A DNA stretch of 61,676 nt, from positions 1-61,676 of the forward strand of contig CALHIR010000004.1 in NCBI GenBank assembly GCA_938030705.1, written 5' to 3'. Of this stretch, positions 1 to 61,676 are shown piece after piece. A program made the translations under genes and the position numbers. Numbering within the stretch: the stretch's first letter is position 1; every line of letters starts with the position of its first letter. The notes beneath the pieces are model-generated. The model worked only from the letters and a program-made list of their open reading frames with translations, had not been told where the DNA came from and searched no databases. This DNA is from Candidatus Poseidoniaceae archaeon (lineage in GTDB: Archaea; Thermoplasmatota; Poseidoniia; Poseidoniales; Poseidoniaceae).

Positions 1-32
1 GGGTTGAAGAAGCGCTTGCTGGTGGCCGTCCC

Positions 33-593
33 ATGGACGTCTTCTCCCACTGGCTCTGGGGCGTCCTCGTCACCCGCAAAGACGTCAACTGGAAGGTCTC
101 GGGACCGATGAGCGTCCTGCCCGATCTGCTCGCCTTCATCCCCTCCTTCCTCTACTCCTTCGCCTACGGGCTCGAGCGCACCAGCGTGGACGATACCACC
201 CTGACCTCGGACTTTCCCGCCATCGCTTGGGACATCTACCAGTATTCTCACAGTGCGGTCGCCGTAACCGTGGCCTTCCTCCTGTCGTGGTGGCTGTTCC
301 ATCGCTACCGAGACACACGGCTCGAAACCCAATTTGCTCCCGAGCATCGCGCCAACCCGCTGAAGTTGGCTTTCCTGCTCTGGTTGCCATGGTACGTCCA
401 CATCCTCCTCGACATTCCAACCCACACGCTGCAATTCTTCCCCACCCCGGTCTTCCATCCGCTCTCGGATGCGATGTTTGACGGGGTTCGCTGGTCCACC
501 CCCATCGTTTGGTTTTCCAACATTGGGGCCCTGGCGTTCCTGTGGTTCTACGTGCTCCGCAAGGACCGTTTGCAAGCGCTTCAGCAGGCTTGA
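33..593 (+). CDS. Small membrane protein, PF04307/YdjM-like putative metal-dependent hydrolase
   Basis: The 186-residue product is hydrophobic with about four predicted membrane segments. It has the scattered His/Asp pattern of the YdjM-type family of membrane-bound putative hydrolases: an N-terminal FSHWLWG, a PDL motif near residue 31, SHSA near residue 72 and HILLDIPTH near residue 123. These are the likely metal ligands. The family has been described as LexA-binding in E. coli, but no activity is firmly established, so only the family resemblance is claimed. The ATG is the first in frame; only 32 bases precede it in the window, so a longer upstream start cannot be ruled out by context. 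The cupin gene follows 44 bases downstream on the same strand. Confidence 0.65.
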   Translation: MDVFSHWLWGVLVTRKDVNWKVSGPMSVLPDLLAFIPSFLYSFAYGLERTSVDDTTLTSDFPAIAWDIYQYSHSAVAVTVAFLLSWWLFHRYRDTRLETQFAPEHRANPLKLAFLLWLPWYVHILLDIPTHTLQFFPTPVFHPLSDAMFDGVRWSTPIVWFSNIGALAFLWFYVLRKDRLQALQQA

Positions 594-637
594 GGCCCAA
601 CCGAAGGTATGATGTCCAGCCTGCTCGTCGGAAGAGC

Positions 638-1000
638 ATGGTCTTCACGCACAACATGGCGGACTGGCTGAGTTTCAACATCGACGAGGCATGGCTTGCT
701 GAGAACATTTCCTGGAAGGATTTTGGCACCGGTGTGCGCCTTGGCAAACTCAAGCGCGAGGACAAAACGTCGCTCGTGCTCTACGAAGCCCAGTCCGAGG
801 TCGAAGTGGATGCGTTCATGCCTCACAGCCATCCCGGTGGCGAATGCTACGTCGTCCTCGAAGGCGAAGTGTGGGACGAAGACGGCTCCTACCCCACGGG
901 CTCCATCGTTTGGATGGACCCCGAGTCCACCCACACGCCCAAGACGCGTGGCAAGACGCTGATTCTCGTGCTTTGGCCTCAAGGCGTCAAGGCTGCTTGA
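638..1000 (+). CDS. Cupin-domain protein (ChrR-like cupin fold)
   Basis: This 120-residue protein is a single cupin barrel. The first cupin motif is visible as HSHPGGECYVVLEGE, giving two His and a Glu as likely metal ligands, followed by the usual glycine turn and a second motif region with ESTHTPKT. The arrangement resembles the cupin of ChrR-type anti-sigma factors, but the zinc-binding anti-sigma N-terminal domain is absent, so a stand-alone metal-binding cupin of unknown substrate is the safest call. An open frame extends upstream to 509 but overlaps the previous gene; the ATG at 638 has a GGAAGAG stretch just before it, and a second ATG at 656 is possible. Confidence 0.75.
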   Translation: MVFTHNMADWLSFNIDEAWLAENISWKDFGTGVRLGKLKREDKTSLVLYEAQSEVEVDAFMPHSHPGGECYVVLEGEVWDEDGSYPTGSIVWMDPESTHTPKTRGKTLILVLWPQGVKAA

Positions 1001-1017
1001 AGCGGTTCGGTTCGGAC

Positions 1018-1395
1018 TCAAGCCTCTGCAGCAGGTGCAGCGTCTTCCATTTCCCAGCCCATCAAGCCCGACAGTGCAGGCATGCCCCAAAGCACGATTG
1101 GAACGATTGATTCGGGCATGGGAGCGGCTGGGTCGCCGAGCATCTGAAGACCCAAGGCAGCGCTAAGAACGAACCACACGAACACGGGTCCGCAAAGAAC
1201 GACAGCGAGGCGTGCCTGAGCCTGGCCTTCGAGCATGAACGCAGCGTAGAGGAGGTAAACGCCGACCACCGTGAAGAAACCAATGATGGCAAGTTCATCG
1301 TTGCCGTAGGTAGCGTATGAACCACCAGAGCCGATACCGATGTGGCCGATGGCGACGATGATCAACCAGAGCTTGGTGTTGTGAAGAACGCTCAT
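1018..1395 (-). CDS. Four-helix membrane protein, paralogue of the upstream gene
   Basis: The 125-residue product has about four hydrophobic helices and an acidic alanine-rich tail ending DAAPAAEA. I do not recognise a named family. It aligns by eye with the product of the gene immediately upstream on the minus strand: both begin with a K-x-W-x-I-I motif, both carry a G-x-AQA turn after the second helix, and both end in a DAPA-type tail. The two are separated by two bases and are surely cotranscribed, so a heteromeric membrane complex or a recent tandem duplication is likely. No catalytic motif is visible. Confidence 0.7.
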   Translation of the reverse strand: MSVLHNTKLWLIIVAIGHIGIGSGGSYATYGNDELAIIGFFTVVGVYLLYAAFMLEGQAQARLAVVLCGPVFVWFVLSAALGLQMLGDPAAPMPESIVPIVLWGMPALSGLMGWEMEDAAPAAEA

Positions 1396-1397
1396 CC

Positions 1398-1832
1398 TTA
1401 GGCCTCTGTTGCAGGTGCCTCGTCATCGTTCATGTGAAGGTAGCCAGAAGCCATCAAACCACCCATGAATATGAATGGAGGAGCCAAAAAGGCTGCACCA
1501 GGCATCTCGTACCCTGTTGAAGGGAGCAGTGAGAACATGGCCACGAAAAGGAGTGAAATGACGGCGCCATTGGCGAGAGCAAACTTTGCTTGGGCTTTGC
1601 CATCAAGGGCAAAAGCACAGGTCAGGCCCATGGCTCCAAAGCCGGCCATGAACAATCCGAAGAGCTTCTCCATCGCAATGCTTTGATCGTTTAATCCATC
1701 GGCACCCCAAGCCTTTTCCGCCCAACTTTCGGCGTTGTAGTAGTTCTCAATTCCACCGATAAGCGCCATTGCGCCAGCGATGATGTACCAGATTTTTGGT
1801 TGAAAGATTGTTTTCGCATCCATCTTTTTCAC
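1398..1832 (-). CDS. Four-helix membrane protein, tandem paralogue
   Basis: This 144-residue protein has about four predicted membrane helices and the acidic C-terminus NDDEAPATEA. It resembles the following gene (see the K-x-W, G-x-AQA and tail motifs) but carries an extra loop of about 20 residues after helix one (NYYNAESWAEKAWGADG). The frame opens with GTG at 1832 followed three codons later by ATG at 1823. A good TATA-like box, CTATAAACC, lies centred about 26 bases upstream of the GTG, which fits leaderless initiation at GTG; the ATG would leave a nine-base leader. Function unknown; no family beyond generic small archaeal membrane protein is claimed. Confidence 0.7.
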   Translation of the reverse strand: MKKMDAKTIFQPKIWYIIAGAMALIGGIENYYNAESWAEKAWGADGLNDQSIAMEKLFGLFMAGFGAMGLTCAFALDGKAQAKFALANGAVISLLFVAMFSLLPSTGYEMPGAAFLAPPFIFMGGLMASGYLHMNDDEAPATEA

Positions 1833-1853
1833 TTGGCTAGAACCTCTCTCGTT

Positions 1854-1862
1854 GGTTTATAG
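1854..1862 (-). promoter_or_regulatory. TATA-like box for the tandem membrane paralogues
   Basis: On the minus strand the sequence reads CTATAAACC, centred about 26 bases before the GTG at 1832. This is the spacing expected of an archaeal TATA box for a leaderless mRNA. It also separates this pair from the ABC exporter operon that ends just upstream. Confidence 0.55.
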
Positions 1863-1887
1863 CCATTTTGTTGGAATCCTGAAGGAA

Positions 1888-2181
1888 TCAGTCATTTTGC
1901 AAATCGTATTCCCCACCCGAGAGCATGCCCTCGAACAAAAACGGCCCGGCAGGCACCACCGCTGCGATGAAGCCGTGAATCAGCGCCGTGCCCGTCCAGT
2001 GTTTGCCAACCCCAAGGAAGAGCAAGCCGACGTAGGCCACAAACAGACCGCCGTGAATGGAGCCGAACAAGGAAACCATTTCGGGCTCGCCGGCGAAATA
2101 CTTCATCGGCATCGCATAGAACATCAAGATGAGGAAGGAAAAGCCTTCCAGATAGCCGACGAAGGTCACCCAGTGCTTCAC
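1888..2181 (-). CDS. DUF3817-family small membrane protein
   Basis: The 97-residue product matches the DUF3817 pattern: an N-terminal helix with a G-x-LEG-x-SFL motif, then AMPMKYFAG, then a SIHGGLFV-x-Y helix and a final helix. The family is a small, three-helix integral membrane protein of unknown role found in many bacteria and archaea. Its ATG overlaps the stop of the preceding ATPase gene in an ATGA, so it is the fourth gene of the ABC exporter operon. Whether it is a component of that exporter or simply rides with it cannot be told from the sequence. Confidence 0.8.
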   Translation of the reverse strand: MKHWVTFVGYLEGFSFLILMFYAMPMKYFAGEPEMVSLFGSIHGGLFVAYVGLLFLGVGKHWTGTALIHGFIAAVVPAGPFLFEGMLSGGEYDLQND

Positions 2182-3158
2182 GCCTGGACCTCAACCATCG
2201 GTCTACTTGAACCGCACGAAGGGCATTCTTGGTCGTCGCTTTGACCGTAATCGTGCTTGCAAGCCGGACAGACCGAAGCGAGTTCCATCTTCCCCATGGC
2301 TTCCACGGCCTCGCCCTGAAGGGAGAGGTAACCGCTGTTGACGTTGCCCACGGTATAGCGTCCAGCGCCACCAAGCCGGACCAGAAGGTCGGGCGGCAGG
2401 GTCACGGTTCCTGTCTCGTCGATGATCAACTCACGGTCCTGACTGAGGTTCTCGACGTCCACCCCTTCGCCGTGTTCGGCGACAAAGCGACCGTCTCTCA
2501 GTTCGAGTGAGCGGTTGGCGAAGGCAGCGACCTCTTTCGAGTGGGTCACAATGAGGAACGAGACCCCGTCGTTTTCGTGCAGGTCCTTGAACAGCGCCAA
2601 CACTTCACGGCTCGTGACCGGGTCGAGCGCCCCGGTCGGTTCGTCAGCCAAAATAAGGCGAGGCTGCGTGATGAGGGCACGGGCGATGGCCACACGTTGT
2701 TGTTCGCCACCGCTCAGCATGGCTGGCAAGGCGTTGATACGATGCCCCATACCCAAACGTGTTAGCATGGCATCGGCCAACGCCAAGGCCTTCTTTGAGG
2801 AAACCCCCTGATGGCGAAGCGGTTGGGCGACGTTGTCCCGGGCGTTGAGGTCGGGCAACAGGTTGCCTTCCTGGAAGATGAAGGAGACCGTCTTTTGGCG
2901 CAGTTCGACCAGTTCTTGACCGGTCAGCCGCGTCATGTTCTTGCCCGCCAAACTGACCGAGCCAGCGCTCGGTTTCATCAGGCCACCAAGGCACTTCATG
3001 AGGGTGGATTTCCCTGAACCCGAAGGGCCAACAACGGCGATGGCCTCACCGGCCTTCATGTCGATGTGCAACCCTCGCAAAGCGACGACGTTCCCATCTT
3101 CGGCTTTGGATTCGTAAACGTGGTAGAGGCCATCGGCGTGCAGAATCGTATCGCTCAT
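2178..3158 (-). CDS. ABC transporter ATP-binding protein with C-terminal zinc ribbon
   Basis: This 326-residue ATPase belongs to the LolD/MacB group that drives FtsX-type permeases. The Walker A motif GPSGSGKST, the signature LSGGEQQRVAIARAL and Walker B LILADEPTGALD are intact. After the roughly 220-residue ATPase comes an unusual tail: a segment DETGTVTLPPDLLVRLG that looks like an AbrB-type beta hairpin, then a CPAC-x(10)-CPSCG zinc ribbon. The tail may bind protein or nucleic acid; this is inference. The ATG at 3158 follows the permease stop by two bases, and the longer open frame to 3278 overlaps the permease gene and was rejected. Confidence 0.88.
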   Translation of the reverse strand: MSDTILHADGLYHVYESKAEDGNVVALRGLHIDMKAGEAIAVVGPSGSGKSTLMKCLGGLMKPSAGSVSLAGKNMTRLTGQELVELRQKTVSFIFQEGNLLPDLNARDNVAQPLRHQGVSSKKALALADAMLTRLGMGHRINALPAMLSGGEQQRVAIARALITQPRLILADEPTGALDPVTSREVLALFKDLHENDGVSFLIVTHSKEVAAFANRSLELRDGRFVAEHGEGVDVENLSQDRELIIDETGTVTLPPDLLVRLGGAGRYTVGNVNSGYLSLQGEAVEAMGKMELASVCPACKHDYGQSDDQECPSCGSSRPMVEVQA

Positions 3159-3160
3159 CT

Positions 3161-6100
3161 TCACTCCCCCTTGAGCACGCTGGCCAAGTCCGCCTTCAGC
3201 GCCCGTCGTGTCGTCACGAGCAGCGCCACGACCACCGCAGCGAACACCGCCAGTGAGACCAGAATGATCTGGGACCACGGATAGACGAGCGTCCGTTGGA
3301 TGGTGGTGGTGGAACCACCAAAGATTTGGAAGATGAAGCCGAAGACGTCGAAGAAGCCGTTGAACGACAACGCAAGACCCACGCCAAGCACAATACCGAG
3401 GGCCATGGAGACCATCACGATGGAGAGAATCTCAAACAGGACCAGGCGGATGATTTGGTTCGGAGAGGCCCCGATCGCCTGCAAGACCGCCAGTTCCTTC
3501 TGCCGCTGGCTGAGCACGAGCGAGAGGAAAACGAAGCTGGACGCTACGGCGGCGACGCTGGCGACCACGAACTGCAACGAGAGCAAACCTGGCGTTCCGA
3601 AAATCAGCCCGCCGTTTCGTTCCACTTCCTTGTGGGTACTTGCCCAGTCCTCAACGCTGGAAACACGGGAGTCGGCGGACATCTTCGAGCCCAAGGCTTC
3701 GAGCTGTTCGTCCTCAACACCGCTGACATCGACAATCCACGTGGTCGAGGTGTAGTTGTCGGCTTCGTCGTCGCCCACCAGGCTGCGCCAAGCGTCCTCA
3801 CCGATGATGATGGCGCCTGCAGCGGTCGCCGTGTTCACACCAGGGATGTATTCGTGCACACCCATGTAATACAAGTCAGTGGTGAACGGGGTCGTGATGA
3901 TGCGTACCGTGGTGTCGGTGAAGAAGAGGCTCGCACCCAGCGGCGGCGGGACCTGAGAGGGTCCCGATACGCACGAGGTCTCGTCCGCAGCGGTGCCGTC
4001 AGGGCAGGTTGCGTTGGTCAAAATGGCCCCCGAGAGGTCAAAGAAACCGAAGGCGCCTTCGAGATTAGCATCGGTGAAGTCCGTGCCCTCAAGCGAACCG
4101 CCCATGAAGTTGACCAGCACGGTGTTCTGCAGGTTGGCGCCTTGGAAATTGGCGTAGGACAGGTCGGTGTCGACCAAAATGGATTCACTGAGGTTGCTTT
4201 GGGCGAAATTCGTGCCGGAAAAGTTGCCGTCGGATAGGTCCACCCGGCTAATGTCGCGGCCGCTGAGGTCTTGGCCCGTCAAGTTGAGTCGAGACCAATC
4301 GCTGTCCATCAAGAGCGAGTAGGCCTCAAACAAAGCCAAGGGGTCGGTTTCGTCCGAGCCACCCGTGGTGAAATTGAATTCAATTTTCTCCCAAACGAAG
4401 GTGATGGTTTCGGATTTCTCATCACTCGGCTTCAACAAAACGTCGTCGAGACGCTTCTCGTCGCCACCTCGTCCTGAACCTGCCAAGTCAAGCGAGTACG
4501 CCGAATCCTCACCGGCGCTGAACCCACCGGCAGCGTAGGCAGCCAGTACAGCGTCGATGTCTTCGCCCGGCAAGGCTTGTTCACTCCAACGCAAAACATC
4601 GCCGTTATCGTTGAACAACACGTAGGTCTGGAGCGTATCGCCCCCGCTGTTGTCCGCCAGACCGATTTCAGGTACGCTGGTCGCCACCGGCGACACGCTG
4701 GCGCTGGTGAATTCACCCAACATGGCCAGCAGCGCCGTTTCGTTCATCGGCTGCTCAACGGTGATTTTGAGGTCCGAACCGACGGTGGCGTCGACCGTTT
4801 TCTCGTCCACCAACGTGCCCGTGTAGCCTTGAACAGCAGCCAGCGTGACGATGGACAGCGTCAGGAGCATGATGACGGCCAAACGGTTCACGGATTCGGC
4901 GGAGCCCGAACCTTTGAGTCCGCGCTTGACGTCCTTGAGCAAGGGCGTTCGACCGAAAATAACCTGCATGATTTGGGGGCCTCGAGCCCCGATACGACCG
5001 AGCAAGAGCGCCCCGCCAATCCACAAGGCAAAAGGCCCGAAGATGTTGATCAGGCCCTCAAAGAAGAAGTTGGAGACCAAACCGTCCTCGCTGCCGTTGG
5101 CCTCAAGCCAGGTATCGCCAACGGCGAGCATGCCAAACAGGAAAGCCAGCCAGTGGAGCCAGCGCTTGGGTTCAGCCGCTTGGCTGGTCTTTCGCACGCC
5201 TTCCTCAATTTCGAGTTCAATGAACTGCCGGGCTCGGCTTCGGCCGAAGAGCAGAGCCAAACCGAGGGTGGTCACTGCGGTGAAAATGGTGGACCCAACC
5301 GAAAGGGTTGGAGTTACGTCGAAATCACCGGTTCGGAATTCCATGAAACCAACCGCCGAGAGCACGATGGGAACGGCGAGGAGAGCGAGCAGGTAGCCGA
5401 CAAGCCACGCCACGGAAGACATGACGAAGAGTTCGAGCAAGACCATGCCCTGCAGGCTTTGACCGTCGGCCCCAATGACGCGATGAATGCTGACTTCTCG
5501 GCGACGTTGTTCAAGCGAGAGCACGAGGCCGTAAATCAGGACAGAAACGGAAAGAAACACGATGGGGATCATGATGATGTAATCGAAAATCTGAATCAAT
5601 CCAAGGAAGATGTTGAGGAAGAGAATGGTCCCACTGATGATATCGGTATAGTACAGTTCGACCTCTTCGTCCGTGTAAGAACCGTCCTGAACATCCGAGC
5701 CCAAGGCTTCCAGCCAATCGGCGGCATCGGCCGTGGACGTGGTGGGCAACTGCCCTCGGTCGATGGTGGCACCGAGGTACATGTGGTCGTTGTCCATCAA
5801 AACGGCGCGCTGGTCTTCGGTTAGCACTTCCCAGGTGGAGAAGATGGGGTTGAACGGGAGGGTGGGGTTGCCAAAGGGCCAGGGCTCGTAGATGCCCATC
5901 ACGGTCAAATTTTCAACCGTCATCCACATGCGGCAGTAGATCATCTCGTTGTTTTCGGGCGTGATTTCACCCGCACAGTTATCTTCAGTTACCGTGCCTT
6001 CGAGAATGGTGGATTCGTCCACAACATAGGCGAAGGTCAGCGAATCCAACACGTCCCCGACGTTGGCTTGGGCTTCGCTGGCGATGGTGGAAGGCAAGAT

Positions 6101-6781
6101 GATGCCGCGGCTTACGCTCATGTTTTCAGGACTCGGCCACTCCCCGGCTCCTGCGATGATGTTCTCGCTGTACCGTTCGGCCAGTTCGCCGTCAAAAGCT
6201 TCGGGGCCGTAGAATCGGATGGCCCGCATGTCCGAGATGGGAGGTCCAGCTTCGGCTGCTTCGGGATAATCGAAGGTCACGTTGCCCCAATACGGGTTCT
6301 CATCATCAGCAATGGCCCGCATTTCGAGCGGTTGCGCCACCACGAATTCAATGTTGAACAGCCCCGCACTGTGGATGCCTTGACGGCCGAGTACGAGGGT
6401 GCAGTCGTTAAATTGCGAGAACTCATCCATCAGTTCATCGCAAACTTCCACCATCGTCGAGGTGTTGTTTGACCAGCCACTGGCGTTCTCCACCGGGGTT
6501 CGGGCGTATTCGATTTTTGCATCAAAAGGCTCGGACTTAAGCGATTCTTCGAAAAAGAGTTGAGACAAACCGACGCCGTAGGCCAGCACGGTGGTGATGA
6601 CCAGCGAAGCGAGGAAGACACCGGCGATGACCGCCAGTCCACGCTCTTTGCCTCGCCATGCCCCTTGGCCGGCGAGACGAAGACGGCTTGGAAGTTCCAT
6701 CGCCCGATGCTTGAGGCGACCGAGGCGTGAACGACCGACCGAGAAATCAGCGTCGGTTAAGCCATCTTGACGCTCGCTCAT
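3161..6781 (-). CDS. Giant FtsX/MacB-type ABC permease with an internal pentapeptide-repeat domain
   Basis: The 1206-residue permease holds two FtsX-like halves. A first membrane helix lies near residues 48-72, a three-helix FtsX block near 385-520, a central pair of helices near 545-605, another helix near 635, and a final FtsX block near 1060-1200 with the usual LSQRQKELAVLQAIGAS motif. Large non-membrane domains sit between. The second one contains about 20 pentapeptide repeats at residues 820-923, a right-handed beta helix that I have not seen described in this permease family. It overlaps the upstream ATPase by ATGA and is flanked by two ATPases, so it probably forms a heteromeric exporter or lipoprotein/adhesin release machine; the substrate is unknown. 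Confidence 0.87.
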   Translation of the reverse strand: MSERQDGLTDADFSVGRSRLGRLKHRAMELPSRLRLAGQGAWRGKERGLAVIAGVFLASLVITTVLAYGVGLSQLFFEESLKSEPFDAKIEYARTPVENASGWSNNTSTMVEVCDELMDEFSQFNDCTLVLGRQGIHSAGLFNIEFVVAQPLEMRAIADDENPYWGNVTFDYPEAAEAGPPISDMRAIRFYGPEAFDGELAERYSENIIAGAGEWPSPENMSVSRGIILPSTIASEAQANVGDVLDSLTFAYVVDESTILEGTVTEDNCAGEITPENNEMIYCRMWMTVENLTVMGIYEPWPFGNPTLPFNPIFSTWEVLTEDQRAVLMDNDHMYLGATIDRGQLPTTSTADAADWLEALGSDVQDGSYTDEEVELYYTDIISGTILFLNIFLGLIQIFDYIIMIPIVFLSVSVLIYGLVLSLEQRRREVSIHRVIGADGQSLQGMVLLELFVMSSVAWLVGYLLALLAVPIVLSAVGFMEFRTGDFDVTPTLSVGSTIFTAVTTLGLALLFGRSRARQFIELEIEEGVRKTSQAAEPKRWLHWLAFLFGMLAVGDTWLEANGSEDGLVSNFFFEGLINIFGPFALWIGGALLLGRIGARGPQIMQVIFGRTPLLKDVKRGLKGSGSAESVNRLAVIMLLTLSIVTLAAVQGYTGTLVDEKTVDATVGSDLKITVEQPMNETALLAMLGEFTSASVSPVATSVPEIGLADNSGGDTLQTYVLFNDNGDVLRWSEQALPGEDIDAVLAAYAAGGFSAGEDSAYSLDLAGSGRGGDEKRLDDVLLKPSDEKSETITFVWEKIEFNFTTGGSDETDPLALFEAYSLLMDSDWSRLNLTGQDLSGRDISRVDLSDGNFSGTNFAQSNLSESILVDTDLSYANFQGANLQNTVLVNFMGGSLEGTDFTDANLEGAFGFFDLSGAILTNATCPDGTAADETSCVSGPSQVPPPLGASLFFTDTTVRIITTPFTTDLYYMGVHEYIPGVNTATAAGAIIIGEDAWRSLVGDDEADNYTSTTWIVDVSGVEDEQLEALGSKMSADSRVSSVEDWASTHKEVERNGGLIFGTPGLLSLQFVVASVAAVASSFVFLSLVLSQRQKELAVLQAIGASPNQIIRLVLFEILSIVMVSMALGIVLGVGLALSFNGFFDVFGFIFQIFGGSTTTIQRTLVYPWSQIILVSLAVFAAVVVALLVTTRRALKADLASVLKGE
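4010..4320 (-). repeat. Pentapeptide-repeat segment inside the ABC permease
   Basis: About 20 consecutive five-residue units with the A(D/N)Lxx-like pattern are readable, for example DLSGR, DISRV, DLSDG, NFSGT, NFAQS, NLSES, DLSYA, NFQGA and NLQNT. They lie in the second extracytoplasmic domain of the permease, around residues 820-923. Such repeats fold as a quadrilateral beta helix. A CPDG-x(6)-SC loop follows and may form a disulfide. Confidence 0.8.
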
Positions 6782-7557
6782 TCTTCCTCACCTCCGCCGG
6801 TGGCTTCCACCACTGGTTCAGCGTCGTCGTCGGATGCCGAAACGGCGTCTTCTTCGTCGTCAAGGCCCCATGCCGAGCGAATGTCGGAAGCTTCGGTACG
6901 CCCGTCGTTCAAGAGCAGCATGCGGTCGGCGTTGGAAGCCAAATCAGGGTCGTGAGTGACCATGAGAATGGAAATTGGGTGTTCCGCATCGTGGCAGAGT
7001 TCCTTGAACAGCGCCATCACTTCCTTGCCGCTGGCGATGTCAAGGTTGCCCGTGGGTTCGTCAGCCAACAGAACGGGACGATTGCCAGCGATAGCACGAG
7101 CGATGGCCACGCGCTGTTGTTGACCGCCAGAGAGTTGGTCGGGGATGAAATGCATACGGTCGCCTAAACCGACTTTATCCAGGGCTGTTTCGGCCGCCTG
7201 AACCGCTTCAGCTGATGACATGCCCGACAACTCAAGCGCCATTGCAACGTTGTCAACGGCCGTTAAATTGTCGAGAAGATGGAAATCTTGGAAGATCCAC
7301 CCCACCAGTTCCCTTCGCACGTCGACGACACTCGAGGGCCCCTTGAGGCCGTAGGTTCGCTTTCCGAGCGTGATGCTTCCTTCATCGCCTGCAAGAAGGC
7401 CGCCAATGATGTTGAGCAGCGTGGATTTTCCTGAGCCGGAGGGGCCCATCAAAGCGACCATTTCGCCTTGCTTGATGTTCATGTCCACGCCCTTGAGGAC
7501 CTGCAGTTTGTTGGAGCCGGAGCCGAATGCTTTGGTAAGCCCGTTCACTGATAACAT
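6778..7557 (-). CDS. ABC transporter ATP-binding protein (LolD/MacB type)
   Basis: The 259-residue ATPase has Walker A GPSGSGKST, signature LSGGQQQRVAIARAI, Walker B PVLLADEPTGNLD and a switch His in VTHDPDL. Its last 40 residues are acidic and alanine-rich and poorly conserved in appearance. It is the first gene of the exporter operon and overlaps the permease by ATGA. The ATG at 7557 has an AAAGGTG Shine-Dalgarno-like stretch in front; an earlier in-frame ATG at 7572 would add five residues (MKGAE) and would lack such a site. The two ATPases of the operon are clearly different, suggesting a heterodimeric nucleotide-binding pair. Confidence 0.88.
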   Translation of the reverse strand: MLSVNGLTKAFGSGSNKLQVLKGVDMNIKQGEMVALMGPSGSGKSTLLNIIGGLLAGDEGSITLGKRTYGLKGPSSVVDVRRELVGWIFQDFHLLDNLTAVDNVAMALELSGMSSAEAVQAAETALDKVGLGDRMHFIPDQLSGGQQQRVAIARAIAGNRPVLLADEPTGNLDIASGKEVMALFKELCHDAEHPISILMVTHDPDLASNADRMLLLNDGRTEASDIRSAWGLDDEEDAVSASDDDAEPVVEATGGGEEE

Positions 7558-7590
7558 CTCGGCACCTTTCATATCACATTATTGGAAAGT

Positions 7591-7599
7591 GGTATATCA
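7591..7599 (-). promoter_or_regulatory. TATA-like box of the ABC exporter operon
   Basis: The minus strand reads TTGATATACC. It is centred about 37 bases before the ATG at 7557 and about 23 before the one at 7572, predicting a short leader that would just include the AAAGGTG site. The gene to the right is divergent, so this is an intergenic control region of about 115 bases. Confidence 0.4.
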
Positions 7600-7673
7600 A
7601 CTGATGTTTGGATTTCCCATCCAGTGACCTCCTTAACCAAAGCGTTCATACTGGGTTTAGAGGCTCTCAAAGC

Positions 7674-8180
7674 ATGGCTGAGGCTGGAATGGAGCAGAAT
7701 CCAGACGAGGGCGATGAAGAACACGTCTCTGCCTCGCGAGCACAACACATTGGCTTGGGTTTGTTTTGTACGGTCTTCGGCGGATTGTTTGGGGGCTTTC
7801 CTCTGTTCTTTTACATCCTGGAAGTGACCAACGCGACGGATTTAGGAGAAGCCATTTTCCTTTCCTTGTTTTTCGGCGTGTTCATCCTTATCGGCATTCC
7901 CATCTTTCTTCTTGGCGTCGCATTAATCCTCGCTGGCGTGTTCAATTACCCCTTGATGAGCGGTTCCCTCAATGCAGACGAAGGAGATGCGGGTTCGGAA
8001 GCGATCACAACCTCCTTCGAGTACATCGACGAAGACGAATTGTTGAGGCAAATCCACGCTGGACAAACAAACCCCCCCACCAATGAAGAGGACAAGGCCG
8101 TGGGCCCTCCGGTTGATTTGCCATCCACACCAAGCGATGACAGCCCCCCGAACAGTTTTTGGAACATCAAGCAGGAGTGA
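7674..8180 (+). CDS. Two-helix membrane protein with acidic C-terminal tail, unknown function
   Basis: The 168-residue product begins with a short acidic segment, then has two long hydrophobic stretches near residues 27-50 and 60-90, and ends with about 75 polar residues rich in Asp, Glu, Pro and Ser. No family is recognised. The open frame extends up to 7608, but the first 22 residues look like noncoding sequence; the ATG at 7674 gives a natural N-terminus, and a weak TATA-like TTCATACT lies about 25 bases before it. It is divergent from the ABC exporter operon and convergent with the AlkB-like gene. Confidence 0.6.
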   Translation: MAEAGMEQNPDEGDEEHVSASRAQHIGLGLFCTVFGGLFGGFPLFFYILEVTNATDLGEAIFLSLFFGVFILIGIPIFLLGVALILAGVFNYPLMSGSLNADEGDAGSEAITTSFEYIDEDELLRQIHAGQTNPPTNEEDKAVGPPVDLPSTPSDDSPPNSFWNIKQE

Positions 8181-8195
8181 CCTTCCTCCAGAAGG
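8181..8195 (+). terminator. Possible hairpin after the two-helix membrane protein gene
   Basis: Directly after the stop codon the sequence CCTTC-CTCCA-GAAGG forms a five-pair stem. There is no long T-run behind it, and archaeal terminators are mainly T-rich tracts, so this is weak evidence of transcript ending between two convergent genes. Confidence 0.25.
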
Positions 8196-8277
8196 ATGTC
8201 GGAGAAGAGGTCGCTGGGTTTTGGGCGACTTCAACACAAACCCCAGCGTTGTGTGACTCTCACTTCTGAGCCCTTTG

Positions 8278-9255
8278 TCATGATGAAATCCCAGCCGCAC
8301 TCGCTTGCTTTCGCAGCAAGCGCCCGAACAGAGGAGGCACAAGCGCCACCCAGAACATCACGTAATAGCCAAAGGGCAACTGAGGGGACTCATCGTGTAC
8401 GTCGAGGCGTTGGTAGGGCGTGCTCGACTTGAGGTGGTGTGAGGGGTGAAGAGGCAGTTCCATCAACGTCCAGCGTGAAAGGCGATGGCGACTTTCCCAA
8501 GCGTGGGTGGCGTTGGCTCGCTCATCGACACCGCGGCGAAGCCCGTGGTGCTGAAGGTAATTCACGAATTCAAGCAGGTAGATTGCTACGGCTGCCTGTC
8601 CGAGGTAGGCGGCAAGGTAGGGAAGGCCAACGAAGGCAAGACAACCGAGAAACAGGGCTTCCACCGTCAAGGCACGGCGAGTGTCAACCGGGCGAGCACG
8701 GTACGCTCCGAGAACCTGACGCGGAATCGTTTGAACGATGTGAGCGTAGACGCTGCGCCCCCACGGCGAAGAGGTGGGGTCCACATCCCGAGCCCAGTGC
8801 CGGTGATGCGTGTGGTTGTGCTCGGTGGTAAAGTGAAGATACAAGACCGAGAACAGGGTCAAACGAGCTGTCCACCAACTCTTGGAGCGAGGGCGACGAT
8901 GGCCCAATTCGTGGGCCGCCACAATACCTGAGGCGCCGTTGCTGAGGCCGGCTGAAGCCATACCCAAGCCCGTCATGAGGGTCAAACCATCGAGAGAGAT
9001 TCGCCAAAAAAGCACGGCAAGTACAACCGGCACGGCGATGGCGTGCAGGTGAACAATGACATCGTGCGCCCGACCCTCTTGGAGCGGACGGGTGGTGTCC
9101 GATTGACCCAAGACCATCTCAAGAAGCGGATAGAGCCCCAGAAACACGACCAACGGGGCCGCCATCCAAGGACCACCGAGAGCAAGACAGACCAGGGTGA
9201 AGGCTGGGGTGAACAAACCCCACAGATGGGGCACCCACGTCCAGCGTTCGCTCAT
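8278..9255 (-). CDS. AlkB/XylM-like membrane di-iron hydroxylase (alkane monooxygenase family)
   Basis: This 325-residue membrane protein carries the full set of AlkB-type histidine motifs: HELGHR at 115-120, EHNHTHH at 145-151, the family-specific NYLQHHGLRR at 232-241 (canonical NYxEHYGLxR) and LHPSHH at 269-274. Hydrophobic helices occur near 10-50, 65-110, 130-142, 200-230 and 295-312. The family inserts one oxygen atom at a terminal methyl group using two iron atoms and electrons from rubredoxin. No rubredoxin is fused or adjacent. The substrate may be an alkane, fatty acid or other hydrocarbon chain; Glu-to-Gln and Tyr-to-His changes in the third motif leave this open. Two tiny paralogous genes precede it by 39 bases on the same strand. 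Confidence 0.82.
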   Translation of the reverse strand: MSERWTWVPHLWGLFTPAFTLVCLALGGPWMAAPLVVFLGLYPLLEMVLGQSDTTRPLQEGRAHDVIVHLHAIAVPVVLAVLFWRISLDGLTLMTGLGMASAGLSNGASGIVAAHELGHRRPRSKSWWTARLTLFSVLYLHFTTEHNHTHHRHWARDVDPTSSPWGRSVYAHIVQTIPRQVLGAYRARPVDTRRALTVEALFLGCLAFVGLPYLAAYLGQAAVAIYLLEFVNYLQHHGLRRGVDERANATHAWESRHRLSRWTLMELPLHPSHHLKSSTPYQRLDVHDESPQLPFGYYVMFWVALVPPLFGRLLRKQASAAGISS

Positions 9256-9294
9256 CGAGGCGGATTACACGTCTGTGACTTGTAAAGGGTGGCT

Positions 9295-9414
9295 TCAGTT
9301 CATACCGAGCCAACGTCGGAAGCGCGAGCCCAGGCTCTGACGGGCAAAGATCCCGTTTCGAGTCACCTGTGCGTTCATCGTTTCGTCCACGTAGCGTTCC
9401 AAATATGCATCCAT
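9295..9414 (-). CDS. 39-residue protein, second of two tandem small paralogues
   Basis: ATG at 9414 is preceded by a strong AAGGAGGATG Shine-Dalgarno sequence about nine bases upstream and abuts the stop of the upstream mini-gene without a gap. The product begins MDAYLERYVDETMNAQV and continues TRNGIFARQSLG before ending RRWLGMN. The pattern LE-x-Y-x(n)-T-x-RNG-(I/V)-F-x(n)-RW is shared with the product of the preceding mini-gene, which is strong evidence that both are translated. It has no membrane segment and an amphipathic, basic C-terminus. The position before the AlkB-like gene suggests a role with that enzyme, for instance as a small partner; function unknown. Confidence 0.62.
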   Translation of the reverse strand: MDAYLERYVDETMNAQVTRNGIFARQSLGSRFRRWLGMN

Positions 9415-9585
9415 TCAAATCATCCTCCTTGATTGAAGCGCCCCTCGTCGGTCAACACCAGCTCGGTAGAAGGCCACGGCGGTCATCCACCGGTGCCAAA
9501 GACCTTGGCCAAAGACACCGTTTCGGTAGGTAAAGTTCGAAACTGCTTGCTCGGTATAGGTCTCCAATTCCTTGTCCATTCTCAT
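9415..9585 (-). CDS. 56-residue protein, first of two tandem small paralogues
   Basis: The frame starts at ATG 9585 (MRMDKELETYTEQAV) or at the second ATG at 9579, and ends immediately before the start codon of the next mini-gene. The core YRNGVFGQGLWHRW parallels TRNGIFARQSLG in that neighbour, so the two are diverged duplicates. Nothing in it resembles a known domain that I can name. The three genes (two mini-genes and the AlkB-like hydroxylase) lie in the same direction with 0 and 39 bases between them and probably form an operon. It is too short for routine gene calling and is likely to be missed. Confidence 0.6.
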   Translation of the reverse strand: MRMDKELETYTEQAVSNFTYRNGVFGQGLWHRWMTAVAFYRAGVDRRGALQSRRMI

Positions 9586-9841
9586 CGCCTGAAAGGTTTG
9601 CTTCTTTCATGTTACATGTGGTGCCGGACCTATATGAATCAGCGGTGAATAAGCCAACACGGAGATGTTAAAAACAAATCAAGTGTTTTTTGACACACCA
9701 AAGAGGCCACCTGACTTGACCTACGGAATCCAACCGGCGAAGCGAGTCTTTGATAGCATCGGGAAGCCGCCCCTTGACCATCCGAGCCACCCCCAACCGG
9801 CCTTGTGCCAACCGAGGACCGTGGCTCCAGGAGTGAGCCTC

Positions 9842-10852
9842 ATGGCCGGCATGGACCCGCAACTCAAAGCCAAACTGCAAAAACAACGCTACCACATTGT
9901 GGGCGAACACGGTGGCGTCAAAACGTGTCACTGGACGAAAGAATCCTTGCTGCGCGACCGCCAGTGCTACAAAGGCAAGTTCTACGGCGTCGCCAGCCAC
10001 AACTGCATGCAGATGTCGCCCGTGGTCGACCAGTGCAATCTGGCGTGCACCTATTGTTGGCGCGAACCGCACATGGACACGTTGGAATTGACCGACCAAG
10101 ACCCCCTTGACCTGCTCTATGAATCGGTACGCGCCCAGCGGCGTCTGCTCTCAGGCTTCGGAGGCAACCCCAAAGTACCTCGCGAAAAATGGCTGGACGC
10201 CCAGAACCCGAAGCACGTCGCCATTTCGCTCAACGGAGAACCAACGCTCTACACCCGACTCTCTGAATACATGGATCTATGTCACAAGCACGGCATGACC
10301 ACCATGCTCGTAACAAACGGCACCTTGCCCAAGGTGCTGGAGAAGCTCGACACCTTACCGACCCAGCTCTACGTCTCGGTGGACGCCCCCAACAAACAGG
10401 TGTTTGACGAGGTCTGCCGGCCCAAGTGGAACAGCGGTGCATGGGACCAGTTTGAGAAAACCATCGACCTCCTGCCCTCGCTTGACACCCGCATCGTCAG
10501 TCGCCACACGCTCATGAAGGGCGTCAACATGAGTGACGCCCACATCAAGGAATTCGCCGCTTTGGACAACCGTGCCGACCCCGATTTCATCGAGAACAAG
10601 GGCTACGTCTTTGTCGGCCACAGCCGCGAGAACCTGGCCATGGAAAACATGCCCAGCCACGACGACATCATGGACTTCTCTCGGAAGATCGCCCCCTTGA
10701 CCAACCGTGAAGTGCTCTCCGATTCTCGCCCGAGTCGCGTGGCTCTGGTCGGCACCGAAATCACGCCAATTCCCATCCCTGAACCCACGATGTTCTTCCC
10801 CGAAGATTTGGGAATTGCACCTCCGGTCAAGCACCTGCCCGTCATCTCTTGA
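9842..10852 (+). CDS. taw1: 4-demethylwyosine synthase (tRNA-Phe wyosine pathway, radical SAM)
   Basis: The 336-residue enzyme condenses N1-methylguanosine-37 of tRNA-Phe with pyruvate carbons to make 4-demethylwyosine. The radical-SAM cluster cysteines C65, C69 and C72 (CNLACTYCW) and the second-cluster cysteines C29, C42 and C55 are all present, with the same 13/13/10/4/3 spacing as in archaeal TYW1. The SAM-binding region NGEPTLY and VTNGT follow. The open frame reaches back to 9665, but those 59 residues look noncoding and the ATG at 9842 has GGAGTGA nine bases upstream. The gene stands alone between the AlkB-like unit and rmuC. This is an archaeal/eukaryotic marker. Confidence 0.93.
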   Translation: MAGMDPQLKAKLQKQRYHIVGEHGGVKTCHWTKESLLRDRQCYKGKFYGVASHNCMQMSPVVDQCNLACTYCWREPHMDTLELTDQDPLDLLYESVRAQRRLLSGFGGNPKVPREKWLDAQNPKHVAISLNGEPTLYTRLSEYMDLCHKHGMTTMLVTNGTLPKVLEKLDTLPTQLYVSVDAPNKQVFDEVCRPKWNSGAWDQFEKTIDLLPSLDTRIVSRHTLMKGVNMSDAHIKEFAALDNRADPDFIENKGYVFVGHSRENLAMENMPSHDDIMDFSRKIAPLTNREVLSDSRPSRVALVGTEITPIPIPEPTMFFPEDLGIAPPVKHLPVIS

Positions 10853-10869
10853 CCGCCGGTCCCAAGAAG

Positions 10870-10878
10870 GGTTAAATT
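10870..10878 (+). promoter_or_regulatory. TATA-like box of rmuC, leaderless spacing
   Basis: GGTTAAATTC is centred about 26 bases before the rmuC ATG at 10900, the distance expected for transcription starting at the start codon itself. It lies only about 20 bases after the taw1 stop, so rmuC has its own promoter. Confidence 0.55.
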
Positions 10879-10899
10879 CACTGACATGAAGTCAAGGGT

Positions 10900-12006
10900 A
10901 TGGCAGAACTCGTTGAAATGGCCACCCTCGGGGCCTTGGTGCTCTTGATGGTCCTTGTCTATTTGCGAACCAAAGATGCGAACCAAAGTCAAGCGCTGGT
11001 ACAAACGAGCGAACGGGTGAGCGACACCTACGAAAAAATGCAAGAGGAATACAAGGCCATGCAGGGCATCCTCAACAGCGTGAACCTGGAGATAGAAAAG
11101 TCCACCCAAGGCCGTCAGCAAGTGATTGACTTCAGCCGGGACTTGCGGGACATCATGATGAAACCGAGCCTCAGAGGCGACGTTGCAGAGAAATTACTGG
11201 AGGACATGTGCAAGGATTTCCTCCCCGATTCAGCGTGGGAGCGCCAAAAGGTCACCGACGAGGAGGCGGCCAGCCAACAAGGTGGCGTGGATGTCCTGTT
11301 GAAAACGGGGAAACTGAGTGTTCCGGTCGATTCAAAATTTCCCAGAGAAGCATGGAAACGCTACGTCAATCTGACGGAAGAGTCCATGAACGGCAAGAAT
11401 GAATCCGAACAAAAGCAACATCGAAACAACATCAAAAGAGAATTTGAGGGGTTCCAAAAAGCCGTGCTAACCAAGGTGGACGAGATTCAGAAACACATCA
11501 ACCCCGGGAGTGGAACGACCGATTTTGCGCTCATGTTCATCCCCACCGAAGCGATGTACTACTCGGTCATCTCCGACAAAAACGCCCTCAATGAGGAAAA
11601 CAAAATTACGAGGAAGACCAAAGAACAGTACCTGCTTGACGCCATGCTTTCGGAAGGCGTCATTCCGGTCTCGCCCTCAACCTTTTACCCGTTTATTCAT
11701 GTCATCTTGGTCGGCATCAAGAACATGCAAGTGGTGGAGAATTTAGAGACACTCCAGAAGCGCTTGAATCAATTTGAGACAAAATTGCGCACCTTCTCGG
11801 GCGCCTATGACGAGATAGGAGCGAAGTTGCAGGACGCAACCGAGGCATGGACGGCCACCGGTAATCGGTACAACGACTTGGTACGATTGGGTGGATCCAT
11901 CACCAAGGCCCTTGAGGAGGTTAGCGTGACCGAATCGACCTCAGAAGCCTCCGCTCAGCAGGAGGTCCCTGTTCTCGAAAATAGTGACGAGCCTTCAGTG
12001 GTCTGA
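10900..12006 (+). CDS. rmuC: RmuC-family DNA recombination protein, membrane-anchored nuclease-like
   Basis: The 368-residue protein has an N-terminal membrane helix near residues 7-23, a coiled-coil stretch near 30-75, and the RmuC domain from about 95 to 320. The nuclease-fold core is visible as VDVLLKTGKLSVPVDSKFP, with the Asp and the D-x-K of the PD-(D/E)xK fold. The IPTEAMYY motif and the LIHVxLVG-type helix typical of the family follow. RmuC limits rearrangements at inverted repeats in bacteria; its archaeal role is not established. The TATA box just upstream supports this ATG as start. The gene is convergent with the GST-like gene, two bases apart. Confidence 0.9.
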   Translation: MAELVEMATLGALVLLMVLVYLRTKDANQSQALVQTSERVSDTYEKMQEEYKAMQGILNSVNLEIEKSTQGRQQVIDFSRDLRDIMMKPSLRGDVAEKLLEDMCKDFLPDSAWERQKVTDEEAASQQGGVDVLLKTGKLSVPVDSKFPREAWKRYVNLTEESMNGKNESEQKQHRNNIKREFEGFQKAVLTKVDEIQKHINPGSGTTDFALMFIPTEAMYYSVISDKNALNEENKITRKTKEQYLLDAMLSEGVIPVSPSTFYPFIHVILVGIKNMQVVENLETLQKRLNQFETKLRTFSGAYDEIGAKLQDATEAWTATGNRYNDLVRLGGSITKALEEVSVTESTSEASAQQEVPVLENSDEPSVV

Positions 12007-12008
12007 CA

Positions 12009-12608
12009 TTAAGGGAAGAGGACCGTTTCGTTGCCCTCAACCCAGGGCTTTTCCTTCTTCATGCAGCGCTTGAATTCCTCCGACTCGAGGTGCTCGGCCA
12101 GCCAAGCATGCACGTTGGCCCAAGGCTGGGCGTCAAACCAATCTCGATCGTGATTGGCGAACTGCCGCACGAACGGAAAGAGCGCGTCGTTGAGTTGGGC
12201 CGCAAAGGCCGGACCCTGACCCAAACGCACATCAAGGTCGCCAAGATAAGCCGATGCCAGTTTGCGCTGCTCCACTTCGTCCACATCCTCGTAGCGGTTC
12301 GGGTACTTGTAGCGGTCCAGGTGGAACTTGAATTCCTCATCGTTTCGTTCCACCCAGTGCGCTTCCTCTTCGCTGAGTTCCCAGTCCAGCACGTGCTGCA
12401 TGATCTCAAGGCTCTCCTCGATGACCGTGCCGTCTGGCAGCAAGAGCACGGGCACCGTGCCCTTGGGTGAAATTTCCATCATGTGGTCGGGGCGGTCGCG
12501 CAGCACAACTTCCCGAAGCTCGACTTCGAAGCCTTGGCGAACGATGGACATGCGCGCCCGCATGGCGTAAGGGCAGCGACGAAAGGAGTAGAGAACGGGC
12601 AGCAACAT
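12009..12608 (-). CDS. Glutathione S-transferase-like protein
   Basis: The 199-residue product has a thioredoxin-like N-terminal domain beginning with a strand and FRRCPYAMRARM, then SPKGTVPVLLLPDG and EESLEIMQHVLD, the hallmark cis-Pro and Glu/Ser glutathione site of GST-like proteins. A helical C-terminal domain follows. Euryarchaea of this kind are not known to make glutathione, so the real thiol substrate is unclear; CPYA could act as a redox or conjugating cysteine. The sequence resembles proteobacterial GSTs, which hints at transfer. ATG at 12608 is used because the extension to 12662 overlaps the gmd gene. It follows gmd by 16 bases, probably in one transcript. Confidence 0.82.
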   Translation of the reverse strand: MLLPVLYSFRRCPYAMRARMSIVRQGFEVELREVVLRDRPDHMMEISPKGTVPVLLLPDGTVIEESLEIMQHVLDWELSEEEAHWVERNDEEFKFHLDRYKYPNRYEDVDEVEQRKLASAYLGDLDVRLGQGPAFAAQLNDALFPFVRQFANHDRDWFDAQPWANVHAWLAEHLESEEFKRCMKKEKPWVEGNETVLFP

Positions 12609-12624
12609 GGCAACCCCTCCTGCA

Positions 12625-13689
12625 TCACTCGGGCGGGATGGGCGGGGCGTAGCCACCGTCAACGGCTTCCTGCACGGTCGTCATATCGGCATCGACCATC
12701 ATCTGAACAAGTTCCTCAAACGAGGTGCTTGGCACCCAGCCGAGTTCCTTCTCAGCCAGCGCAGGGTCGCCGATGAGCAAATCCACTTCAGCAGGACGGA
12801 AGAACTTGGGATTGGTGCGCACACGAACGACACCGTTCTGGTCGGTAGCGACGGTGTCCACGTCTTCGCCCGACCATGTCAAATCCATGCCGACGTGAGA
12901 AAAGGCGAGGGTGATCATGTCCCGAACGCTGTGGGTGCGGCCGGTCGCCACGACGTAGTCGCCGGGCGTCTCTTGCTGGAGCATGCGCCATTGCATCTCG
13001 ACGTAGTCGCCGGCGAAACCCCAGTCTCGCTTGGCGTCGACGTTGCCAATCCACAAACACTCGTCAAAGCCCTGGGCGATGCGAGCGGCGGTCATGGTGA
13101 CCTTTCGGGTGACGAATTCAAGACCTCGCCGGGGACTTTCGTGGTTGAAGAGAATGCCCGTACAGGCAAACATGTCGTACGACTCGCGGTAGTTTCGGGT
13201 GATTTCGAAGGCGAAAACCTTGGCACACCCGTAAGGTGAACGGGGATGGAATGGGGTCAGTTCAGTTTGAGGCACGTCTCGGACCTTGCCGTACTGCTCG
13301 GAGGAACCGGCCTGATAGAAACGACACCCCGGGGCGTGCTTGCGAATGGCTTCGAGGCAACGGAGCGCACCCAGGCCGGTGATGTCAGCGGTCATCATGG
13401 GCGAGCGCCATGATTCGGGGACGAAGGACATGGCCCCAAGGTTGTAGAATTCATCGGGTTGTGTCTGCGAAACAGCGTTGTCAATGGAATTCTGGTCGGC
13501 CAAATCACCGTTGAGGAGATGGAAATTCTCGTTGGTCATCAGGTGGTTGATGAGGCTGCGACCGGAGGTGGGTTGAGAGACGCGACGCACCAAGCCATAG
13601 ACGACGTAGCCCTTTTGGAGGAGCAACTCAGCAAGGTAAGAACCATCTTGTCCCGTGACGCCTGTGATCATCGCGGTCTTGCTGCCCAT
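12625..13689 (-). CDS. gmd: GDP-mannose 4,6-dehydratase
   Basis: This 354-residue short-chain dehydrogenase/reductase converts GDP-D-mannose to GDP-4-keto-6-deoxy-D-mannose, the precursor of GDP-fucose, GDP-rhamnose and related sugars. The NADP-binding motif GVTGQDGSYLAELLL, the RR-VSQPTSGR loop, the GSSEQYG strand with catalytic Ser/Glu and the SPYGCAK Tyr-x3-Lys dyad are visible, and NHESPRRG and the CLWIGNVDAKRDWGFAGDYV substrate loop match the GMD subgroup. Length is normal for the family. No second-step epimerase or reductase lies next to it; it probably feeds glycosylation of surface proteins such as those encoded further right. Confidence 0.93.
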   Translation of the reverse strand: MGSKTAMITGVTGQDGSYLAELLLQKGYVVYGLVRRVSQPTSGRSLINHLMTNENFHLLNGDLADQNSIDNAVSQTQPDEFYNLGAMSFVPESWRSPMMTADITGLGALRCLEAIRKHAPGCRFYQAGSSEQYGKVRDVPQTELTPFHPRSPYGCAKVFAFEITRNYRESYDMFACTGILFNHESPRRGLEFVTRKVTMTAARIAQGFDECLWIGNVDAKRDWGFAGDYVEMQWRMLQQETPGDYVVATGRTHSVRDMITLAFSHVGMDLTWSGEDVDTVATDQNGVVRVRTNPKFFRPAEVDLLIGDPALAEKELGWVPSTSFEELVQMMVDADMTTVQEAVDGGYAPPIPPE

Positions 13690-13913
13690 GTTGGTTGGCA
13701 GATGGTTTCCCTTTTCAAACGGTCGCTTTGTTGCCGAGTACCATGAAGGGTGGTGGCGGCGTGCGAGGGGGGAGCAAATACAGACTCGGTGAACAGTGGA
13801 CCCTCGCAGGTAGAAAACGGGTCGACAGGAACGGTCTCCAAGAGAGCCATCTCAAGGTGATTGAGCGGATCGCGGCGTTCTTCATTTGATTTCAATGTGG
13901 TGAGTTTCGCTCG

Positions 13914-13924
13914 TTTTTTAAATT
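13914..13924 (+). promoter_or_regulatory. TATA-like box of the E1/JAMM operon
   Basis: TTTTTTAAATT is the most AT-rich tract in the 265-base gap between gmd and the E1-like gene. It is centred about 35 bases before the ATG at 13955, predicting a leader of roughly nine bases. The remainder of 13690-13913 shows no gene, RNA or repeat that I can support. Confidence 0.5.
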
Positions 13925-13954
13925 CTTTAAGTAGGCTTGAGCATCTTCTCTTGT

Positions 13955-14590
13955 ATGAACGATGAGCAAAGCCCACGCAATCTGCTTTTGGTCGGTGCTG
14001 GAGGCATCGGCACCCAACTGACTGAACTTTTGGTTCCTGCCTTGCGCAGGGTCAACCTGCAAGGCAGCATCACCTTGATGGACGCCGATGTCGTCGAAGC
14101 GACCAATTTGGGTCATCAACGCTACAGTGCAGACGACATTGGTTCGGCCAAGGTCACCGCCATCGCCAAGCGTTTGGACGACGAAAACTCCACGTTGCGA
14201 GTGAAAGCCGTCGTCGAAAATCTCCGCACTTCCGAGCAACTTGACGGGTTTGACTTCGTGGTGGTCTGCGTTGACCGGCCTGAACCGCGTCGCCTCGTGC
14301 ATCAACTGGACGTGCCTTGGTTGGACCTTCGCTGCAGCGGGGACGGCCACGTAGCGCTTTCATCCCAATCCTCTCCTGCTTTGGTTGAGCGGATGACCCC
14401 GAACCATGCTCCAGCAAGTTGCCAAGTCCCAGGAGCCCTCGACGCTGGGAACCTCGAATACGGCTTTGCTTCAGCCGCTGCTTTTGGTGCGCAATGGGCC
14501 ACTCAACTTTGGCGAGGGCGACCAGCCCCCGTCCAATCCATGGGCAGCTTGACTTACGGTGCGCTGTCGTTTCCGGAGATGAGCGCATGA
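13955..14590 (+). CDS. E1-like ubiquitin-activating / ThiF-MoeB-UbaA superfamily protein
   Basis: The 211-residue protein is a Rossmann-fold adenylating domain. The nucleotide motif GAGGIGTQL starts at residue 14, the D-x-D pair is D43/D45 in MDADVVEATNLGHQR, and VDRPEPRR and a GFASAAAFGAQWA helix follow. Normal ThiF/MoeB/UbaA proteins activate the C-terminal glycine of a ubiquitin-like or sulfur-carrier protein. The usual CxxC zinc knuckles are missing and only one candidate cysteine (in ASCQVPG) sits near the crossover loop, so thioester chemistry is uncertain. The protein overlaps the next gene by ATGA and forms a three-gene unit with a JAMM peptidase homologue. The ATG at 13955 fits the promoter better than the one at 13937. 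Confidence 0.82.
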   Translation: MNDEQSPRNLLLVGAGGIGTQLTELLVPALRRVNLQGSITLMDADVVEATNLGHQRYSADDIGSAKVTAIAKRLDDENSTLRVKAVVENLRTSEQLDGFDFVVVCVDRPEPRRLVHQLDVPWLDLRCSGDGHVALSSQSSPALVERMTPNHAPASCQVPGALDAGNLEYGFASAAAFGAQWATQLWRGRPAPVQSMGSLTYGALSFPEMSA

Positions 14591-15135
14591 TCGGCCTTCC
14601 TGACGCTGCGGAACTCGAACTCCAAGACGAGATGTGGGGGCGCGCCTGCATCGCTGCTCAAGAACGTCGCGTGGACGACGAAGATTTGTTGACCGTCCAA
14701 CGCATGCTGGCCCAGGCCGGTCGTTGGGACGGCGTGTACGTCCTTTCGGTTATGGCCGGCCTCGAGACCTCGGTGCTGATCGACGCCGACGAGAAGATTT
14801 TCATTGACTGGGGTACAGCCGGCCAAGTCACCCTCCAACCACCGGTTGGCGGGCGTATTCCGTTCAAATTGTGGGTCCACACCCACCCGCGGTTCGCTTC
14901 CTACTGGAGCAGCACCGACACCAACAGCCTCAGTTTGGGCGCTGGCATTTTGGAATCCGCCATGGTCTTGGGACAACCCGGTCCAAAACACAGCAGCAAC
15001 CGTTCCCTGATTGAAGCGGAGGAGGACGCCATGTTGAGCGACCGAGGCCCACTCAGCCAGTGGACCGATGAAGAACCCGTACCGTGGACCGAATGGTACG
15101 GTCTGAACAACATCAATGTCGAGGTGATGGAATGA
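14587..15135 (+). CDS. JAMM/MPN-type metallopeptidase-like protein
   Basis: The 182-residue protein shows the JAMM zinc signature H-x-H-P-x(6)-S-x(2)-D at H98, H100, S108 and D111 (VHTHPRFASYWSSTD), with the spacing of the archaeal enzyme AfJAMM. A candidate catalytic Glu is E60 in MAGLETSV, although this is not certain. JAMM proteins cleave isopeptide or linear bonds after ubiquitin-like modifiers. About 45 helical residues precede the domain and about 50 acidic residues follow. The gene overlaps both neighbours by four bases, so its product must work with the E1-like protein and the 78-residue protein. Confidence 0.8.
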   Translation: MIGLPDAAELELQDEMWGRACIAAQERRVDDEDLLTVQRMLAQAGRWDGVYVLSVMAGLETSVLIDADEKIFIDWGTAGQVTLQPPVGGRIPFKLWVHTHPRFASYWSSTDTNSLSLGAGILESAMVLGQPGPKHSSNRSLIEAEEDAMLSDRGPLSQWTDEEPVPWTEWYGLNNINVEVME

Positions 15136-15368
15136 CGGCCCGAGGGCCCAAGGACGAGGAAGAGCGCTTCAAGGCCCTCTTGGCCGTGTTGAACGGTCGA
15201 GGGCGAAGCATTGCGGATGTCGTCGAAGAATTGACGGGAGAGACCCCCTCCGAAGAGACCGTTGAAGCCGTTCTCAACCGTTTGCAGATGGCGCAGGAAA
15301 GCGGCGAGCAGGTGGACATCCTTGCCATCGTCCAGTCGTTAAACGACTTGGCCGACCAGTGGGCTTGA
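15132..15368 (+). CDS. 78-residue helical protein of the E1/JAMM operon
   Basis: The ATG overlaps the JAMM stop in ATGA, and the frame ends one base before the convergent stop of the beta-oxidation gene. The sequence is predicted almost entirely helical, acidic, and has repeated ERFKALLAVL and VEAVLNRLQMA amphipathic segments. It lacks the C-terminal di-glycine of a ubiquitin-like modifier and has no beta-grasp pattern, so it is unlikely to be the modifier. It could be an adaptor, an E2-like scaffold or a regulator; no family is recognised. Confidence 0.72.
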   Translation: MTARGPKDEEERFKALLAVLNGRGRSIADVVEELTGETPSEETVEAVLNRLQMAQESGEQVDILAIVQSLNDLADQWA

Positions 15369-17441
15369 TCACTCGTTCGTGTAGGTCGGTCTTCGGTTTT
15401 CAATGAGGGCCGACAAGCCTTCCAACGCATCCTTGGTCGCAAAAATAGTGTTCAGACCGTCCAGTTCCAACTGCAATCCTGCTTGAAGGTCGGTCGTGGC
15501 CGTGGCGTCGATGAGGTCGCTGGCCATGCGCAAACCAATGGGTGCTGTGAAGGACAGGCTCTTGATTTGACGAGCCACGATCTTTTCTTCCTTATCGAAA
15601 CCTTTCGGACAGTCGCCGTTCATCAACACGGCCATGTTCTCGTCGGTGAAGAAGGTGGAGGCAAACTTCGCGACGGGCGAGGCTGGATTCGCCGGTTGAC
15701 CGGGGTATTTCTCGGCTGGCTTGCCTTCAGCGGCCAGCGTTCGGATGCAAGCATCAACGCCAGCGACATCGACCAAGTGCGTAACCAAACCGAGGTCAGC
15801 GGCGGTGTTGGCGTCCATGAAGTTCCCGGCCAACACGGCCCAACGGGCGACGGGGATGCCGCAAATGCGGGCCGGTCGTTGCGAGCCACCCAAACCGGGA
15901 TAGATACCAATCGAGGTCTCGGGGAAGCGGAACTGGGTTCGGCGTGTTCCAATACGGTAATCGCAAGCCAGTGCAAGTTCCAAGCCCCCACCCAACGCCA
16001 GGCCGGTGGTCAAAGCCACGGTCGTTTTGCTGGACGTCTCCAGCATGTTGAGCAAGTCATGGCCTTCGGCTGTGAAGTCGTAAATGTCAGGAATGGCGTC
16101 AGCTCGAATCTTGTCGACGAAGAATTTCACGTCAGCCCCGGCGACAAAGGCTTTGCCCGCCCCGTCCAGCACGATGGTGTGAACGCCATCGTTGGCGTTA
16201 GCGGCAGCCACGGCTTGGGTCAGTTGACCCACCACGGTGACGTTGAGCGCATTCATGGCCTCAGGGCGGTTGATGGTGATGGTCGCCACCCCGTTTTGAA
16301 CGGTGGTGTCAACGTAGGAGAACTCCCACGGCGTACTGCCTTGTTGGGAGAAAAAGGCAGGAACGTTCCAACCTTCACCGGCCGTCTCAGCGTAGGCGGC
16401 GGCCATGCGGCATGCTTCACCAACGCCGAGTCGGTTCATCATCTCAAACGGACCGCGAGCCCAACGAAGACCAACTTTCGCGCCTCGGTCCACGTCTTCC
16501 ATGCTGCAGATGTCCTCTTCGACGATTTGAGCGGCAACGCCAAACACCACGCCCAGCAAACGTTCGGACACTGTGGTGTACTGTTCGTCGCTGTAGGTTG
16601 CTTCCTCAGAGACATCCCACTGCTCGTTGGCCTCAACCAAGGCTCGTAGGTTGGCTGCACCCGTGTAGCGAGGAGTGTGAAGTTGCTCGGCCAAGTAGTC
16701 CGTTGAATGCAGCGCAATGGGAGGCCCTGTCAGGTTCATCAGGCCAAAGGGGCCGAGTCCGATGCGGAAAGCCTTGCACGCGATGGCATCGATTTGTGCG
16801 GCGTTCGCTGCACCCTCCTCGAGCAGAAGGCATGCTTCGTTCAGCCAAGGCACGAAAAAGCGGTTGACCACAAAGCCCGGGCGGTCCGCGCAAACGATGA
16901 CGACCTTTCCGAGCATTTTGCAATACTGAACGACTTTGTCGATGGTTTCTTGGCTGGAAGCATGGGCTGGAATCACTTCCACCAAGCGGTTTTTGGCTGG
17001 ATGGTAGAAGAAATGCAGGCCAACAAAGCGGTCGGGACGGCCGGTGGCTTCGGCCAGCGCGTTGACCGAGAGGGAGGACGTGTTGGAGGCGAGAATCGTG
17101 TCCTCACCGCACGCTTGATCCAGGGCGGTGAAAACGGCGGTCTTCACGTCAAAGTCCTCAAACACCGCTTCGATGACCAAGTCGGTGTTCTCAGCGGTGT
17201 TGTCCACGCCGACAACGCCGGTGATTCGACCTTGAATGGCCTCCACTTGGGCGGGTGAGAAGATACGACGCTCAACGGCTTCTTTGAGGAAATCGGCGAT
17301 GATGGATTGACCGCGCTCGACCCATTGCTGTTCTCGGTCGACCATCTGAACGTCGAATTCTTCCTGTGCACTCTTCTGAGCGATACCGGAGCCCATGTTG
17401 CCGGCGCCGACGATCGCGACGCGCTGAATCGGTTGAGTCAT
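15369..17441 (-). CDS. Fused 3-hydroxyacyl-CoA dehydrogenase / enoyl-CoA hydratase
   Basis: This 690-residue protein joins an N-terminal hydroxyacyl-CoA dehydrogenase (residues 1 to about 385) to a C-terminal crotonase (about 390 to 690). The dehydrogenase has NAD motif GAGNMGSGIAQ, the catalytic His-Glu pair in LHFFYHPAKNRLVEV and two helical dimerisation domains. The crotonase has the oxyanion motif GAGKAFVAGADV, GGGLELALACDYR and ETSIGIYPGLGG with both acid residues. The order HAD then ECH is the one known from archaeal bifunctional enzymes of the Archaeoglobus/Sulfolobus kind, opposite to bacterial FadB. It performs two consecutive steps of fatty-acid beta-oxidation. No thiolase is adjacent. 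Its stop directly abuts the convergent operon. Confidence 0.93.
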   Translation of the reverse strand: MTQPIQRVAIVGAGNMGSGIAQKSAQEEFDVQMVDREQQWVERGQSIIADFLKEAVERRIFSPAQVEAIQGRITGVVGVDNTAENTDLVIEAVFEDFDVKTAVFTALDQACGEDTILASNTSSLSVNALAEATGRPDRFVGLHFFYHPAKNRLVEVIPAHASSQETIDKVVQYCKMLGKVVIVCADRPGFVVNRFFVPWLNEACLLLEEGAANAAQIDAIACKAFRIGLGPFGLMNLTGPPIALHSTDYLAEQLHTPRYTGAANLRALVEANEQWDVSEEATYSDEQYTTVSERLLGVVFGVAAQIVEEDICSMEDVDRGAKVGLRWARGPFEMMNRLGVGEACRMAAAYAETAGEGWNVPAFFSQQGSTPWEFSYVDTTVQNGVATITINRPEAMNALNVTVVGQLTQAVAAANANDGVHTIVLDGAGKAFVAGADVKFFVDKIRADAIPDIYDFTAEGHDLLNMLETSSKTTVALTTGLALGGGLELALACDYRIGTRRTQFRFPETSIGIYPGLGGSQRPARICGIPVARWAVLAGNFMDANTAADLGLVTHLVDVAGVDACIRTLAAEGKPAEKYPGQPANPASPVAKFASTFFTDENMAVLMNGDCPKGFDKEEKIVARQIKSLSFTAPIGLRMASDLIDATATTDLQAGLQLELDGLNTIFATKDALEGLSALIENRRPTYTNE

Positions 17442-17482
17442 GGCCCTGCGAATTCAACGACGCTCATGAAGAATACGGCCCC

Positions 17483-18703
17483 TCAAGATGAGGCAATGGT
17501 GCGCCATGCATCCGCCATCTCGTGGTTGAAACGCTCAGGTGCGAGGAAAGAAACGTGGTCCATCAAGGCCTGTTCGGGTTGACGTGGAGCGCCTCCCCGG
17601 CCGGCCCACTTCGCATGAACCTCGGTGATGGCGCTGACCCACGCCTCCACGTCTTCAGGCGGAAGCGCCGTTCCTTCGGGTACCAACTCGTTGTGGGCCG
17701 GGCGGTCGGCGGCCAACACCGGTTGGCCCGCCGCCATGGATTCGACGGTGGGATACCCGAACCCTTCGGCACCTGAAGGGAACAGCAAGGCTTCACAGTG
17801 CCATCGGTAGGCGTTCAGCACATCATCGCTGATGTTTGAGCCAACCCAATTCCATGCGACACCGTGTTCCTTGGCGAGGGAGGAAGCCGAAACACCCCCG
17901 TGGGGGCAGGCATCACCGCCAATGTGGTGAACCTGCACATCCTTGGCGATGCCTTCGGGCAGGTGCGCAAGCACCCGCATGAGGAAAGCAAGCCGCTTGC
18001 GAGGGTCGTGGCTCCCCACGACGAGGAGGTGGCAGGCGGCGGAGGCCAATTCTGCGGGAGCGGGAGGGAGGGAGGCAGGCGGGGTGAAACGGTCCACGTC
18101 GATGGCGTAGGGGATCTGGAAAAGGGGCTTATCGGGGAAGTGCTGCCGGCAAACTTCCGCCACGGCGCTTGTGCTGCAGATGAAGGCACTCGCACGCTGC
18201 AAGCCTTTCATCAAACGGCGTAAATCACGACGGCGGACCAAACCCGGTCGTGGTTCGCCAACCTCAACGCGTTCACCCGACAGCGTGATGACCTGAGGAA
18301 ACAGATGAAAGAGGTCATGAACGTAAACCACGACCTGCGCCGAGGCATTGGTCGGTACGAGGTGGGCTTGTTCTTGGTCGCTGACAAAGACGAGGTCAAC
18401 CTGCCCGGCTTGCTGCAATCGCTTGATGCGGTCAGTGACTCGAGCGGGGTGGCGAAACCAACGTTCTCGCAATCGCCTCCACCCCGGGGGATTCTCGCCC
18501 AGGTCGTATTCCTCAACACCCGCCGTTCGCCAACCGGGGATTTCACCACCCTCCAAGGCCTTCTTCAAGTCGTGGAAGGCCCCTCCAATTCCGGAAAACG
18601 GCGTGAGGACACCGCCTCTCACCAGCAACACACGCTTGGTGAGGGCGGCAGCGCTTGGCTCCATACAACGGGGAGGGACCGGTTCCTCTTGAAGGGTTGA
18701 CAT
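17483..18703 (-). CDS. Glycosyltransferase, GT4 family
   Basis: The 406-residue protein has the GT-B fold of family 4. The N-terminal half carries GVLTPFSGIGGAFHDL and VVYVHDLFHLFP; the C-terminal half has the strand HLLVVGSHDPRKRL and the nucleotide-sugar motif EGFGYPTVESMAAGQPVLA, an E-x7-E pair that binds the sugar donor. Acceptor and donor cannot be deduced, but the family makes glycolipids, exopolysaccharides and N-glycan cores. It has no membrane helix. ATG at 18703 is used; a TTG at 18736 would extend it by eleven residues, and ATG at 18664 is a shorter alternative. It is divergent from the HxlR regulator across a gap of 95 bases. Confidence 0.87.
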   Translation of the reverse strand: MSTLQEEPVPPRCMEPSAAALTKRVLLVRGGVLTPFSGIGGAFHDLKKALEGGEIPGWRTAGVEEYDLGENPPGWRRLRERWFRHPARVTDRIKRLQQAGQVDLVFVSDQEQAHLVPTNASAQVVVYVHDLFHLFPQVITLSGERVEVGEPRPGLVRRRDLRRLMKGLQRASAFICSTSAVAEVCRQHFPDKPLFQIPYAIDVDRFTPPASLPPAPAELASAACHLLVVGSHDPRKRLAFLMRVLAHLPEGIAKDVQVHHIGGDACPHGGVSASSLAKEHGVAWNWVGSNISDDVLNAYRWHCEALLFPSGAEGFGYPTVESMAAGQPVLAADRPAHNELVPEGTALPPEDVEAWVSAITEVHAKWAGRGGAPRQPEQALMDHVSFLAPERFNHEMADAWRTIASS

Positions 18704-18798
18704 CTTCAGGGCGCTGTCATGGCTATCGGGCCACAAATTGGTTTTCGGTGTGGAAAAGACATCAAGTAGTCAAACAGACTCCGCCGAGTTGAGCGACC

Positions 18799-19254
18799 AT
18801 GCCAACGCCCCCTATGTCCATTCCATCAAACGAATTTACGGCGATTGAAGACGGCATTCAGGGCACCATCGATGCAGGGGCGGCCATCCGAACCATGCTG
18901 GCAAAGCACTCCGGTCAAGGCCCGTACGACGCAGCATGGGAGGTTGAAGCCGCTGTTGAGGCGCTGCAAGTCTTTGCCTCGAGATGGACCATTGAAATCC
19001 TCGCCACCCTCTACATCACAGGGCCACGAAGGTTCAACGAAATGAAGAACATGCTCACCGGTATCTCGAGCCGGACACTTTCGGACAAACTCCGCTACCT
19101 CACCGAAGAGGGTTTGGTGCTCCGGGTGGTCACCGATGGACCTCCGGTCAAAGTCAGTTACGAACTCAGTGCCCACGGACGAACCTGCGGACGCCTGCTT
19201 TCACCGCTGGTGGCTCATCTGAAAATGGTCGCCGGCTCGGTTGTTCAAGACTAA
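18799..19254 (+). CDS. HxlR-family winged-helix transcriptional regulator
   Basis: The 151-residue protein has a 50-residue N-terminal extension and then the HxlR winged helix: an ASRWTIEILATLYITGPRRF helix, a GISSRTLSDKLRYL recognition helix and the wing LVLRVVTDGPPVKVSYEL. The HxlR family includes activators and redox-sensing repressors that often use cysteines; here C190-type sensors are absent and only one cysteine is present. Position and divergent orientation relative to the glycosyltransferase gene suggest it may control it. The start at 18799 is the only sensible ATG. Its stop overlaps the convergent phosphatase stop in the four bases CTAA. Confidence 0.88.
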   Translation: MPTPPMSIPSNEFTAIEDGIQGTIDAGAAIRTMLAKHSGQGPYDAAWEVEAAVEALQVFASRWTIEILATLYITGPRRFNEMKNMLTGISSRTLSDKLRYLTEEGLVLRVVTDGPPVKVSYELSAHGRTCGRLLSPLVAHLKMVAGSVVQD

Positions 19255-20051
19255 GCCTCAACCCGGACCTGTTGCACCGTTTTCCCCGTTCTCAAGTTCA
19301 ACGCCGTCAGCATACGCTTCTGCTCCGGCCCGTGATAGAGGCAGGTGTCAAGGCCAATGGCTGAAGGGCGATGGTCGTCCAAAATCACCCTGCTTTCCCA
19401 AGGCTTTCCCCAGTCCGCCATCGTCCGACCCGGTAAACTCGCCGTGATGGTGTGGCCAAAGACGACCGTTCGCTGGGGGTCAACCGGCGCACCAGAAGCA
19501 TGGAACTCGCGACGAATCCAGAGCAAGTCATCGTCGTCTTGACCGTCCAAATCGGTCCCCGGCCGATAACCGGCGTGAACGAGACGCCAACGGTTGAGAA
19601 CGATGTGGGTTGGCAGTTCGGACATCCACTCCGTGTGTTGCTGAGCACATGCCTCCAAGGCGGGTTCATCCAGTGCTCCCTCGCTTGATTGATGCGCCCT
19701 CATGTACGACGCTACGGTGGTGTCGCCTCCGTTTCGCATCCACAACATGACGTCGATGCCGGGTTGCTGCAAGTTGGCCATGGTGAATTGTCGCACCATC
19801 ATGTCTTCGTGGTTTCCTTTTACCGTCGCCATGCGGGCCTCGGTCATGACGTGCTGGACCACGCCGAAAGAATTGGGGCCTCGGTCGATCAAATCACCCA
19901 AAAACACCACCCAATCGTTTTCGTTCAACGCCAAACGCTCGCACAATTCGATCATCGTTTGGTAGAAACCGTGGACATCACCCACCACCCAAACATTGTG
20001 ACCGTCGTCCAAAGCTTGCTGTAATTTTTCTTCCAATTCTTGGTTTCTCAT
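19251..20051 (-). CDS. Metallophosphatase, PrpA/ApaH-like (calcineurin superfamily)
   Basis: The 266-residue enzyme shows the phosphoesterase metal motifs GDVHG, GDLIDRG and GNHE in order, then VLNRWRLVHAGY and FGHT. This order and length match bacterial PrpA/PrpB protein phosphatases and diadenosine tetraphosphatases. The substrate cannot be settled between phosphoprotein and Ap4A. The start has TTGGAGG nine bases upstream and a TTAAATAA TATA-like box centred at about 20092. The final 40 residues hold SHIGLDTCLYHGPEQ-like features in reversed order of ApaH, which is typical of the group rather than diagnostic. Confidence 0.87.
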   Translation of the reverse strand: MRNQELEEKLQQALDDGHNVWVVGDVHGFYQTMIELCERLALNENDWVVFLGDLIDRGPNSFGVVQHVMTEARMATVKGNHEDMMVRQFTMANLQQPGIDVMLWMRNGGDTTVASYMRAHQSSEGALDEPALEACAQQHTEWMSELPTHIVLNRWRLVHAGYRPGTDLDGQDDDDLLWIRREFHASGAPVDPQRTVVFGHTITASLPGRTMADWGKPWESRVILDDHRPSAIGLDTCLYHGPEQKRMLTALNLRTGKTVQQVRVEA

Positions 20052-20088
20052 GGGCTCAATCCTCCAACAAAAGAAGAGGATGACGACC

Positions 20089-20096
20089 TTATTTAA
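20089..20096 (-). promoter_or_regulatory. TATA-like box of the metallophosphatase gene
   Basis: The minus strand reads TTAAATAAGG, centred about 41 bases before the ATG at 20051. This predicts a leader of about 15 bases that includes the TTGGAGG Shine-Dalgarno site at 20061-20067. Confidence 0.45.
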
Positions 20097-20150
20097 TCAA
20101 AAATGAACAGAGAAAGAGATTGCCCAAAACGATGAACACGAAGGCGATGG

Positions 20151-20157
20151 ATTAAGG
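20151..20157 (+). promoter_or_regulatory. TATA-like box of the membrane winged-helix gene
   Basis: GGATTAAGG is centred about 28 bases before the ATG at 20181. The spacing fits a leaderless or nearly leaderless transcript. No Shine-Dalgarno site is present, which agrees. Confidence 0.35.
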
Positions 20158-20180
20158 AAGGAGAAGGCCAAACCTCGTCC

Positions 20181-20849
20181 ATGCCTCTCTTGTCCCAGTG
20201 GACCCGACAGCGCCCCTGGCTGGCGGCGGGTTTGACGGGAGCCGTCAGTGGAGCGGTTGGCCTTGCGGGTGGACTCGCAACCGTTGCGGGTGCCGTGGGT
20301 GCCATGGCCTTTGGTGGCATTTCCACCCGGGCTACAACCCACGAGCACCCCCTTCGCCGACGGATTCTTTCCACCCTTGAGGCACGCCCGGGCCTGTGCT
20401 ATCGCGAATTGCAGAGCATCATGAACGCAGCCAACGGCACCTTGCGTCATCATCTCGATGTGCTCCAAACGCGCCGGGCGGTCTCCGTCATACCGGTCAA
20501 CGGCCGAACTTGCTATTTTGCCGGTGGGCCGAGCCAGGTTGAAGTCTTGCGAAGCAAAGTTGTGGGCGAGGAACGTATGGCCCAACAACTGCCCATCGGT
20601 CTGTCTCCCGTTCAGCGTATGATCCTCGAAAACATTGAACGGGAAGGTGTACCACGCTCACAAGCTGAACTGGCACGAAGGCTCGGTCGAACTCGAGCGA
20701 CCGTTCACAGCGCCGTCAAGGTGCTCCGCAGACGGGGGATTCTGAGAGAAGACCGAATGGAATTAATGCCGCATATCGATCTTGAAATCTATACCCAAGC
20801 ACGAACCGGCGTGGATTATGACTTCGTTGACGAGCGCCAACATGCATGA
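20181..20849 (+). CDS. Membrane-anchored protein with two winged-helix domains, putative regulator
   Basis: The 222-residue protein begins with a glycine/alanine-rich hydrophobic stretch, residues 13-48, likely one or two membrane helices. Behind it are two winged-helix domains: residues 55-110 (HPLRRRILSTLEARPGLCYREL, ANGTLRHHLDVL) and residues 140-195 (LSPVQRMILENIERE, RSQAELARRLGRTRATVHSAVKVLRRRGIL). Archaeal membrane-tethered winged-helix proteins of this design are common and mostly uncharacterised. It may be a one-component membrane sensor that binds DNA. The next gene also encodes winged helices, so the two may form a regulatory pair. Confidence 0.78.
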   Translation: MPLLSQWTRQRPWLAAGLTGAVSGAVGLAGGLATVAGAVGAMAFGGISTRATTHEHPLRRRILSTLEARPGLCYRELQSIMNAANGTLRHHLDVLQTRRAVSVIPVNGRTCYFAGGPSQVEVLRSKVVGEERMAQQLPIGLSPVQRMILENIEREGVPRSQAELARRLGRTRATVHSAVKVLRRRGILREDRMELMPHIDLEIYTQARTGVDYDFVDERQHA

Positions 20850-20936
20850 CGCTGTTCCATTTCCAATAACGAAATCTGACGCTTGAGCGGCAATTATTGC
20901 ACAGGCTTCAAAGACCCTTGACCATGCCATGCCATC

Positions 20937-22058
20937 ATGTTCACACTTCGTTTGGTCGAGCACCCGCTGCCAACAACGGAGCGAGAGGTGGACGGCCTCA
21001 TTGCGTGGCTCATCGACACCCTCTCGCTGGTGCGGAAGCGAGGCGACACCACGGCCGACCACGGTCGAGCAGGCCCGGTTCATCGACTCCTGCGCGACCA
21101 TTTGCTGGGCGTGCCGGACCAAAGTTGGGATGCGCAGATGCTGGCGGATGAACTGGCCCAGATGCCCGCTTCGCTCAACCATCATCTTGCCAGGTTGGTC
21201 GAGACCGGCCTCATCGGATTCACGAACGAAGGGAAAGGCTGGAGGAAGTATTTCTTGCGTGGCGGGTCCTTATCCAACGCTGTGGCTTACCTTCAGCAGC
21301 ACGCCACCCTCATCGTTCAACAACGTTTCAATCTGCTCGAAGCCCGCTGGCAACGCTCAGGGGAACCGCTCCCAGTGGAGCTGCCCGAGGATGAACACGC
21401 TTCCTTCGTTATCGGCTTGGTGGACCACCGTCCTCTCCAAAGAGACGGAGAGGGGAATGAACTCTCCCAATGGATGAACGATTTTGGCTTGCTCGGTGAA
21501 CGTCCCGGTGCAGAGATTGCAACGGATTCGCTTTCTGTGCGCCTCTTTTCCACCCTCCTCGAGCGGGACCTTCCGTTATCCCTGGACGAAGCGGCGGAAA
21601 TGCACGGTGGACAAAAAGCAAGGGTTGGACGAATTCTCGATCGTTTTCGAGCGACGGGAATGGTCGAACGCGTGCCAAGAACCGACCGACTCAACACCGC
21701 TTTGTGGACAGCGATGACCACCCAGCACCAACGTCGAGGCGAAGATTGGATGCTCAAAAAAGGCGGCTTCCAACGCCTTCTGAACGAGAAACAACAATCC
21801 GGTTTATTGCAGAGCCTTAGCAAAGGTACACTGGCCATTGAGGACGTTGCTAAGCACCTCTCCTCCGTGGAAGCCCGTGAACAGATGTTGTTGCTCAACC
21901 TGCTCGGCGGCCGGCTTCCCATGGGCTACAGGATGTCGGGGGCGTCAGCCAGGGCCGTTCAACGCCGGGTTCAAGACCGCCTTGACCGAGTGTTGCGTCG
22001 AATGGTGCGCGTGGCTGGACTCTTGGACGAGGCGCTGGCCTCAACGGCCTCGCAATGA
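20937..22058 (+). CDS. Protein with winged-helix domains, putative regulator
   Basis: The 373-residue product has no membrane segment. Residues about 65-100 (MLADELAQMPASLNHHLARLVETGLIGF) form one winged helix and residues about 205-245 (LSLDEAAEMHGGQKARVGRILDRFRATGMVERV) a second. The rest is helical and charged, with an arginine-rich C-terminus (GASARAVQRRVQDRLDRVLRRMVRV). I do not recognise a named family; it may be a lineage-specific transcription regulator. It lies twelve bases before dus and probably shares its transcript. The start ATG is preceded by an AATTAT tract at about 20892-20897, 42 bases away. Confidence 0.7.
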   Translation: MFTLRLVEHPLPTTEREVDGLIAWLIDTLSLVRKRGDTTADHGRAGPVHRLLRDHLLGVPDQSWDAQMLADELAQMPASLNHHLARLVETGLIGFTNEGKGWRKYFLRGGSLSNAVAYLQQHATLIVQQRFNLLEARWQRSGEPLPVELPEDEHASFVIGLVDHRPLQRDGEGNELSQWMNDFGLLGERPGAEIATDSLSVRLFSTLLERDLPLSLDEAAEMHGGQKARVGRILDRFRATGMVERVPRTDRLNTALWTAMTTQHQRRGEDWMLKKGGFQRLLNEKQQSGLLQSLSKGTLAIEDVAKHLSSVEAREQMLLLNLLGGRLPMGYRMSGASARAVQRRVQDRLDRVLRRMVRVAGLLDEALASTASQ

Positions 22059-22070
22059 TTGGGTGAGGTC

Positions 22071-23096
22071 ATGTCGGAATTCATCGGCCCGAAGCAAGGT
22101 CCGTGGGACGGTGAGGCGAGGCCGTTGTTCCTGGCTCCGATGTCGGGTGTTACCGACCTGCCCTACCGGCTGCTTGCGAAGGAATGTGGAGCGGACGTGA
22201 CCATCACGGAATTTACCAATTCCACCGCCCTTACTCGCGAAGCGGCGACTTCGTGGCGACGGATGGAGACTCACGAGACAGAAGTGCCGTTCATTCCTCA
22301 AATTTTTGGGGGCGACCCTGGAGACATGGCCACCGCTGCCGAGATGCTGGCACCCTCTGCCGACGTCATCGACCTCAACTTCGGTTGTCCGGCGCCTAAA
22401 GTTACGAATATTTGTGCGGGTGCCGCCCTTATGGGGGAGCCAGACCGACTGGTCAGCATGGTGGAAACCATCGTTGAACGCGTGGATGTTCCCGTCACGG
22501 CCAAAATGCGCCTAGGAACCGGAAGAGACGCCAACAACTCAACGGATATATGCGAACGCTTGGAAGCGGTTGGGGCTCAACGTTTGTGCATCCACGGGCG
22601 AACGCTCCGCCAACGCTACTCGGGTGTTGCCGATTGGACCAGCATCAAGGAAGCGGTTGACCGCGTGGACGTGCCCGTCATCGCCAACGGCGATGTGGTC
22701 GATGCCGCGTCGGCTGCAGCGTGTCTGGAACACACCGGTGCTTCCGGCTTGATGATCGGTCGTGGCGCCATCGGACGGCCGACCGTGTTTTCCGACATCA
22801 AGGTCGGGCTGGGGTGGATGGACCTGCATGATTTGCCCTGGGTAAAAACCCACGGCCGGTGGGAATCCATGGACGAAACGGAACAAGCGTTTGCCTCAAG
22901 AAAATGGTGTTGGGACCGGTACATCACCCTGTCAGAATCGACGATTGGGCTTCAAGGAAAATGGATGCAGAGGCACGCCATTGCGTTCACTAAAGGCTTG
23001 CCTGGGGCCAAAAAAATTCGTACGTTGATGCACGAACAAACGACAAATAAGGCCGTGGCCAACGCTATCAGCGGGTTTCTTGGCGAAGGGTTCTGA
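22071..23096 (+). CDS. dus: tRNA-dihydrouridine synthase
   Basis: The 341-residue flavoenzyme reduces a uridine of tRNA to dihydrouridine with NADPH. It shows the Dus sequence: APMSGVTDLPYRLL, TEFTNSTALTR, the catalytic NFGCPAPKV loop with its Cys, TAKMRLG, IHGRTLRQRYSG, VIANGDVV and MIGRGAIGRP for FMN binding. The C-terminal helical tRNA-binding domain follows. The frame opens at a TTG at 22059, but ATG at 22071 has GGGTGAGG just in front and is preferred. It follows the winged-helix gene by twelve bases and converges with rpsB four bases away. Which tRNA position it modifies cannot be deduced. Confidence 0.92.
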   Translation: MSEFIGPKQGPWDGEARPLFLAPMSGVTDLPYRLLAKECGADVTITEFTNSTALTREAATSWRRMETHETEVPFIPQIFGGDPGDMATAAEMLAPSADVIDLNFGCPAPKVTNICAGAALMGEPDRLVSMVETIVERVDVPVTAKMRLGTGRDANNSTDICERLEAVGAQRLCIHGRTLRQRYSGVADWTSIKEAVDRVDVPVIANGDVVDAASAAACLEHTGASGLMIGRGAIGRPTVFSDIKVGLGWMDLHDLPWVKTHGRWESMDETEQAFASRKWCWDRYITLSESTIGLQGKWMQRHAIAFTKGLPGAKKIRTLMHEQTTNKAVANAISGFLGEGF

Positions 23097-23099
23097 TCC

Positions 23100-23708
23100 T
23101 CAGAAGGTGGATTCCCAGTCTTCGAGGTCGTTGGCTTCTGCCCATGCTTCGTCGGTGGTCTCACCACGGACCTTCAGGACTTCTCGAGCGAGGAGCCAGT
23201 AGATGATGGCGAGGGAGCGACGTCCCTTGTTGTTCGCAGGAAGGGCGATGTCAACGTTGCGCAAGTGGTTGTTGGCGTCCACAATGCCCACGATGGGGAG
23301 GCCGGTGGCGACAGCTTCTCGGAGGGCTTGTTGGTCGTTGGCAGGGTCGGTGACGAACAAGATGTCTGGCTCAATGTAGGAGCGCAGAGCAGGATTGGTC
23401 AGCGAACCGGGGATGAAGCGGCCGACAGCGGAGTGAGCGCCAACGGCTTCAGCAAACTTGCGTGCAGGGCGCTGTCCGTATTGTCGGGCGCTGACCACCA
23501 TGATCGAGGGTGCATCATAGGTGTTCAAGAGGGCAGCGATGGAGCGGATGCGCGCGTCCGTGATGCTGATGTCGAGGAGGTAAAGACCGTCTTCGCGCAC
23601 TCGATCGATGAAGCGGCTCATGTCAGCGCTCTTCTGTTGGGTACCGATGTTCACGGCGTTCTCCTCGTAGGTTTCGGCGGACACGAGTAGACTGGCTTCT
23701 TCGGACAT
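23100..23708 (-). CDS. rpsB: 30S ribosomal protein uS2, archaeal type
   Basis: The 202-residue protein is a full-length archaeal S2: NIGTQQKSADMSRFI near residue 20, DGLYLLDISITDARI, SARQYGQRPARKFAEAVGA, GRFIPGSLTNPALRSYIEPDILFVTDP, GLPIVGIVDANNHL and RSLAIIYWLLAREVL. The C-terminus is short and acidic. In many archaea S2 follows the rpl18e/rpl13/rps9/rpoN cluster; here it is a single gene, which suggests rearrangement of the ribosomal clusters. A TATA box about 38 bases upstream supports the start. Confidence 0.96.
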   Translation of the reverse strand: MSEEASLLVSAETYEENAVNIGTQQKSADMSRFIDRVREDGLYLLDISITDARIRSIAALLNTYDAPSIMVVSARQYGQRPARKFAEAVGAHSAVGRFIPGSLTNPALRSYIEPDILFVTDPANDQQALREAVATGLPIVGIVDANNHLRNVDIALPANNKGRRSLAIIYWLLAREVLKVRGETTDEAWAEANDLEDWESTF

Positions 23709-23741
23709 CTTGAATCACAGCAAGCCGCCCACAAACCCCCT

Positions 23742-23750
23742 GTATTAAAC
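23742..23750 (-). promoter_or_regulatory. TATA-like box of rpsB
   Basis: The minus strand reads GGTTTAATAC, centred about 38 bases before the rpsB ATG, predicting a leader of about 12 bases. It is a well-formed archaeal TATA element in an otherwise GC-rich gap shared with a divergent gene. Confidence 0.55.
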
Positions 23751-23814
23751 CACTTCGTCGGGTTCCGCCGTTGATTTCTCTTCGAAAAGTCACCGCACGG
23801 TGTGGAAAAGGACT

Positions 23815-23821
23815 CAATTAA
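23815..23821 (+). promoter_or_regulatory. TATA-like box of the membrane Cas4-like gene
   Basis: AATTAAG, preceded by a purine-rich GGAAAAGGACTC that could serve as BRE, is centred about 25 bases before the ATG at 23843. This fits leaderless transcription and supports that ATG over an upstream in-frame one at 23828. Confidence 0.55.
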
Positions 23822-23842
23822 GAGGGCTTGCTCTGCTCCTCT

Positions 23843-25030
23843 ATGGCGGAGGAGGACGCGGGTCTTGGGGGAAGTGCCCCCACCCATCCAAACGCCGTGA
23901 AGGGGGCCGATGGACGCTGGCAAACGCCCAACGGTGATGCGCTTCCTGTCAGCGCCAGCGACCTCGAGCGATACACCTACTGCCCTCTTTCCTGGCACCT
24001 CGCCGCCACGGGGACAAGCGGAAAAAGTGAGGCGATTGAAGAAGGGATTGTCCAACACCAAGCCATCCACGAGTCCATCATGGACCTCAAGGGCCACAAA
24101 TTCCACACCCAGCGAAACCTGCTCATTTGGCAATGGTGGTTCAGCATCATCGTGATCCTGTTCATCGACACCATCGCCTTCCGCTACATCGACGATATCA
24201 ATCTCAACGTGCTCGAATTCTCCAAGATCCTCGCAATTGGGGCGCTGTCTTTCCTGTTGGTGGGCGTTACCGCTTTACTGGTCCCTTGGCGGCACGCTAT
24301 TGGCCTCAATCGCCCCTTCCTGCCGAAGAAAGAAGGCCATGTTGACCACATTGACCCGATCATCGAGCCCAGGGGATTCATGGGTGGCTGGTTTCGAGGA
24401 GGGTTGCTGGAAACGTTCATGCTCGTTTCATCGATTGTGCTGGCCCTGCATTCGAGCGCGCTGTTGTTTGCTAACGACCGGGAACAAGCCTCCTATGTGC
24501 TGGCCTTCACCACCGTGGGGTGGACGCTGCTCGCCTCGATGATGCTCCGTCGGGCCCTGAAAACAAACGAGATGGCACAGCGATTGGCAGAACAAAACAA
24601 TTTGAGCATGGACGACGAAGTTTCGTACTCCGATGACGAGGACAAGGCTCAATTGTTGATTGACGATGATACAGGTCTCCGAGGCCGTCCTGACCAAATC
24701 GTCATCATCGATTCGGAGTTCATTCCGGTGGAACAGAAGACTGGAAAAGTACCCAAGCGGCCCCACGACTCCCATCGCCTTCAAGCACTTGCTTACGCCC
24801 ATTTGGTGGAAAAAGCAACCGGGCGTGCGCCCCCGTATGCCCTCCTACGCTACGGGCAGGACAATCTGCACCAACTTTCGTGGGACGAAGCAGCCAGAGA
24901 GGAACTCTTCGATCTGTTACAGGTGGTGCAGGGTGTGATGGCTGAAGGCGGCGCTGTACGCAACCATGAGCGCCCCGGCAAGTGTCAGCACTGTTCCCGG
25001 CGGCATGCCTGTGGTGCCAGCCTGGTGTGA
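23843..25030 (+). CDS. Cas4-like (PD-(D/E)xK, Fe-S) nuclease domain interrupted by four membrane helices
   Basis: The 395-residue protein has all Cas4/RecB-type marks split around a membrane block. C47 in RYTYCPLSWHL and H72/H76 in VQHQAIHES form the N-terminal part; four hydrophobic helices follow near 93-112, 127-148, 190-210 and 217-235; then D284 in GRPDQ, E297-x-K299 in PVEQKTG, the Q-x3-Y motif Q314/Y318 and the C-terminal cysteines C381, C384 and C390. The four cysteines match the Cas4/AddB iron-sulfur cluster. No CRISPR array or cas gene is near, so this is not a CRISPR adaptation gene by context. A role in DNA processing at the membrane is inference. The start follows the TATA spacing. 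Confidence 0.8.
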   Translation: MAEEDAGLGGSAPTHPNAVKGADGRWQTPNGDALPVSASDLERYTYCPLSWHLAATGTSGKSEAIEEGIVQHQAIHESIMDLKGHKFHTQRNLLIWQWWFSIIVILFIDTIAFRYIDDINLNVLEFSKILAIGALSFLLVGVTALLVPWRHAIGLNRPFLPKKEGHVDHIDPIIEPRGFMGGWFRGGLLETFMLVSSIVLALHSSALLFANDREQASYVLAFTTVGWTLLASMMLRRALKTNEMAQRLAEQNNLSMDDEVSYSDDEDKAQLLIDDDTGLRGRPDQIVIIDSEFIPVEQKTGKVPKRPHDSHRLQALAYAHLVEKATGRAPPYALLRYGQDNLHQLSWDEAAREELFDLLQVVQGVMAEGGAVRNHERPGKCQHCSRRHACGASLV

Positions 25031-25576
25031 TCAGAAACAATCCTCGACCAGCGGGTATTGTGTGCAGGTGTTGGTGATGGTCACGATGATCACGAAATTA
25101 TCTGTGATAGAGACAAAGGTTCTGTCACCAGCACCTCTGGCCTTGACATCCAGTTCCCATTCGCCGTTAGCAAAGGACGGGTTGGGTTGAAGCGTCTCCT
25201 CAAGTGGATTGGCGTCCTCGCTCACGTCTTGTTCCCACTGAATCATGCCCTCACTATCGGTGAGAGTGGCTCGAACATACCGAGTTTCGTTATTCGGAGG
25301 AAGGTTCCTCGACAGCTCGAACGTGGCCTTGAAATACACGTTGATTTCCGTGGTCTGTTCGTTCACCATGAAGGTTGAACGATTGGTGTATTCGGTGAAA
25401 TTGGCGACGGTGGTGAATTCATGAACGATGCTGATCTTCTCGTTTTTGAGGCTCTCGTAAGCGGGCTCACGAAGCGATTCAACCGTTTCACGGGCTGCGA
25501 TGAGGCCCATGCAACCCGACGTTGACGCCATGAGAACCGCCATGAGGAGGGCCGCTCCGAGACCGGGTCGCCGCAT
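25031..25576 (-). CDS. Secreted lipoprotein, unknown function
   Basis: The 181-residue product has a signal peptide with a lipobox-like LMASTSGC, placing the lipidated Cys at residue 22. The mature part is polar with a few N-glycosylation sequons (NFT, NRS, NET) and a beta-sandwich look, for example EFTTVANFTEYTN and FKATFELSRNLPPNNETRYVRATLTDSEG. It resembles a single immunoglobulin-like domain. The frame is open upstream to 25726 but that 50-residue extension overlaps noncoding sequence, and the signal peptide starts naturally at 25576. It is convergent with the Cas4-like gene with no bases between the stops, and lies 150 bases downstream of a large surface protein of the same strand. Confidence 0.72.
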   Translation of the reverse strand: MRRPGLGAALLMAVLMASTSGCMGLIAARETVESLREPAYESLKNEKISIVHEFTTVANFTEYTNRSTFMVNEQTTEINVYFKATFELSRNLPPNNETRYVRATLTDSEGMIQWEQDVSEDANPLEETLQPNPSFANGEWELDVKARGAGDRTFVSITDNFVIIVTITNTCTQYPLVEDCF

Positions 25577-25726
25577 GAGAAGACCACAAGCCACGACTCT
25601 ATGAAGGGCTCGCTGCCGTGTTGCCGAGCATTTGAAAACGACGAGAACAGTCGACGGCTTGTCTGAATGAAGCGAACTTGAGGCCGAGCCCCGGCGATGA
25701 CGACCCCTATGAACGCCGACAGACAC

Positions 25727-28546
25727 TCAACCAAACTTCGCACCGCAGGTGCCGCATTCCAACGCATCGCTGGGGAGGTCAGCACCGCAGGCGCCGCACT
25801 CATCAGCCTGAGGGGCGTCGTCTTTCTTTGCTTGGCGAGATGGGCGGCGACGAACGGGCTTCTTGCCTTTGGAAGCCGGCGCCTTGCCGGTATTGACCGA
25901 AGCGGAAAGGAGCACATCGTCATCGTCATCGTCGAAGGCAAAGTTGGCTTTGGCCTCCTCGACTTCATTGCCAGCCAAGGATGAATCCGTCATGCCCATG
26001 CCCACGTTGACTTTGTCGCCAGGCAGGACACCTTCTTCGCCGGTGATCTCAAACAATTGCTCACGGATCGCTGCATCGGAGGCGCTGAGTTCACCGGTCT
26101 CTTGTTCCAGCGATTTGAGTTCGCCTTTCTCGGAGAGGATGGAATCAATGCCCTTGTCGGAAGAAACAGCCGGCGAGCGCAGCGTAGTGGTGACTTGCTC
26201 TTTGAACTCCTCGATTTCCTCATCGGTCATTTCTTCCATCGCCATTTCATCAGCGAATCGCCGGTCGTAGGCGGCTTCTACCTCAGCCTCTGCTGCTTCG
26301 ATGTTGGCGTCCCATTCCTCTTCGAGATGTTCTTCATCAAAGCCGAATTCCTTGACCGTGTCAGCGAAGTTCTGGGTGCCCGTAACAATTTCGTCTTCAT
26401 CGTCTACTGGAAGAGCGACTTCCTCCTTGACGACTTCCCGGCGCTCACGGCGTTCTCGCTGTTCAAAGTAGGACGATACGTCCTGCGGCGCACCGCAGTA
26501 CACACAATTCTCCAACAGGTCAGGAATGGATTCACCGCACTCATTACAGTCGTGGAATTGATTTCGCGCCTTTTTGAGGTTGAATACGCAGTGTGGACAG
26601 CGGTCTTCTGTCCCTTCCAGCTCGCCATCACAAGCAGGACAGTATTCGTAGATATCTCGCTCGACCTCTTCATCCCGTTCACGGGTGAGGATGACGGCCA
26701 CCACCAACGCACCGATGAGGGCGAGCGCCACTGCACCAAAGAGAGCGACCGTCCCCGATTCCGAGCCGGCCCCGGCGCCGTCGTCCCCGCTGTTGCTGGC
26801 AAGGGTCGCAAAGGAGCGTGAGAAGGTCGTGCTGATCGACGTGTCTTCGGGAATGAGGCGAATGCTGGACATCGCCGCCGTGGCCGTGAACGTGCAGGAG
26901 AGTTCCGCCCGGTCGCCTCTGTTTTGGACGTTGACCGCCATGGTTGAGAGCACGGTGTTCCCAGCATCTTGGCAGGTGTAATTGGCTTCGCCGGTCTCTT
27001 GACTGGTGAGGCTAATGCTCAAGGTGTAAACCTCTCCATCAGCCAGCGGCATCGTGGGTACGTTGTTGTCAACATCCAGCACCACCAACGACGCCAATTC
27101 CCAATCCAGTTTGAGTTTTGACTCCACCAAAACCGTGCCTGTGGCGTAGGAGTTCTGCTTGTTGGCATCCCAACTTCCCGGGGCAGCGACCCATTGACCC
27201 TCAAATTCAGCGATGTGAGCGCCAAAGGCGGTGGGAAGGCTTACGTTCCAGACGAAGGTGCTTCCGAGCTGGCCTTGGGGTTTGAGACGAATGTTCGGGG
27301 ATTGCCCCTCATCCCCCTCAAACGTGTACTGAATGACACCCGACACCTCGACATCGCCTGTGTTCTCGACGGTGATTCGCCACTCAATATCGTCACCAGA
27401 TTGAACTGAAGGAGTTTTTGGCAGGGCCAATGAATCAACATACACATCAGGGATTGGATAAATGGTCAAGACACCTGATGTTCGGTCGTTGTCGGTTCGT
27501 TCCTGTTGAAGCCCTGGTTCATTGAACGGATTGATTACGGCGGTCACGATGTGATCGCCATCGGGCAGCGAAGCCAAAGTACTGGAGGTCAGTTCGGTGC
27601 TGAAGGTTTGTTGACCGAAGCCGACGCCCGTGAAATTCACCAGGAAAGGGGCACTGGTCACCAAACCACCGGAGGGGTTGTCCATTTGGAGCCACAAAGG
27701 AATCTGGGCCGAGCCGGTGCCGTTGGTGCGCACCAACGTACCCTCAACCGTCCATGGGCCCTCAAGTTCGCCCTCGACCGAAGTGATGGTCAAGCCGCCC
27801 TCAAACTCGAGGTCCATTCGAGTGGCGACCACAAGTTCAACATCGGTCATCTTGTTCATTTCGGAGGCTTCTTCAACGAGATTCTCGGCATCAGGAGAAG
27901 CCTGGACGAGGTGAACGCCACTGCTCGGTGCAGTGATGGTGGTGTTGACCCATGCCGAAGAACCAGCGGTCAAGGCCGGCGTGGTCAGGAGAACATCGGG
28001 GGATTCGGGGACTTGGAGCAAAAGCTTGGTCTCTGCGGCATCAACGCTCCCTGAATTCAAGACGAGTGCAGACAAAGGCACGACATCTCCCGAATAGACC
28101 GGACCGGAAGCGCCCACCTCAAGCGTATCGACGCGAAGGTTGGCCAGGCCTTGGACATAGAATTCTTTGCTAAAACGTGCCTGGGCGTCCCCGTTGGCAC
28201 TGAATTCAATCCAGACCGTGCGGTTGCCTTCCGCCAGCCCGTTCCATGTTGCATTGACCGTGTAAAACGATTGAGGTGGGATGTCAATTTGGTTGAAGTA
28301 CAAGGTGGCTCCACCGATGTTTTCTTTGTAGAACTCGACGCTTACGCCGTTGGCCCAGGTAGGTTGGCTGTTGTACAGCGTGACCGAGAAGTCAACTGAA
28401 CCGCCCACAACGGGCTCGGTGGGGGAAAGGGAGAGTTGGGCTGCGGAAGATTGTACGCCGCCACTGTCTTCAGCGGTCACCAGCGCAGGGACCATGCTGA
28501 CCAAGAGCAGCGAGATGAGGAAGACGGACGTTGTCTTCGGCTCCAT
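25727..28546 (-). CDS. Surface protein: CARDB-type domains, one membrane helix, cytoplasmic zinc ribbons
   Basis: The 939-residue protein begins with a signal peptide (LLLVSMVPALVTA), then several CARDB-like immunoglobulin domains with N-x-G patterns such as LYNSQPTWANGVSVEF, LVLNSGSVDAAET and VENTGDVEVSG. One membrane helix lies near residues 595-619. The cytoplasmic part has two CxxC pairs (CPACDG and CPHC, then CNECG and CVYCG) near 634-689, a very acidic coiled region, a lysine/arginine-rich stretch, and a last zinc ribbon (CGACG/CGTCG). The domain order, outside binding domains and inside zinc ribbons, suggests signalling or cytoplasmic attachment. ATG 28546 is used; the upstream in-frame codon is TTG. 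Confidence 0.82.
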   Translation of the reverse strand: MEPKTTSVFLISLLLVSMVPALVTAEDSGGVQSSAAQLSLSPTEPVVGGSVDFSVTLYNSQPTWANGVSVEFYKENIGGATLYFNQIDIPPQSFYTVNATWNGLAEGNRTVWIEFSANGDAQARFSKEFYVQGLANLRVDTLEVGASGPVYSGDVVPLSALVLNSGSVDAAETKLLLQVPESPDVLLTTPALTAGSSAWVNTTITAPSSGVHLVQASPDAENLVEEASEMNKMTDVELVVATRMDLEFEGGLTITSVEGELEGPWTVEGTLVRTNGTGSAQIPLWLQMDNPSGGLVTSAPFLVNFTGVGFGQQTFSTELTSSTLASLPDGDHIVTAVINPFNEPGLQQERTDNDRTSGVLTIYPIPDVYVDSLALPKTPSVQSGDDIEWRITVENTGDVEVSGVIQYTFEGDEGQSPNIRLKPQGQLGSTFVWNVSLPTAFGAHIAEFEGQWVAAPGSWDANKQNSYATGTVLVESKLKLDWELASLVVLDVDNNVPTMPLADGEVYTLSISLTSQETGEANYTCQDAGNTVLSTMAVNVQNRGDRAELSCTFTATAAMSSIRLIPEDTSISTTFSRSFATLASNSGDDGAGAGSESGTVALFGAVALALIGALVVAVILTRERDEEVERDIYEYCPACDGELEGTEDRCPHCVFNLKKARNQFHDCNECGESIPDLLENCVYCGAPQDVSSYFEQRERRERREVVKEEVALPVDDEDEIVTGTQNFADTVKEFGFDEEHLEEEWDANIEAAEAEVEAAYDRRFADEMAMEEMTDEEIEEFKEQVTTTLRSPAVSSDKGIDSILSEKGELKSLEQETGELSASDAAIREQLFEITGEEGVLPGDKVNVGMGMTDSSLAGNEVEEAKANFAFDDDDDDVLLSASVNTGKAPASKGKKPVRRRPSRQAKKDDAPQADECGACGADLPSDALECGTCGAKFG

Positions 28547-28563
28547 GCTCAACCTAGAGCATG
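28544..28563. promoter_or_regulatory. Inverted repeat over the start codon of the zinc-ribbon surface protein gene
   Basis: CATGCTC-AACCTA-GAGCATG is a perfect seven-base inverted repeat with a six-base centre, covering the start codon of the minus-strand gene. It could be an operator or an mRNA hairpin that hides the start. An AT-rich tract at 28583-28592 on the same strand may be the TATA box. Confidence 0.3.
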
Positions 28564-28712
28564 CAAAGCACTTGAACCCATCTCAAAATTAGAGAGAAAA
28601 GAGGGGTTGCCTGACCCTTCTCCTCACGACGAGAGACACCTCGAAGTGGAACGTCGCCTCGGGCGATGAAAGAAGGGGAGAGTTGAAGGCTCACCGAAGG
28701 TGTGGAGATGCC

Positions 28713-30536
28713 ATGGGACGAAGCGTTGCGGCCGTTTGGCTGGTCACCCTTCTGCTCTGTTCCTTGCTGCCCCATGGCTTGTACGGTGGCGCTGCTGTCA
28801 AAGAATTCAGAGATTCACCCGTCGTTTCGGCCTCTGGAGCCTCCGGCCTCGTCATCGCTTTTTCCAACGGACCGGCGGAAAACGATGAGGTGAAAGGCAA
28901 TTACGCCTTGACGTTCAGCGTCGCTGGAAACGGCACCCTCGATTCGTTGTTGATCGAAATCACGACCGATGAATCCACCTGGGACACCGTGGTCAATTTG
29001 ACGACCACCCCGTGGATGTTCCCGCTTGATACAACGGCCTATACCAACGACACCTACAAACTCCGTGCCTCGGGATGGGACAGCGACAGCGAAAGTTTTG
29101 CGCTCGCTTCATCCGGATGGTTTGACATTGTGAACCAGGTTCCCGTCATCACCACTTTCACCGTCCTCAACCCCGATGCCGGCACCGGCAACAGTTTTGG
29201 CGACCGAGCATGGTTCAACCTCGATGCGCAAGGTACACTGGCGTTTCGTTGGGGCGCAAGTGATGACGATTTGAAGCAAGCTACGCTGGCAAATGTTCCT
29301 GGCCCTGGCGCACCACCAACAGACGGCCCCTCCTCGCTCAGTTATGGGTGGGATTGGAGCAGTGGAAACATGCAAGAAGGGACCTGGTCACCACGTCTGA
29401 CCGTCCAAGACCATTCTGGACTCTCCGCCTCCTCAACCCTGTTTATTGGCATTGACCGGACCGCTCCGAGCATCGGGAGCGTCACGATTGGCGACGGCGG
29501 CGCATGGCAGCAATCCAACAGCGTCACGGTCAGCGGTCTCATCTCCGAGGCCGACGACGGCCAAGGCTCAGGTGTGGCCAGCATTCAATACGCGCTTGGT
29601 GAGCAGGACTGGGCGTCGACCACCAACGATTCCATCACCTTGACCCTCGAGGAGGGCGTACACAACCTGACCCTGCGTGCGATTGACCGAGTTGGAAACA
29701 TCGGTCAAAACAGCACGTTCACCGTTCGTGTTGACCAAACAGCACCTCTCGGCTTGTCGTGGGAGGTTGATGTGTTGACCACCACCAGAATCGGTCCCGC
29801 CAACATCACCTTCAACGCCGAAGATGCAGATTCCGGCATTGACAACAGTTCATCCTACATTCAGTACGGGTTTGACTCCAACGGTGTGGGCGAAACACCG
29901 GACCTTTCAGGCCGATGGTTGACGATGGGCGTCAATGGTCTTTCAGGCCAGGTCGGTTTGGCCAGTTGGGCCACAAAATCACGTCAACACTTGATGCTGC
30001 GTGCGGTTCTCGTTGACGAAGCGGGCAATTCGTTCACGACTCAAGCGTCCTCCTACCAAATCCTACCCGGACTTGACCTCTCCTGGAACTCCAGCCTGAC
30101 CAACGTGGACCGTATTGTCGTTCGGCCGGGTGAGCAAACCGGCAACATCACCATCACGAGCGTGCTCGAGTCAAACCAAGATTACGGTGGTAGCGTCATC
30201 GTGCGATTGGAAACAGCTCCGGCTGACCGTTCCTCCACCGTGAACTGGACCGTCATGGAAACGCGAAATTTGCCAGCAGGTACACTTTCAAACAGCAGCG
30301 AAACCATCGTTTGGAAATACACGGTGCCTCGTTCAGGCCAGTTTGACCTCCGCCTGGTCATCGACTTCGCCAACGTCATCGATGAATACGATGAAGGAAA
30401 CAACGACAACTACCTCGTGGTGACGGGTGCATCGCTGGATTCACCCGGACTTGTGCCCTCTTTTGCCCCCTCACTCATCGTTCTCATCCTCGTGGGCTTT
30501 GCTCTCTCCTTCCTCCAGCGCAGGACAAGGGATTGA
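28713..30536 (+). CDS. Large secreted beta-sandwich protein with C-terminal membrane anchor
   Basis: The 607-residue product has a signal peptide (VAAVWLVTLLLCSLLPHGLYG), then repeated immunoglobulin-like domains of the kind found in bacterial surface proteins; fragments such as FIGIDRTAPSIGSVTIG and VRVDQTAPLGLSWEV repeat an (I/V)D-x-TAP motif used twice, and WDSDSESF, EDADSGIDNSS and SVLESNQDYGG follow. The last extracellular domain is CARDB-like (DFANVIDEYDEGNNDNYL). A single membrane helix near residues 580-602 ends in QRRTRD, so the anchor has a very short cytoplasmic tail. The start ATG has GGTGTGGAG nine bases in front. It is divergent from the zinc-ribbon surface protein. Confidence 0.75.
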   Translation: MGRSVAAVWLVTLLLCSLLPHGLYGGAAVKEFRDSPVVSASGASGLVIAFSNGPAENDEVKGNYALTFSVAGNGTLDSLLIEITTDESTWDTVVNLTTTPWMFPLDTTAYTNDTYKLRASGWDSDSESFALASSGWFDIVNQVPVITTFTVLNPDAGTGNSFGDRAWFNLDAQGTLAFRWGASDDDLKQATLANVPGPGAPPTDGPSSLSYGWDWSSGNMQEGTWSPRLTVQDHSGLSASSTLFIGIDRTAPSIGSVTIGDGGAWQQSNSVTVSGLISEADDGQGSGVASIQYALGEQDWASTTNDSITLTLEEGVHNLTLRAIDRVGNIGQNSTFTVRVDQTAPLGLSWEVDVLTTTRIGPANITFNAEDADSGIDNSSSYIQYGFDSNGVGETPDLSGRWLTMGVNGLSGQVGLASWATKSRQHLMLRAVLVDEAGNSFTTQASSYQILPGLDLSWNSSLTNVDRIVVRPGEQTGNITITSVLESNQDYGGSVIVRLETAPADRSSTVNWTVMETRNLPAGTLSNSSETIVWKYTVPRSGQFDLRLVIDFANVIDEYDEGNNDNYLVVTGASLDSPGLVPSFAPSLIVLILVGFALSFLQRRTRD

Positions 30537-30561
30537 AAAGCATCGGGCATCACGGGCGACC

Positions 30562-31311
30562 ATGCGCCAGTCGCTCCCCCGTGTACCCAAAGACCGCATT
30601 GCGGTCATCATCGGTGCCAAAGGGGCGACCAGCAAAGCCATCCGTGAAGCAGCAGGCTGCCGCAAATTCATCATCGATTCGGAATCCGGTGATATTGAGG
30701 TCGAGTGGGGCGAAGCGGGAACCTACGACCCGGTCAAAGCCATGAAACTCCCCGACGTGGTCAAAGCCATCGGTCGAGGCATGGCTCCCGATGCAGCCGT
30801 CCGGCTGCTGGAAGACGACCATTTCTTTGAACTGGTCGACCTTCGAGAATACGTCGGAAAGCGGTCCAATCAACAACGCAGGGTGCGTGCTCGTATCATC
30901 GGCCGTCAAGGCAAAATCCGCAAGTTGATCGAACAGTTGACCAATACACAAATCAGCATTTACAATTCAACCGTGGTCTTGGTTGGTGAGGAGAGCGGAT
31001 TGTTCGCTGCGCGTCAAGCCATTGAAATGTTGGCCGGGGGGTCCGAACACGGCACCGTCATCGGCTTCCTTGAACGAGACCGAAAGCGAGCTCGCCTTGA
31101 AGGACGCTCGTTGGATGCCCACGAAGAGCGCACACCAGCCAAAACCTCCTCCTCGGCCTTTGAAGGGCTGGTGCCGGGCCTCGCAGAAATATCTCAAGAA
31201 CGTCGCAACCGACGCATGAAAGCTTCTCAAGTTGACCCTGAAGACGATGATGCGGTCGTTGAGATGATGGAACTTGCCGATGACGAGGCCATCACGTGGG
31301 AAGAGGAGTGA
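30562..31311 (+). CDS. KH-domain RNA-binding protein, Dim2/Pno1-like rRNA-processing factor
   Basis: The 249-residue protein has two KH domains: the first at residues 5-75 (VPKDRIAVIIGAKGATSKAIREAAGCRKF with GAKG as the degenerate GxxG) and the second at 95-160 (RARIIGRQGKIRKLIEQLTNTQISIYNSTVVLVG, GRQG). This order matches the archaeal homologue of Dim2/Pno1, which binds the 3' end of pre-16S rRNA together with RIO kinase and Nob1. A charged C-terminal tail follows and is longer than usual. It is convergent with RIO1 two bases away, so the archaeal Dim2-RIO-eIF1A group is kept together though its strands differ. The open frame to 30427 overlaps the previous gene. Confidence 0.9.
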   Translation: MRQSLPRVPKDRIAVIIGAKGATSKAIREAAGCRKFIIDSESGDIEVEWGEAGTYDPVKAMKLPDVVKAIGRGMAPDAAVRLLEDDHFFELVDLREYVGKRSNQQRRVRARIIGRQGKIRKLIEQLTNTQISIYNSTVVLVGEESGLFAARQAIEMLAGGSEHGTVIGFLERDRKRARLEGRSLDAHEERTPAKTSSSAFEGLVPGLAEISQERRNRRMKASQVDPEDDDAVVEMMELADDEAITWEEE

Positions 31312-31314
31312 ACC

Positions 31315-32304
31315 TCACTCCAGCAGTTCCACTTGCTCCACGTCGGACAAATCCATGTTCAACACATCGTACATGGCGCTGGCCAAATCGACCTCCAAGC
31401 CGATCTTTTGGCCCCATTCCACCAGACGCGTGACGTCCCTGACAAGGAATTCCTGAGCCTTGGGGTGGCTGTCGACCACGGCTTGTCCAACGTCGATGAC
31501 GCATGCTCTTCCCTCGTGCCACAGAATGTTGTAGGGCGAAAAATCGCCGTGGACGAGTTTGGCTTTTTGCCAAGCAATGGCCAGGAATCGGAGCAGGTCA
31601 TCGTACACCTCCTCAGGTTGTTCGATGACGACATCCCGAAGTTTGGGCGATGGCGATGTTTCGGAACCCAGGTATTCCATCACGAGGACGTTTTTGTGAA
31701 CGCCGTGAGGATGAGGAACATTGAGCCCCCAACGCGCCAGACGGTTGAGGTTCCGGTGCTCTTTGCGAACCCAAACTTCAACCAAATCACGATGCTTCCG
31801 ACGCAAACCGGTGAAGCGTGGGTCGCCTTCGATGTACTGGATGAGGTTTTTGAAAACGGCGTTGGACGTGTGGAAAATTTTCACCGCCACGGTATCACCT
31901 GCGAGGTTGGTGCCGTGGAAGACGTGGGCCTCTTTTCCTCGTGCGACAGGGAAATCCAAGGTGTCGATGACACCTGATTTCATCATCTTGTAGAGGGCCA
32001 TCAATGTCAGACGGTCGAAGACCTGATCAAACACACGGCGATCGACCCAATCATAGGTTCCCGTACCCATAGCGCCTTGTATTTTGGATTCAATGTTGCG
32101 AAACATGGTGTTGAAACGCTTCTCTTTCATCCAGTCATAGCGGCCTTGACGGTCGTTGAGGCCAATCAAAAATTCGTTTTGTTCTGCCCGTTGGTGCTCG
32201 TCGTCTAAACGCTCAGCCTTGGTTCGCTGCTTTCGATTCTTACGAGACTTGCGACCTTTGTGAGGGCGACCGGCCAATTCGTCCCAGTCGTCCTCGTTGA
32301 CCAT
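31315..32304 (-). CDS. rio1: RIO1-type serine/threonine kinase (ribosome maturation)
   Basis: The 329-residue kinase has an N-terminal basic extension (residues 1-45) and the RIO fold. The glycine-loop equivalent is VARGKEAHVFHG, the catalytic loop is LVHGDFSPYNILWHEG with Asp and Asn, and the metal motif is VIDVGQAV. RIO1 acts as a kinase/ATPase in the late cytoplasmic steps of small-subunit maturation and binds Dim2 and Nob1. It is 18 bases behind aIF1A and almost certainly cotranscribed. The ATG at 32304 follows the aIF1A stop closely. The C-terminal ELLE is short compared with the tails in eukaryotes. Confidence 0.94.
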   Translation of the reverse strand: MVNEDDWDELAGRPHKGRKSRKNRKQRTKAERLDDEHQRAEQNEFLIGLNDRQGRYDWMKEKRFNTMFRNIESKIQGAMGTGTYDWVDRRVFDQVFDRLTLMALYKMMKSGVIDTLDFPVARGKEAHVFHGTNLAGDTVAVKIFHTSNAVFKNLIQYIEGDPRFTGLRRKHRDLVEVWVRKEHRNLNRLARWGLNVPHPHGVHKNVLVMEYLGSETSPSPKLRDVVIEQPEEVYDDLLRFLAIAWQKAKLVHGDFSPYNILWHEGRACVIDVGQAVVDSHPKAQEFLVRDVTRLVEWGQKIGLEVDLASAMYDVLNMDLSDVEQVELLE

Positions 32305-32321
32305 GTGGCTTCCTCATCGTC

Positions 32322-32480
32322 TCAAGCAAACAAGGCGTCTATGTCGTCGTCATCGTCGTCGTCGCCTTCGGGCTCCTCTTCCACGATGTCGTCCACAACA
32401 GCAGCGGGTTGCTCTTCAGCGACCTCTTCCTCTGCTTCCTCGGACGGCTCATCGGCCCCCTCGTCAGCGAACAGGTCGTC
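32322..32480 (-). repeat. DDLFA acidic repeats in the aIF1A tail
   Basis: The C-terminal tail reads as repeated units DDLFADDG, DDLFADDD, DDLFADEG and a final DIDALFA, embedded in Asp/Glu runs. The DNA is correspondingly rich in GAC/GAT codons. Such repeats can expand by slippage, so the number of units may differ between strains. Confidence 0.7.
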
Positions 32481-32999
32481 TTCATCATCGTCAGCAAACA
32501 AGTCATCATCATCACCGTCATCGGCGAAAAGATCGTCAGCGTCGTCCTCGGGCGCCTCCGTTTCTTCTTCGATGTTGCCAGACGCAAAGAGGTCGTCGTG
32601 CTCACCGTCATCGTCCACGCTAGCACCCATGCCGAACATGTCTACATCGTCAGGCAGAACGCCCTTTCGAGAGAGGTACATGGCCTGAGTTTTTGTGTAG
32701 CGGTGCTTCACATCAGCCTTTGAATCTTGGAAATCCCACGGCCAGACGATGATGAGGTCGCCTTCACGAACCCATTGACGACGACGCATTTTTCCGGGGA
32801 TACGGGCCATACGTGTTTCTCCATCCTCGCAAAGGACGGTCACTCGACGACCACCGAGAATTTGGGAGGCCAAGGCAAACATCTCGTTGACTTTCCTGTT
32901 GGGCATTTTGACACGGATTTTACCGTCACTTGCATTTTCGGGGTTCTCCAGACGTGCGAGTTCTTCCACGTCCACCTTTTCCTCAAATCTGCGACCCAA
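32322..32999 (-). CDS. Translation initiation factor aIF1A with long acidic repeat tail
   Basis: The first 125 residues are a standard aIF1A: basic start, OB fold with KIRVKMPNRKVNEMFALASQI, VTVLCEDGETRMARIPGKMRRRQWV, GDLIIVWPWDFQDSKADVKHRY and TKTQAMYLSRKGVLP. The remaining 100 residues are extremely acidic and repeat DDLFA-type units four to five times, ending DDDDDDIDALFA. Typical archaeal aIF1A lacks such a tail; eukaryotic eIF1A has an acidic tail with a terminal DIDDI-like motif that binds eIF5B. The start codon at 32999 is TTG with GGTGAGA upstream; an alternative is GTG at 32975. The gene is 81 bases behind nuoN and heads the aIF1A/RIO1 pair. Confidence 0.9.
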   Translation of the reverse strand: MGRRFEEKVDVEELARLENPENASDGKIRVKMPNRKVNEMFALASQILGGRRVTVLCEDGETRMARIPGKMRRRQWVREGDLIIVWPWDFQDSKADVKHRYTKTQAMYLSRKGVLPDDVDMFGMGASVDDDGEHDDLFASGNIEEETEAPEDDADDLFADDGDDDDLFADDDEDDLFADEGADEPSEEAEEEVAEEQPAAVVDDIVEEEPEGDDDDDDDIDALFA

Positions 33000-33079
33000 T
33001 CAGTCTCACCTGCTCCTCCCAGCGGCCAACCCTTCTTGAAGTCATCACCCAAAAGAGGGGCTGTAAGGGCGGCGGAGGC

Positions 33080-34780
33080 TCACCATGCGCCCACAAGAGC
33101 GTTGGCAGCCGATTCGCACAGGGCGATCAATTGTCCTGCTCCGACGCCGAAGTAAATCGTCGTGATCAAACAGGCAATGATGGCGAAGCGAACGGGTGCT
33201 CCCTTGGGAAGGGCGCCTTCACGACCTTCTTCGGGTTCATGGAAGTACATGACCAGACCGACACGGAGGTAATAGAAGACCGATATGGCAGAGTTGATGA
33301 CCATCAACAGTGCAAGGTACCAAACCCAGTGGATGTCGGCGAACACCAAGTCGCTGTTGACGGTGACATCGAGCAAGGCGACCTTGACGATACCCATGAT
33401 GACCAAGAGTTTCGACACGAAACCGGACAGCGGCGGTACACCGGCCAAGGACATCATGAAGATGAACATGGCCACCGCCAGGAACGGATCTCGCTTGGCC
33501 AAGCCGCCAAGCGATTCAAGGGTATGACCGCCGTTCTCCGATTCCAAAAGGGACAAGACGAGGAAGGCGCCGAGTTTGAAGCAGACCAGTACCGTGAGGT
33601 GGAAGATGAGGGCGGTGACGACCACCAAGGCTGCATCGTTGCTCATGTCGACGTGCCCGTCTTCCCAATTGAGCGCTCCAATCGCCGTGATGGCGGCGAG
33701 CATGTAGCCAGCGTGGGCGACCGAGGAGTAAGCGAGCATGCGCTTCGGATTGGTCGAACCGAGCGCTGCCAGGTTGCCCCAGGTCATGGTGATGACCGAA
33801 AGGACACCCAGAGCGACAAGCCAGACAGCAGAGCCGTCCGTTGCTTCGGGTGAGGCGACCACCAAGAGGAGACGAAGCAACCCGAGGACACCCATGGCCT
33901 TGCTGGCCGTGGCGAGCACACCAGCGACCGGGGCCGTTGCACCGGCGTAGGCATCGGGCGCAGCGAAGTGGAACGGGGCGGCGCTGACCTTGAAGCCAAA
34001 GCCGACCAATAACATGCCCAGCGCAATAAGGGGCAAAGCTTCCATACCGTTCTCAGCGAAGGCGATGGAAAGGTCGGTGAACTGCAAGGAACCTGACCAG
34101 AGGTAGAGCAACGACAGCCCGTAAAGACCGACACCTGAAGCCACGGAACCGACGATGAAATACTTCATGCCGGCCTCTGTTCCTTCCTTGCTCTCCTTCA
34201 TGAAGGAGACCAGCACGTAGGTAGAGAATGACGCCAATTCAAGGCCGATGAAGAGCATGAACAGATCCTGAGCCAAAGCGACCACGGCCATGCCCAAACC
34301 GGTGGTGATGAGCAGGATGTAGAAGTCAACTTGACGTCGGTTATTGTACAGACCGTTCAAACTTCGGTCGGCTCGGCTGGTCGCTGGAAGACGATTCACC
34401 GAGGCAGCACTTGCGAGGGCAAGCGCCCCGAAGAAAATGAGTTCAAACATGCGGCTGAACTCGTCGATTTGCAGCATCGTGGTGCCGTTCGCCGTGACGA
34501 TTTGGGTCTTGATCATCCCGTTGACAAAGGACAAGGCCGTCAATCCGAAGGCGATGGTGAAGAACACCGTGGCAAAGAGACCGGGCAACCGCGGGTCGCT
34601 GTCGAGCTTCCCTCGTTTGCCACCAAGAAGCCACGGAACGCGGATTTGGGTCAGTGGAATGCGGAACTTCGCATCGCCCATGTTGGGCACGATCATCAGC
34701 GTAAACAATCCGATGACGAGGACGAATTCTGGCGCAAGAGCGAGGACAAAGCCGTCGGCAAAGGGTTCAATTTGCTCCAT
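33080..34780 (-). CDS. nuoN: Complex I subunit N (proton-pumping antiporter-like)
   Basis: The 566-residue protein is the 14-helix antiporter subunit N. It shows the conserved lysine and glutamate channel residues in the helices with SFMKESKEGTEAGMKYFIVGSVASG, AAPFHFAAPDAYAGATAPVAG, AYSSVAHAGYML and VCFKLGAFLVL. Length is normal to slightly long. The ATG at 34780 comes one base after the nuoM stop, and GGAGGTG lies in front of it inside nuoM; the in-frame GTG at 34789 was rejected. It is the last gene of the nuo operon and is followed 80 bases later by aIF1A. Confidence 0.94.
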   Translation of the reverse strand: MEQIEPFADGFVLALAPEFVLVIGLFTLMIVPNMGDAKFRIPLTQIRVPWLLGGKRGKLDSDPRLPGLFATVFFTIAFGLTALSFVNGMIKTQIVTANGTTMLQIDEFSRMFELIFFGALALASAASVNRLPATSRADRSLNGLYNNRRQVDFYILLITTGLGMAVVALAQDLFMLFIGLELASFSTYVLVSFMKESKEGTEAGMKYFIVGSVASGVGLYGLSLLYLWSGSLQFTDLSIAFAENGMEALPLIALGMLLVGFGFKVSAAPFHFAAPDAYAGATAPVAGVLATASKAMGVLGLLRLLLVVASPEATDGSAVWLVALGVLSVITMTWGNLAALGSTNPKRMLAYSSVAHAGYMLAAITAIGALNWEDGHVDMSNDAALVVVTALIFHLTVLVCFKLGAFLVLSLLESENGGHTLESLGGLAKRDPFLAVAMFIFMMSLAGVPPLSGFVSKLLVIMGIVKVALLDVTVNSDLVFADIHWVWYLALLMVINSAISVFYYLRVGLVMYFHEPEEGREGALPKGAPVRFAIIACLITTIYFGVGAGQLIALCESAANALVGAW

Positions 34781-34781
34781 A

Positions 34782-36419
34782 TCAGGCACCTCCCGTCAAG
34801 ATTGGAATCAAGAGTGTTTCAAAGAACGCCACGGTCCACCCGTTCATCATGTCAAGCGCAATCCACGGCATGACACCGAACAGGATGGTAAAGGCGGCCA
34901 TGATGACCATGGCCAATTTCTCAGCGTCGCTGATGTCCGGAACGGGTTGGCCTTTGAGGCTCTCAGGCGGCTGAGTTTCCTCGCCACCCTCGAAGATGGT
35001 GCGCTGCATCGACCAGAGGTAGTATGCGGCGGTCAGGGCCAACACAAGTGCCGGTCCAACCATCCAGAGCACGCTCCAACCCTCGGCGGCGATAAAGTGC
35101 CACAGAGCCAAGAACATCATCAATTCAGCAACAAAGCCCGCCAAAAGGGGCAAACCGAGGGAGGCCATCCATCCGAACATCATGGAGGTGGCCAGCCAAG
35201 GAGAGTGCTTGGCCATCCCGCGCATGGCACCGATTTCCATGCTGTGGTAGTGGTGCTTGAATGCACCACAGACGGCGAAGAGCATCGGGCTGATGATGCC
35301 GTGGGCGAACATCATGAAGAGTGCAGCGGCCCATCCAAGCGGTTGCATGGTGGCGATGCCGATGAGGATGACACCCATGTGGGAGACCGAGGAATAAGCG
35401 ACCATCTTCTTGAGGTTCGTTTGACCCAAACAGACGATGGCACCCCATACGAGGGAAACCATGCCCAAGGCCAACAACCAGAACTGGAAGTGCTCGGCAG
35501 CGTGCGGGAAGAAAGCCAGCGGGAGACGGAACATACCGTAGGCGCCCATCTTCAGCATGACACCGGCCAGCAACATCGAACCACCGGTAGGGGCTTGGAC
35601 GTGCGCATCCGGCAGCCAAGTGTGGAAGGGCACGGAGGGCAACTTCACGAGGAAACCGATCATGAGCATTACGAACAGAATCTTCTGCAGGCTCTCACCG
35701 AGGAACCACGCACCGTTCGCGTTGGCGACTTGGGCGTGAGCCGTCAAGGTCGGGATGTCAAAGGTTCGACCGGTCCAAGCGCCAGCGTAGGAGAGGTCCT
35801 CCGGCTGGAGGAAGTACACGGTGACCAGACCCAAGAGCATGATGACCGAGGCCGCGAAGGTGTAGATGAAGAACTTCTGAGAAGCATACTTTCGGTCGTA
35901 GCCACCCCACTTGAGGATGAGGAAGAACATCGGAATTAGGGTCAGTTCCCAAAACACGTAGAACATGAACAGGTCCAAGGCCACGAAGACACCGATGAGC
36001 GCACCGCCCATCATCAAGACCAGCGGGAAGTAAACGGCGGCGTTCTTCTCGTTCCACGTGGCCACGATGGTCACGGGCAAGAGGAAGGTCGTGAGCCACA
36101 CCATGGGGAAGGACAAAGCGTCCATGCCCACGCTCCAGTGGATGCCAAGCGATTCAATCCAGACGTAGCGGAACTCGTAGTTGAACGATCCAAACGAGAG
36201 GGAAGCCCAGTCCGAGGTGCCTCCAATGAATTCGATGCCGAAAAACATGGCCGTGGTCAGCGCCAACATCAACAGCGAGAAGATGAGGGTCGCCATTCGA
36301 ACCGACGGCCCCATGCGCTCACGGGCAGCAGGGGAGGCATAGGCGACGAACGCCAAGATGGCGATGCTGCTGACAAGCGGCAAAGCCACGAGCGGCAGGG
36401 AAATCCAATCGGTCGTCAA
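34782..36419 (-). CDS. nuoM: Complex I subunit M (proton-pumping antiporter-like)
   Basis: This 545-residue antiporter subunit has the M signature DGLSFPM-like VGMDALSFPMVWLTTFL, FYVFWELTLIPMFFL, FHTWLPDAHVQAPTGGSMLLAGVMLKMGAYG, AYSSVSHMG and FMMFAHGIISPMLF. The start is TTG at 36419, overlapping the nuoL stop in TTGA with GGGTGGTC ahead; the TTG at 36434 (five residues longer) lies within nuoL and is less likely. The channel lysines and the broken-helix prolines are in place. It partners nuoN and nuoL in the membrane arm. Confidence 0.93.
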   Translation of the reverse strand: MTTDWISLPLVALPLVSSIAILAFVAYASPAARERMGPSVRMATLIFSLLMLALTTAMFFGIEFIGGTSDWASLSFGSFNYEFRYVWIESLGIHWSVGMDALSFPMVWLTTFLLPVTIVATWNEKNAAVYFPLVLMMGGALIGVFVALDLFMFYVFWELTLIPMFFLILKWGGYDRKYASQKFFIYTFAASVIMLLGLVTVYFLQPEDLSYAGAWTGRTFDIPTLTAHAQVANANGAWFLGESLQKILFVMLMIGFLVKLPSVPFHTWLPDAHVQAPTGGSMLLAGVMLKMGAYGMFRLPLAFFPHAAEHFQFWLLALGMVSLVWGAIVCLGQTNLKKMVAYSSVSHMGVILIGIATMQPLGWAAALFMMFAHGIISPMLFAVCGAFKHHYHSMEIGAMRGMAKHSPWLATSMMFGWMASLGLPLLAGFVAELMMFLALWHFIAAEGWSVLWMVGPALVLALTAAYYLWSMQRTIFEGGEETQPPESLKGQPVPDISDAEKLAMVIMAAFTILFGVMPWIALDMMNGWTVAFFETLLIPILTGGA

Positions 36420-38986
36420 GCGACCACCCCCCAAATCAGCGCAAAGAGACCCAAGGTGCCCAACGCCGCCATCAAGATGTAATCACGTGCTGAACCTGTG
36501 GTCAGCGAACGCAACTTTGTGGAAATTTGTTGTGAAGTTCGCTCGATCATCTTCACGGTCCCGTCAATGACGCTCGAGTCCGTTTCTGCGGCCTTGAACG
36601 AGAAGGCGGCGACGATTTTGAGCATGGCCAGGTCGTAGTAGTGGTCAAAGTAGAGACGGTTCTCGAGGGCGGTTGCGAAACCGGATTGCCCAAAGGACGA
36701 ATTGTCCCAATGGTAGCGGCTTTTGACGTACTGGTTCACGGCGAGAACAGGTCCAAACCACGGCAGAACCTCTTCGCCATCGTCAAGCTTGCCACCGTAC
36801 AGGGACAAAGCAAGACCCGGGCCGACCACGGCGCCGATGAACAGCGCCACGTACGTCAAGATGAAGAAGAACATCTTCTCGTTGGCGAAAACGTGCTCCA
36901 TTTCGTAGAGGAAGCCGCCCCACAAACCACCGTGGTCGGACATCAATCCGTACTCTCTGTCGGGCGCCCAGTGGGTGAAACCCATGCTGGCGAAAAGGAT
37001 ACCAGCAAGGCTGAAGAAGGTCAAGATGAACAACGGCGTCTTGATCCACGTATTGGTGGGATGGACGTGAGCCGCAACATCGGTCTTTGGTGAACCTGCG
37101 AAGGTCTTGAGCCACATGCGGGACATGTAGAAGCCGGTCATACCAGCGCCCAAGAGCACGCACATGGCAGGGTAGAAGAAGCGAGGGTCTTCCAAAGCAA
37201 CCCGCCAAGTATTGGCAATGATGCCTTCCTTCGACCAGAAACCGCCGATGAGCGGGAAGCCCATGATGGAAAGTGAGCCGACCAGCATGGCCGTGGCGGT
37301 CAGTGGCATCTTCGAGGCCAAGCCGCCCATGTTCTCCATGGATTGGGCGTCAAATTCGTCGTGATGGTCATCGTGGCCACCAAGAGACGCGAGGTGGACG
37401 CGGCCGAGGGTCAACTCCAATTCCGGGACGTTGATGCGCCCGTTGCCATCCATGTCAAGGGCCTTCATCAACGGCCCCATTTCCCAAGGCGGAAGGTCGG
37501 CGATGTTGGCCTCTTTGAGGGCTTTTTGAAACTCGTAGGTATCGACTTCGCCCGATTGGTCAAGGTCGATGGCGTTGAAGAAACCAAAGACGGATTGACC
37601 TGTTTCTGCGAGGTAATTTGCGAGCATCAGGAGTTCCTTTGGTTCCTCATCGTGGTGGTCGTCGTGAGGGTGGAGATGGTGGTGCGCGTGGTGGACCTCG
37701 TGAATCACCGCACCGCTCGCCATGAAGAGCATGCCCTTGGCCATGGCGTGGTTGAACAAGTGGAAGAGGGCAGCACCAAAAGCCACGATGACGATGGCGT
37801 GGTTCGCGTAATAGTCAGGGTTCTTGGTGCCATCACCGAGGTACTCGTGCCAGTGGAGGGTGTTCGCAAGGTAGAGAGCGGCGCCCAATCCGGTGAAGAT
37901 GTAAGCGAGTTGCGACATGGTCGAGTAGGCCAAGACCTTCTTCAAATCCTGTTGGACGAAGGCGATGGCCGCCGCCATAACCGCCGTTGTTCCACCAATG
38001 GCCGCGATAATGAAGGCCAAATCGGCGAGTTCCCCGTGCATGGACTCTGCACCGAAGAAATGGAACATACGAGCGACGAGGTAGAGGCCAGCGTTGACCA
38101 TGGTCGCAGCGTGGATGAGGGCGGACACGGGGGTCGGGCCTTCCATGGCATCGGGCAGCCAAACGTGAAGGGGGAACTGAGCGGATTTACCCACGGCACC
38201 AATGAACATCAGGCCCAGGGCCCAAGCGAGGCTACCGGGGTTGGAAGCGGCGACCTTCTCGATGTTGTACTCGTTGAAGACCACGGCGTAGTCAAGCGAA
38301 CCGAAGAGGTCCCAAAGAACGGCGAGTCCGACCATGAGGAAGACGTCGCCAACACGGGTGGTCAAGAAGGCCTTCTTGGCTGCGTAAGCGGCGCTGGGGC
38401 GTTCGTAGTAGAACCCAATGAGCAGGTAAGAGCACAGGCCCATCAATTCCCAGAAGATGAACAACCAAAGGAACGAGTCAGCGAGCACCATGCCGAGCAT
38501 ACCCGAACAAAAGAGCACAAACTCCGCATAGAAGCGGTGATTACGGTTGTCGTTGATAGGATCGGTGTTCATGTAACCGATGGCAAAGGTGTTGATGAGC
38601 AAACACAGGAAAGAGGCAATGAAGAGCAACATCACGGTGATGTGGTCGATGTGAACGCCGAAACCAAAGGTGATCTCGGTGGTCACCACGCCGGAACTCC
38701 ACATGCTGGAGGTGAACCAGGTCCAGTCCGAGAGTTTCTGAACACCCCCATAGGCGCCGATGAAGTCCGAGACGAGCCAAAGGGACAAGCCGAGACTGGC
38801 CCCCATGAAGGCCAAAGCGATGAGCCCGCCTTCTTTGAGCGTCTCTTTCCACACCTTGTTGCCGTTGAACATCTTACCGAGGAACAAAATCACCGGGAAG
38901 GCCAACATGGGCAAGAGGAGAATGTAGGGCGCATATTGCGCCGCTGTGCTGTTTACGATTTCTGAACTGCCTGAACCTGCCATCAT
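36416..38986 (-). CDS. nuoL: Complex I subunit L with an inserted EF-hand pair and histidine-rich linkers
   Basis: The 856-residue antiporter subunit is about 200 residues longer than usual. The common core is there: WELMGLCSYLLIGFYY, HVWLPDAMEGPTPVSAL, AYSTMSQLAYI and FNHAMAKGMLFMASGAVIHE, plus a long C-terminal lateral helix region. After the VIHE helix and before the MGGL helix there is an insert of about 125 residues. It begins with a histidine-rich stretch (427-445), then two canonical EF-hand loops at 474-485 and 511-522 with flanking helices, and ends with another His cluster (534-543). Otherwise this helix connection is short. The insert could bind calcium and control proton pumping. 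ATG 38986 has GAGGTGAG five bases ahead. Confidence 0.94.
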   Translation of the reverse strand: MMAGSGSSEIVNSTAAQYAPYILLLPMLAFPVILFLGKMFNGNKVWKETLKEGGLIALAFMGASLGLSLWLVSDFIGAYGGVQKLSDWTWFTSSMWSSGVVTTEITFGFGVHIDHITVMLLFIASFLCLLINTFAIGYMNTDPINDNRNHRFYAEFVLFCSGMLGMVLADSFLWLFIFWELMGLCSYLLIGFYYERPSAAYAAKKAFLTTRVGDVFLMVGLAVLWDLFGSLDYAVVFNEYNIEKVAASNPGSLAWALGLMFIGAVGKSAQFPLHVWLPDAMEGPTPVSALIHAATMVNAGLYLVARMFHFFGAESMHGELADLAFIIAAIGGTTAVMAAAIAFVQQDLKKVLAYSTMSQLAYIFTGLGAALYLANTLHWHEYLGDGTKNPDYYANHAIVIVAFGAALFHLFNHAMAKGMLFMASGAVIHEVHHAHHHLHPHDDHHDEEPKELLMLANYLAETGQSVFGFFNAIDLDQSGEVDTYEFQKALKEANIADLPPWEMGPLMKALDMDGNGRINVPELELTLGRVHLASLGGHDDHHDEFDAQSMENMGGLASKMPLTATAMLVGSLSIMGFPLIGGFWSKEGIIANTWRVALEDPRFFYPAMCVLLGAGMTGFYMSRMWLKTFAGSPKTDVAAHVHPTNTWIKTPLFILTFFSLAGILFASMGFTHWAPDREYGLMSDHGGLWGGFLYEMEHVFANEKMFFFILTYVALFIGAVVGPGLALSLYGGKLDDGEEVLPWFGPVLAVNQYVKSRYHWDNSSFGQSGFATALENRLYFDHYYDLAMLKIVAAFSFKAAETDSSVIDGTVKMIERTSQQISTKLRSLTTGSARDYILMAALGTLGLFALIWGVVA
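37421..37567 (-). other. Two EF-hand calcium-binding loops inside NuoL
   Basis: Loop one, 37532-37567, encodes DLDQSGEVDTYE; loop two, 37421-37456, encodes DMDGNGRINVPE. Both have Asp at positions 1 and 3, Ser or Asn at 5, Gly at 6, a hydrophobic residue at 8 and Glu at 12, which is the canonical 12-residue EF-hand. The 25-residue connector is normal for an EF-hand pair, and helices flank each loop (VFGFFNAI, YEFQKALKEA, LMKAL, PELELTL). The flanks are histidine-rich. Confidence 0.9.
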
Positions 38987-38992
38987 CTCACC

Positions 38993-39295
38993 TCAGTTCT
39001 TCAGGACGTTCACGTCGTCCAGCGTAATCGATTCGTGTTGACCGTACATGGCGAGGAAGATGGCCAGACCAATGGCCACCTCGCTTGCGGCGATGGCGAT
39101 GGCGAAGATGGTGTAGACCCATCCGGTCGTATCGCCGTGATGTACGGCAGCTGCGGCGAACTGCATGTTCGCAGCGTTGAGCATCAATTCAATGCACATC
39201 AAGACAATGATGGCGTTCTTTCGGGTGAAGGCACCGGCCAAGCCAATGACGAAGAGGAGGGCGGACAATCCCGAAACCCATGCTGGATCGATCAT
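38993..39295 (-). CDS. nuoK: Complex I subunit K
   Basis: The 100-residue protein has three membrane helices and the conserved Glu residues of NuoK (MCIELMLNAANM). The start overlaps the nuoJ2 stop in ATGA, and nuoL begins six bases after its stop. Length and order match the family. It contributes to the proton path next to subunits J and A. Confidence 0.94.
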   Translation of the reverse strand: MIDPAWVSGLSALLFVIGLAGAFTRKNAIIVLMCIELMLNAANMQFAAAAVHHGDTTGWVYTIFAIAIAASEVAIGLAIFLAMYGQHESITLDDVNVLKN

Positions 39296-39561
39296 TCTTC
39301 TTCACCTCCAAATTCCCAGAGAAGATTTTCCATTCGCTCGTCGCGAACAAGGTAAGCCGCACCCATCATGGCCATGGCCATGAGGAGGCCGAGCACCAGC
39401 AGCGCAAAGCCCCACTCCGTGAGCAGCGAATCGGCAAGTCCAGAGGTGGTTGGCGTGGTCGTGGCGGGGTCAGCCCACACGCTGTCGTCGTTGAGCACAG
39501 CGACGAGGATGAAACCAAGGGCCAAAAGGCCGAGTCGGGTGAACAACGAGGTGAACTTCAT
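39292..39561 (-). CDS. nuoJ2: Complex I subunit J, second half (split NuoJ)
   Basis: This 89-residue protein corresponds to the C-terminal half of NuoJ. It has an N-terminal helix, an exposed Asp/Thr-rich loop, one more helix with LLVLGLLMAMAMMGAAYLV, and an acidic end. In haloarchaea and other euryarchaea NuoJ is likewise split in two consecutive genes. It overlaps nuoJ1 by ATGA at the upstream side and nuoK at the downstream side. On its own the sequence is too short and diverged to prove the assignment; the context makes it likely. Confidence 0.85.
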   Translation of the reverse strand: MKFTSLFTRLGLLALGFILVAVLNDDSVWADPATTTPTTSGLADSLLTEWGFALLVLGLLMAMAMMGAAYLVRDERMENLLWEFGGEEE

Positions 39562-39833
39562 TCGAAGTCCTCCTCGAGAATTTGACGGCGGGTCAGCATG
39601 ATACCGAACAGGACCACCAACCCGACACTGGCCAAGTAGACCAGAATTTGAATGGCAGCAAGGAACTCAGCACCCAACAGGATGAAGATGCCCGAGACCG
39701 CCATGAAACAGAAGATCAGCGAGAGCATGGAGTGCGCCACTCGCTGAGCGAAGATGAGGCCAAGCGCTCCGCCGAGCGTGATGGCTGCAAACAGGAAGAA
39801 GACGCCCGTTTCGGCAGCGCTGGCCACGTCCAT
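39558..39833 (-). CDS. nuoJ1: Complex I subunit J, first half (split NuoJ)
   Basis: This 91-residue protein is the N-terminal half of NuoJ with three helices and the conserved FLLGAEFLAAIQILVYLASVGLVVLFGIML stretch, shortened here as GAEFLAAIQILVY and VGLVVLFGIML. The ATG at 39833 lies two bases before the nuoI stop in reading direction, after rejecting a 60-residue upstream extension that overlaps nuoI. The glycine in the pi-bulge helix typical for NuoJ is present. Both halves together equal the length of a normal NuoJ. Confidence 0.9.
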   Translation of the reverse strand: MDVASAAETGVFFLFAAITLGGALGLIFAQRVAHSMLSLIFCFMAVSGIFILLGAEFLAAIQILVYLASVGLVVLFGIMLTRRQILEEDFE

Positions 39834-39834
39834 C

Positions 39835-40815
39835 TCAAGCGTCCCCCTTGGCTGCCTCTGCGGCCTTGGCCGCCTTTCTGGCCCGCTTATCGCGCTCTTT
39901 GGAGGCACGCTTGGCCAACTCGGCGTCAACCGCTTCCTGGTGAACGCCGGGAAGCACACGGGTACGGGAAGCATCAAACCACAAGTCTTGGCGAGTAAAG
40001 CCGGACATACCATCGTATTCGTTGGTCATGAAGAAGGACGTGAAGCCACACGCTTCCATGCACAAACCACAGAACATACAGCGACCGAGGTCAATGCGTC
40101 CCGAAACGATTTGGTCATCTGCGGGATAGAGTTCAGCGGTGGCCACGGTGGCTTCCTCGCCGGAATCATTCCAGCGAACGGTGGCCGAATCGCCCGAAAG
40201 GTCGAGGACTTCGGCGAAGCGCCATTCCTCGGGCGGGGCTGCGTGGGCTGTGACGTGGTTGAAACGGTCCAGTTCAGCCACCACTTCAGGCACCTCAACG
40301 GCGGCGAACTTGCCAACTTCGAGCTCCATACCGAGGCCTGCATTTTCACCCTCAGCATTATCGAGGACGTCCACGCGAAGTTCGGTGGTCATGTGAAGGC
40401 AGTCGTTGGGGCAGATGTTGACGCACATCTTGCACGCCGTACACGTCTCCCAAATCACGCCAATACGGCCGTTGTAGTTCCCGGGGACGAAAAGCCAGGG
40501 CTCCATGTCTTCGAGACGCTCGTAGGGGTACTGCACCGTTTGGGGCTTCCAGAGGGTGGGTTTGAGGTCGGAGGTCACTCGGTCGGGTGCGAACTCTTGG
40601 CGGGTGATGTCGTTCATCTCTGCTGAAGAGGCTGCACGGGCTCGACTCCCGTCGTCCAAGAACTCAGGGTGGGAGGTGTTGTGGTAGGCGCCCAATCGCT
40701 TACCGAACCGCTTACCGATGAACGGGAAGGTTCGGAGCGCCGTGATCAACGTAATTTTGAACGGGTACCAAAACAAGTTTCTGAAATTAGGCTGTGCGTG
40801 TGGATGCATTGGCAT
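39835..40815 (-). CDS. nuoI: Complex I subunit I, 2[4Fe-4S] ferredoxin-like, with a large insertion
   Basis: The 326-residue protein carries the two cluster motifs C125-x2-C128-x2-C131-x3-C135P and C246-x2-C249-x2-C252-x3-C256G that pass electrons towards subunit B and the quinone. Between them are 110 residues instead of the roughly 30 of E. coli NuoI; the insert reads as a small beta domain (WRFAEVLDLSGDSATVRWND). A basic, alanine/lysine-rich tail follows. The N-terminus has a longer extension than usual. The start ATG at 40815 has GAGGTGA five bases upstream; the in-frame GTG at 40824 overlaps the Shine-Dalgarno site and is rejected. Confidence 0.93.
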   Translation of the reverse strand: MPMHPHAQPNFRNLFWYPFKITLITALRTFPFIGKRFGKRLGAYHNTSHPEFLDDGSRARAASSAEMNDITRQEFAPDRVTSDLKPTLWKPQTVQYPYERLEDMEPWLFVPGNYNGRIGVIWETCTACKMCVNICPNDCLHMTTELRVDVLDNAEGENAGLGMELEVGKFAAVEVPEVVAELDRFNHVTAHAAPPEEWRFAEVLDLSGDSATVRWNDSGEEATVATAELYPADDQIVSGRIDLGRCMFCGLCMEACGFTSFFMTNEYDGMSGFTRQDLWFDASRTRVLPGVHQEAVDAELAKRASKERDKRARKAAKAAEAAKGDA

Positions 40816-40825
40816 GGTGTTCACC

Positions 40826-42343
40826 TCACTCCTGCCCCGGGGTTACCGTCCCCGCGGGCTTGTCCGTATGGACATGGAACATACGTTCCTGATTTACCGA
40901 CTTGTCCTCGTCATTGAGATAGACGAAGAAGACACCCAGCCAGAAGAGCGTGGTGACGATGGGCACGAGGTACGGGATACCAAAGGCGTCCCAGGCCATG
41001 CCCCCGCCGACGTCGTTCTTGGCCGACATGCCGTCAGGGTTGAAGAGGTACAATCGGTACACGAGAGCGAGCACCACTTGGAGCACGGCCAATGGAAGCA
41101 GCATGCGCCAACCGAATTCCAAAATCTGGTCCGTTCGAATACGGGCAAGGGCAAAGCGAGCCCACACGAACACGATGAGGAAGACGAGCCACGACTTTAC
41201 CAGCGTCATAACGGCGCCGGGGATCAGAAGGTAGGCCTCGCCGACGACGGGGAGGGACCCGATGGTGCCGTGGAAGGGCAGATGCCAGCCTCCGAGGAAG
41301 AAGTGCGTGAAGAGGAAACAAGCCGCATAGGTGCGGATGTATTCGGCCATGAACAGCATGCCGAACCGCATACCGCCGTATTCCGTCCACCAACCTTCAA
41401 CCAGTTCGGCTTCCGCTTCGGGCATGTCAAACGGCACGCGCTCAACTTCTGCGATCATGGTGACCAGGAAGAGCGCAGCACCGAGCGGCATCAGGAAGAT
41501 GTTCCACGCACCGGCGGAATGTTGGAAGTGAATGCTGTCAATGATGTTGAAGGTCCCCGACAGGATGGCCACGGACAACAACGTGAGCAGGAGTGGAATC
41601 TCGTACGCCGTCAGTTGCGCTGCAGAACGAATACCACCGATGAGGGTGTACTTGTTGTTGGATGACCAACCGGCAAAGAAGACCCCAATGGGCGCAATAC
41701 CGAAGATGGCGATGGCGTAGAGAATCGAGAGGTCGGGGTTGGTCGCATAGATGCCGCTTGACAACGGAATCATGCCCAAAATCAACAGCGTAGAGGACAC
41801 GATGAGGAAGGGAGAGACCTCGAAAATGAGGCGGTCGGCACGCTGCGGAACCATGTGTTCCTTGACGAGGAACTTCATGCCGTCAGCGACGTTTTGGAAG
41901 AAACCCGGGACGATGGTCTTGCCCATCCAAGAGCGGTTGTTGACACGGTCGACGGTGGCGAAATTCTCATCGCGATTTCCGAAGTTCTTGTTCAGCCATT
42001 TGTTGACCGCCCCGACGGGTTTGCCCAAGCCAAACGGCAACATGTTCCACCATTCGCCGGCGGTGACCCCGTTCTCACCGACCCAAAGGGAACGGAGAGC
42101 CGTGGTGGCACCGTATCGGTCTTGCATGCGAGCAACGGCTTTGCGCTCAATCCAAAGGATGGCGAACTGCGAGAAAAAGAGCATCAAGAACACGATGTTG
42201 ACCACGGCGAACGTGGCCACAGCAAAGGAAAGGCTCCCTGCGCTTTCCTCAAGCGGTGTGCCCTCAAGGAGATTGATGATTCCAGAGCGGAGCAATCCGT
42301 CCTTGCTCAAGAAGAAGCCTACCAAATCGTACCTGTCGTCCAT
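40826..42343 (-). CDS. nuoH: Complex I subunit H, enlarged
   Basis: NuoH forms the quinone chamber and joins the hydrophilic and membrane arms. The conserved segments are here: WIERKAVARMQDRYG, FFQNVADGMKFLVKEHMVPQRAD, IPFD-type VERVPFDMPEAEAELVEGWWTEYGG. At 505 residues it is about 170 longer than the bacterial protein: an extra segment of roughly 60-70 residues (KPVGAVNKWLNKNFGNRDENF region) is inserted in the loop after helix one, which lines the quinone channel, and the C-terminus has extra helices with a charged tail. The ATG has GAGGTGATATC in front. The insertion is the main oddity; the identification is certain. Confidence 0.93.
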   Translation of the reverse strand: MDDRYDLVGFFLSKDGLLRSGIINLLEGTPLEESAGSLSFAVATFAVVNIVFLMLFFSQFAILWIERKAVARMQDRYGATTALRSLWVGENGVTAGEWWNMLPFGLGKPVGAVNKWLNKNFGNRDENFATVDRVNNRSWMGKTIVPGFFQNVADGMKFLVKEHMVPQRADRLIFEVSPFLIVSSTLLILGMIPLSSGIYATNPDLSILYAIAIFGIAPIGVFFAGWSSNNKYTLIGGIRSAAQLTAYEIPLLLTLLSVAILSGTFNIIDSIHFQHSAGAWNIFLMPLGAALFLVTMIAEVERVPFDMPEAEAELVEGWWTEYGGMRFGMLFMAEYIRTYAACFLFTHFFLGGWHLPFHGTIGSLPVVGEAYLLIPGAVMTLVKSWLVFLIVFVWARFALARIRTDQILEFGWRMLLPLAVLQVVLALVYRLYLFNPDGMSAKNDVGGGMAWDAFGIPYLVPIVTTLFWLGVFFVYLNDEDKSVNQERMFHVHTDKPAGTVTPGQE

Positions 42344-42352
42344 GATATCACC

Positions 42353-43492
42353 TCAACGGTCGGTCTCCCCGATGCACGGGTCAAAACTGCCCATGATGGC
42401 AGGAATGTCCGCCACTTTGTACCCGATCATCGTCTTGGCAACGTACGGGATGGTGATGAACATGGGCGAGCGGATGGACAGCCGGTAGGGGTTCTTTCCA
42501 CGACCGTCGCCACCGCCTTGGATGTAGAACTGTGAGGCGCCACGGGTGCACTCGTAATTCGAGAAACCGGAGGCACCTTCGGGCGCTCGGGTAGGGGCTT
42601 TGGCGAGAATCATTTCGTCACCGTTGGCATAGTTGGTGTTCTTGCCACCGGGAATTTTCTCGATGGCATCGAGGATCATGCGGCAGGACTGACGCATCTC
42701 TTCCATGCGGACACGGTAGCGGTCGTAGCAGTCGGCGCCCTTGACCGATGTTGGCTTCTCCACCGCAGGTTCCCAGTCAACCTGGTCGTACACGGAGTAG
42801 GGGTGAGCCCAGCGTACGTCGTAGTTGACGCCAGCCGCACGGATGTTGGGGCCGGAGACGCCAGCGTTCACCATGTCTTCGGCCTTGGCGTAGCCAACGC
42901 CTTGAAGGCGAACGAGCCAGATGGTGGACTCGTCGAGCATCATTTCGTATTCATCGATGCGGTGTTCGAAGAGTTTCACCTTGGCGATGAGGCGGTCAGC
43001 AAAGCCCACGGGAATGTCTCGCTTCACGCCACCGACACGGGGATAATTGTAGTGCATTCGAGAACCACCGAGTTCCTGGAGCAAGTCAAGGAACATTTCT
43101 CGGTCTCGCATGCACCAGGTCATCAGCGTCAAGCTGCCAATATCGGGGCCGTAGGCACCCAACCACATCAAGTGAGAGGCGAGGCGTTGACATTCGGCTG
43201 AAATGAGTCGGATGTATTCTGCTCGCTCGGGGACCTCAACCTCGAGCAAATCTTCAGCCGCATAGATGTAGGAGTTGGCCCACGTCATGGCGCTCACGTA
43301 GCAAAGACGGTCGCAGTACGGCGTGATTTGGGTGAAGTCTCGTGATTCGGCAATCTTCTCAACACCCCGATGGATGTAGCCAAGTTCAGCTTCGGTGTCG
43401 ACGACCGTTTCACCGTCAACCTTCACACGAAGCGTCCAGAGACCGTGCGTCATCGGATGCTGGGGGCCCATTGTAATCCACATTTGTGCCAT
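42353..43492 (-). CDS. nuoD: Complex I subunit D (49 kDa-like quinone-site subunit)
   Basis: The 379-residue protein shows GPQHPMTHGLW (canonical GPQHPSTHG), ELGYIHRGVEKIAE, ITPYCDRLCYVS, and PGPNIRA-type VSGPNIRAAGV and the C-terminal PHFITI-like RSPMFITIPYV. It binds quinone with subunit B and is related to the large subunit of [NiFe] hydrogenases, but the nickel cysteines are missing as expected. It is not fused to NuoC, unlike in E. coli. GAGGTGAAATC precedes the ATG. Length is near the shorter end for the family. Confidence 0.94.
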   Translation of the reverse strand: MAQMWITMGPQHPMTHGLWTLRVKVDGETVVDTEAELGYIHRGVEKIAESRDFTQITPYCDRLCYVSAMTWANSYIYAAEDLLEVEVPERAEYIRLISAECQRLASHLMWLGAYGPDIGSLTLMTWCMRDREMFLDLLQELGGSRMHYNYPRVGGVKRDIPVGFADRLIAKVKLFEHRIDEYEMMLDESTIWLVRLQGVGYAKAEDMVNAGVSGPNIRAAGVNYDVRWAHPYSVYDQVDWEPAVEKPTSVKGADCYDRYRVRMEEMRQSCRMILDAIEKIPGGKNTNYANGDEMILAKAPTRAPEGASGFSNYECTRGASQFYIQGGGDGRGKNPYRLSIRSPMFITIPYVAKTMIGYKVADIPAIMGSFDPCIGETDR

Positions 43493-43501
43493 GATTTCAC
43501 C

Positions 43502-44155
43502 TCACTTAACCCGACCCTCATCGGTTGGTTTCCGGCCGAAGCCTTGGGCGTCGTCGTACATTTCGTTAAAGTCATGATAGCGGATTTTGTGTTGCTTTTG
43601 AAGCGGGTGGAATCCTTCGGGGCTGTCGTGGGGATTGAGGACACGGTGCATGTTGTCGTGGCCTTCGAATTGGATGCCGACCAGGTCCCATGTTTCCTTC
43701 TCGTTCCAATCAGCACCAACCCAAATGTTCTGAACGCTTGGGACCGAAGGGGATTCAGTTTGAGGGAGGGTTACGATGATTTCGAATTCCAAAGGAATGG
43801 CATCGCCTTTGAGTGCCTCGGCCACGTGAACGGTGTTGGTGTGGGGTGCTTGGTCAATCACAGGCTGGCGCATGAAGTGATAGGCCACTTCCCAACCACG
43901 CTCGGGCCCACCCTCTGGATAGTGGGTGCCGGTGACCATTGAACAATAATTGACGCCGAGGTCGAAGCGGAGGTATTTGGCGACAGCTGTCCAATGTTGT
44001 GGGGGAACCTGCGCACGAACAAAGGCCATTTTGTAGGCGTTGGCGTGATGCTCAACGGTGGCAGAAACATCCGAGCCACCGAAGCGGTCGTTGATGGCCG
44101 ACACGGCGCTTTGGGCGGCGGTATCGGCTTGCTCATTGGTGATGCGCATGCCCAT
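43502..44155 (-). CDS. nuoC: Complex I subunit C (30 kDa-like)
   Basis: The 217-residue protein has a C-terminal NuoC domain with DWNEKETWDLVGIQFEGHDNMHRVLNP, corresponding to the family motif that contains ER-x-x-D-x-x-GI. The N-terminal part (residues 10-100) is diverged and mixed alpha/beta. It is separate from NuoD. GGAGGACTGAAC precedes the ATG at 44155; a second ATG two codons later is possible. The tail ends with a basic DEGRVK segment. Confidence 0.92.
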   Translation of the reverse strand: MGMRITNEQADTAAQSAVSAINDRFGGSDVSATVEHHANAYKMAFVRAQVPPQHWTAVAKYLRFDLGVNYCSMVTGTHYPEGGPERGWEVAYHFMRQPVIDQAPHTNTVHVAEALKGDAIPLEFEIIVTLPQTESPSVPSVQNIWVGADWNEKETWDLVGIQFEGHDNMHRVLNPHDSPEGFHPLQKQHKIRYHDFNEMYDDAQGFGRKPTDEGRVK

Positions 44156-44157
44156 GT

Positions 44158-44751
44158 TCAGTCCTCCCCGACGATGATGGGTTTGTCGCCCTTGCGGCCG
44201 CTGCTGGGTGCAGCGCCGATACGAATGATCTTCTCGCGAAGCAGGCCAAAGCCATCGATGAGGGCCTCGGGACGAGGCGGGCAGCCTGGGATGTAGACAT
44301 CGACAGGGATCACCGTGTCAACCCCTTCGAGAATGTTGTAGGATTGGAAATAAGGGCCACCAGAAATAGCGCACTCGCCCATGGCGATGCAGTACTTGGG
44401 CTCGGGCATTTGTTCCCACAGTCGAACGATCTTATCAGCGAATTTCTTACTGATCGGGCCGTTGACGAGCAACACGTCGGACTGGCGAGGAGATGAACGG
44501 AACAGCACGCCAAAGCGGTCCCCGTCAAAACGTGGCGTCGCCGCCGCCGCCATTTCGATTGCGCAGCACTTGATGCCCAAGTGAAGGGTGAACAGGGATT
44601 TGCGCCCGGCCCAGTTGAAGTATCGTCCAGCAAGGACGCTTAGGAATTGCTTGATCTTCGTGGCCTTCAGCGCCTCGTCAGTAACATCGCCCACCATCTC
44701 AACGAGGGCTCGGCTGTTGAACGCCGCGTAATTTTCGTCTTGACCTGCCAT
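44158..44751 (-). CDS. nuoB: Complex I subunit B (N2 cluster)
   Basis: NuoB carries the terminal [4Fe-4S] cluster N2. Motifs are GIKCCAIEM with the tandem cysteines, MGECAISGG and VYIPGCPPRPEAL, so all four cluster cysteines are present. The protein is 197 residues, normal for the family. The C-terminus is longer than in E. coli by about 15 residues. GAGGTGATTC precedes the ATG at 44751. It sits directly between nuoA and nuoC in the operon. Confidence 0.95.
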   Translation of the reverse strand: MAGQDENYAAFNSRALVEMVGDVTDEALKATKIKQFLSVLAGRYFNWAGRKSLFTLHLGIKCCAIEMAAAATPRFDGDRFGVLFRSSPRQSDVLLVNGPISKKFADKIVRLWEQMPEPKYCIAMGECAISGGPYFQSYNILEGVDTVIPVDVYIPGCPPRPEALIDGFGLLREKIIRIGAAPSSGRKGDKPIIVGED

Positions 44752-44762
44752 TTTGAATCACC

Positions 44763-45242
44763 TCAGATGTAAATGCGACCTCGCTTACGGAACACGTACC
44801 AAACCCCAAGGGACATGGTGGTGAAGAAAATCCCGAGGGTCACCAAGGCATCGGTAGCACGGGCCACCGCTGCGTCTCGGTCAACCACGCCTTCGGCTGT
44901 GGCGTCGGAGGCGACCATGCCGCCAAGAACGAGGAACATGAAGGCGACGTCAAAGACCAGGAAGATGATGGCGTACCAGTAATACTGGAAGTGGAACTGA
45001 ATCATCGCCTCGCCGACGGGTTCGCTGCCGCACTCGAACGTGGTGAGGCGGCGGGGGTAGAGGCTGTGGTCTCGCTCATAGCCCTCAAGGAGGTAAGAGC
45101 GTGTGATGTGGGGGCGGGCCGGGTCGACCTTTGGGCGAACCACCCACGTGATGAGGAAATTGGTCAACGGCATGATGATGCCAACGACGGTCAAAAATCC
45201 GATGGAGAGGTAGGCGCTTGGCACGGATTCGAGTCCCGACAT
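44763..45242 (-). CDS. nuoA: Complex I subunit A
   Basis: The 159-residue protein has three membrane helices and the NuoA signature FECGSEPVGEAMIQFHFQYYWYAIIFLVFDVAFMFL. It is somewhat longer than usual at the N-terminus and in the loop before helix three (VASDATAEGVVDRD). It is the first gene of the nuo operon in the order A-B-C-D-H-I-J1-J2-K-L-M-N. GGGTGAACC stands directly before the ATG. No nuoE, F or G gene is near, so the electron-input module is not NADH dehydrogenase of the bacterial type. Confidence 0.93.
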   Translation of the reverse strand: MSGLESVPSAYLSIGFLTVVGIIMPLTNFLITWVVRPKVDPARPHITRSYLLEGYERDHSLYPRRLTTFECGSEPVGEAMIQFHFQYYWYAIIFLVFDVAFMFLVLGGMVASDATAEGVVDRDAAVARATDALVTLGIFFTTMSLGVWYVFRKRGRIYI

Positions 45243-45286
45243 AGGTTCACCCTCAGAGAAAGCATACGCTCTCTGGTCTTAGCGAC

Positions 45287-45300
45287 TTGAGGCCCCTCAA
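45287..45300. promoter_or_regulatory. Near-palindrome upstream of the nuo operon
   Basis: TTGAGG-CC-CCTCAA forms a perfect six-base inverted repeat with a two-base centre, 45 bases before the nuoA ATG. A second imperfect inverted repeat (AGAGAAAGC-ATAC-GCTCTCT) lies at 45255-45274. A regulator site for the operon is possible. The 160-base gap 45243-45402 shows no gene or RNA. Confidence 0.35.
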
Positions 45301-45402
45301 TAAGCGTTGTCAACAGACTATGTGCGCAAGGGGTGGTCAGACGTCGTAGAGCATAGGCGCAGGGGCTCGGTTTTGTCCAACATTGAAGAGGAGTTCACCC
45401 AC

Positions 45403-48291
45403 TCATCGGCGACGGCTCAAAACGGCGGCAATCCCGAGAATCAGCAGAACAGCCCCTGCCATCTGAGCGACCATGGTGTTGGAAAGTCCGAACACACCTT
45501 CAGGAGGGGTGCCCATGGCTGCGAATTCGATGTTCTGACGATCCAAAACACCTGTTTCTGTAGGTTCAGCAGAGACCGTGAACTTGTACGTGTCGTCCAT
45601 TTCTGCCCCATACGGGGCTCGAACGGTGACGTTGACGTAGAGCATCTCGCCCTCGTCAACGCTGCAGACCAGGTCGCTGTTTTCTTGGAGACAGCTCGGA
45701 TTATCGCTGTCAAGGACAACCGACCAGCCTCGCAAATTCTCGGAGGTAAACACTCGGATTTCCGCACGGATGTTGCCCGTGTTGACGATGGTGATTTCTT
45801 GGGTTGCAGCGGGTTGACCGTAGACGACATCAAGTTCTTGGCGCTCCCCGGCTTCGGCAAATTCAATTTCATGGATGATGCTGACCTCAAGTGAAATCGT
45901 CACCAAGCCAGAGCGGTCGGCGGCGTTGGAGACGCTCGTGGCAAGAATCTCTAGAAGTCCGCCCTGACCGGTTTGCGCCCCTGGGTTCACGCTGAGCGTC
46001 AGTTCAATGTAGACTTCGAAAGGTTTGGCCTGATAGCCTTCAATGTAGCCGTTGTTCACCATCTTCTGTTCAGCGGCGTTTTGGTCAGAACCAAGGAAAG
46101 GCAGACCGTTTTCGTCCATCATGAAGACCCCGTTGGCGATGTCCCAAATGCCGTAGCCCTTTGGAACCTCAAGTTCGCCATCAACCGGGAGACCGTAAAC
46201 GGTCATGGAACGAGTGGCGATGCCCTCAAGGCCGCCCAAAGTGAAGACGGCATCGTCGTTTCCGTCACCGGTGTTCCGGACCCACATACCGATGGTCTGT
46301 TGCCCGTTTGGGGGAAGGACCACCGAGGCTGAAGTCGCCGTATCGGTACCTTCCAGACGCAGGTCCATGGAGAAGTTGCGATCGGACAACACAGCCAGGA
46401 ATTCACCTTCCCGTTGATTGTCAGGGATACCGTCGCCGTCCCTGTCTTGGCCGTTGGGGTCGTCCTTGTTGCGAACACGAACCGTCAAGCGGGTGTTTTC
46501 GAGTTCTTCTTCGCCGTCAATGCTCACGACGAGGTAAACCGTCGTGGTGGATTGTGGTTCAATTTCGATCTCCGTAAACGGCAGACCTTCTTCGGTTTCA
46601 AACGAAGTCCCCCATGCTGGACTAGCCGTTTGGGCAACCACAGACAGGCCGATGGTATCCCGTACATTGCCTTCGTTGATGAGGGCGAGAGGGAAGCGAA
46701 CTTCCGTGCCAGAGCGCCCGGTTTGGTCGGTTGCGGGCGTACTGATTTCAAGTCCGTGGATGGCCGCAACGGTGACCCGGAGCGTGACCGTATCGTACGC
46801 CGCCCCGCCGGACGATGGCAGGACGCTGAAGGTCAGTTCGATTTCCTCGGTAGCCAAGGCGTTGGCGGGCACGCGGACCGTGACACCGACCGTAGCGGAT
46901 TTTTCATTTCCGTGCCGAGAACCGACGGAAACCGTTGATGCATCAAGTTGTACGGCCCAGCCGGTCGGGGCGATGGAGGAGGCCACGCGGAGGTTGTCTT
47001 GCCCGTTGCCCTGGTTGGTGATGGTGATGGTGGTGGACTTGTTGCTGCCCGGTTCAATGTTGGAGAGCAAAGCGTTGGCGAGGGAAATGCTTGCGCCACG
47101 AGATTGCCCGACGATGATGCGGAGGTCGGCTTGACACTTGATGGGGCCGTTGTTCCCGTCCTTTCCAACGATTTGAACGACGGTTTCAGAACCAGCGGTC
47201 ACCGAATCGTCCGGTGACACGATGAAATCGAACGCTCGCTCGCCGTCGCCGTTATCGTAGGGAAGCAGACCGGAGGATGTTGGTCCGTCAACTTGAACCC
47301 AGGAGGATTTGCTTCCCACAGGAGATGCGTGGACCGTCCAATCCGCATTGCCGTCGTTGGCATAGGTAGCGGTAATTTGCGCGTCATCGTCAGGATTCAC
47401 GCTCACGGAGGTCTTGCTGAGGGAAAGCGTACACTTCTTGAGTTGGGGGACGGTCAAATCAAACTCTTCGGTGTCTTTGGCTTCTTGGGAGGGGTCGTTG
47501 GTGACTGTACCCGTAACCTCCCAGCAATACTTGTCCGCCGAGGCGCCTTCTGGGACCTCAACGGTTGCGAAGACGATCTCCGACTCCTCTTGGTCGATGC
47601 TGACCGATGTTTCGCTAAGGGAGACGGTGAACGACGATGTTGATGCGCAACCAGGGCCCGTCCCTTCGTTGATGGCCAGGTTGATCGTCTCGTTGGTCTG
47701 ACCCGTGTTCTCCACCTCGATGCGATAATCCATTTCCTCTTCGCCGTTCCAATCTTTGCTTCGGTCCGATTCGGTGATGATGAGGTCCACACCAAACAAG
47801 GCGCTTCCGGAGCCATCGGCAGCTGTCGTGGTCACCTCAGCCGTTGTCGGCTCTGGGATTTCGGCCGTGGGTGCTCCGATAACGGCCGTGATGGTGGCCG
47901 TGATGGTAGTGACACAAGCGGCACCGGCTTCCACCGTTTGAGCGACGCTGACATTCATCTCGGCCTCTTCATAACTTCCGCTGTCAATTTGTCCGGGGAT
48001 TTGGGCGACCGTTGAAGAAAAGCCGTTGCAGTCTTCGGTGGCTTCTTGGGAAGAAGAAAGTTGCACAGTGACCGGGTCTGAACCCGTGTTTCGAACGCGG
48101 ATGGTATAATCGCCAGCTTCCCCTGGATTCACTTCCATACTGCTTGGAATGGGGGTCACCGATATGGAAGCGGCTCGGCCATCAGCGGAAACTCCGGGTG
48201 CGGTCAATGGAAGCAGGGCCGTGCACATCACGAGCACGAGGAAGAGGGCCGTCCGGCGAGAAGCGGTCATCGCGCTTGCCGTAGGCATCAT
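45403..48291 (-). CDS. Large surface protein with NTG-type beta-sandwich repeats and C-terminal anchor
   Basis: The 962-residue protein has a signal peptide (ALFLVLVMCTALLPLTAPGVSA), at least seven beta-sandwich repeats of the NEW3/APHP type and one C-terminal helix ending LSRRR. The repeats share an N-x-G turn: RVRNTGSDP, EVENTGQTN, TYANDGNAD, TITNQGNGQ, LINEGNVRD, WVRNTGDGN and TIVNTGNIR. Such domains mediate protein or sugar contacts in archaeal and bacterial surface proteins. A stretch NKDDPNGQDRDGDGIPDN looks like a calcium-binding loop. ATG 48291 is used, with GAGGGC upstream; the longer open frame to 48342 is rejected. Confidence 0.78.
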   Translation of the reverse strand: MMPTASAMTASRRTALFLVLVMCTALLPLTAPGVSADGRAASISVTPIPSSMEVNPGEAGDYTIRVRNTGSDPVTVQLSSSQEATEDCNGFSSTVAQIPGQIDSGSYEEAEMNVSVAQTVEAGAACVTTITATITAVIGAPTAEIPEPTTAEVTTTAADGSGSALFGVDLIITESDRSKDWNGEEEMDYRIEVENTGQTNETINLAINEGTGPGCASTSSFTVSLSETSVSIDQEESEIVFATVEVPEGASADKYCWEVTGTVTNDPSQEAKDTEEFDLTVPQLKKCTLSLSKTSVSVNPDDDAQITATYANDGNADWTVHASPVGSKSSWVQVDGPTSSGLLPYDNGDGERAFDFIVSPDDSVTAGSETVVQIVGKDGNNGPIKCQADLRIIVGQSRGASISLANALLSNIEPGSNKSTTITITNQGNGQDNLRVASSIAPTGWAVQLDASTVSVGSRHGNEKSATVGVTVRVPANALATEEIELTFSVLPSSGGAAYDTVTLRVTVAAIHGLEISTPATDQTGRSGTEVRFPLALINEGNVRDTIGLSVVAQTASPAWGTSFETEEGLPFTEIEIEPQSTTTVYLVVSIDGEEELENTRLTVRVRNKDDPNGQDRDGDGIPDNQREGEFLAVLSDRNFSMDLRLEGTDTATSASVVLPPNGQQTIGMWVRNTGDGNDDAVFTLGGLEGIATRSMTVYGLPVDGELEVPKGYGIWDIANGVFMMDENGLPFLGSDQNAAEQKMVNNGYIEGYQAKPFEVYIELTLSVNPGAQTGQGGLLEILATSVSNAADRSGLVTISLEVSIIHEIEFAEAGERQELDVVYGQPAATQEITIVNTGNIRAEIRVFTSENLRGWSVVLDSDNPSCLQENSDLVCSVDEGEMLYVNVTVRAPYGAEMDDTYKFTVSAEPTETGVLDRQNIEFAAMGTPPEGVFGLSNTMVAQMAGAVLLILGIAAVLSRRR

Positions 48292-48355
48292 GTTCTGCCC
48301 TCGGTGTTCTCCTATCAAAACCCTATGCTTCCCGTGCTTCAAAACGACAGGATGG

Positions 48356-51300
48356 TCAAGCCTTCAGGAAGGCACTTGATGGGCCTCCGCAATTCACGCA
48401 GGAAGCAACCGAAGAAGCCGTGCAACCACCAGCGGCATCGGCGTGGTACCTTGCCCCACAACCTGGACAGCCAACGATGGTTGTTGTGATCGGCTGGCGA
48501 CAAGTCCAGCACATCGGAGCCTCCTTGTTCAAGCCCACATTCCCTTGAATGACGGAATCTTGAACGTTCTGAACAATATTGTAGGTTATGTTGACCGTTT
48601 CCACAGGAGTCGCCCTTGGATTCGACTGTTTTTGTTGAGCAGGAGGTAAGGTGGCGGGAGGTGCCCTCTGGACCCGTGCTTCATCAGGGGGTGAAGACGC
48701 TTGAGCAGCGGGGGCAGGAGCGGGCATCGGCATGGGAAGAGAGGCGGCGTGTGGCCCCTTTTCAGGTTCAATTCGCCCTCGAAGCGCACTGACGCCGAGG
48801 GTAGCAAAGGCCACCAACAAAACGGCGAAAAGCAGGGCCACGGCGAGGCTTGAATCCAAACCGCTTTCACCCGAGGTCCCGATGGGTTCGCCCGATGAGG
48901 TCATCGCGAACGTGAAGGTCGGTTCACTGGCCGTGCTTTGCGCCAGTTTCACCGTGATGGACTCACTTCCGGGCGTATCGGCTCGGACGTTCAATCGCAC
49001 CAACACCGACTGGCCCACTTCGAGGTCCACGATGTCGTTGCCATCGACGGAAACGGACCACTTTGGAGGGGCCTCGGCCATCACTTGACGCTGAAGCGCT
49101 GTGTTTCCGGTGTTGGTGATTTCAACCGTTACTTGCCGCTCCTGACCGGTGGTCAGTCCCGGCACGGAATCGATGTCCCACGACACCTGTTCGTTGGGCG
49201 CCACGAGAAGCCCCACCGTCGTGGTTCGCTCAACGCCCGCATCGTTGAGCACCAAGGTGAACGAAGGTTCGCTCATCGGGGCCATGTTGGCGGCGATGAG
49301 GACGTTACAAACCACCGGCGAGACATCACCCATGCCCACCGGGTCAACCGGTGTGCATTCTCCAAACAAGCCGGGGTCCAATTGCAGGCTGGCGCTTGGG
49401 CTCCAGACCGTTTCCGCATCGTTCCCAAGCAACCACGTGAACTTCAGCGACTCTCCTGAGGGGTGAGACCCCGCGCCCTGAAGGGTGCCGTAGGTCGTGC
49501 CATCTTGGAGTTCAAGACCCACAAACGTCAACGTTGGTTCGGGGAGAATTTCCACGTTCAGGGTGCTTTCCCATGTGAAGCGGTCCGACCCGTTGTCCAG
49601 ATGGAACTTGATGGTGCCCGTACGTGCGTTGCTGCCGGCCTCGAGGGTGTAGAGCAAGTTCTTGCTGGTGGCCCATGGCAAGTCAACGACTTCGAGGGCA
49701 GAGGTCACGCTCCAACCGCTGGGCAGTTCAAACGAAGGCGTGAGGTTGAAGTCGACGTTGCCTTTGTGTTCCAGTGAATAGCGAAGGGTAACGCTGGAAT
49801 CAGGGCGAAGGGTCCCAATGGATGACTCAAGGTCGATGTAAAGGTCGCGCACAGTCATGACTTGAATTGGAATTTCGAACACCGTCAACTCTTGTTGCTC
49901 CGTTTGACTCACGGCCGTGAGTTTGACCACCCGTTCCGCCCCGGCTGCCGTCATCACTTGCGGAGGTGTGAACATCAGGCCCACGGCACGGTAGGCCTCG
50001 CTGTCGATGAGGCCAGTGGAACCCGAGAGGGCTCCGGCCTCGCTGCCAAGGTTGGTGAATCCCGCCTGCCATCCCGCTGGGGCTTCCAAAAAGAGGTCGT
50101 ACCCAATTGGAGCGTTACCGTTGTTGTAAAACCGGACGGTCATGTTGGTCGGATCGGATGGATGCACCGGGACGACTTGGTAATCAAATTCAACCGCCGC
50201 CTCTGGTAAATCGGGAACGAACATGTCAATTTCGAGCGGATAATCAACGCCGTTGTCGACGTCCAAAGCCAGCAGGTCAATGCGGTACGTCCCCGGGGCG
50301 GGCGGGGCAGGGTGGACCAACGTGACGATGATGGATTCGGAGGCCTGCCCTTCCATGCTGAAGTTTGAATCGGTGCTGCCGACATACCACGGCATGGTCT
50401 GCCCGGTTTCGACATGAATGACCTCACCGGTTTGCATGGAGGCATTGGTCGCGAGCAAGGCCGTGTTGGTCAAGGAGATGTTCCAGGAGGTGGTGGTGAT
50501 TTCGCTGGATTGGAGGGTAAGGATTGGCGTGGCCGTTTCAAGTTTGACGCCCGGGGCGGTCACGTTCACTTGAACGTCGAGCCGATTGTTATCTTCCCGA
50601 ATTTCTTCCATCGCGTCGTCGGGGTCAATGATGAACGAGAGCGTCGTGGCGCCTGAGACAGCGGGGGTCCAAGGCCACATCACGACCTTGGAAGAACCGG
50701 CCCCCAACTCAATGGAGGTCCTTGCTTGCTCAACGCCGTTGACCTCGAAGGCAATGGGGAAGGCATCGGCTTTCACGTTTCCAAAATTAAAGAACGACGT
50801 CGTGAGTTGGACGGGGTCGTCAACTTGTGGAATGCCGACATTCATTTCAAAGGCTTCGGGGACGACTTTGGGGTCGGGCCGAAGGTCGTTGACGCCGTGC
50901 CCCAACACCGCAAGGGCATAGGGTTGAGTTTTCGAACCGCTGTGTTGCGCATCCCTCACTTTCACCGTCCACGTCCCGGTAGCGGCGGCATCGATCAAGA
51001 CCACTTCGAGGTTGTTGATGCTGTCCCGTGTCCCTCCCGTTGCCGATCTCCCGTTGGAAAAGTCGTTGCCGAGATACACCGTGCCATCGGGCGCTGTGAC
51101 TTCCAAATCCAGGTCGTTTACGAGTTGGGCGGTAGAGAAACGAGAGCCTCGCTCATCCGACCACGTCAGCACGACCTTGAACAGGCCGTTGCCTTGAGAG
51201 ACGTTGAAGGCGTAGGATTTGCTGTTCCCGGTGCCCGACATGACCGAACGGTCGTCGACCCAAATGCCCTGACCGCCCGGTGGGGCCAAGCTGTTTCTAA

Positions 51301-53050
51301 GGTTGATGCGCCCCCACCCTTCATCGTCGTTGGGAATATCCCTCGAACCGATGTCCTGAGCGCCAAGAACGAGTAAACCCTTGACCAGCGCCCCCTGCGG
51401 TGAAGGGCGTTGCGCAATCTCTTCGAGGTATTCCCGAACCATCAGCGCAGCACCGGCAGCATTGGGGGTCGCCATCGACGTGCCGGTGTACTCGAGGTAG
51501 TAGTTGCTGGTCCAAGTGGCACTACCGGTATCACCGGCTTCTTGAGCACGGCAGGAACGAACATAGCCCCCGGGTGCGACCAAATCCGGTTTGATACGCC
51601 CGTCTTCGGTCGGCCCGCGAGAGGACCCGCTCATCATCACGTCCGGTGAACCGCTGTATCGGTTCTTGTGGTTGCCTACCGAAATCACGTTCTTTGCGGT
51701 AGCGGGAGGAGAGACGGTCCCCGAATTTGGGCCGTCGTTTCCGGCCGCAAAGAGGATGGTCAAGCCTTCCACGCCGTTGTAGTAGCGGTCGTAATAATTC
51801 GCTCGATCGTCGACGTCTTCCGTCTCAGAATTGTACTTGGCTTGCTGACTTGCGGCCGATGAGCCCCAGGAATTGGTGTGGGTGCGGGCACCGGCGTTGT
51901 AGGCCGTGTTGAGCAAATTGTTCAAGGAGGGGGATTGGAAATTGCCCGTGTTGTCGTTTTCCATCGCTTGGAAGTAGAGGTCGGCAGCTTGGGCAACGCC
52001 GCCATAGCCTCCACGGAAGCCATCGCCCAGCACCGTGCAGGAGACGTGCGTGCCGTGCCCTGAGTGCTTGTCCGCAGTTGAGCCGTCGCCGATGACATCG
52101 TAGTTCCCAACCACCCGAGTTCCGAAGTCGCCGTGGTCCTCATCCAAACCGGCGTCGGCCACCGCCACGATTTGCCCGGAACCGTCCAAGTCCGTGGTGA
52201 AATAGGTCGTCATTGTACTGGTCTTCATGTGGCCACGGGACTGGTCGTTGAAGGCCGAAAACGCAGGATCAGGGCGCAATTGCATTAGAGAGGGCTGACG
52301 CAGCAACGTCGGGAGGTCAACCTCGCTGAGCGTGCCCTCGTAGCGACCCGTGTCCCAGGCACGCCATTCGTCAAACACCTCGCCAGCGACCGCGCCGAGG
52401 TGCTGATTCAACGTGATGCCGGTGTCGTCGCTCAGCGAGACCGTGTCCAGCGGACCAGCATCGTCGCGCCATCCATCCATTCGCAGCAACAAACCTTGGA
52501 GCGCCGTTTCGCCCTCTTCAAGGAGGACGATGTCCATCAAATCTTCGTGCAGAAACATCCCGATGGGAACGGCGTGAGCGGTGATGATAGCCGGGTGTTC
52601 TCCGGCCTGTGAAAGCGCAGTGGGCGTCCCTTGAACCAACAGGCCCGATGGAGCAATGAATTCCCTCACGGCCAAACCGGGCTGGTCACTGAGTTCGCTG
52701 CGAACATCATGAAGACGCATGTCGTTGGAAACAATGAGAAGAAGTGCATCGAAGCGTGGTTCCAAAAATTCTGCCGGGACGGGACGCAGAAGTTCCAACC
52801 CTTGGTCATCAAAGGTTCCGAAGGTGGCGTCGGCACGGGGCGCTCGGTTTTCGCCGGAAAGCTGTTCGTCAAGCAGGCCAAAGGCGTCGTTGTAAACGCC
52901 GTCCCGTACGTCAAAACGGACCCATTCGGGGTTAAATGAAGTGGCGTCCGTCTCACGGACACCGTCTGAAAGAAGGAAGGAACTCGAGGTTGAAAGCACA
53001 AGGAGAAGAACGAACACGCCTGCAGTGAGGCGGTTGGACACCCGTGCCAT
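48356..53050 (-). CDS. Giant subtilisin-family (S8) protease with surface domains, membrane anchor and zinc ribbon
   Basis: The 1564-residue protein begins with a signal peptide, has a pro-region to about residue 285, then a complete S8 catalytic domain: Asp299 (VAVADAGLD), His332 (SGHGTHVS), Asn438 (AAGNDGP) and Ser525 (YTGTSMATPNAAG). A P-domain-like sandwich and several CARDB/NEW3 repeats follow up to about 1380. A membrane helix lies near 1393-1423, then a proline-rich linker and a cytoplasmic zinc ribbon with CWTC, CPGCG, and CVNCGG. It would be a cell-surface protease for extracellular protein. The start is leaderless (see promoter). A membrane-anchored S8 protease with an inner zinc ribbon is unusual. 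Confidence 0.92.
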   Translation of the reverse strand: MARVSNRLTAGVFVLLLVLSTSSSFLLSDGVRETDATSFNPEWVRFDVRDGVYNDAFGLLDEQLSGENRAPRADATFGTFDDQGLELLRPVPAEFLEPRFDALLLIVSNDMRLHDVRSELSDQPGLAVREFIAPSGLLVQGTPTALSQAGEHPAIITAHAVPIGMFLHEDLMDIVLLEEGETALQGLLLRMDGWRDDAGPLDTVSLSDDTGITLNQHLGAVAGEVFDEWRAWDTGRYEGTLSEVDLPTLLRQPSLMQLRPDPAFSAFNDQSRGHMKTSTMTTYFTTDLDGSGQIVAVADAGLDEDHGDFGTRVVGNYDVIGDGSTADKHSGHGTHVSCTVLGDGFRGGYGGVAQAADLYFQAMENDNTGNFQSPSLNNLLNTAYNAGARTHTNSWGSSAASQQAKYNSETEDVDDRANYYDRYYNGVEGLTILFAAGNDGPNSGTVSPPATAKNVISVGNHKNRYSGSPDVMMSGSSRGPTEDGRIKPDLVAPGGYVRSCRAQEAGDTGSATWTSNYYLEYTGTSMATPNAAGAALMVREYLEEIAQRPSPQGALVKGLLVLGAQDIGSRDIPNDDEGWGRINLRNSLAPPGGQGIWVDDRSVMSGTGNSKSYAFNVSQGNGLFKVVLTWSDERGSRFSTAQLVNDLDLEVTAPDGTVYLGNDFSNGRSATGGTRDSINNLEVVLIDAAATGTWTVKVRDAQHSGSKTQPYALAVLGHGVNDLRPDPKVVPEAFEMNVGIPQVDDPVQLTTSFFNFGNVKADAFPIAFEVNGVEQARTSIELGAGSSKVVMWPWTPAVSGATTLSFIIDPDDAMEEIREDNNRLDVQVNVTAPGVKLETATPILTLQSSEITTTSWNISLTNTALLATNASMQTGEVIHVETGQTMPWYVGSTDSNFSMEGQASESIIVTLVHPAPPAPGTYRIDLLALDVDNGVDYPLEIDMFVPDLPEAAVEFDYQVVPVHPSDPTNMTVRFYNNGNAPIGYDLFLEAPAGWQAGFTNLGSEAGALSGSTGLIDSEAYRAVGLMFTPPQVMTAAGAERVVKLTAVSQTEQQELTVFEIPIQVMTVRDLYIDLESSIGTLRPDSSVTLRYSLEHKGNVDFNLTPSFELPSGWSVTSALEVVDLPWATSKNLLYTLEAGSNARTGTIKFHLDNGSDRFTWESTLNVEILPEPTLTFVGLELQDGTTYGTLQGAGSHPSGESLKFTWLLGNDAETVWSPSASLQLDPGLFGECTPVDPVGMGDVSPVVCNVLIAANMAPMSEPSFTLVLNDAGVERTTTVGLLVAPNEQVSWDIDSVPGLTTGQERQVTVEITNTGNTALQRQVMAEAPPKWSVSVDGNDIVDLEVGQSVLVRLNVRADTPGSESITVKLAQSTASEPTFTFAMTSSGEPIGTSGESGLDSSLAVALLFAVLLVAFATLGVSALRGRIEPEKGPHAASLPMPMPAPAPAAQASSPPDEARVQRAPPATLPPAQQKQSNPRATPVETVNITYNIVQNVQDSVIQGNVGLNKEAPMCWTCRQPITTTIVGCPGCGARYHADAAGGCTASSVASCVNCGGPSSAFLKA

Positions 53051-53071
53051 GGATTGGCCTTAGGCTCCTGT

Positions 53072-53080
53072 CCTTTATCG
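53072..53080 (-). promoter_or_regulatory. TATA-like box of the subtilisin gene, leaderless spacing
   Basis: CGATAAAGG on the minus strand is centred about 26 bases before the ATG at 53050, which predicts transcription starting at the start codon. There is no Shine-Dalgarno site before this ATG, in keeping with the idea. Confidence 0.5.
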
Positions 53081-53106
53081 GTTCGGTCTGCTTGTCTAAA
53101 CAGCCC

Positions 53107-53694
53107 TCAATCCACCGGCCAGAAGTGGCGCTCGGCTTTGTCCAAGAAAATCTCTTGCGACCAGTCGCCCACTTGATGGGTAAACGAAGCGGGTTGACGA
53201 AGTTCGCCGGTGTAATCTCGGTACTCGAGGTCGATGACGATGTTGTATTGGTCCCAAACGGTGTAGCCAATGATCATCATTTCCAAATCGTCCCCGGAGA
53301 TGGAAGCGTGTCCTTCCAGAACGCCGAGTTCAAGCGACATGCTGTCGATGAGTGCACCGTCAAGTGTTTGGAATTCAACCGTTAAAACGATGTCCGTAAT
53401 GTCCCGACTTCCATCGTTGTGAAGTTCACTCATCATCAGGTGGCCACCGCGTTGCATGTAGTGAGTTTCCACCGTCACCGCATCCCGTGGAAGCACCCAG
53501 TACCACCCACTCAACGCCATGATCAGCAACATGAAGAGGACGGCACCGGCCATCGCCACACGGGTCGGTGTGACCTCTCGTTTGAGGGTCGTCAACAACT
53601 TCGCTGCTTCTTGGGCCGCTTCCCAATCATCGAGTTCGTCACCCTCAAGCGGGGAGCCGCCCACTCGCAAATCTTCAGCCGATGGTTCCGACAT
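53107..53694 (-). CDS. Single-helix membrane protein with an external beta domain, unknown function
   Basis: The 195-residue product has an acidic cytoplasmic N-terminus (about 45 residues), one membrane helix near residues 46-67 and a beta-rich outer domain with Asp/Glu-rich turns (DGSRDITDIVLTVEFQTLDGALIDSMSLELG). The outer domain resembles a FxLYD-type immunoglobulin-like fold, but this is only a visual impression. It follows the giant orphan gene by six bases in the operon, with GGTGATGAATC ahead. It may anchor or assist that secreted protein. No family is claimed. Confidence 0.68.
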   Translation of the reverse strand: MSEPSAEDLRVGGSPLEGDELDDWEAAQEAAKLLTTLKREVTPTRVAMAGAVLFMLLIMALSGWYWVLPRDAVTVETHYMQRGGHLMMSELHNDGSRDITDIVLTVEFQTLDGALIDSMSLELGVLEGHASISGDDLEMMIIGYTVWDQYNIVIDLEYRDYTGELRQPASFTHQVGDWSQEIFLDKAERHFWPVD

Positions 53695-53700
53695 GATTCA

Positions 53701-56700
53701 TCACCCAAACAGCATGGCCAATCCGCTGGCTAACGCAGAACTGATGGGGTCAATCACCATGACGTGACGGGTTTCAACAAACTCGCCAGTGAGCGACCCC
53801 ACCAAAGAAAGATCCGTAACAATACCGTTGACGCCGACCGATGAGGCGGTTGGAATGATGCCCGTGAATTGGGCATCAAGCAACACTGCTCGCCCTTCCA
53901 TCTCAAATTCGCCAAAGACGGGGTTCAACCACGGTTCAACCAGTCCGGGTTGGACATAAGCTTCGGCTGTGGCGACCAAACGGCCGTCGGTGATGTCGTC
54001 AATGACAATGAGCGGGTAATCACCCGGGCCAGAGTAAATTCGAATCGTGGCTCCCTTCAGGTTTTGGCCAACCACTTCCACGCGTTCGATGTGCACCCCT
54101 GGCGTGGCTGGTACGTCGGTTTGACGAACGTAGACCTTCTTGACACCCGAACCCGAAGAGTCCACCCGCATGCCAAAGTCATCGGTCAGCGACAACACGA
54201 ACCGGGTTGGCAAATCTTCAGCCAACATCAGGACATCACCCTTGGCTTCAATGGCCCTGCCGCTCGCTTCGAGGTACAGGTCCATATCGTCAGTGTTGGA
54301 GGAATAATCGAGTGTTCGCATACCTTGGAAGGCCGTTTGCTCGCGGATATCGAATTGCGTATCGGGCTCGGTGGCCAGATGCATTTCACCGGGGAGGTCG
54401 CGCATAAAGGCGGTTGAAGGATACCAGAAGCCATCGACATAGCGAAGTTGTTTGAGCATGAGGGAATCAGCAGAGTGACCGTTGGTGCGATAAATTTCTG
54501 GAACCACAAGGTCAAGAATCAACACGTCGCCGATGACCGCTGAAACATCCGTGGATTGTGGAATGCCGACCACGAGCGCCTCAACCCGGGTCAGGGCCTT
54601 GTGGTCGATGAGAATAGCGTGGGCCGATTTGAGCCGGACGCCCGCATCGTAGTGCATGTCGACGGAGACCCTTGGGACGGTCAGGTTTTCTTGGGTCGAA
54701 AACAAGGCATTGATTTCGACGTTGCGAGGCGTCGTGGTGTCCAAACCGTCGATGAAGAGTTCCAAATCTTGACCTTCAAGACCGTTGGCGATGATGGTCA
54801 TTTGCGGATACTTCGGTTGCCATTGAGACATTTTGAGATCCACTTCGTAGGTCGGTACGCCGGCGAGCATTCTGAAATCATACACCAGTTCAATGGTGCC
54901 AGCGGGGAGGGAGGGCAACCAGGCCCGTAAGTGCCATGCACGGGTATCGTGGAGGGTGAGGCCCTCTTCCTCAAGACGGGTCAAGTTCACTTCGCTCATC
55001 TCTTCTTCTGTCGCCCGACCGTCTTCAAGCGCGTCAACCAACGCTTCCGCCGCCGTGATGTTGTTGGCTTCAAGGATGGTCAACGCTTGAACTCGCTCTG
55101 CGGCCTCAATGCGCCCGTCTGCAAGGATTTGCTCCATCGGACCTCGGCTGTTGGCGGTGAAGGCAGGCATTCGAGACAGGTTGGCTTCAAGGCGAGTTTG
55201 TTCAAGCGCTTCCATGCCCAAACCGTGCATCCAAGCCGGTTCCACCTCAAGGTTCGACCCCTTCTTCAGGTCCACGGTCATGTTGAACGCTTCACCGGTG
55301 AACAAATCCAAACCCAAACTCATGTTCTCGCTTTCCCCAATGTCCCCACCAACGTTCACCGTCAGGGCGTGGACAAAGTCGTTGACGACGCTTCCGAAGT
55401 CAACCAAGTCGCCCAAGAAGAACGACAGGGCCTCGATGCCTTCTTCCTCCCCGAACGTTGGAAGTTCAAGGCCTTCTGAATCAACGTCAGAAGGCAACGT
55501 CAGCGAAATGTTGGCGGGTAGGGGGTCAAAGTAAACCTGCCCGTTGAGCCCGAGGAACGGGTTGATGTGGGTTGATTCGTCCTCAAAAGAGACCCCAAAC
55601 GGCGAAGATGAACTCCGAACCAAACGGACCTCTGAATTACCTTCGGGCCCCGTTGAACCCGGCACCAACGGACTGAGTCGTTCAATGGAGGTGATGTCGG
55701 AGAGCTTGAGGCTCAAACTCGCCTCTGCCGTATCCTCGTTGACCCAGAAGCGCACGTGGTCGCCGTCCATCGTCAACGGTGTGCTGGCGTTGGTCATCTG
55801 CACCTGTATGCTCTCCATTGGGCCGTCAGCCACGTACCCGACGGTATCGCCCAACACCAATTGGAAGGAAGAGGGGAGGCCCGCTAAACGAATCGCATTT
55901 CGTTGTTCTCCAGATTGACCGCCATAGGTGATGGTTCCAATCGGCTCACTCGCCTCATATTGAAGCGATTCAGCCTGTTGAAGAATGTTGAATTGAGCTG
56001 GTCGATTTGACACCATGGCCGACTGTTTGATGGCGTTGTCAAGGTCGCCGTTATCGTGTCGGATATGGCCGATGAGCAGCGAACCACTGGCCGAACCGTC
56101 CAGTTGCATGTCTCGAATTTCGTTGATGGGATCGAAGTCATGACGAACATGCGCAATACCCCCGATACGCATGCTCATGGCAATGGGAACCAAGGGGTCA
56201 ACCGGGCCTAAGCGGCCATCCACCACGGCGATGCTCGTATCTTCTGAGAGCAGGATATGGTCCATTTCGGGCAGCCAAGGTTGGGGGCTGCTGGCCAAGG
56301 CAAAGAGCAGATGTTCAATTTCCATTGATTCTCTGTTGCTGGTGGGAAGGCTCTTCTTCACCTGAGAATAACACTGGATGTCGATCACACCACCTGTTGA
56401 ACCGGCTGTACCGACCACGGCCGAAGGCAAACCGTTGAGCAGGGTGCCGATGTCGAGCACGATTTCAACGATGGTCAACAGCGCGTTGTCAAACACTTGA
56501 GCGATGGTGTTCAAATTTGGATTGTCAAAATTGACGCGACTGACGCCGGACGCTGAGAGAAGGAAACTGCCCTGAATGACAATCACTCGGGGGAGGTTTT
56601 CCATTTCAACCAACATGGACGAGCTGTCGCCAGCGTATCCACCCCGTTTGAACGTTGAGGCATAATTGAACGTCTTGATGGAGGAGGTCCCGGCAATGAG

Positions 56701-58389
56701 GAACAGCGTATTTGGCGGTTCAGCCGGATTCACGGGCAACGTTGGGTCGTCAACGTTGTTGGTGTTGTCTCCTGAGAAATTCTTGATGGCGATCATCAAC
56801 GAGAGACGTTCTGGAATATCTCCGGGAAGGTTGACGGAGCCTGGCGCTTCACCGATGGTGGTGAAGATAGCAGCAATTTCATCTTCGTGAAGCGTCCCCG
56901 ACGGAAGCCCACGGATCCACAAACGGGAGTCGGTTATGTTTCCAAATGGACTGTCGCCTTCTGGAACATTGGAACGGTCTTCGAAGTAATGGATGTACAC
57001 ATCCGAGCCCACATCAGAATAGATTTCGATGGTGTCAAAGGTGTTCTCGCCGATGTTGTCGTTTCTCAAGGTCAAGTCGACCTCGCTGGGAATGATGGTC
57101 TCGCCTTCTTCCGGATGGAATCCCACGTCGATGTAGGCATATTCGAGGATGTCAATGGATTCGTCGGGTTGCACCTCATCAAAATGAACGTAGCCAATGC
57201 CGATGCCAATGCCGCATTTATGGTCGCGACTGGAGGCGTCGTAATCCACTGCTGGGTCGTAATTGAGGGTCTCGCTGCAGTCGGTTTGATCAAAACTACC
57301 GGGCTCATTGGGGTTGGACAAACGCACGGCGTAGGGAGCAGTGATGCCGGTCAGCGAAAGGTCACTTGAATTGACGTTGCCCAGCAGAAGAGAGGCAATG
57401 AATTGTTGCGGGAGCGCGACGGCGCTGGTGATGTCGAAGGAAATGCGTTCGATGCCGACGCCCAAGGTGACGTCCGCAGGCGGTTGGGTAAAGCGGGTGT
57501 CCACAACGATGGCGTAGGATTCGGAATTGGACAAGGTGATGTCAAAGGACAACCCCTTCATGAGCGATACCTCAAGATGTTCAAGTTCGTTCCACAACGG
57601 GTCGCTGATGTTCAAGGCACTGACGGCCCATTGGAAGGTCGGACGAATCCATAATTCCGTAGGAACACCCGGAGCCCCAGGGATGGGGTTGTTTCCAGTC
57701 TCGATGCCAAAACCCTCGCCAAGGGTGGTCAAACCTTCCAACGTCAAACCAACCGAGAGGTCATCTCTACCGTCTCCGTCGATGTCGATGTAATTCATGA
57801 ACAGAACCAAGTCTGTTCCGACCAACAACTCGCCCGTGAAGGTACCTTTGTCCCATGCTTCGTAGGAAGGCCCGTTGTTTCGAGAAGAGAAGTTCACGTA
57901 AACGGCGTAGGTGTTGATGCCAATGCCAAGGAGGTTATCGAGCCCGAGGCTCTCCACCGAGAACAATGTCTGCCAGAGATTGTACGGCCATGCATCGGGA
58001 TGCGTGGCGACGTCGGTCAGAAATTCGTAAGGACGCGGGTGGTCTTCCTCGAAGGGCGTGGTGTCCCGGAGCTCAACTTGGTTCAACACATTCTCTGCGT
58101 CGGCCAGGGCATCGCCGGATTGAATCGAGCGTTTTGAGGCATCAAGCAAAGCAAAGGAAGACTGCGCGCCCTGAAGCGCAACAAGCGATTCACCTTCCTC
58201 TGCTCGGTCGGCGAGCGTATCTGCGAAGGCGTCGAGGACGCCGAAGTCGTCCCGTGCGATGGTCACATCGCCAGAAACGGGAGGCATCATCGAGAGCATC
58301 ATGACAACCACGAGCATAACGGCCGTGCGGCCTCGACGATTTGGTTGACGCAGCCCAGCACGCAAGAGGCGTAGCGCGGGCTCATCCAT
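53701..58389 (-). CDS. 1562-residue secreted protein, no recognised family
   Basis: The N-terminus is a twin-charged segment followed by a hydrophobic signal (AVMLVVVMMLSMMPPVSG). The mature part is beta-rich, has no internal membrane helix and contains no enzyme motif I recognise. Near residue 200 a DIDGDGRDDL stretch is a calcium-binding loop of the FG-GAP/EF-like sort. Two segments repeat the phrase LVVGIPQ/LVVPEIYRT-like strands, and the C-terminus is only weakly hydrophobic (PISSALASGLAMLFG). The protein may be an adhesin, a surface layer component or a giant hydrolase of new type. It is in one operon with the small membrane protein downstream and follows the PKD protein gene by 76 bases. 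Confidence 0.7.
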   Translation of the reverse strand: MDEPALRLLRAGLRQPNRRGRTAVMLVVVMMLSMMPPVSGDVTIARDDFGVLDAFADTLADRAEEGESLVALQGAQSSFALLDASKRSIQSGDALADAENVLNQVELRDTTPFEEDHPRPYEFLTDVATHPDAWPYNLWQTLFSVESLGLDNLLGIGINTYAVYVNFSSRNNGPSYEAWDKGTFTGELLVGTDLVLFMNYIDIDGDGRDDLSVGLTLEGLTTLGEGFGIETGNNPIPGAPGVPTELWIRPTFQWAVSALNISDPLWNELEHLEVSLMKGLSFDITLSNSESYAIVVDTRFTQPPADVTLGVGIERISFDITSAVALPQQFIASLLLGNVNSSDLSLTGITAPYAVRLSNPNEPGSFDQTDCSETLNYDPAVDYDASSRDHKCGIGIGIGYVHFDEVQPDESIDILEYAYIDVGFHPEEGETIIPSEVDLTLRNDNIGENTFDTIEIYSDVGSDVYIHYFEDRSNVPEGDSPFGNITDSRLWIRGLPSGTLHEDEIAAIFTTIGEAPGSVNLPGDIPERLSLMIAIKNFSGDNTNNVDDPTLPVNPAEPPNTLFLIAGTSSIKTFNYASTFKRGGYAGDSSSMLVEMENLPRVIVIQGSFLLSASGVSRVNFDNPNLNTIAQVFDNALLTIVEIVLDIGTLLNGLPSAVVGTAGSTGGVIDIQCYSQVKKSLPTSNRESMEIEHLLFALASSPQPWLPEMDHILLSEDTSIAVVDGRLGPVDPLVPIAMSMRIGGIAHVRHDFDPINEIRDMQLDGSASGSLLIGHIRHDNGDLDNAIKQSAMVSNRPAQFNILQQAESLQYEASEPIGTITYGGQSGEQRNAIRLAGLPSSFQLVLGDTVGYVADGPMESIQVQMTNASTPLTMDGDHVRFWVNEDTAEASLSLKLSDITSIERLSPLVPGSTGPEGNSEVRLVRSSSSPFGVSFEDESTHINPFLGLNGQVYFDPLPANISLTLPSDVDSEGLELPTFGEEEGIEALSFFLGDLVDFGSVVNDFVHALTVNVGGDIGESENMSLGLDLFTGEAFNMTVDLKKGSNLEVEPAWMHGLGMEALEQTRLEANLSRMPAFTANSRGPMEQILADGRIEAAERVQALTILEANNITAAEALVDALEDGRATEEEMSEVNLTRLEEEGLTLHDTRAWHLRAWLPSLPAGTIELVYDFRMLAGVPTYEVDLKMSQWQPKYPQMTIIANGLEGQDLELFIDGLDTTTPRNVEINALFSTQENLTVPRVSVDMHYDAGVRLKSAHAILIDHKALTRVEALVVGIPQSTDVSAVIGDVLILDLVVPEIYRTNGHSADSLMLKQLRYVDGFWYPSTAFMRDLPGEMHLATEPDTQFDIREQTAFQGMRTLDYSSNTDDMDLYLEASGRAIEAKGDVLMLAEDLPTRFVLSLTDDFGMRVDSSGSGVKKVYVRQTDVPATPGVHIERVEVVGQNLKGATIRIYSGPGDYPLIVIDDITDGRLVATAEAYVQPGLVEPWLNPVFGEFEMEGRAVLLDAQFTGIIPTASSVGVNGIVTDLSLVGSLTGEFVETRHVMVIDPISSALASGLAMLFG

Positions 58390-58465
58390 GCTCGATGCTC
58401 AGCCCTCATCCTTTGAGAAGCATTCGCCGCTGTGCTCATACAAATGGCCGTTCATACAAGAGGGT

Positions 58466-61102
58466 TCAACCCTCGGCCCTGATGGTTTGGTCCACACCAC
58501 ACGCAGGGCAAGCCACCAAAGCATGTTGGATACCTGCGGGGATGTCGAGCTCGAAAACGGCCTGGCAACTGCTGCAGGGATGACGGACCGCTTTGGGGGC
58601 AGGGGCCGGTGGTGGCGTCGGAGCCGGCGGCGAGGGGGCCGAAGGCGCTGGCGTTTCGGGTACGGCCACAGAGGACTGCGGGGCAGGAGCCATGGCAGGA
58701 GCCGAGGAAGTGGCAGGGAGCAATTCATCGCTTGCATCCATCGGCAACGCAACGCTTGATGCTGGAGAAGCGGTTATTGGGTCGTTCGCCGAAGGAAGAG
58801 CCACCGCCATGGTGGCTTGGCTGGCCTGGTCCACGGGCACTGAAACGGCACTTGGTGCATCGGCAGGAAGGGCCGAGGCCCCAGCGATTTCTTCAACCAA
58901 ATCATCGAGTGAATCGTTCATCGGCGTGGCCCCACCATCCCCTGACAATAACGCCGCCGCTTCGGAAGCAGCTTGCTGACTGGCCTGCGAAAGCGCAGGC
59001 TGTGCGTAGGCTGCTTGAGCGAAACCAGCATTTGGGTCAGCGGTCGTCGTGGTGGACCCGTAAATCGCTTCCATTTCGGCCTGCTTTTGCGCTGCGATGC
59101 GTTCCTCCTCAGAAACCACCTCGCCCAGGTCCAAGCCGGCGTAATCAGCAGGTTTTGAGAGCATGGAGAGTTTGGTCCGTTGTGCGGTCAAGGCCATGTG
59201 TGCTCGGGCGTCTTCCCTGCTGAGCCCACGTTCGATCAGGAGGTTGAACCCCCGGTTGCGCTGGACGGCTCGGTTGATTCCCAAGGCACCGGCACCGACC
59301 ACCAGAAGCGCTCCGAGCGCCATGATCGGCCCCCTGTAGGAGACCGAGGTCGAGGGTGAAGAAGCGACGTTGACCGAAAAGGCATACTCTTCGGAGTTGT
59401 TTGAACCGTCGAAGACGGTGACCACGATTTCTTTCAAACCGGGGCTGTCAAAGACGACGATCGGTTTCAATCCAATCCGGTCGGGATCGTCTTTGGTGTT
59501 GCCGTTACCGTCGGTATCCTTTGACGGTTGCAAGTCCCAATGCACACGGAGGGCCGAATCAGGGTCAAAATCATCGCTGACGGCGACTTCGAAATCCAAG
59601 GATTCGCCTGCCGTTGATGTGGTTGGGAAAGCCGCCAAGAGAGGGATATCGAAGGACGGAATGGTCGGGTCAACCGATTTCACCACGGCCGTGGCGTTTC
59701 CGGTGTTGCCGCTCACATCACTGACGGTCAGCAGAACATTGTAGTCTCGTAATTCGTTCGGGGTGAAGGAGAACACCGACGTGTTTTCGGTGGTTTGCCC
59801 GTCAACCGTCCAATCGCACCGTGCAACTTGGTGGTCGTCGGTGCTGCTTGAGCACGACATCTCAATGGGGTTGTTGATGTTCACGCGCCATCCGTCCGAA
59901 ATCAATGAGACGTTGGTACCGCTCGCTCCGACGCCGGCGATGGGCGAAACGGTGTCTTGGACGGAGACCGTATAGGTGGCGGTTGCTTCATCCCCGGAGG
60001 GAGCGGTCATCTTCACCGTGACCGTTTTCGTTCCGGGCGTTGACCAGGTGGCTTCAACGCTGAGGCCGCTGACGTCCGGGTCGTTGGTCGGATTGCCGTC
60101 CTCGTTGACGTCTACGCTGGCATCGAGGTCCCATGTGAACGTGCCCTGTTGGTTCAGACGGTTGGGCGTTGAGGAGGCATCCAACGTGATGGATTCACCA
60201 AGGGAGACGGTCGCCATCTGTTGGTCCGTCACCGTTGGTGTGAGCGGCGGGGCCAATTCCAATCGGACCGTCATTCGAAGGGGTTCGGTTCCGTTCCCGC
60301 CGCCCAACGGGTTATCGGTGTTGTCGACCACCAGAAGCAGTTCCTCGCCCTCAAAGGTGGAAGGCACCTGCCAGGTCAGCGATTGAGGAGATTCAACCGC
60401 TTGAAGAGCGCCGCCCTGAATGAACTGGACACCGATACCTCCGGAGGTGTAGCGGTCGTGCATGGTTCGCGTTTGGAGGTAAACATCGCCAACAAAAGTC
60501 AAATCCCACGCAGAGAGGACGACGGTGGTACCGGCATCCAAACGCAGGTCATCGCCCGAAAGGAGGACCTCGTAGCCACCTGCATCAATCGCCAGCATAT
60601 CGTGATAGGGCGTCCAGTAGGCTTGGGTGAGTTGTGCAACGGAAGCAGAGACCGTGCTGCGAAGACCGCCTTGGTCGCCTTGGCTCGCATCGCCGTCGTG
60701 TGCGCTGTTATCCAAGACCATGTACCAGCGCTTGGCGTTGATGGAAGGCGGCACCTTCCAGTGGAATTCAAGAGCACCAAGGGCCGATTCAGTGCTGGCC
60801 GGTTGGGCCATGACCGAGCGATAGGATTGGCCCAATTCGTAGGGCTGGATGCTGTTTTCATCGAAAAAGAGCAAATCGATGGCGTCGTTGACCACGATGA
60901 CGCTCATGTCGTAGACATCACCCGGTTGCAAAACACCGAGGTCGACGATCACGCACACATCGGGGTCGATGTCCAAGGTCGGCGGAAGGCTGGCTCCATC
61001 TTGCGTCAAGCACGATGGAGGGGCTCGTCCTTGGTCGGCTTGGACACCCATCGGGGCAGCAAACAGAAGCAGCACAAGAGCCCATGCCGTCAGCCAACGC
61101 AT
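58466..61102 (-). CDS. Surface protein: PKD-type domains, one membrane helix, Pro/Ala-rich tail and zinc ribbon
   Basis: The 878-residue protein has a signal peptide (LTAWALVLLLFAAPMGVQA), an outer part with an N-terminal beta domain that includes DVYDMSV and W-rich strands, and two homologous PKD-like units that carry calcium-type loops: VDVNEDGNPTNDPDVSGL and KDTDGNGNTKDDPDRIGL. A membrane helix lies near 589-612, followed by a short helical segment, a very long Ala/Pro/Ser-rich linker and a terminal zinc ribbon (CSSC and CPACG). ATG at 61102 has GGGGATGG about nine bases upstream; ATG at 61126, one base after the RNase Z stop, would add eight residues. Confidence 0.78.
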   Translation of the reverse strand: MRWLTAWALVLLLFAAPMGVQADQGRAPPSCLTQDGASLPPTLDIDPDVCVIVDLGVLQPGDVYDMSVIVVNDAIDLLFFDENSIQPYELGQSYRSVMAQPASTESALGALEFHWKVPPSINAKRWYMVLDNSAHDGDASQGDQGGLRSTVSASVAQLTQAYWTPYHDMLAIDAGGYEVLLSGDDLRLDAGTTVVLSAWDLTFVGDVYLQTRTMHDRYTSGGIGVQFIQGGALQAVESPQSLTWQVPSTFEGEELLLVVDNTDNPLGGGNGTEPLRMTVRLELAPPLTPTVTDQQMATVSLGESITLDASSTPNRLNQQGTFTWDLDASVDVNEDGNPTNDPDVSGLSVEATWSTPGTKTVTVKMTAPSGDEATATYTVSVQDTVSPIAGVGASGTNVSLISDGWRVNINNPIEMSCSSSTDDHQVARCDWTVDGQTTENTSVFSFTPNELRDYNVLLTVSDVSGNTGNATAVVKSVDPTIPSFDIPLLAAFPTTSTAGESLDFEVAVSDDFDPDSALRVHWDLQPSKDTDGNGNTKDDPDRIGLKPIVVFDSPGLKEIVVTVFDGSNNSEEYAFSVNVASSPSTSVSYRGPIMALGALLVVGAGALGINRAVQRNRGFNLLIERGLSREDARAHMALTAQRTKLSMLSKPADYAGLDLGEVVSEEERIAAQKQAEMEAIYGSTTTTADPNAGFAQAAYAQPALSQASQQAASEAAALLSGDGGATPMNDSLDDLVEEIAGASALPADAPSAVSVPVDQASQATMAVALPSANDPITASPASSVALPMDASDELLPATSSAPAMAPAPQSSVAVPETPAPSAPSPPAPTPPPAPAPKAVRHPCSSCQAVFELDIPAGIQHALVACPACGVDQTIRAEG

Positions 61103-61127
61103 GGATGTTCCATCCCCGCTGTTCATT

Positions 61128-61676
61128 TCAACGATTGGGTGGGATGTGCGCCGTTGCCCACCCATCCCGTTGCCAAACCAGATGGGTCAATTCACCATCG
61201 TCGCCAACCACCAAACGGTCGTTGTCGTTCAGCGCCACCACGGCCACACCTTCAGCGGCTGCTTCAGCGGCTGCTTCAGCCTCACCTGCGGACACCGACT
61301 CGTCTTTGATGCGATTGCTGTAGTGCGTCAGCGCAAGGTAGGTGGCGCCGACGGCATGAGCCGATGCCACCGCTCCAGTAGCCGTTGAATGCATGTGTTC
61401 CTCGGCCTTGTCCTGTTGCTGTTCAAGATAGGTGGCCTCGTGAATCAAGAGCGTGGGTGCAATCGAAGCCTCCCATGCTTCGGGCGTGGCGGCCGTATCA
61501 CCAGAAATGAGAACGCTAACCGCCGCTCGCTCACCGCCACGGAACCAAGAGGCTGCGATGGTCTCGCCGTTGGCGTCGGTGATGTTCTCGCCCCGCGCAA
61601 CCATGGCTCGTTGCTTGGTCGTGAGTTGCATTTCGTCTGCCCTCGCTCGGTCAAATTTACCGGCCATGGCGTGTTG
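61128..61676 (-). CDS. rnz: Ribonuclease Z, C-terminal part (gene cut by the window end)
   Basis: The frame is open to the window edge, so the N-terminal metallo-beta-lactamase HxHxDH part lies outside. What is present has the tail motifs of RNase Z, the tRNA 3'-end endonuclease: LISGDTAAT with the metal-binding Asp, LLIHEATYLEQQQDKAEEH, the HSTATGAVASAHAVGATY helix and LTHYSNRI. An alanine/glutamate-rich stretch (EAEAAAEAAAEGV) follows and is not standard. The downstream PKD gene starts one or 25 bases after its stop. Coordinates of the start are unknown. Confidence 0.88.
   Translation of the reverse strand, partial: QHAMAGKFDRARADEMQLTTKQRAMVARGENITDANGETIAASWFRGGERAAVSVLISGDTAATPEAWEASIAPTLLIHEATYLEQQQDKAEEHMHSTATGAVASAHAVGATYLALTHYSNRIKDESVSAGEAEAAAEAAAEGVAVVALNDNDRLVVGDDGELTHLVWQRDGWATAHIPPNR

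Follow-up and report, generated by a model that had tools for sequence, protein, structure and literature searches.

The window, a stretch of 61,676 nt, contains a run of complex I genes on its minus strand, comprising nuoN, nuoM, nuoL, nuoK, a split nuoJ, nuoI, nuoH, nuoD and nuoC. Next in the cluster come nuoB and nuoA, which were named from position and sequence only. The genes and features around the insert in NuoL are the following:

33080..34789, minus strand: nuoN, neighbour, EF-hand match absent
34782..36434, minus strand: nuoM, neighbour, EF-hand match absent
36416..38986, minus strand: nuoL, NADH-quinone oxidoreductase subunit L with EF-hand insert, 856 aa (TIGR01974 and fold match)
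37190..37306, minus strand: helices 561-575 and 583-599 after the insert, predicted broken TM12 holding K586
37349..37375, minus strand: His/Asp-rich right border, aa 538-546
37388..37642, minus strand: paired EF-hand module, aa 449-533 of NuoL (Pfam, profile, predicted structure)
37421..37456, minus strand: EF-hand loop 2, DMDGNGRINVPE, aa 511-522
37532..37567, minus strand: EF-hand loop 1, DLDQSGEVDTYE, aa 474-485
37643..37702, minus strand: His/Asp-rich left border, aa 429-448, which occurs in module-free NuoLs too
37673..37813, minus strand: helix 392-438 ahead of the insert, predicted TM11 (model and hydropathy)
38993..39295, minus strand: nuoK, neighbour
39292..39561, minus strand: J2, second half of the split nuoJ, named by place and by similarity to relatives

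The 856-aa ORF was identified as NuoL using the NCBIfam subfamily model TIGR01974, which scored 437.8 bits against a cutoff of 407.5. The equivalog model PRK06590 scored 467.4, under its cutoff of 556. Both the context of a nuo cluster and the predicted fold agree with the identification as NuoL. In the fold search the full-length model matched complex I NuoL/ND5 chains with TM-scores to the target of 0.63-0.76 among the matches listed, and with an rmsd of mostly ~15 Å because the model is weak in parts. J2 had no Pfam match of its own, one of its relatives showing a weak NuoJ match, and in this genome it does not carry the C-terminal EF-hand module that is present in the J2 of two other genera. 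The NuoF hallmark PF10589 was found in 7 of 14 control genomes and had no match in our genome, which is ~90% complete. With this match missing, our complex I may be without an NADH module. In NuoI (39835-40824, minus strand) what looks by eye like a long stretch, of ~90 aa, separates the two 4Fe-4S cysteine motifs. Three genomes in the collection (G287, G020 and G142) have two NuoL loci apiece, which are either real paralogues or the product of mixed assemblies.

An initial annotation of this DNA had described a 125-residue insert in NuoL with two EF-hand loops. We found both loops in NuoL exactly as written there, and the EF-hand pair is thus real, but the size was not right, the module being ~85 aa long within a loop of ~120 aa. 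In the model the helices that flank this loop end near residue 438 and begin near residue 561. Each EF-hand loop has 12 residues with oxygen ligands at positions 1, 3, 5, 9 and 12 and Gly at position 6. Three single-hand Pfam models scored over their cutoffs (EF-hand_5, 30.0 bits, cutoff 25.9; EF-hand_1, 28.7, cutoff 25.4; EF-hand_6, 27.0, cutoff 25), and two pair models scored under theirs (EF-hand_7, 23.3, cutoff 30; EF-hand_8, 15.1, cutoff 28). In a search of the PDB with a profile built from 17 modules of several carriers, EF-hand chains matched down to E 3e-18, the value for a calmodulin-calcineurin fusion and for a CDPK; matches to calmodulin alone began at ~1e-15. The isolated module, predicted from 29 sequences, gave a confident EF-hand pair with a pLDDT of 91.9, in which the two helix-loop-helix units are packed against each other as a pair. 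When this model was submitted to Foldseek, nearly all of the 50 matches listed were, by title, EF-hand proteins or EF-hand-based calcium sensors. The best match had an E-value of 3e-3 and a probability of 1.00, and none among the matches listed was at or below 0.001. The insert is acidic, with a pI of 4.6 and a net charge of about -16. At the level of sequence and predicted fold, residues 449-533 of NuoL are confirmed to be an EF-hand pair.

The loop that houses the module is normally short, as had been claimed: two fixed motifs are separated by 131 residues here and by 35-53 in 43 NuoLs that lack the module. The histidine-rich borders reported around the insert are there as well, but they do not belong to it, since module-free NuoLs share them. 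In the 43 module-free sequences of the named set the TM11-TM12 loop contains 8-17 histidines, and the motif HHAH opens the loop in all module-free NuoLs read from 18 other genera, in both families. The His/Asp runs are shorter and more varied in the second family. As NuoLs without the module have them, the His-rich stretches are older than the module. The suggestion that the histidines are part of the same device as the EF-hands is unsupported, since their presence in the loop predates the module. Judging from these comparisons, the module was inserted into a NuoL loop that was already His/Asp-rich.

The initial annotation had proposed modelling the chain to locate the insert, and in the full-length model (pLDDT 65.2, 39 sequences) it falls in the TM11-TM12 loop. 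Sixteen membrane helices were counted in NuoL from the model and hydropathy. Eleven of them are predicted to precede the insert and 15 to precede the long lateral helix, and the two therefore lie on one side of the membrane. The lateral helix of complex I is cytoplasmic. Based on the helix count and this known side, the NuoL insert should face the cytoplasm. How the module is positioned relative to the channel is uncertain, because the full-length model is only moderately confident and its pLDDT falls under 50 at residues 777-845, around the lateral helix. Residues E180, K267 and K586 are invariant in a 13-row alignment (A2), and we take them to be equivalent to known channel residues.

In order to assess the distribution of the insert we surveyed 292 genomes of the order, using genus labels that are independent of the insert. 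In Poseidonia (marine group II), the genus of our genome, the NuoL match spans the insert in 26 of 27 genomes, our own included. One of these matches (G180) runs through the insert with an internal TAA, and the 27th genome (G200) has only a NuoL fragment, which starts at residue 541, past the insert. Outside the genus, NuoL has the insert in 9 of 10 genomes of g19, which belongs to the other family, Thalassarchaeaceae. Eight of these show a match through the insert and one (G073) a split match, while the tenth genome (G239) has no NuoL match. The 988-aa NuoL of G073 appeared to have an extra insert of ~100 aa near residue 280; this was rejected, a run of X at that place being an assembly gap. 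Absence from close relatives had been named in the initial annotation as an argument against its claim. The result is divided: 26 of 27 genomes of the genus itself carry the insert with its ligands conserved, whereas it is missing from NuoL in the sister genus and in a further 19 genera of the sample.

We also inspected a named collection, the best 80 of 320 relatives as ranked with an insert-bearing query. The module is present in 36 of these best 80 loci, a share that is not to be read as a frequency. The 36 are L143-L170, which consist of all 11 loci titled Poseidonia and 17 that rank with them, and eight g19 loci, one of which is titled Thalassarchaeaceae. Of the remaining 44 loci, 43 are without the module, and in one (L179) the site is covered by a run of X. 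At the level of the phylum 116 genomes were sampled, 53 of which lie outside the order and have a match; in none of these 53 did a match (E <= 1e-20) fall inside residues 449-533, although a diverged insert could escape this threshold. Likewise, the best stretch enters residues 449-533 in none of the 60 listed NuoL-like PDB sequences (of 66 matched).

A tree of the NuoL core was calculated with the insert columns removed (38 rows from 22 genera, 25 of the rows, from 20 genera, being without the insert). On this tree two changes are needed to account for the presence of the insert, and the genus nearest to Poseidonia is g2, whose NuoL is without it. A single clade of insert-bearing NuoLs, corresponding to transfer of the whole gene, was rejected (p-AU 4.4e-7). 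Most simply, NuoL would have gained the insert twice, in Poseidonia and in g19; a single early gain with many subsequent losses would be less simple. On a tree of the module (85 columns), a clade uniting the two NuoL modules is compatible with the data (p-AU 0.39), and exchange of the module alone between Poseidonia and g19 is therefore possible. This tree resolves little, with 24 of 57 inner branches starred, and it groups the g5 and g19 modules from NuoJ together (97/85).

Conservation of the loop ligands, a check proposed at the outset, is complete in the first Poseidonia loop and nearly so in the second. Positions 1, 3, 5, 6, 9 and 12 of EF1 are D, D, S, G, D and E in 29 of 29 Poseidonia-type sequences. 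In EF2 of the same 29 sequences, D1 and E12 are found in all, D3 in 27 (N in 2), N5 in 26 (D in 2, X in 1), G6 in 28 (E in 1) and N9 in 22 (D in 7). The g19 modules depart from the consensus Gly in EF1, with R at position 6 in 8 of 8 sequences, and have D1 and E12 in 8 of 8. In 23 near-full-length genes, the ligand positions 1, 3, 5, 9 and 12 (n=10) have a mean majority fraction of 0.952 versus 0.802 for the other module positions (n=75; permutation p 0.0066). In the same 23 genes pN/pS was 0.225 for the module and 0.145 and 0.158 for two core parts of NuoL, ratios that are rough because synonymous sites are near saturation. The module is under purifying selection and is constrained less tightly than the NuoL core.

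The EF-hand insert had been presented as a feature of NuoL. It is present there, but it is not specific to NuoL, as further proteins, among them NuoJ and subunit I of the ATP synthase, also carry the module. Carriers were surveyed with the module profile at E <= 1e-7 in 49 genomes, 1-4 per genus, from 22 genera. In the sister genus g2, 4 of 4 surveyed genomes have the module family in A/V-type ATP synthase subunit I, the family identity of which was established for one of the four. An alignment of 21 subunit I proteins showed the module in all 5 from g2 and in 0 of 16 others. It is located just ahead of the membrane part and is 65% identical to the NuoL module of our genome. The matching stretch is His/Asp-rich in most of the 16 module-free proteins, most clearly in g1, g3, g5 and g8 and weakly in some (g6, g16). 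Exact matches of 12 nt are shared between the His/Asp-rich stretches of the genes for NuoL and subunit I; among random segment pairs, 0 and 1 of 300 attained this length. Such matches are expected of DNA that is rich in CAC/GAC. They represent a possible route of transfer or recombination between the two genes.

The module is also found at the C-terminus of J2 in two g5 genomes and in g19. At three g19 loci (L171, from 3665; L176, from 3383; L177, from 3671) the NuoJ-EF protein runs on into a charged part and a tail, which in our view resembles a helix-hairpin-helix. A hydrophobic protein without a family name ends in the module in all of the eleven genera of family f1, in one or more genomes per genus; in G020, G124 and G240 this module was not seen at E <= 1e-7. 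The member in our genome is located at C2:66942-67190 (L096), with relatives at L087, L089, L115, L116, L128 and L129. Variants have two modules (g6) or an added SAP domain (one g10 member). A Pfam scan of six members gave no family beyond EF-hand and, in one, SAP, one of two scanned proteins had a weak match to cbb3-oxidase (E 0.0028), and a PDB profile search was dominated by EF-hand matches with no family name emerging. One g11 genome has the module in a 628-aa protein without a family name. In the surveyed genera of the second family other than g19, EF-hand matches were weaker or none.

Our own genome has 10 EF-hand matches across 8 ORFs. Its EF-hand proteins include a ZnuA-like metal-binding protein (L039, contig C23), which has several EF-hands along with stretches rich in His and Asp, and an amino-acid permease (L036, contig C1), which has an EF-hand pair at its C-terminus. 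Because the module profile misses both at E <= 1e-7, they are EF-hand proteins that are not assignable to this module family. A zinc-ribbon-like protein (C5:104626-105456, L005) has two EF-hand pairs and relatives in g2, g6, g10, g17 and g19. Of 49 greedily chosen ORFs in the window, three end in -EEE (6781-7581, minus; 30424-31311, plus; 39292-39561, minus), where Glu content would lead one to expect ~0.02. The same ending is seen in EF-hand carriers (NuoJ-EF, the amino-acid permease and the hydrophobic carrier protein) and is possibly a C-terminal tag.

We give an even chance to the reading that the module is a reusable cytosolic calcium sensor in ion-translocating complexes, in which we infer both that the NuoL insert binds Ca2+ and that it tunes the pump. 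A rise in cytosolic Ca2+ would load the EF-hand pair, and the module, linked to TM11 on one side and to TM12 on the other, would shift its shape. This shift could pull on TM12, which is directly attached and holds the conserved lysine K586, and perhaps on the lateral helix, so that proton uptake or the activity of the complex would go up or down. In relatives, the sensor would act elsewhere in the ion circuit. The cytosolic placement matters because seawater calcium, at about 10 mM, would saturate a module on the outside. The N-terminal part of ATP synthase subunit I is cytosolic, and the NuoJ tail is placed in the cytosol by the positive-inside pattern, read by eye from the sequences. Together with the predicted side of the NuoL insert, these placements have all three modules pointing to one compartment. 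EF-hand identity, presence throughout the genus, conservation of the ligands, the predicted cytoplasmic side and repeated use (NuoL twice, subunit I, NuoJ2) speak for the sensor, while the NuoLs of 20 other sampled genera, which are without the module, and its faster change relative to the NuoL core speak against it. A Ca2+/cation exchanger in our genome proves nothing, as it was also found in 11 of 14 control genomes.

Binding could also be constitutive: Ca2+ (or Mg2+) would then stabilise the distal end of complex I or hold it to a partner, with no switching. Conservation of the ligands fits such a clamp equally well, and divalent ions raise the activity and stability of E. coli complex I, where bound Ca2+ is thought to fix a loop of NuoG, according to PMC8357420. 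A single complex-specific clamp would not explain why the module family is also found on unrelated proteins such as subunit I and the hydrophobic carrier, and we consider this alternative rather unlikely. Alternatively, low-complexity His/Asp loops may simply accept insertions, leaving the module idle for the pump. Such a tolerated passenger would agree with the location within His/Asp-rich stretches, which in NuoL and subunit I have exact matches of 12 nt in common, and with the module evolving faster than the NuoL core; purifying selection, above-average conservation of the ligands and presence in 26 of 26 genus members with the site covered make it improbable.

The charge of the insert (pI 4.6, about -16), on what helix parity predicts to be the cytoplasmic side, would suit an antenna by which insert and histidines draw protons or cations to the mouth of the pump, calcium itself having no specific role. 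An antenna needs charge alone, whereas Poseidonia conserves residues of EF-hand geometry such as G6 and the aliphatic residue at position 8, and this explanation seems distinctly improbable to us. By their titles, most of the records are metagenome assemblies, which raises the question of an assembly chimera. The same junction has already been observed in independent assemblies, and the insert occurs in 36 of the 80 named loci (best 80 of 320), from many isolates and assembly projects, so that the likelihood of a chimera is practically negligible.

Returning to the calcium sensor, we tentatively extend it to the Poseidoniales at large, with somewhat less than even confidence: a mobile calcium-sensing cassette may have entered the ion circuit of the energy membrane several times, in NuoL (two lineages), in NuoJ and in subunit I, with sister genera tapping different machines and with respiration and ATP synthesis under direct and evolvable control by Ca2+. 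If true, abundant marine archaea would have a built-in, testable switch on proton pumping, which would also be a natural probe for the control of the distal NuoL channel. A single regulatory module would be reused across several ion-translocating machines, and calcium may tune energy production in these archaea.

Full-text literature searches, which covered few subscription journals, found no paper that places an EF-hand in NuoL or in subunit I of the ATP synthase, nor any on direct calcium sensing by a proton-pumping subunit of complex I or by a subunit of A-type ATP synthase. Passages of PMC6794264, PMC2651865 and PMC7447434 had no bearing on the subject. PMC6336850 describes the complex I of Poseidoniales and an A-type ATP synthase that may be driven by Na+; the words calcium and EF-hand are absent from the main text of PMC6336850 and PMC6461757. 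Calcium-binding domains are noted among the family-specific proteins of the two Poseidoniales families, in passages of PMC9258230 that do not mention complex I, ATP synthase or an insertion.

The known systems closest to our finding each share one part of it. NDH-2 enzymes are flavoproteins of a single chain and do not pump protons. In the EF-hand NDH-2 of plants (such as NDB1) and fungi (such as NDE1) a putative calcium-binding domain lies within a respiratory NAD(P)H dehydrogenase (passages of PMC6134880). Here, too, such a domain is built into a respiratory enzyme, but the host is an antiporter-type subunit of complex I. We rejected NDH-2 as an identity for the NuoL chain itself, which is antiporter-type and no FAD/NAD(P)H dehydrogenase chain and could only work like one. 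The same passages state that some NDH-2 enzymes with the domain are not calcium-activated, and the presence of an EF-hand therefore does not guarantee control. E. coli complex I also binds Ca2+, but in NuoG of the peripheral arm and with a stabilising role (passages of PMC8357420). The antiporter-like subunits NuoL, ND5 and MrpA have the same core sequence, fold and conserved residues as our NuoL, with its 16 counted helices, and differ in the insert, which the best-matching stretch enters in none of the 60 listed (of 66) PDB sequences. Calmodulin and calcium-dependent protein kinases have the same paired EF-hand sequence and fold as the module, which in NuoL is one pair only and is embedded in the loop of a membrane protein. 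Taken together, a known domain and a known subunit are found here in a new combination, and the repeated reuse of the module is the surprising part.
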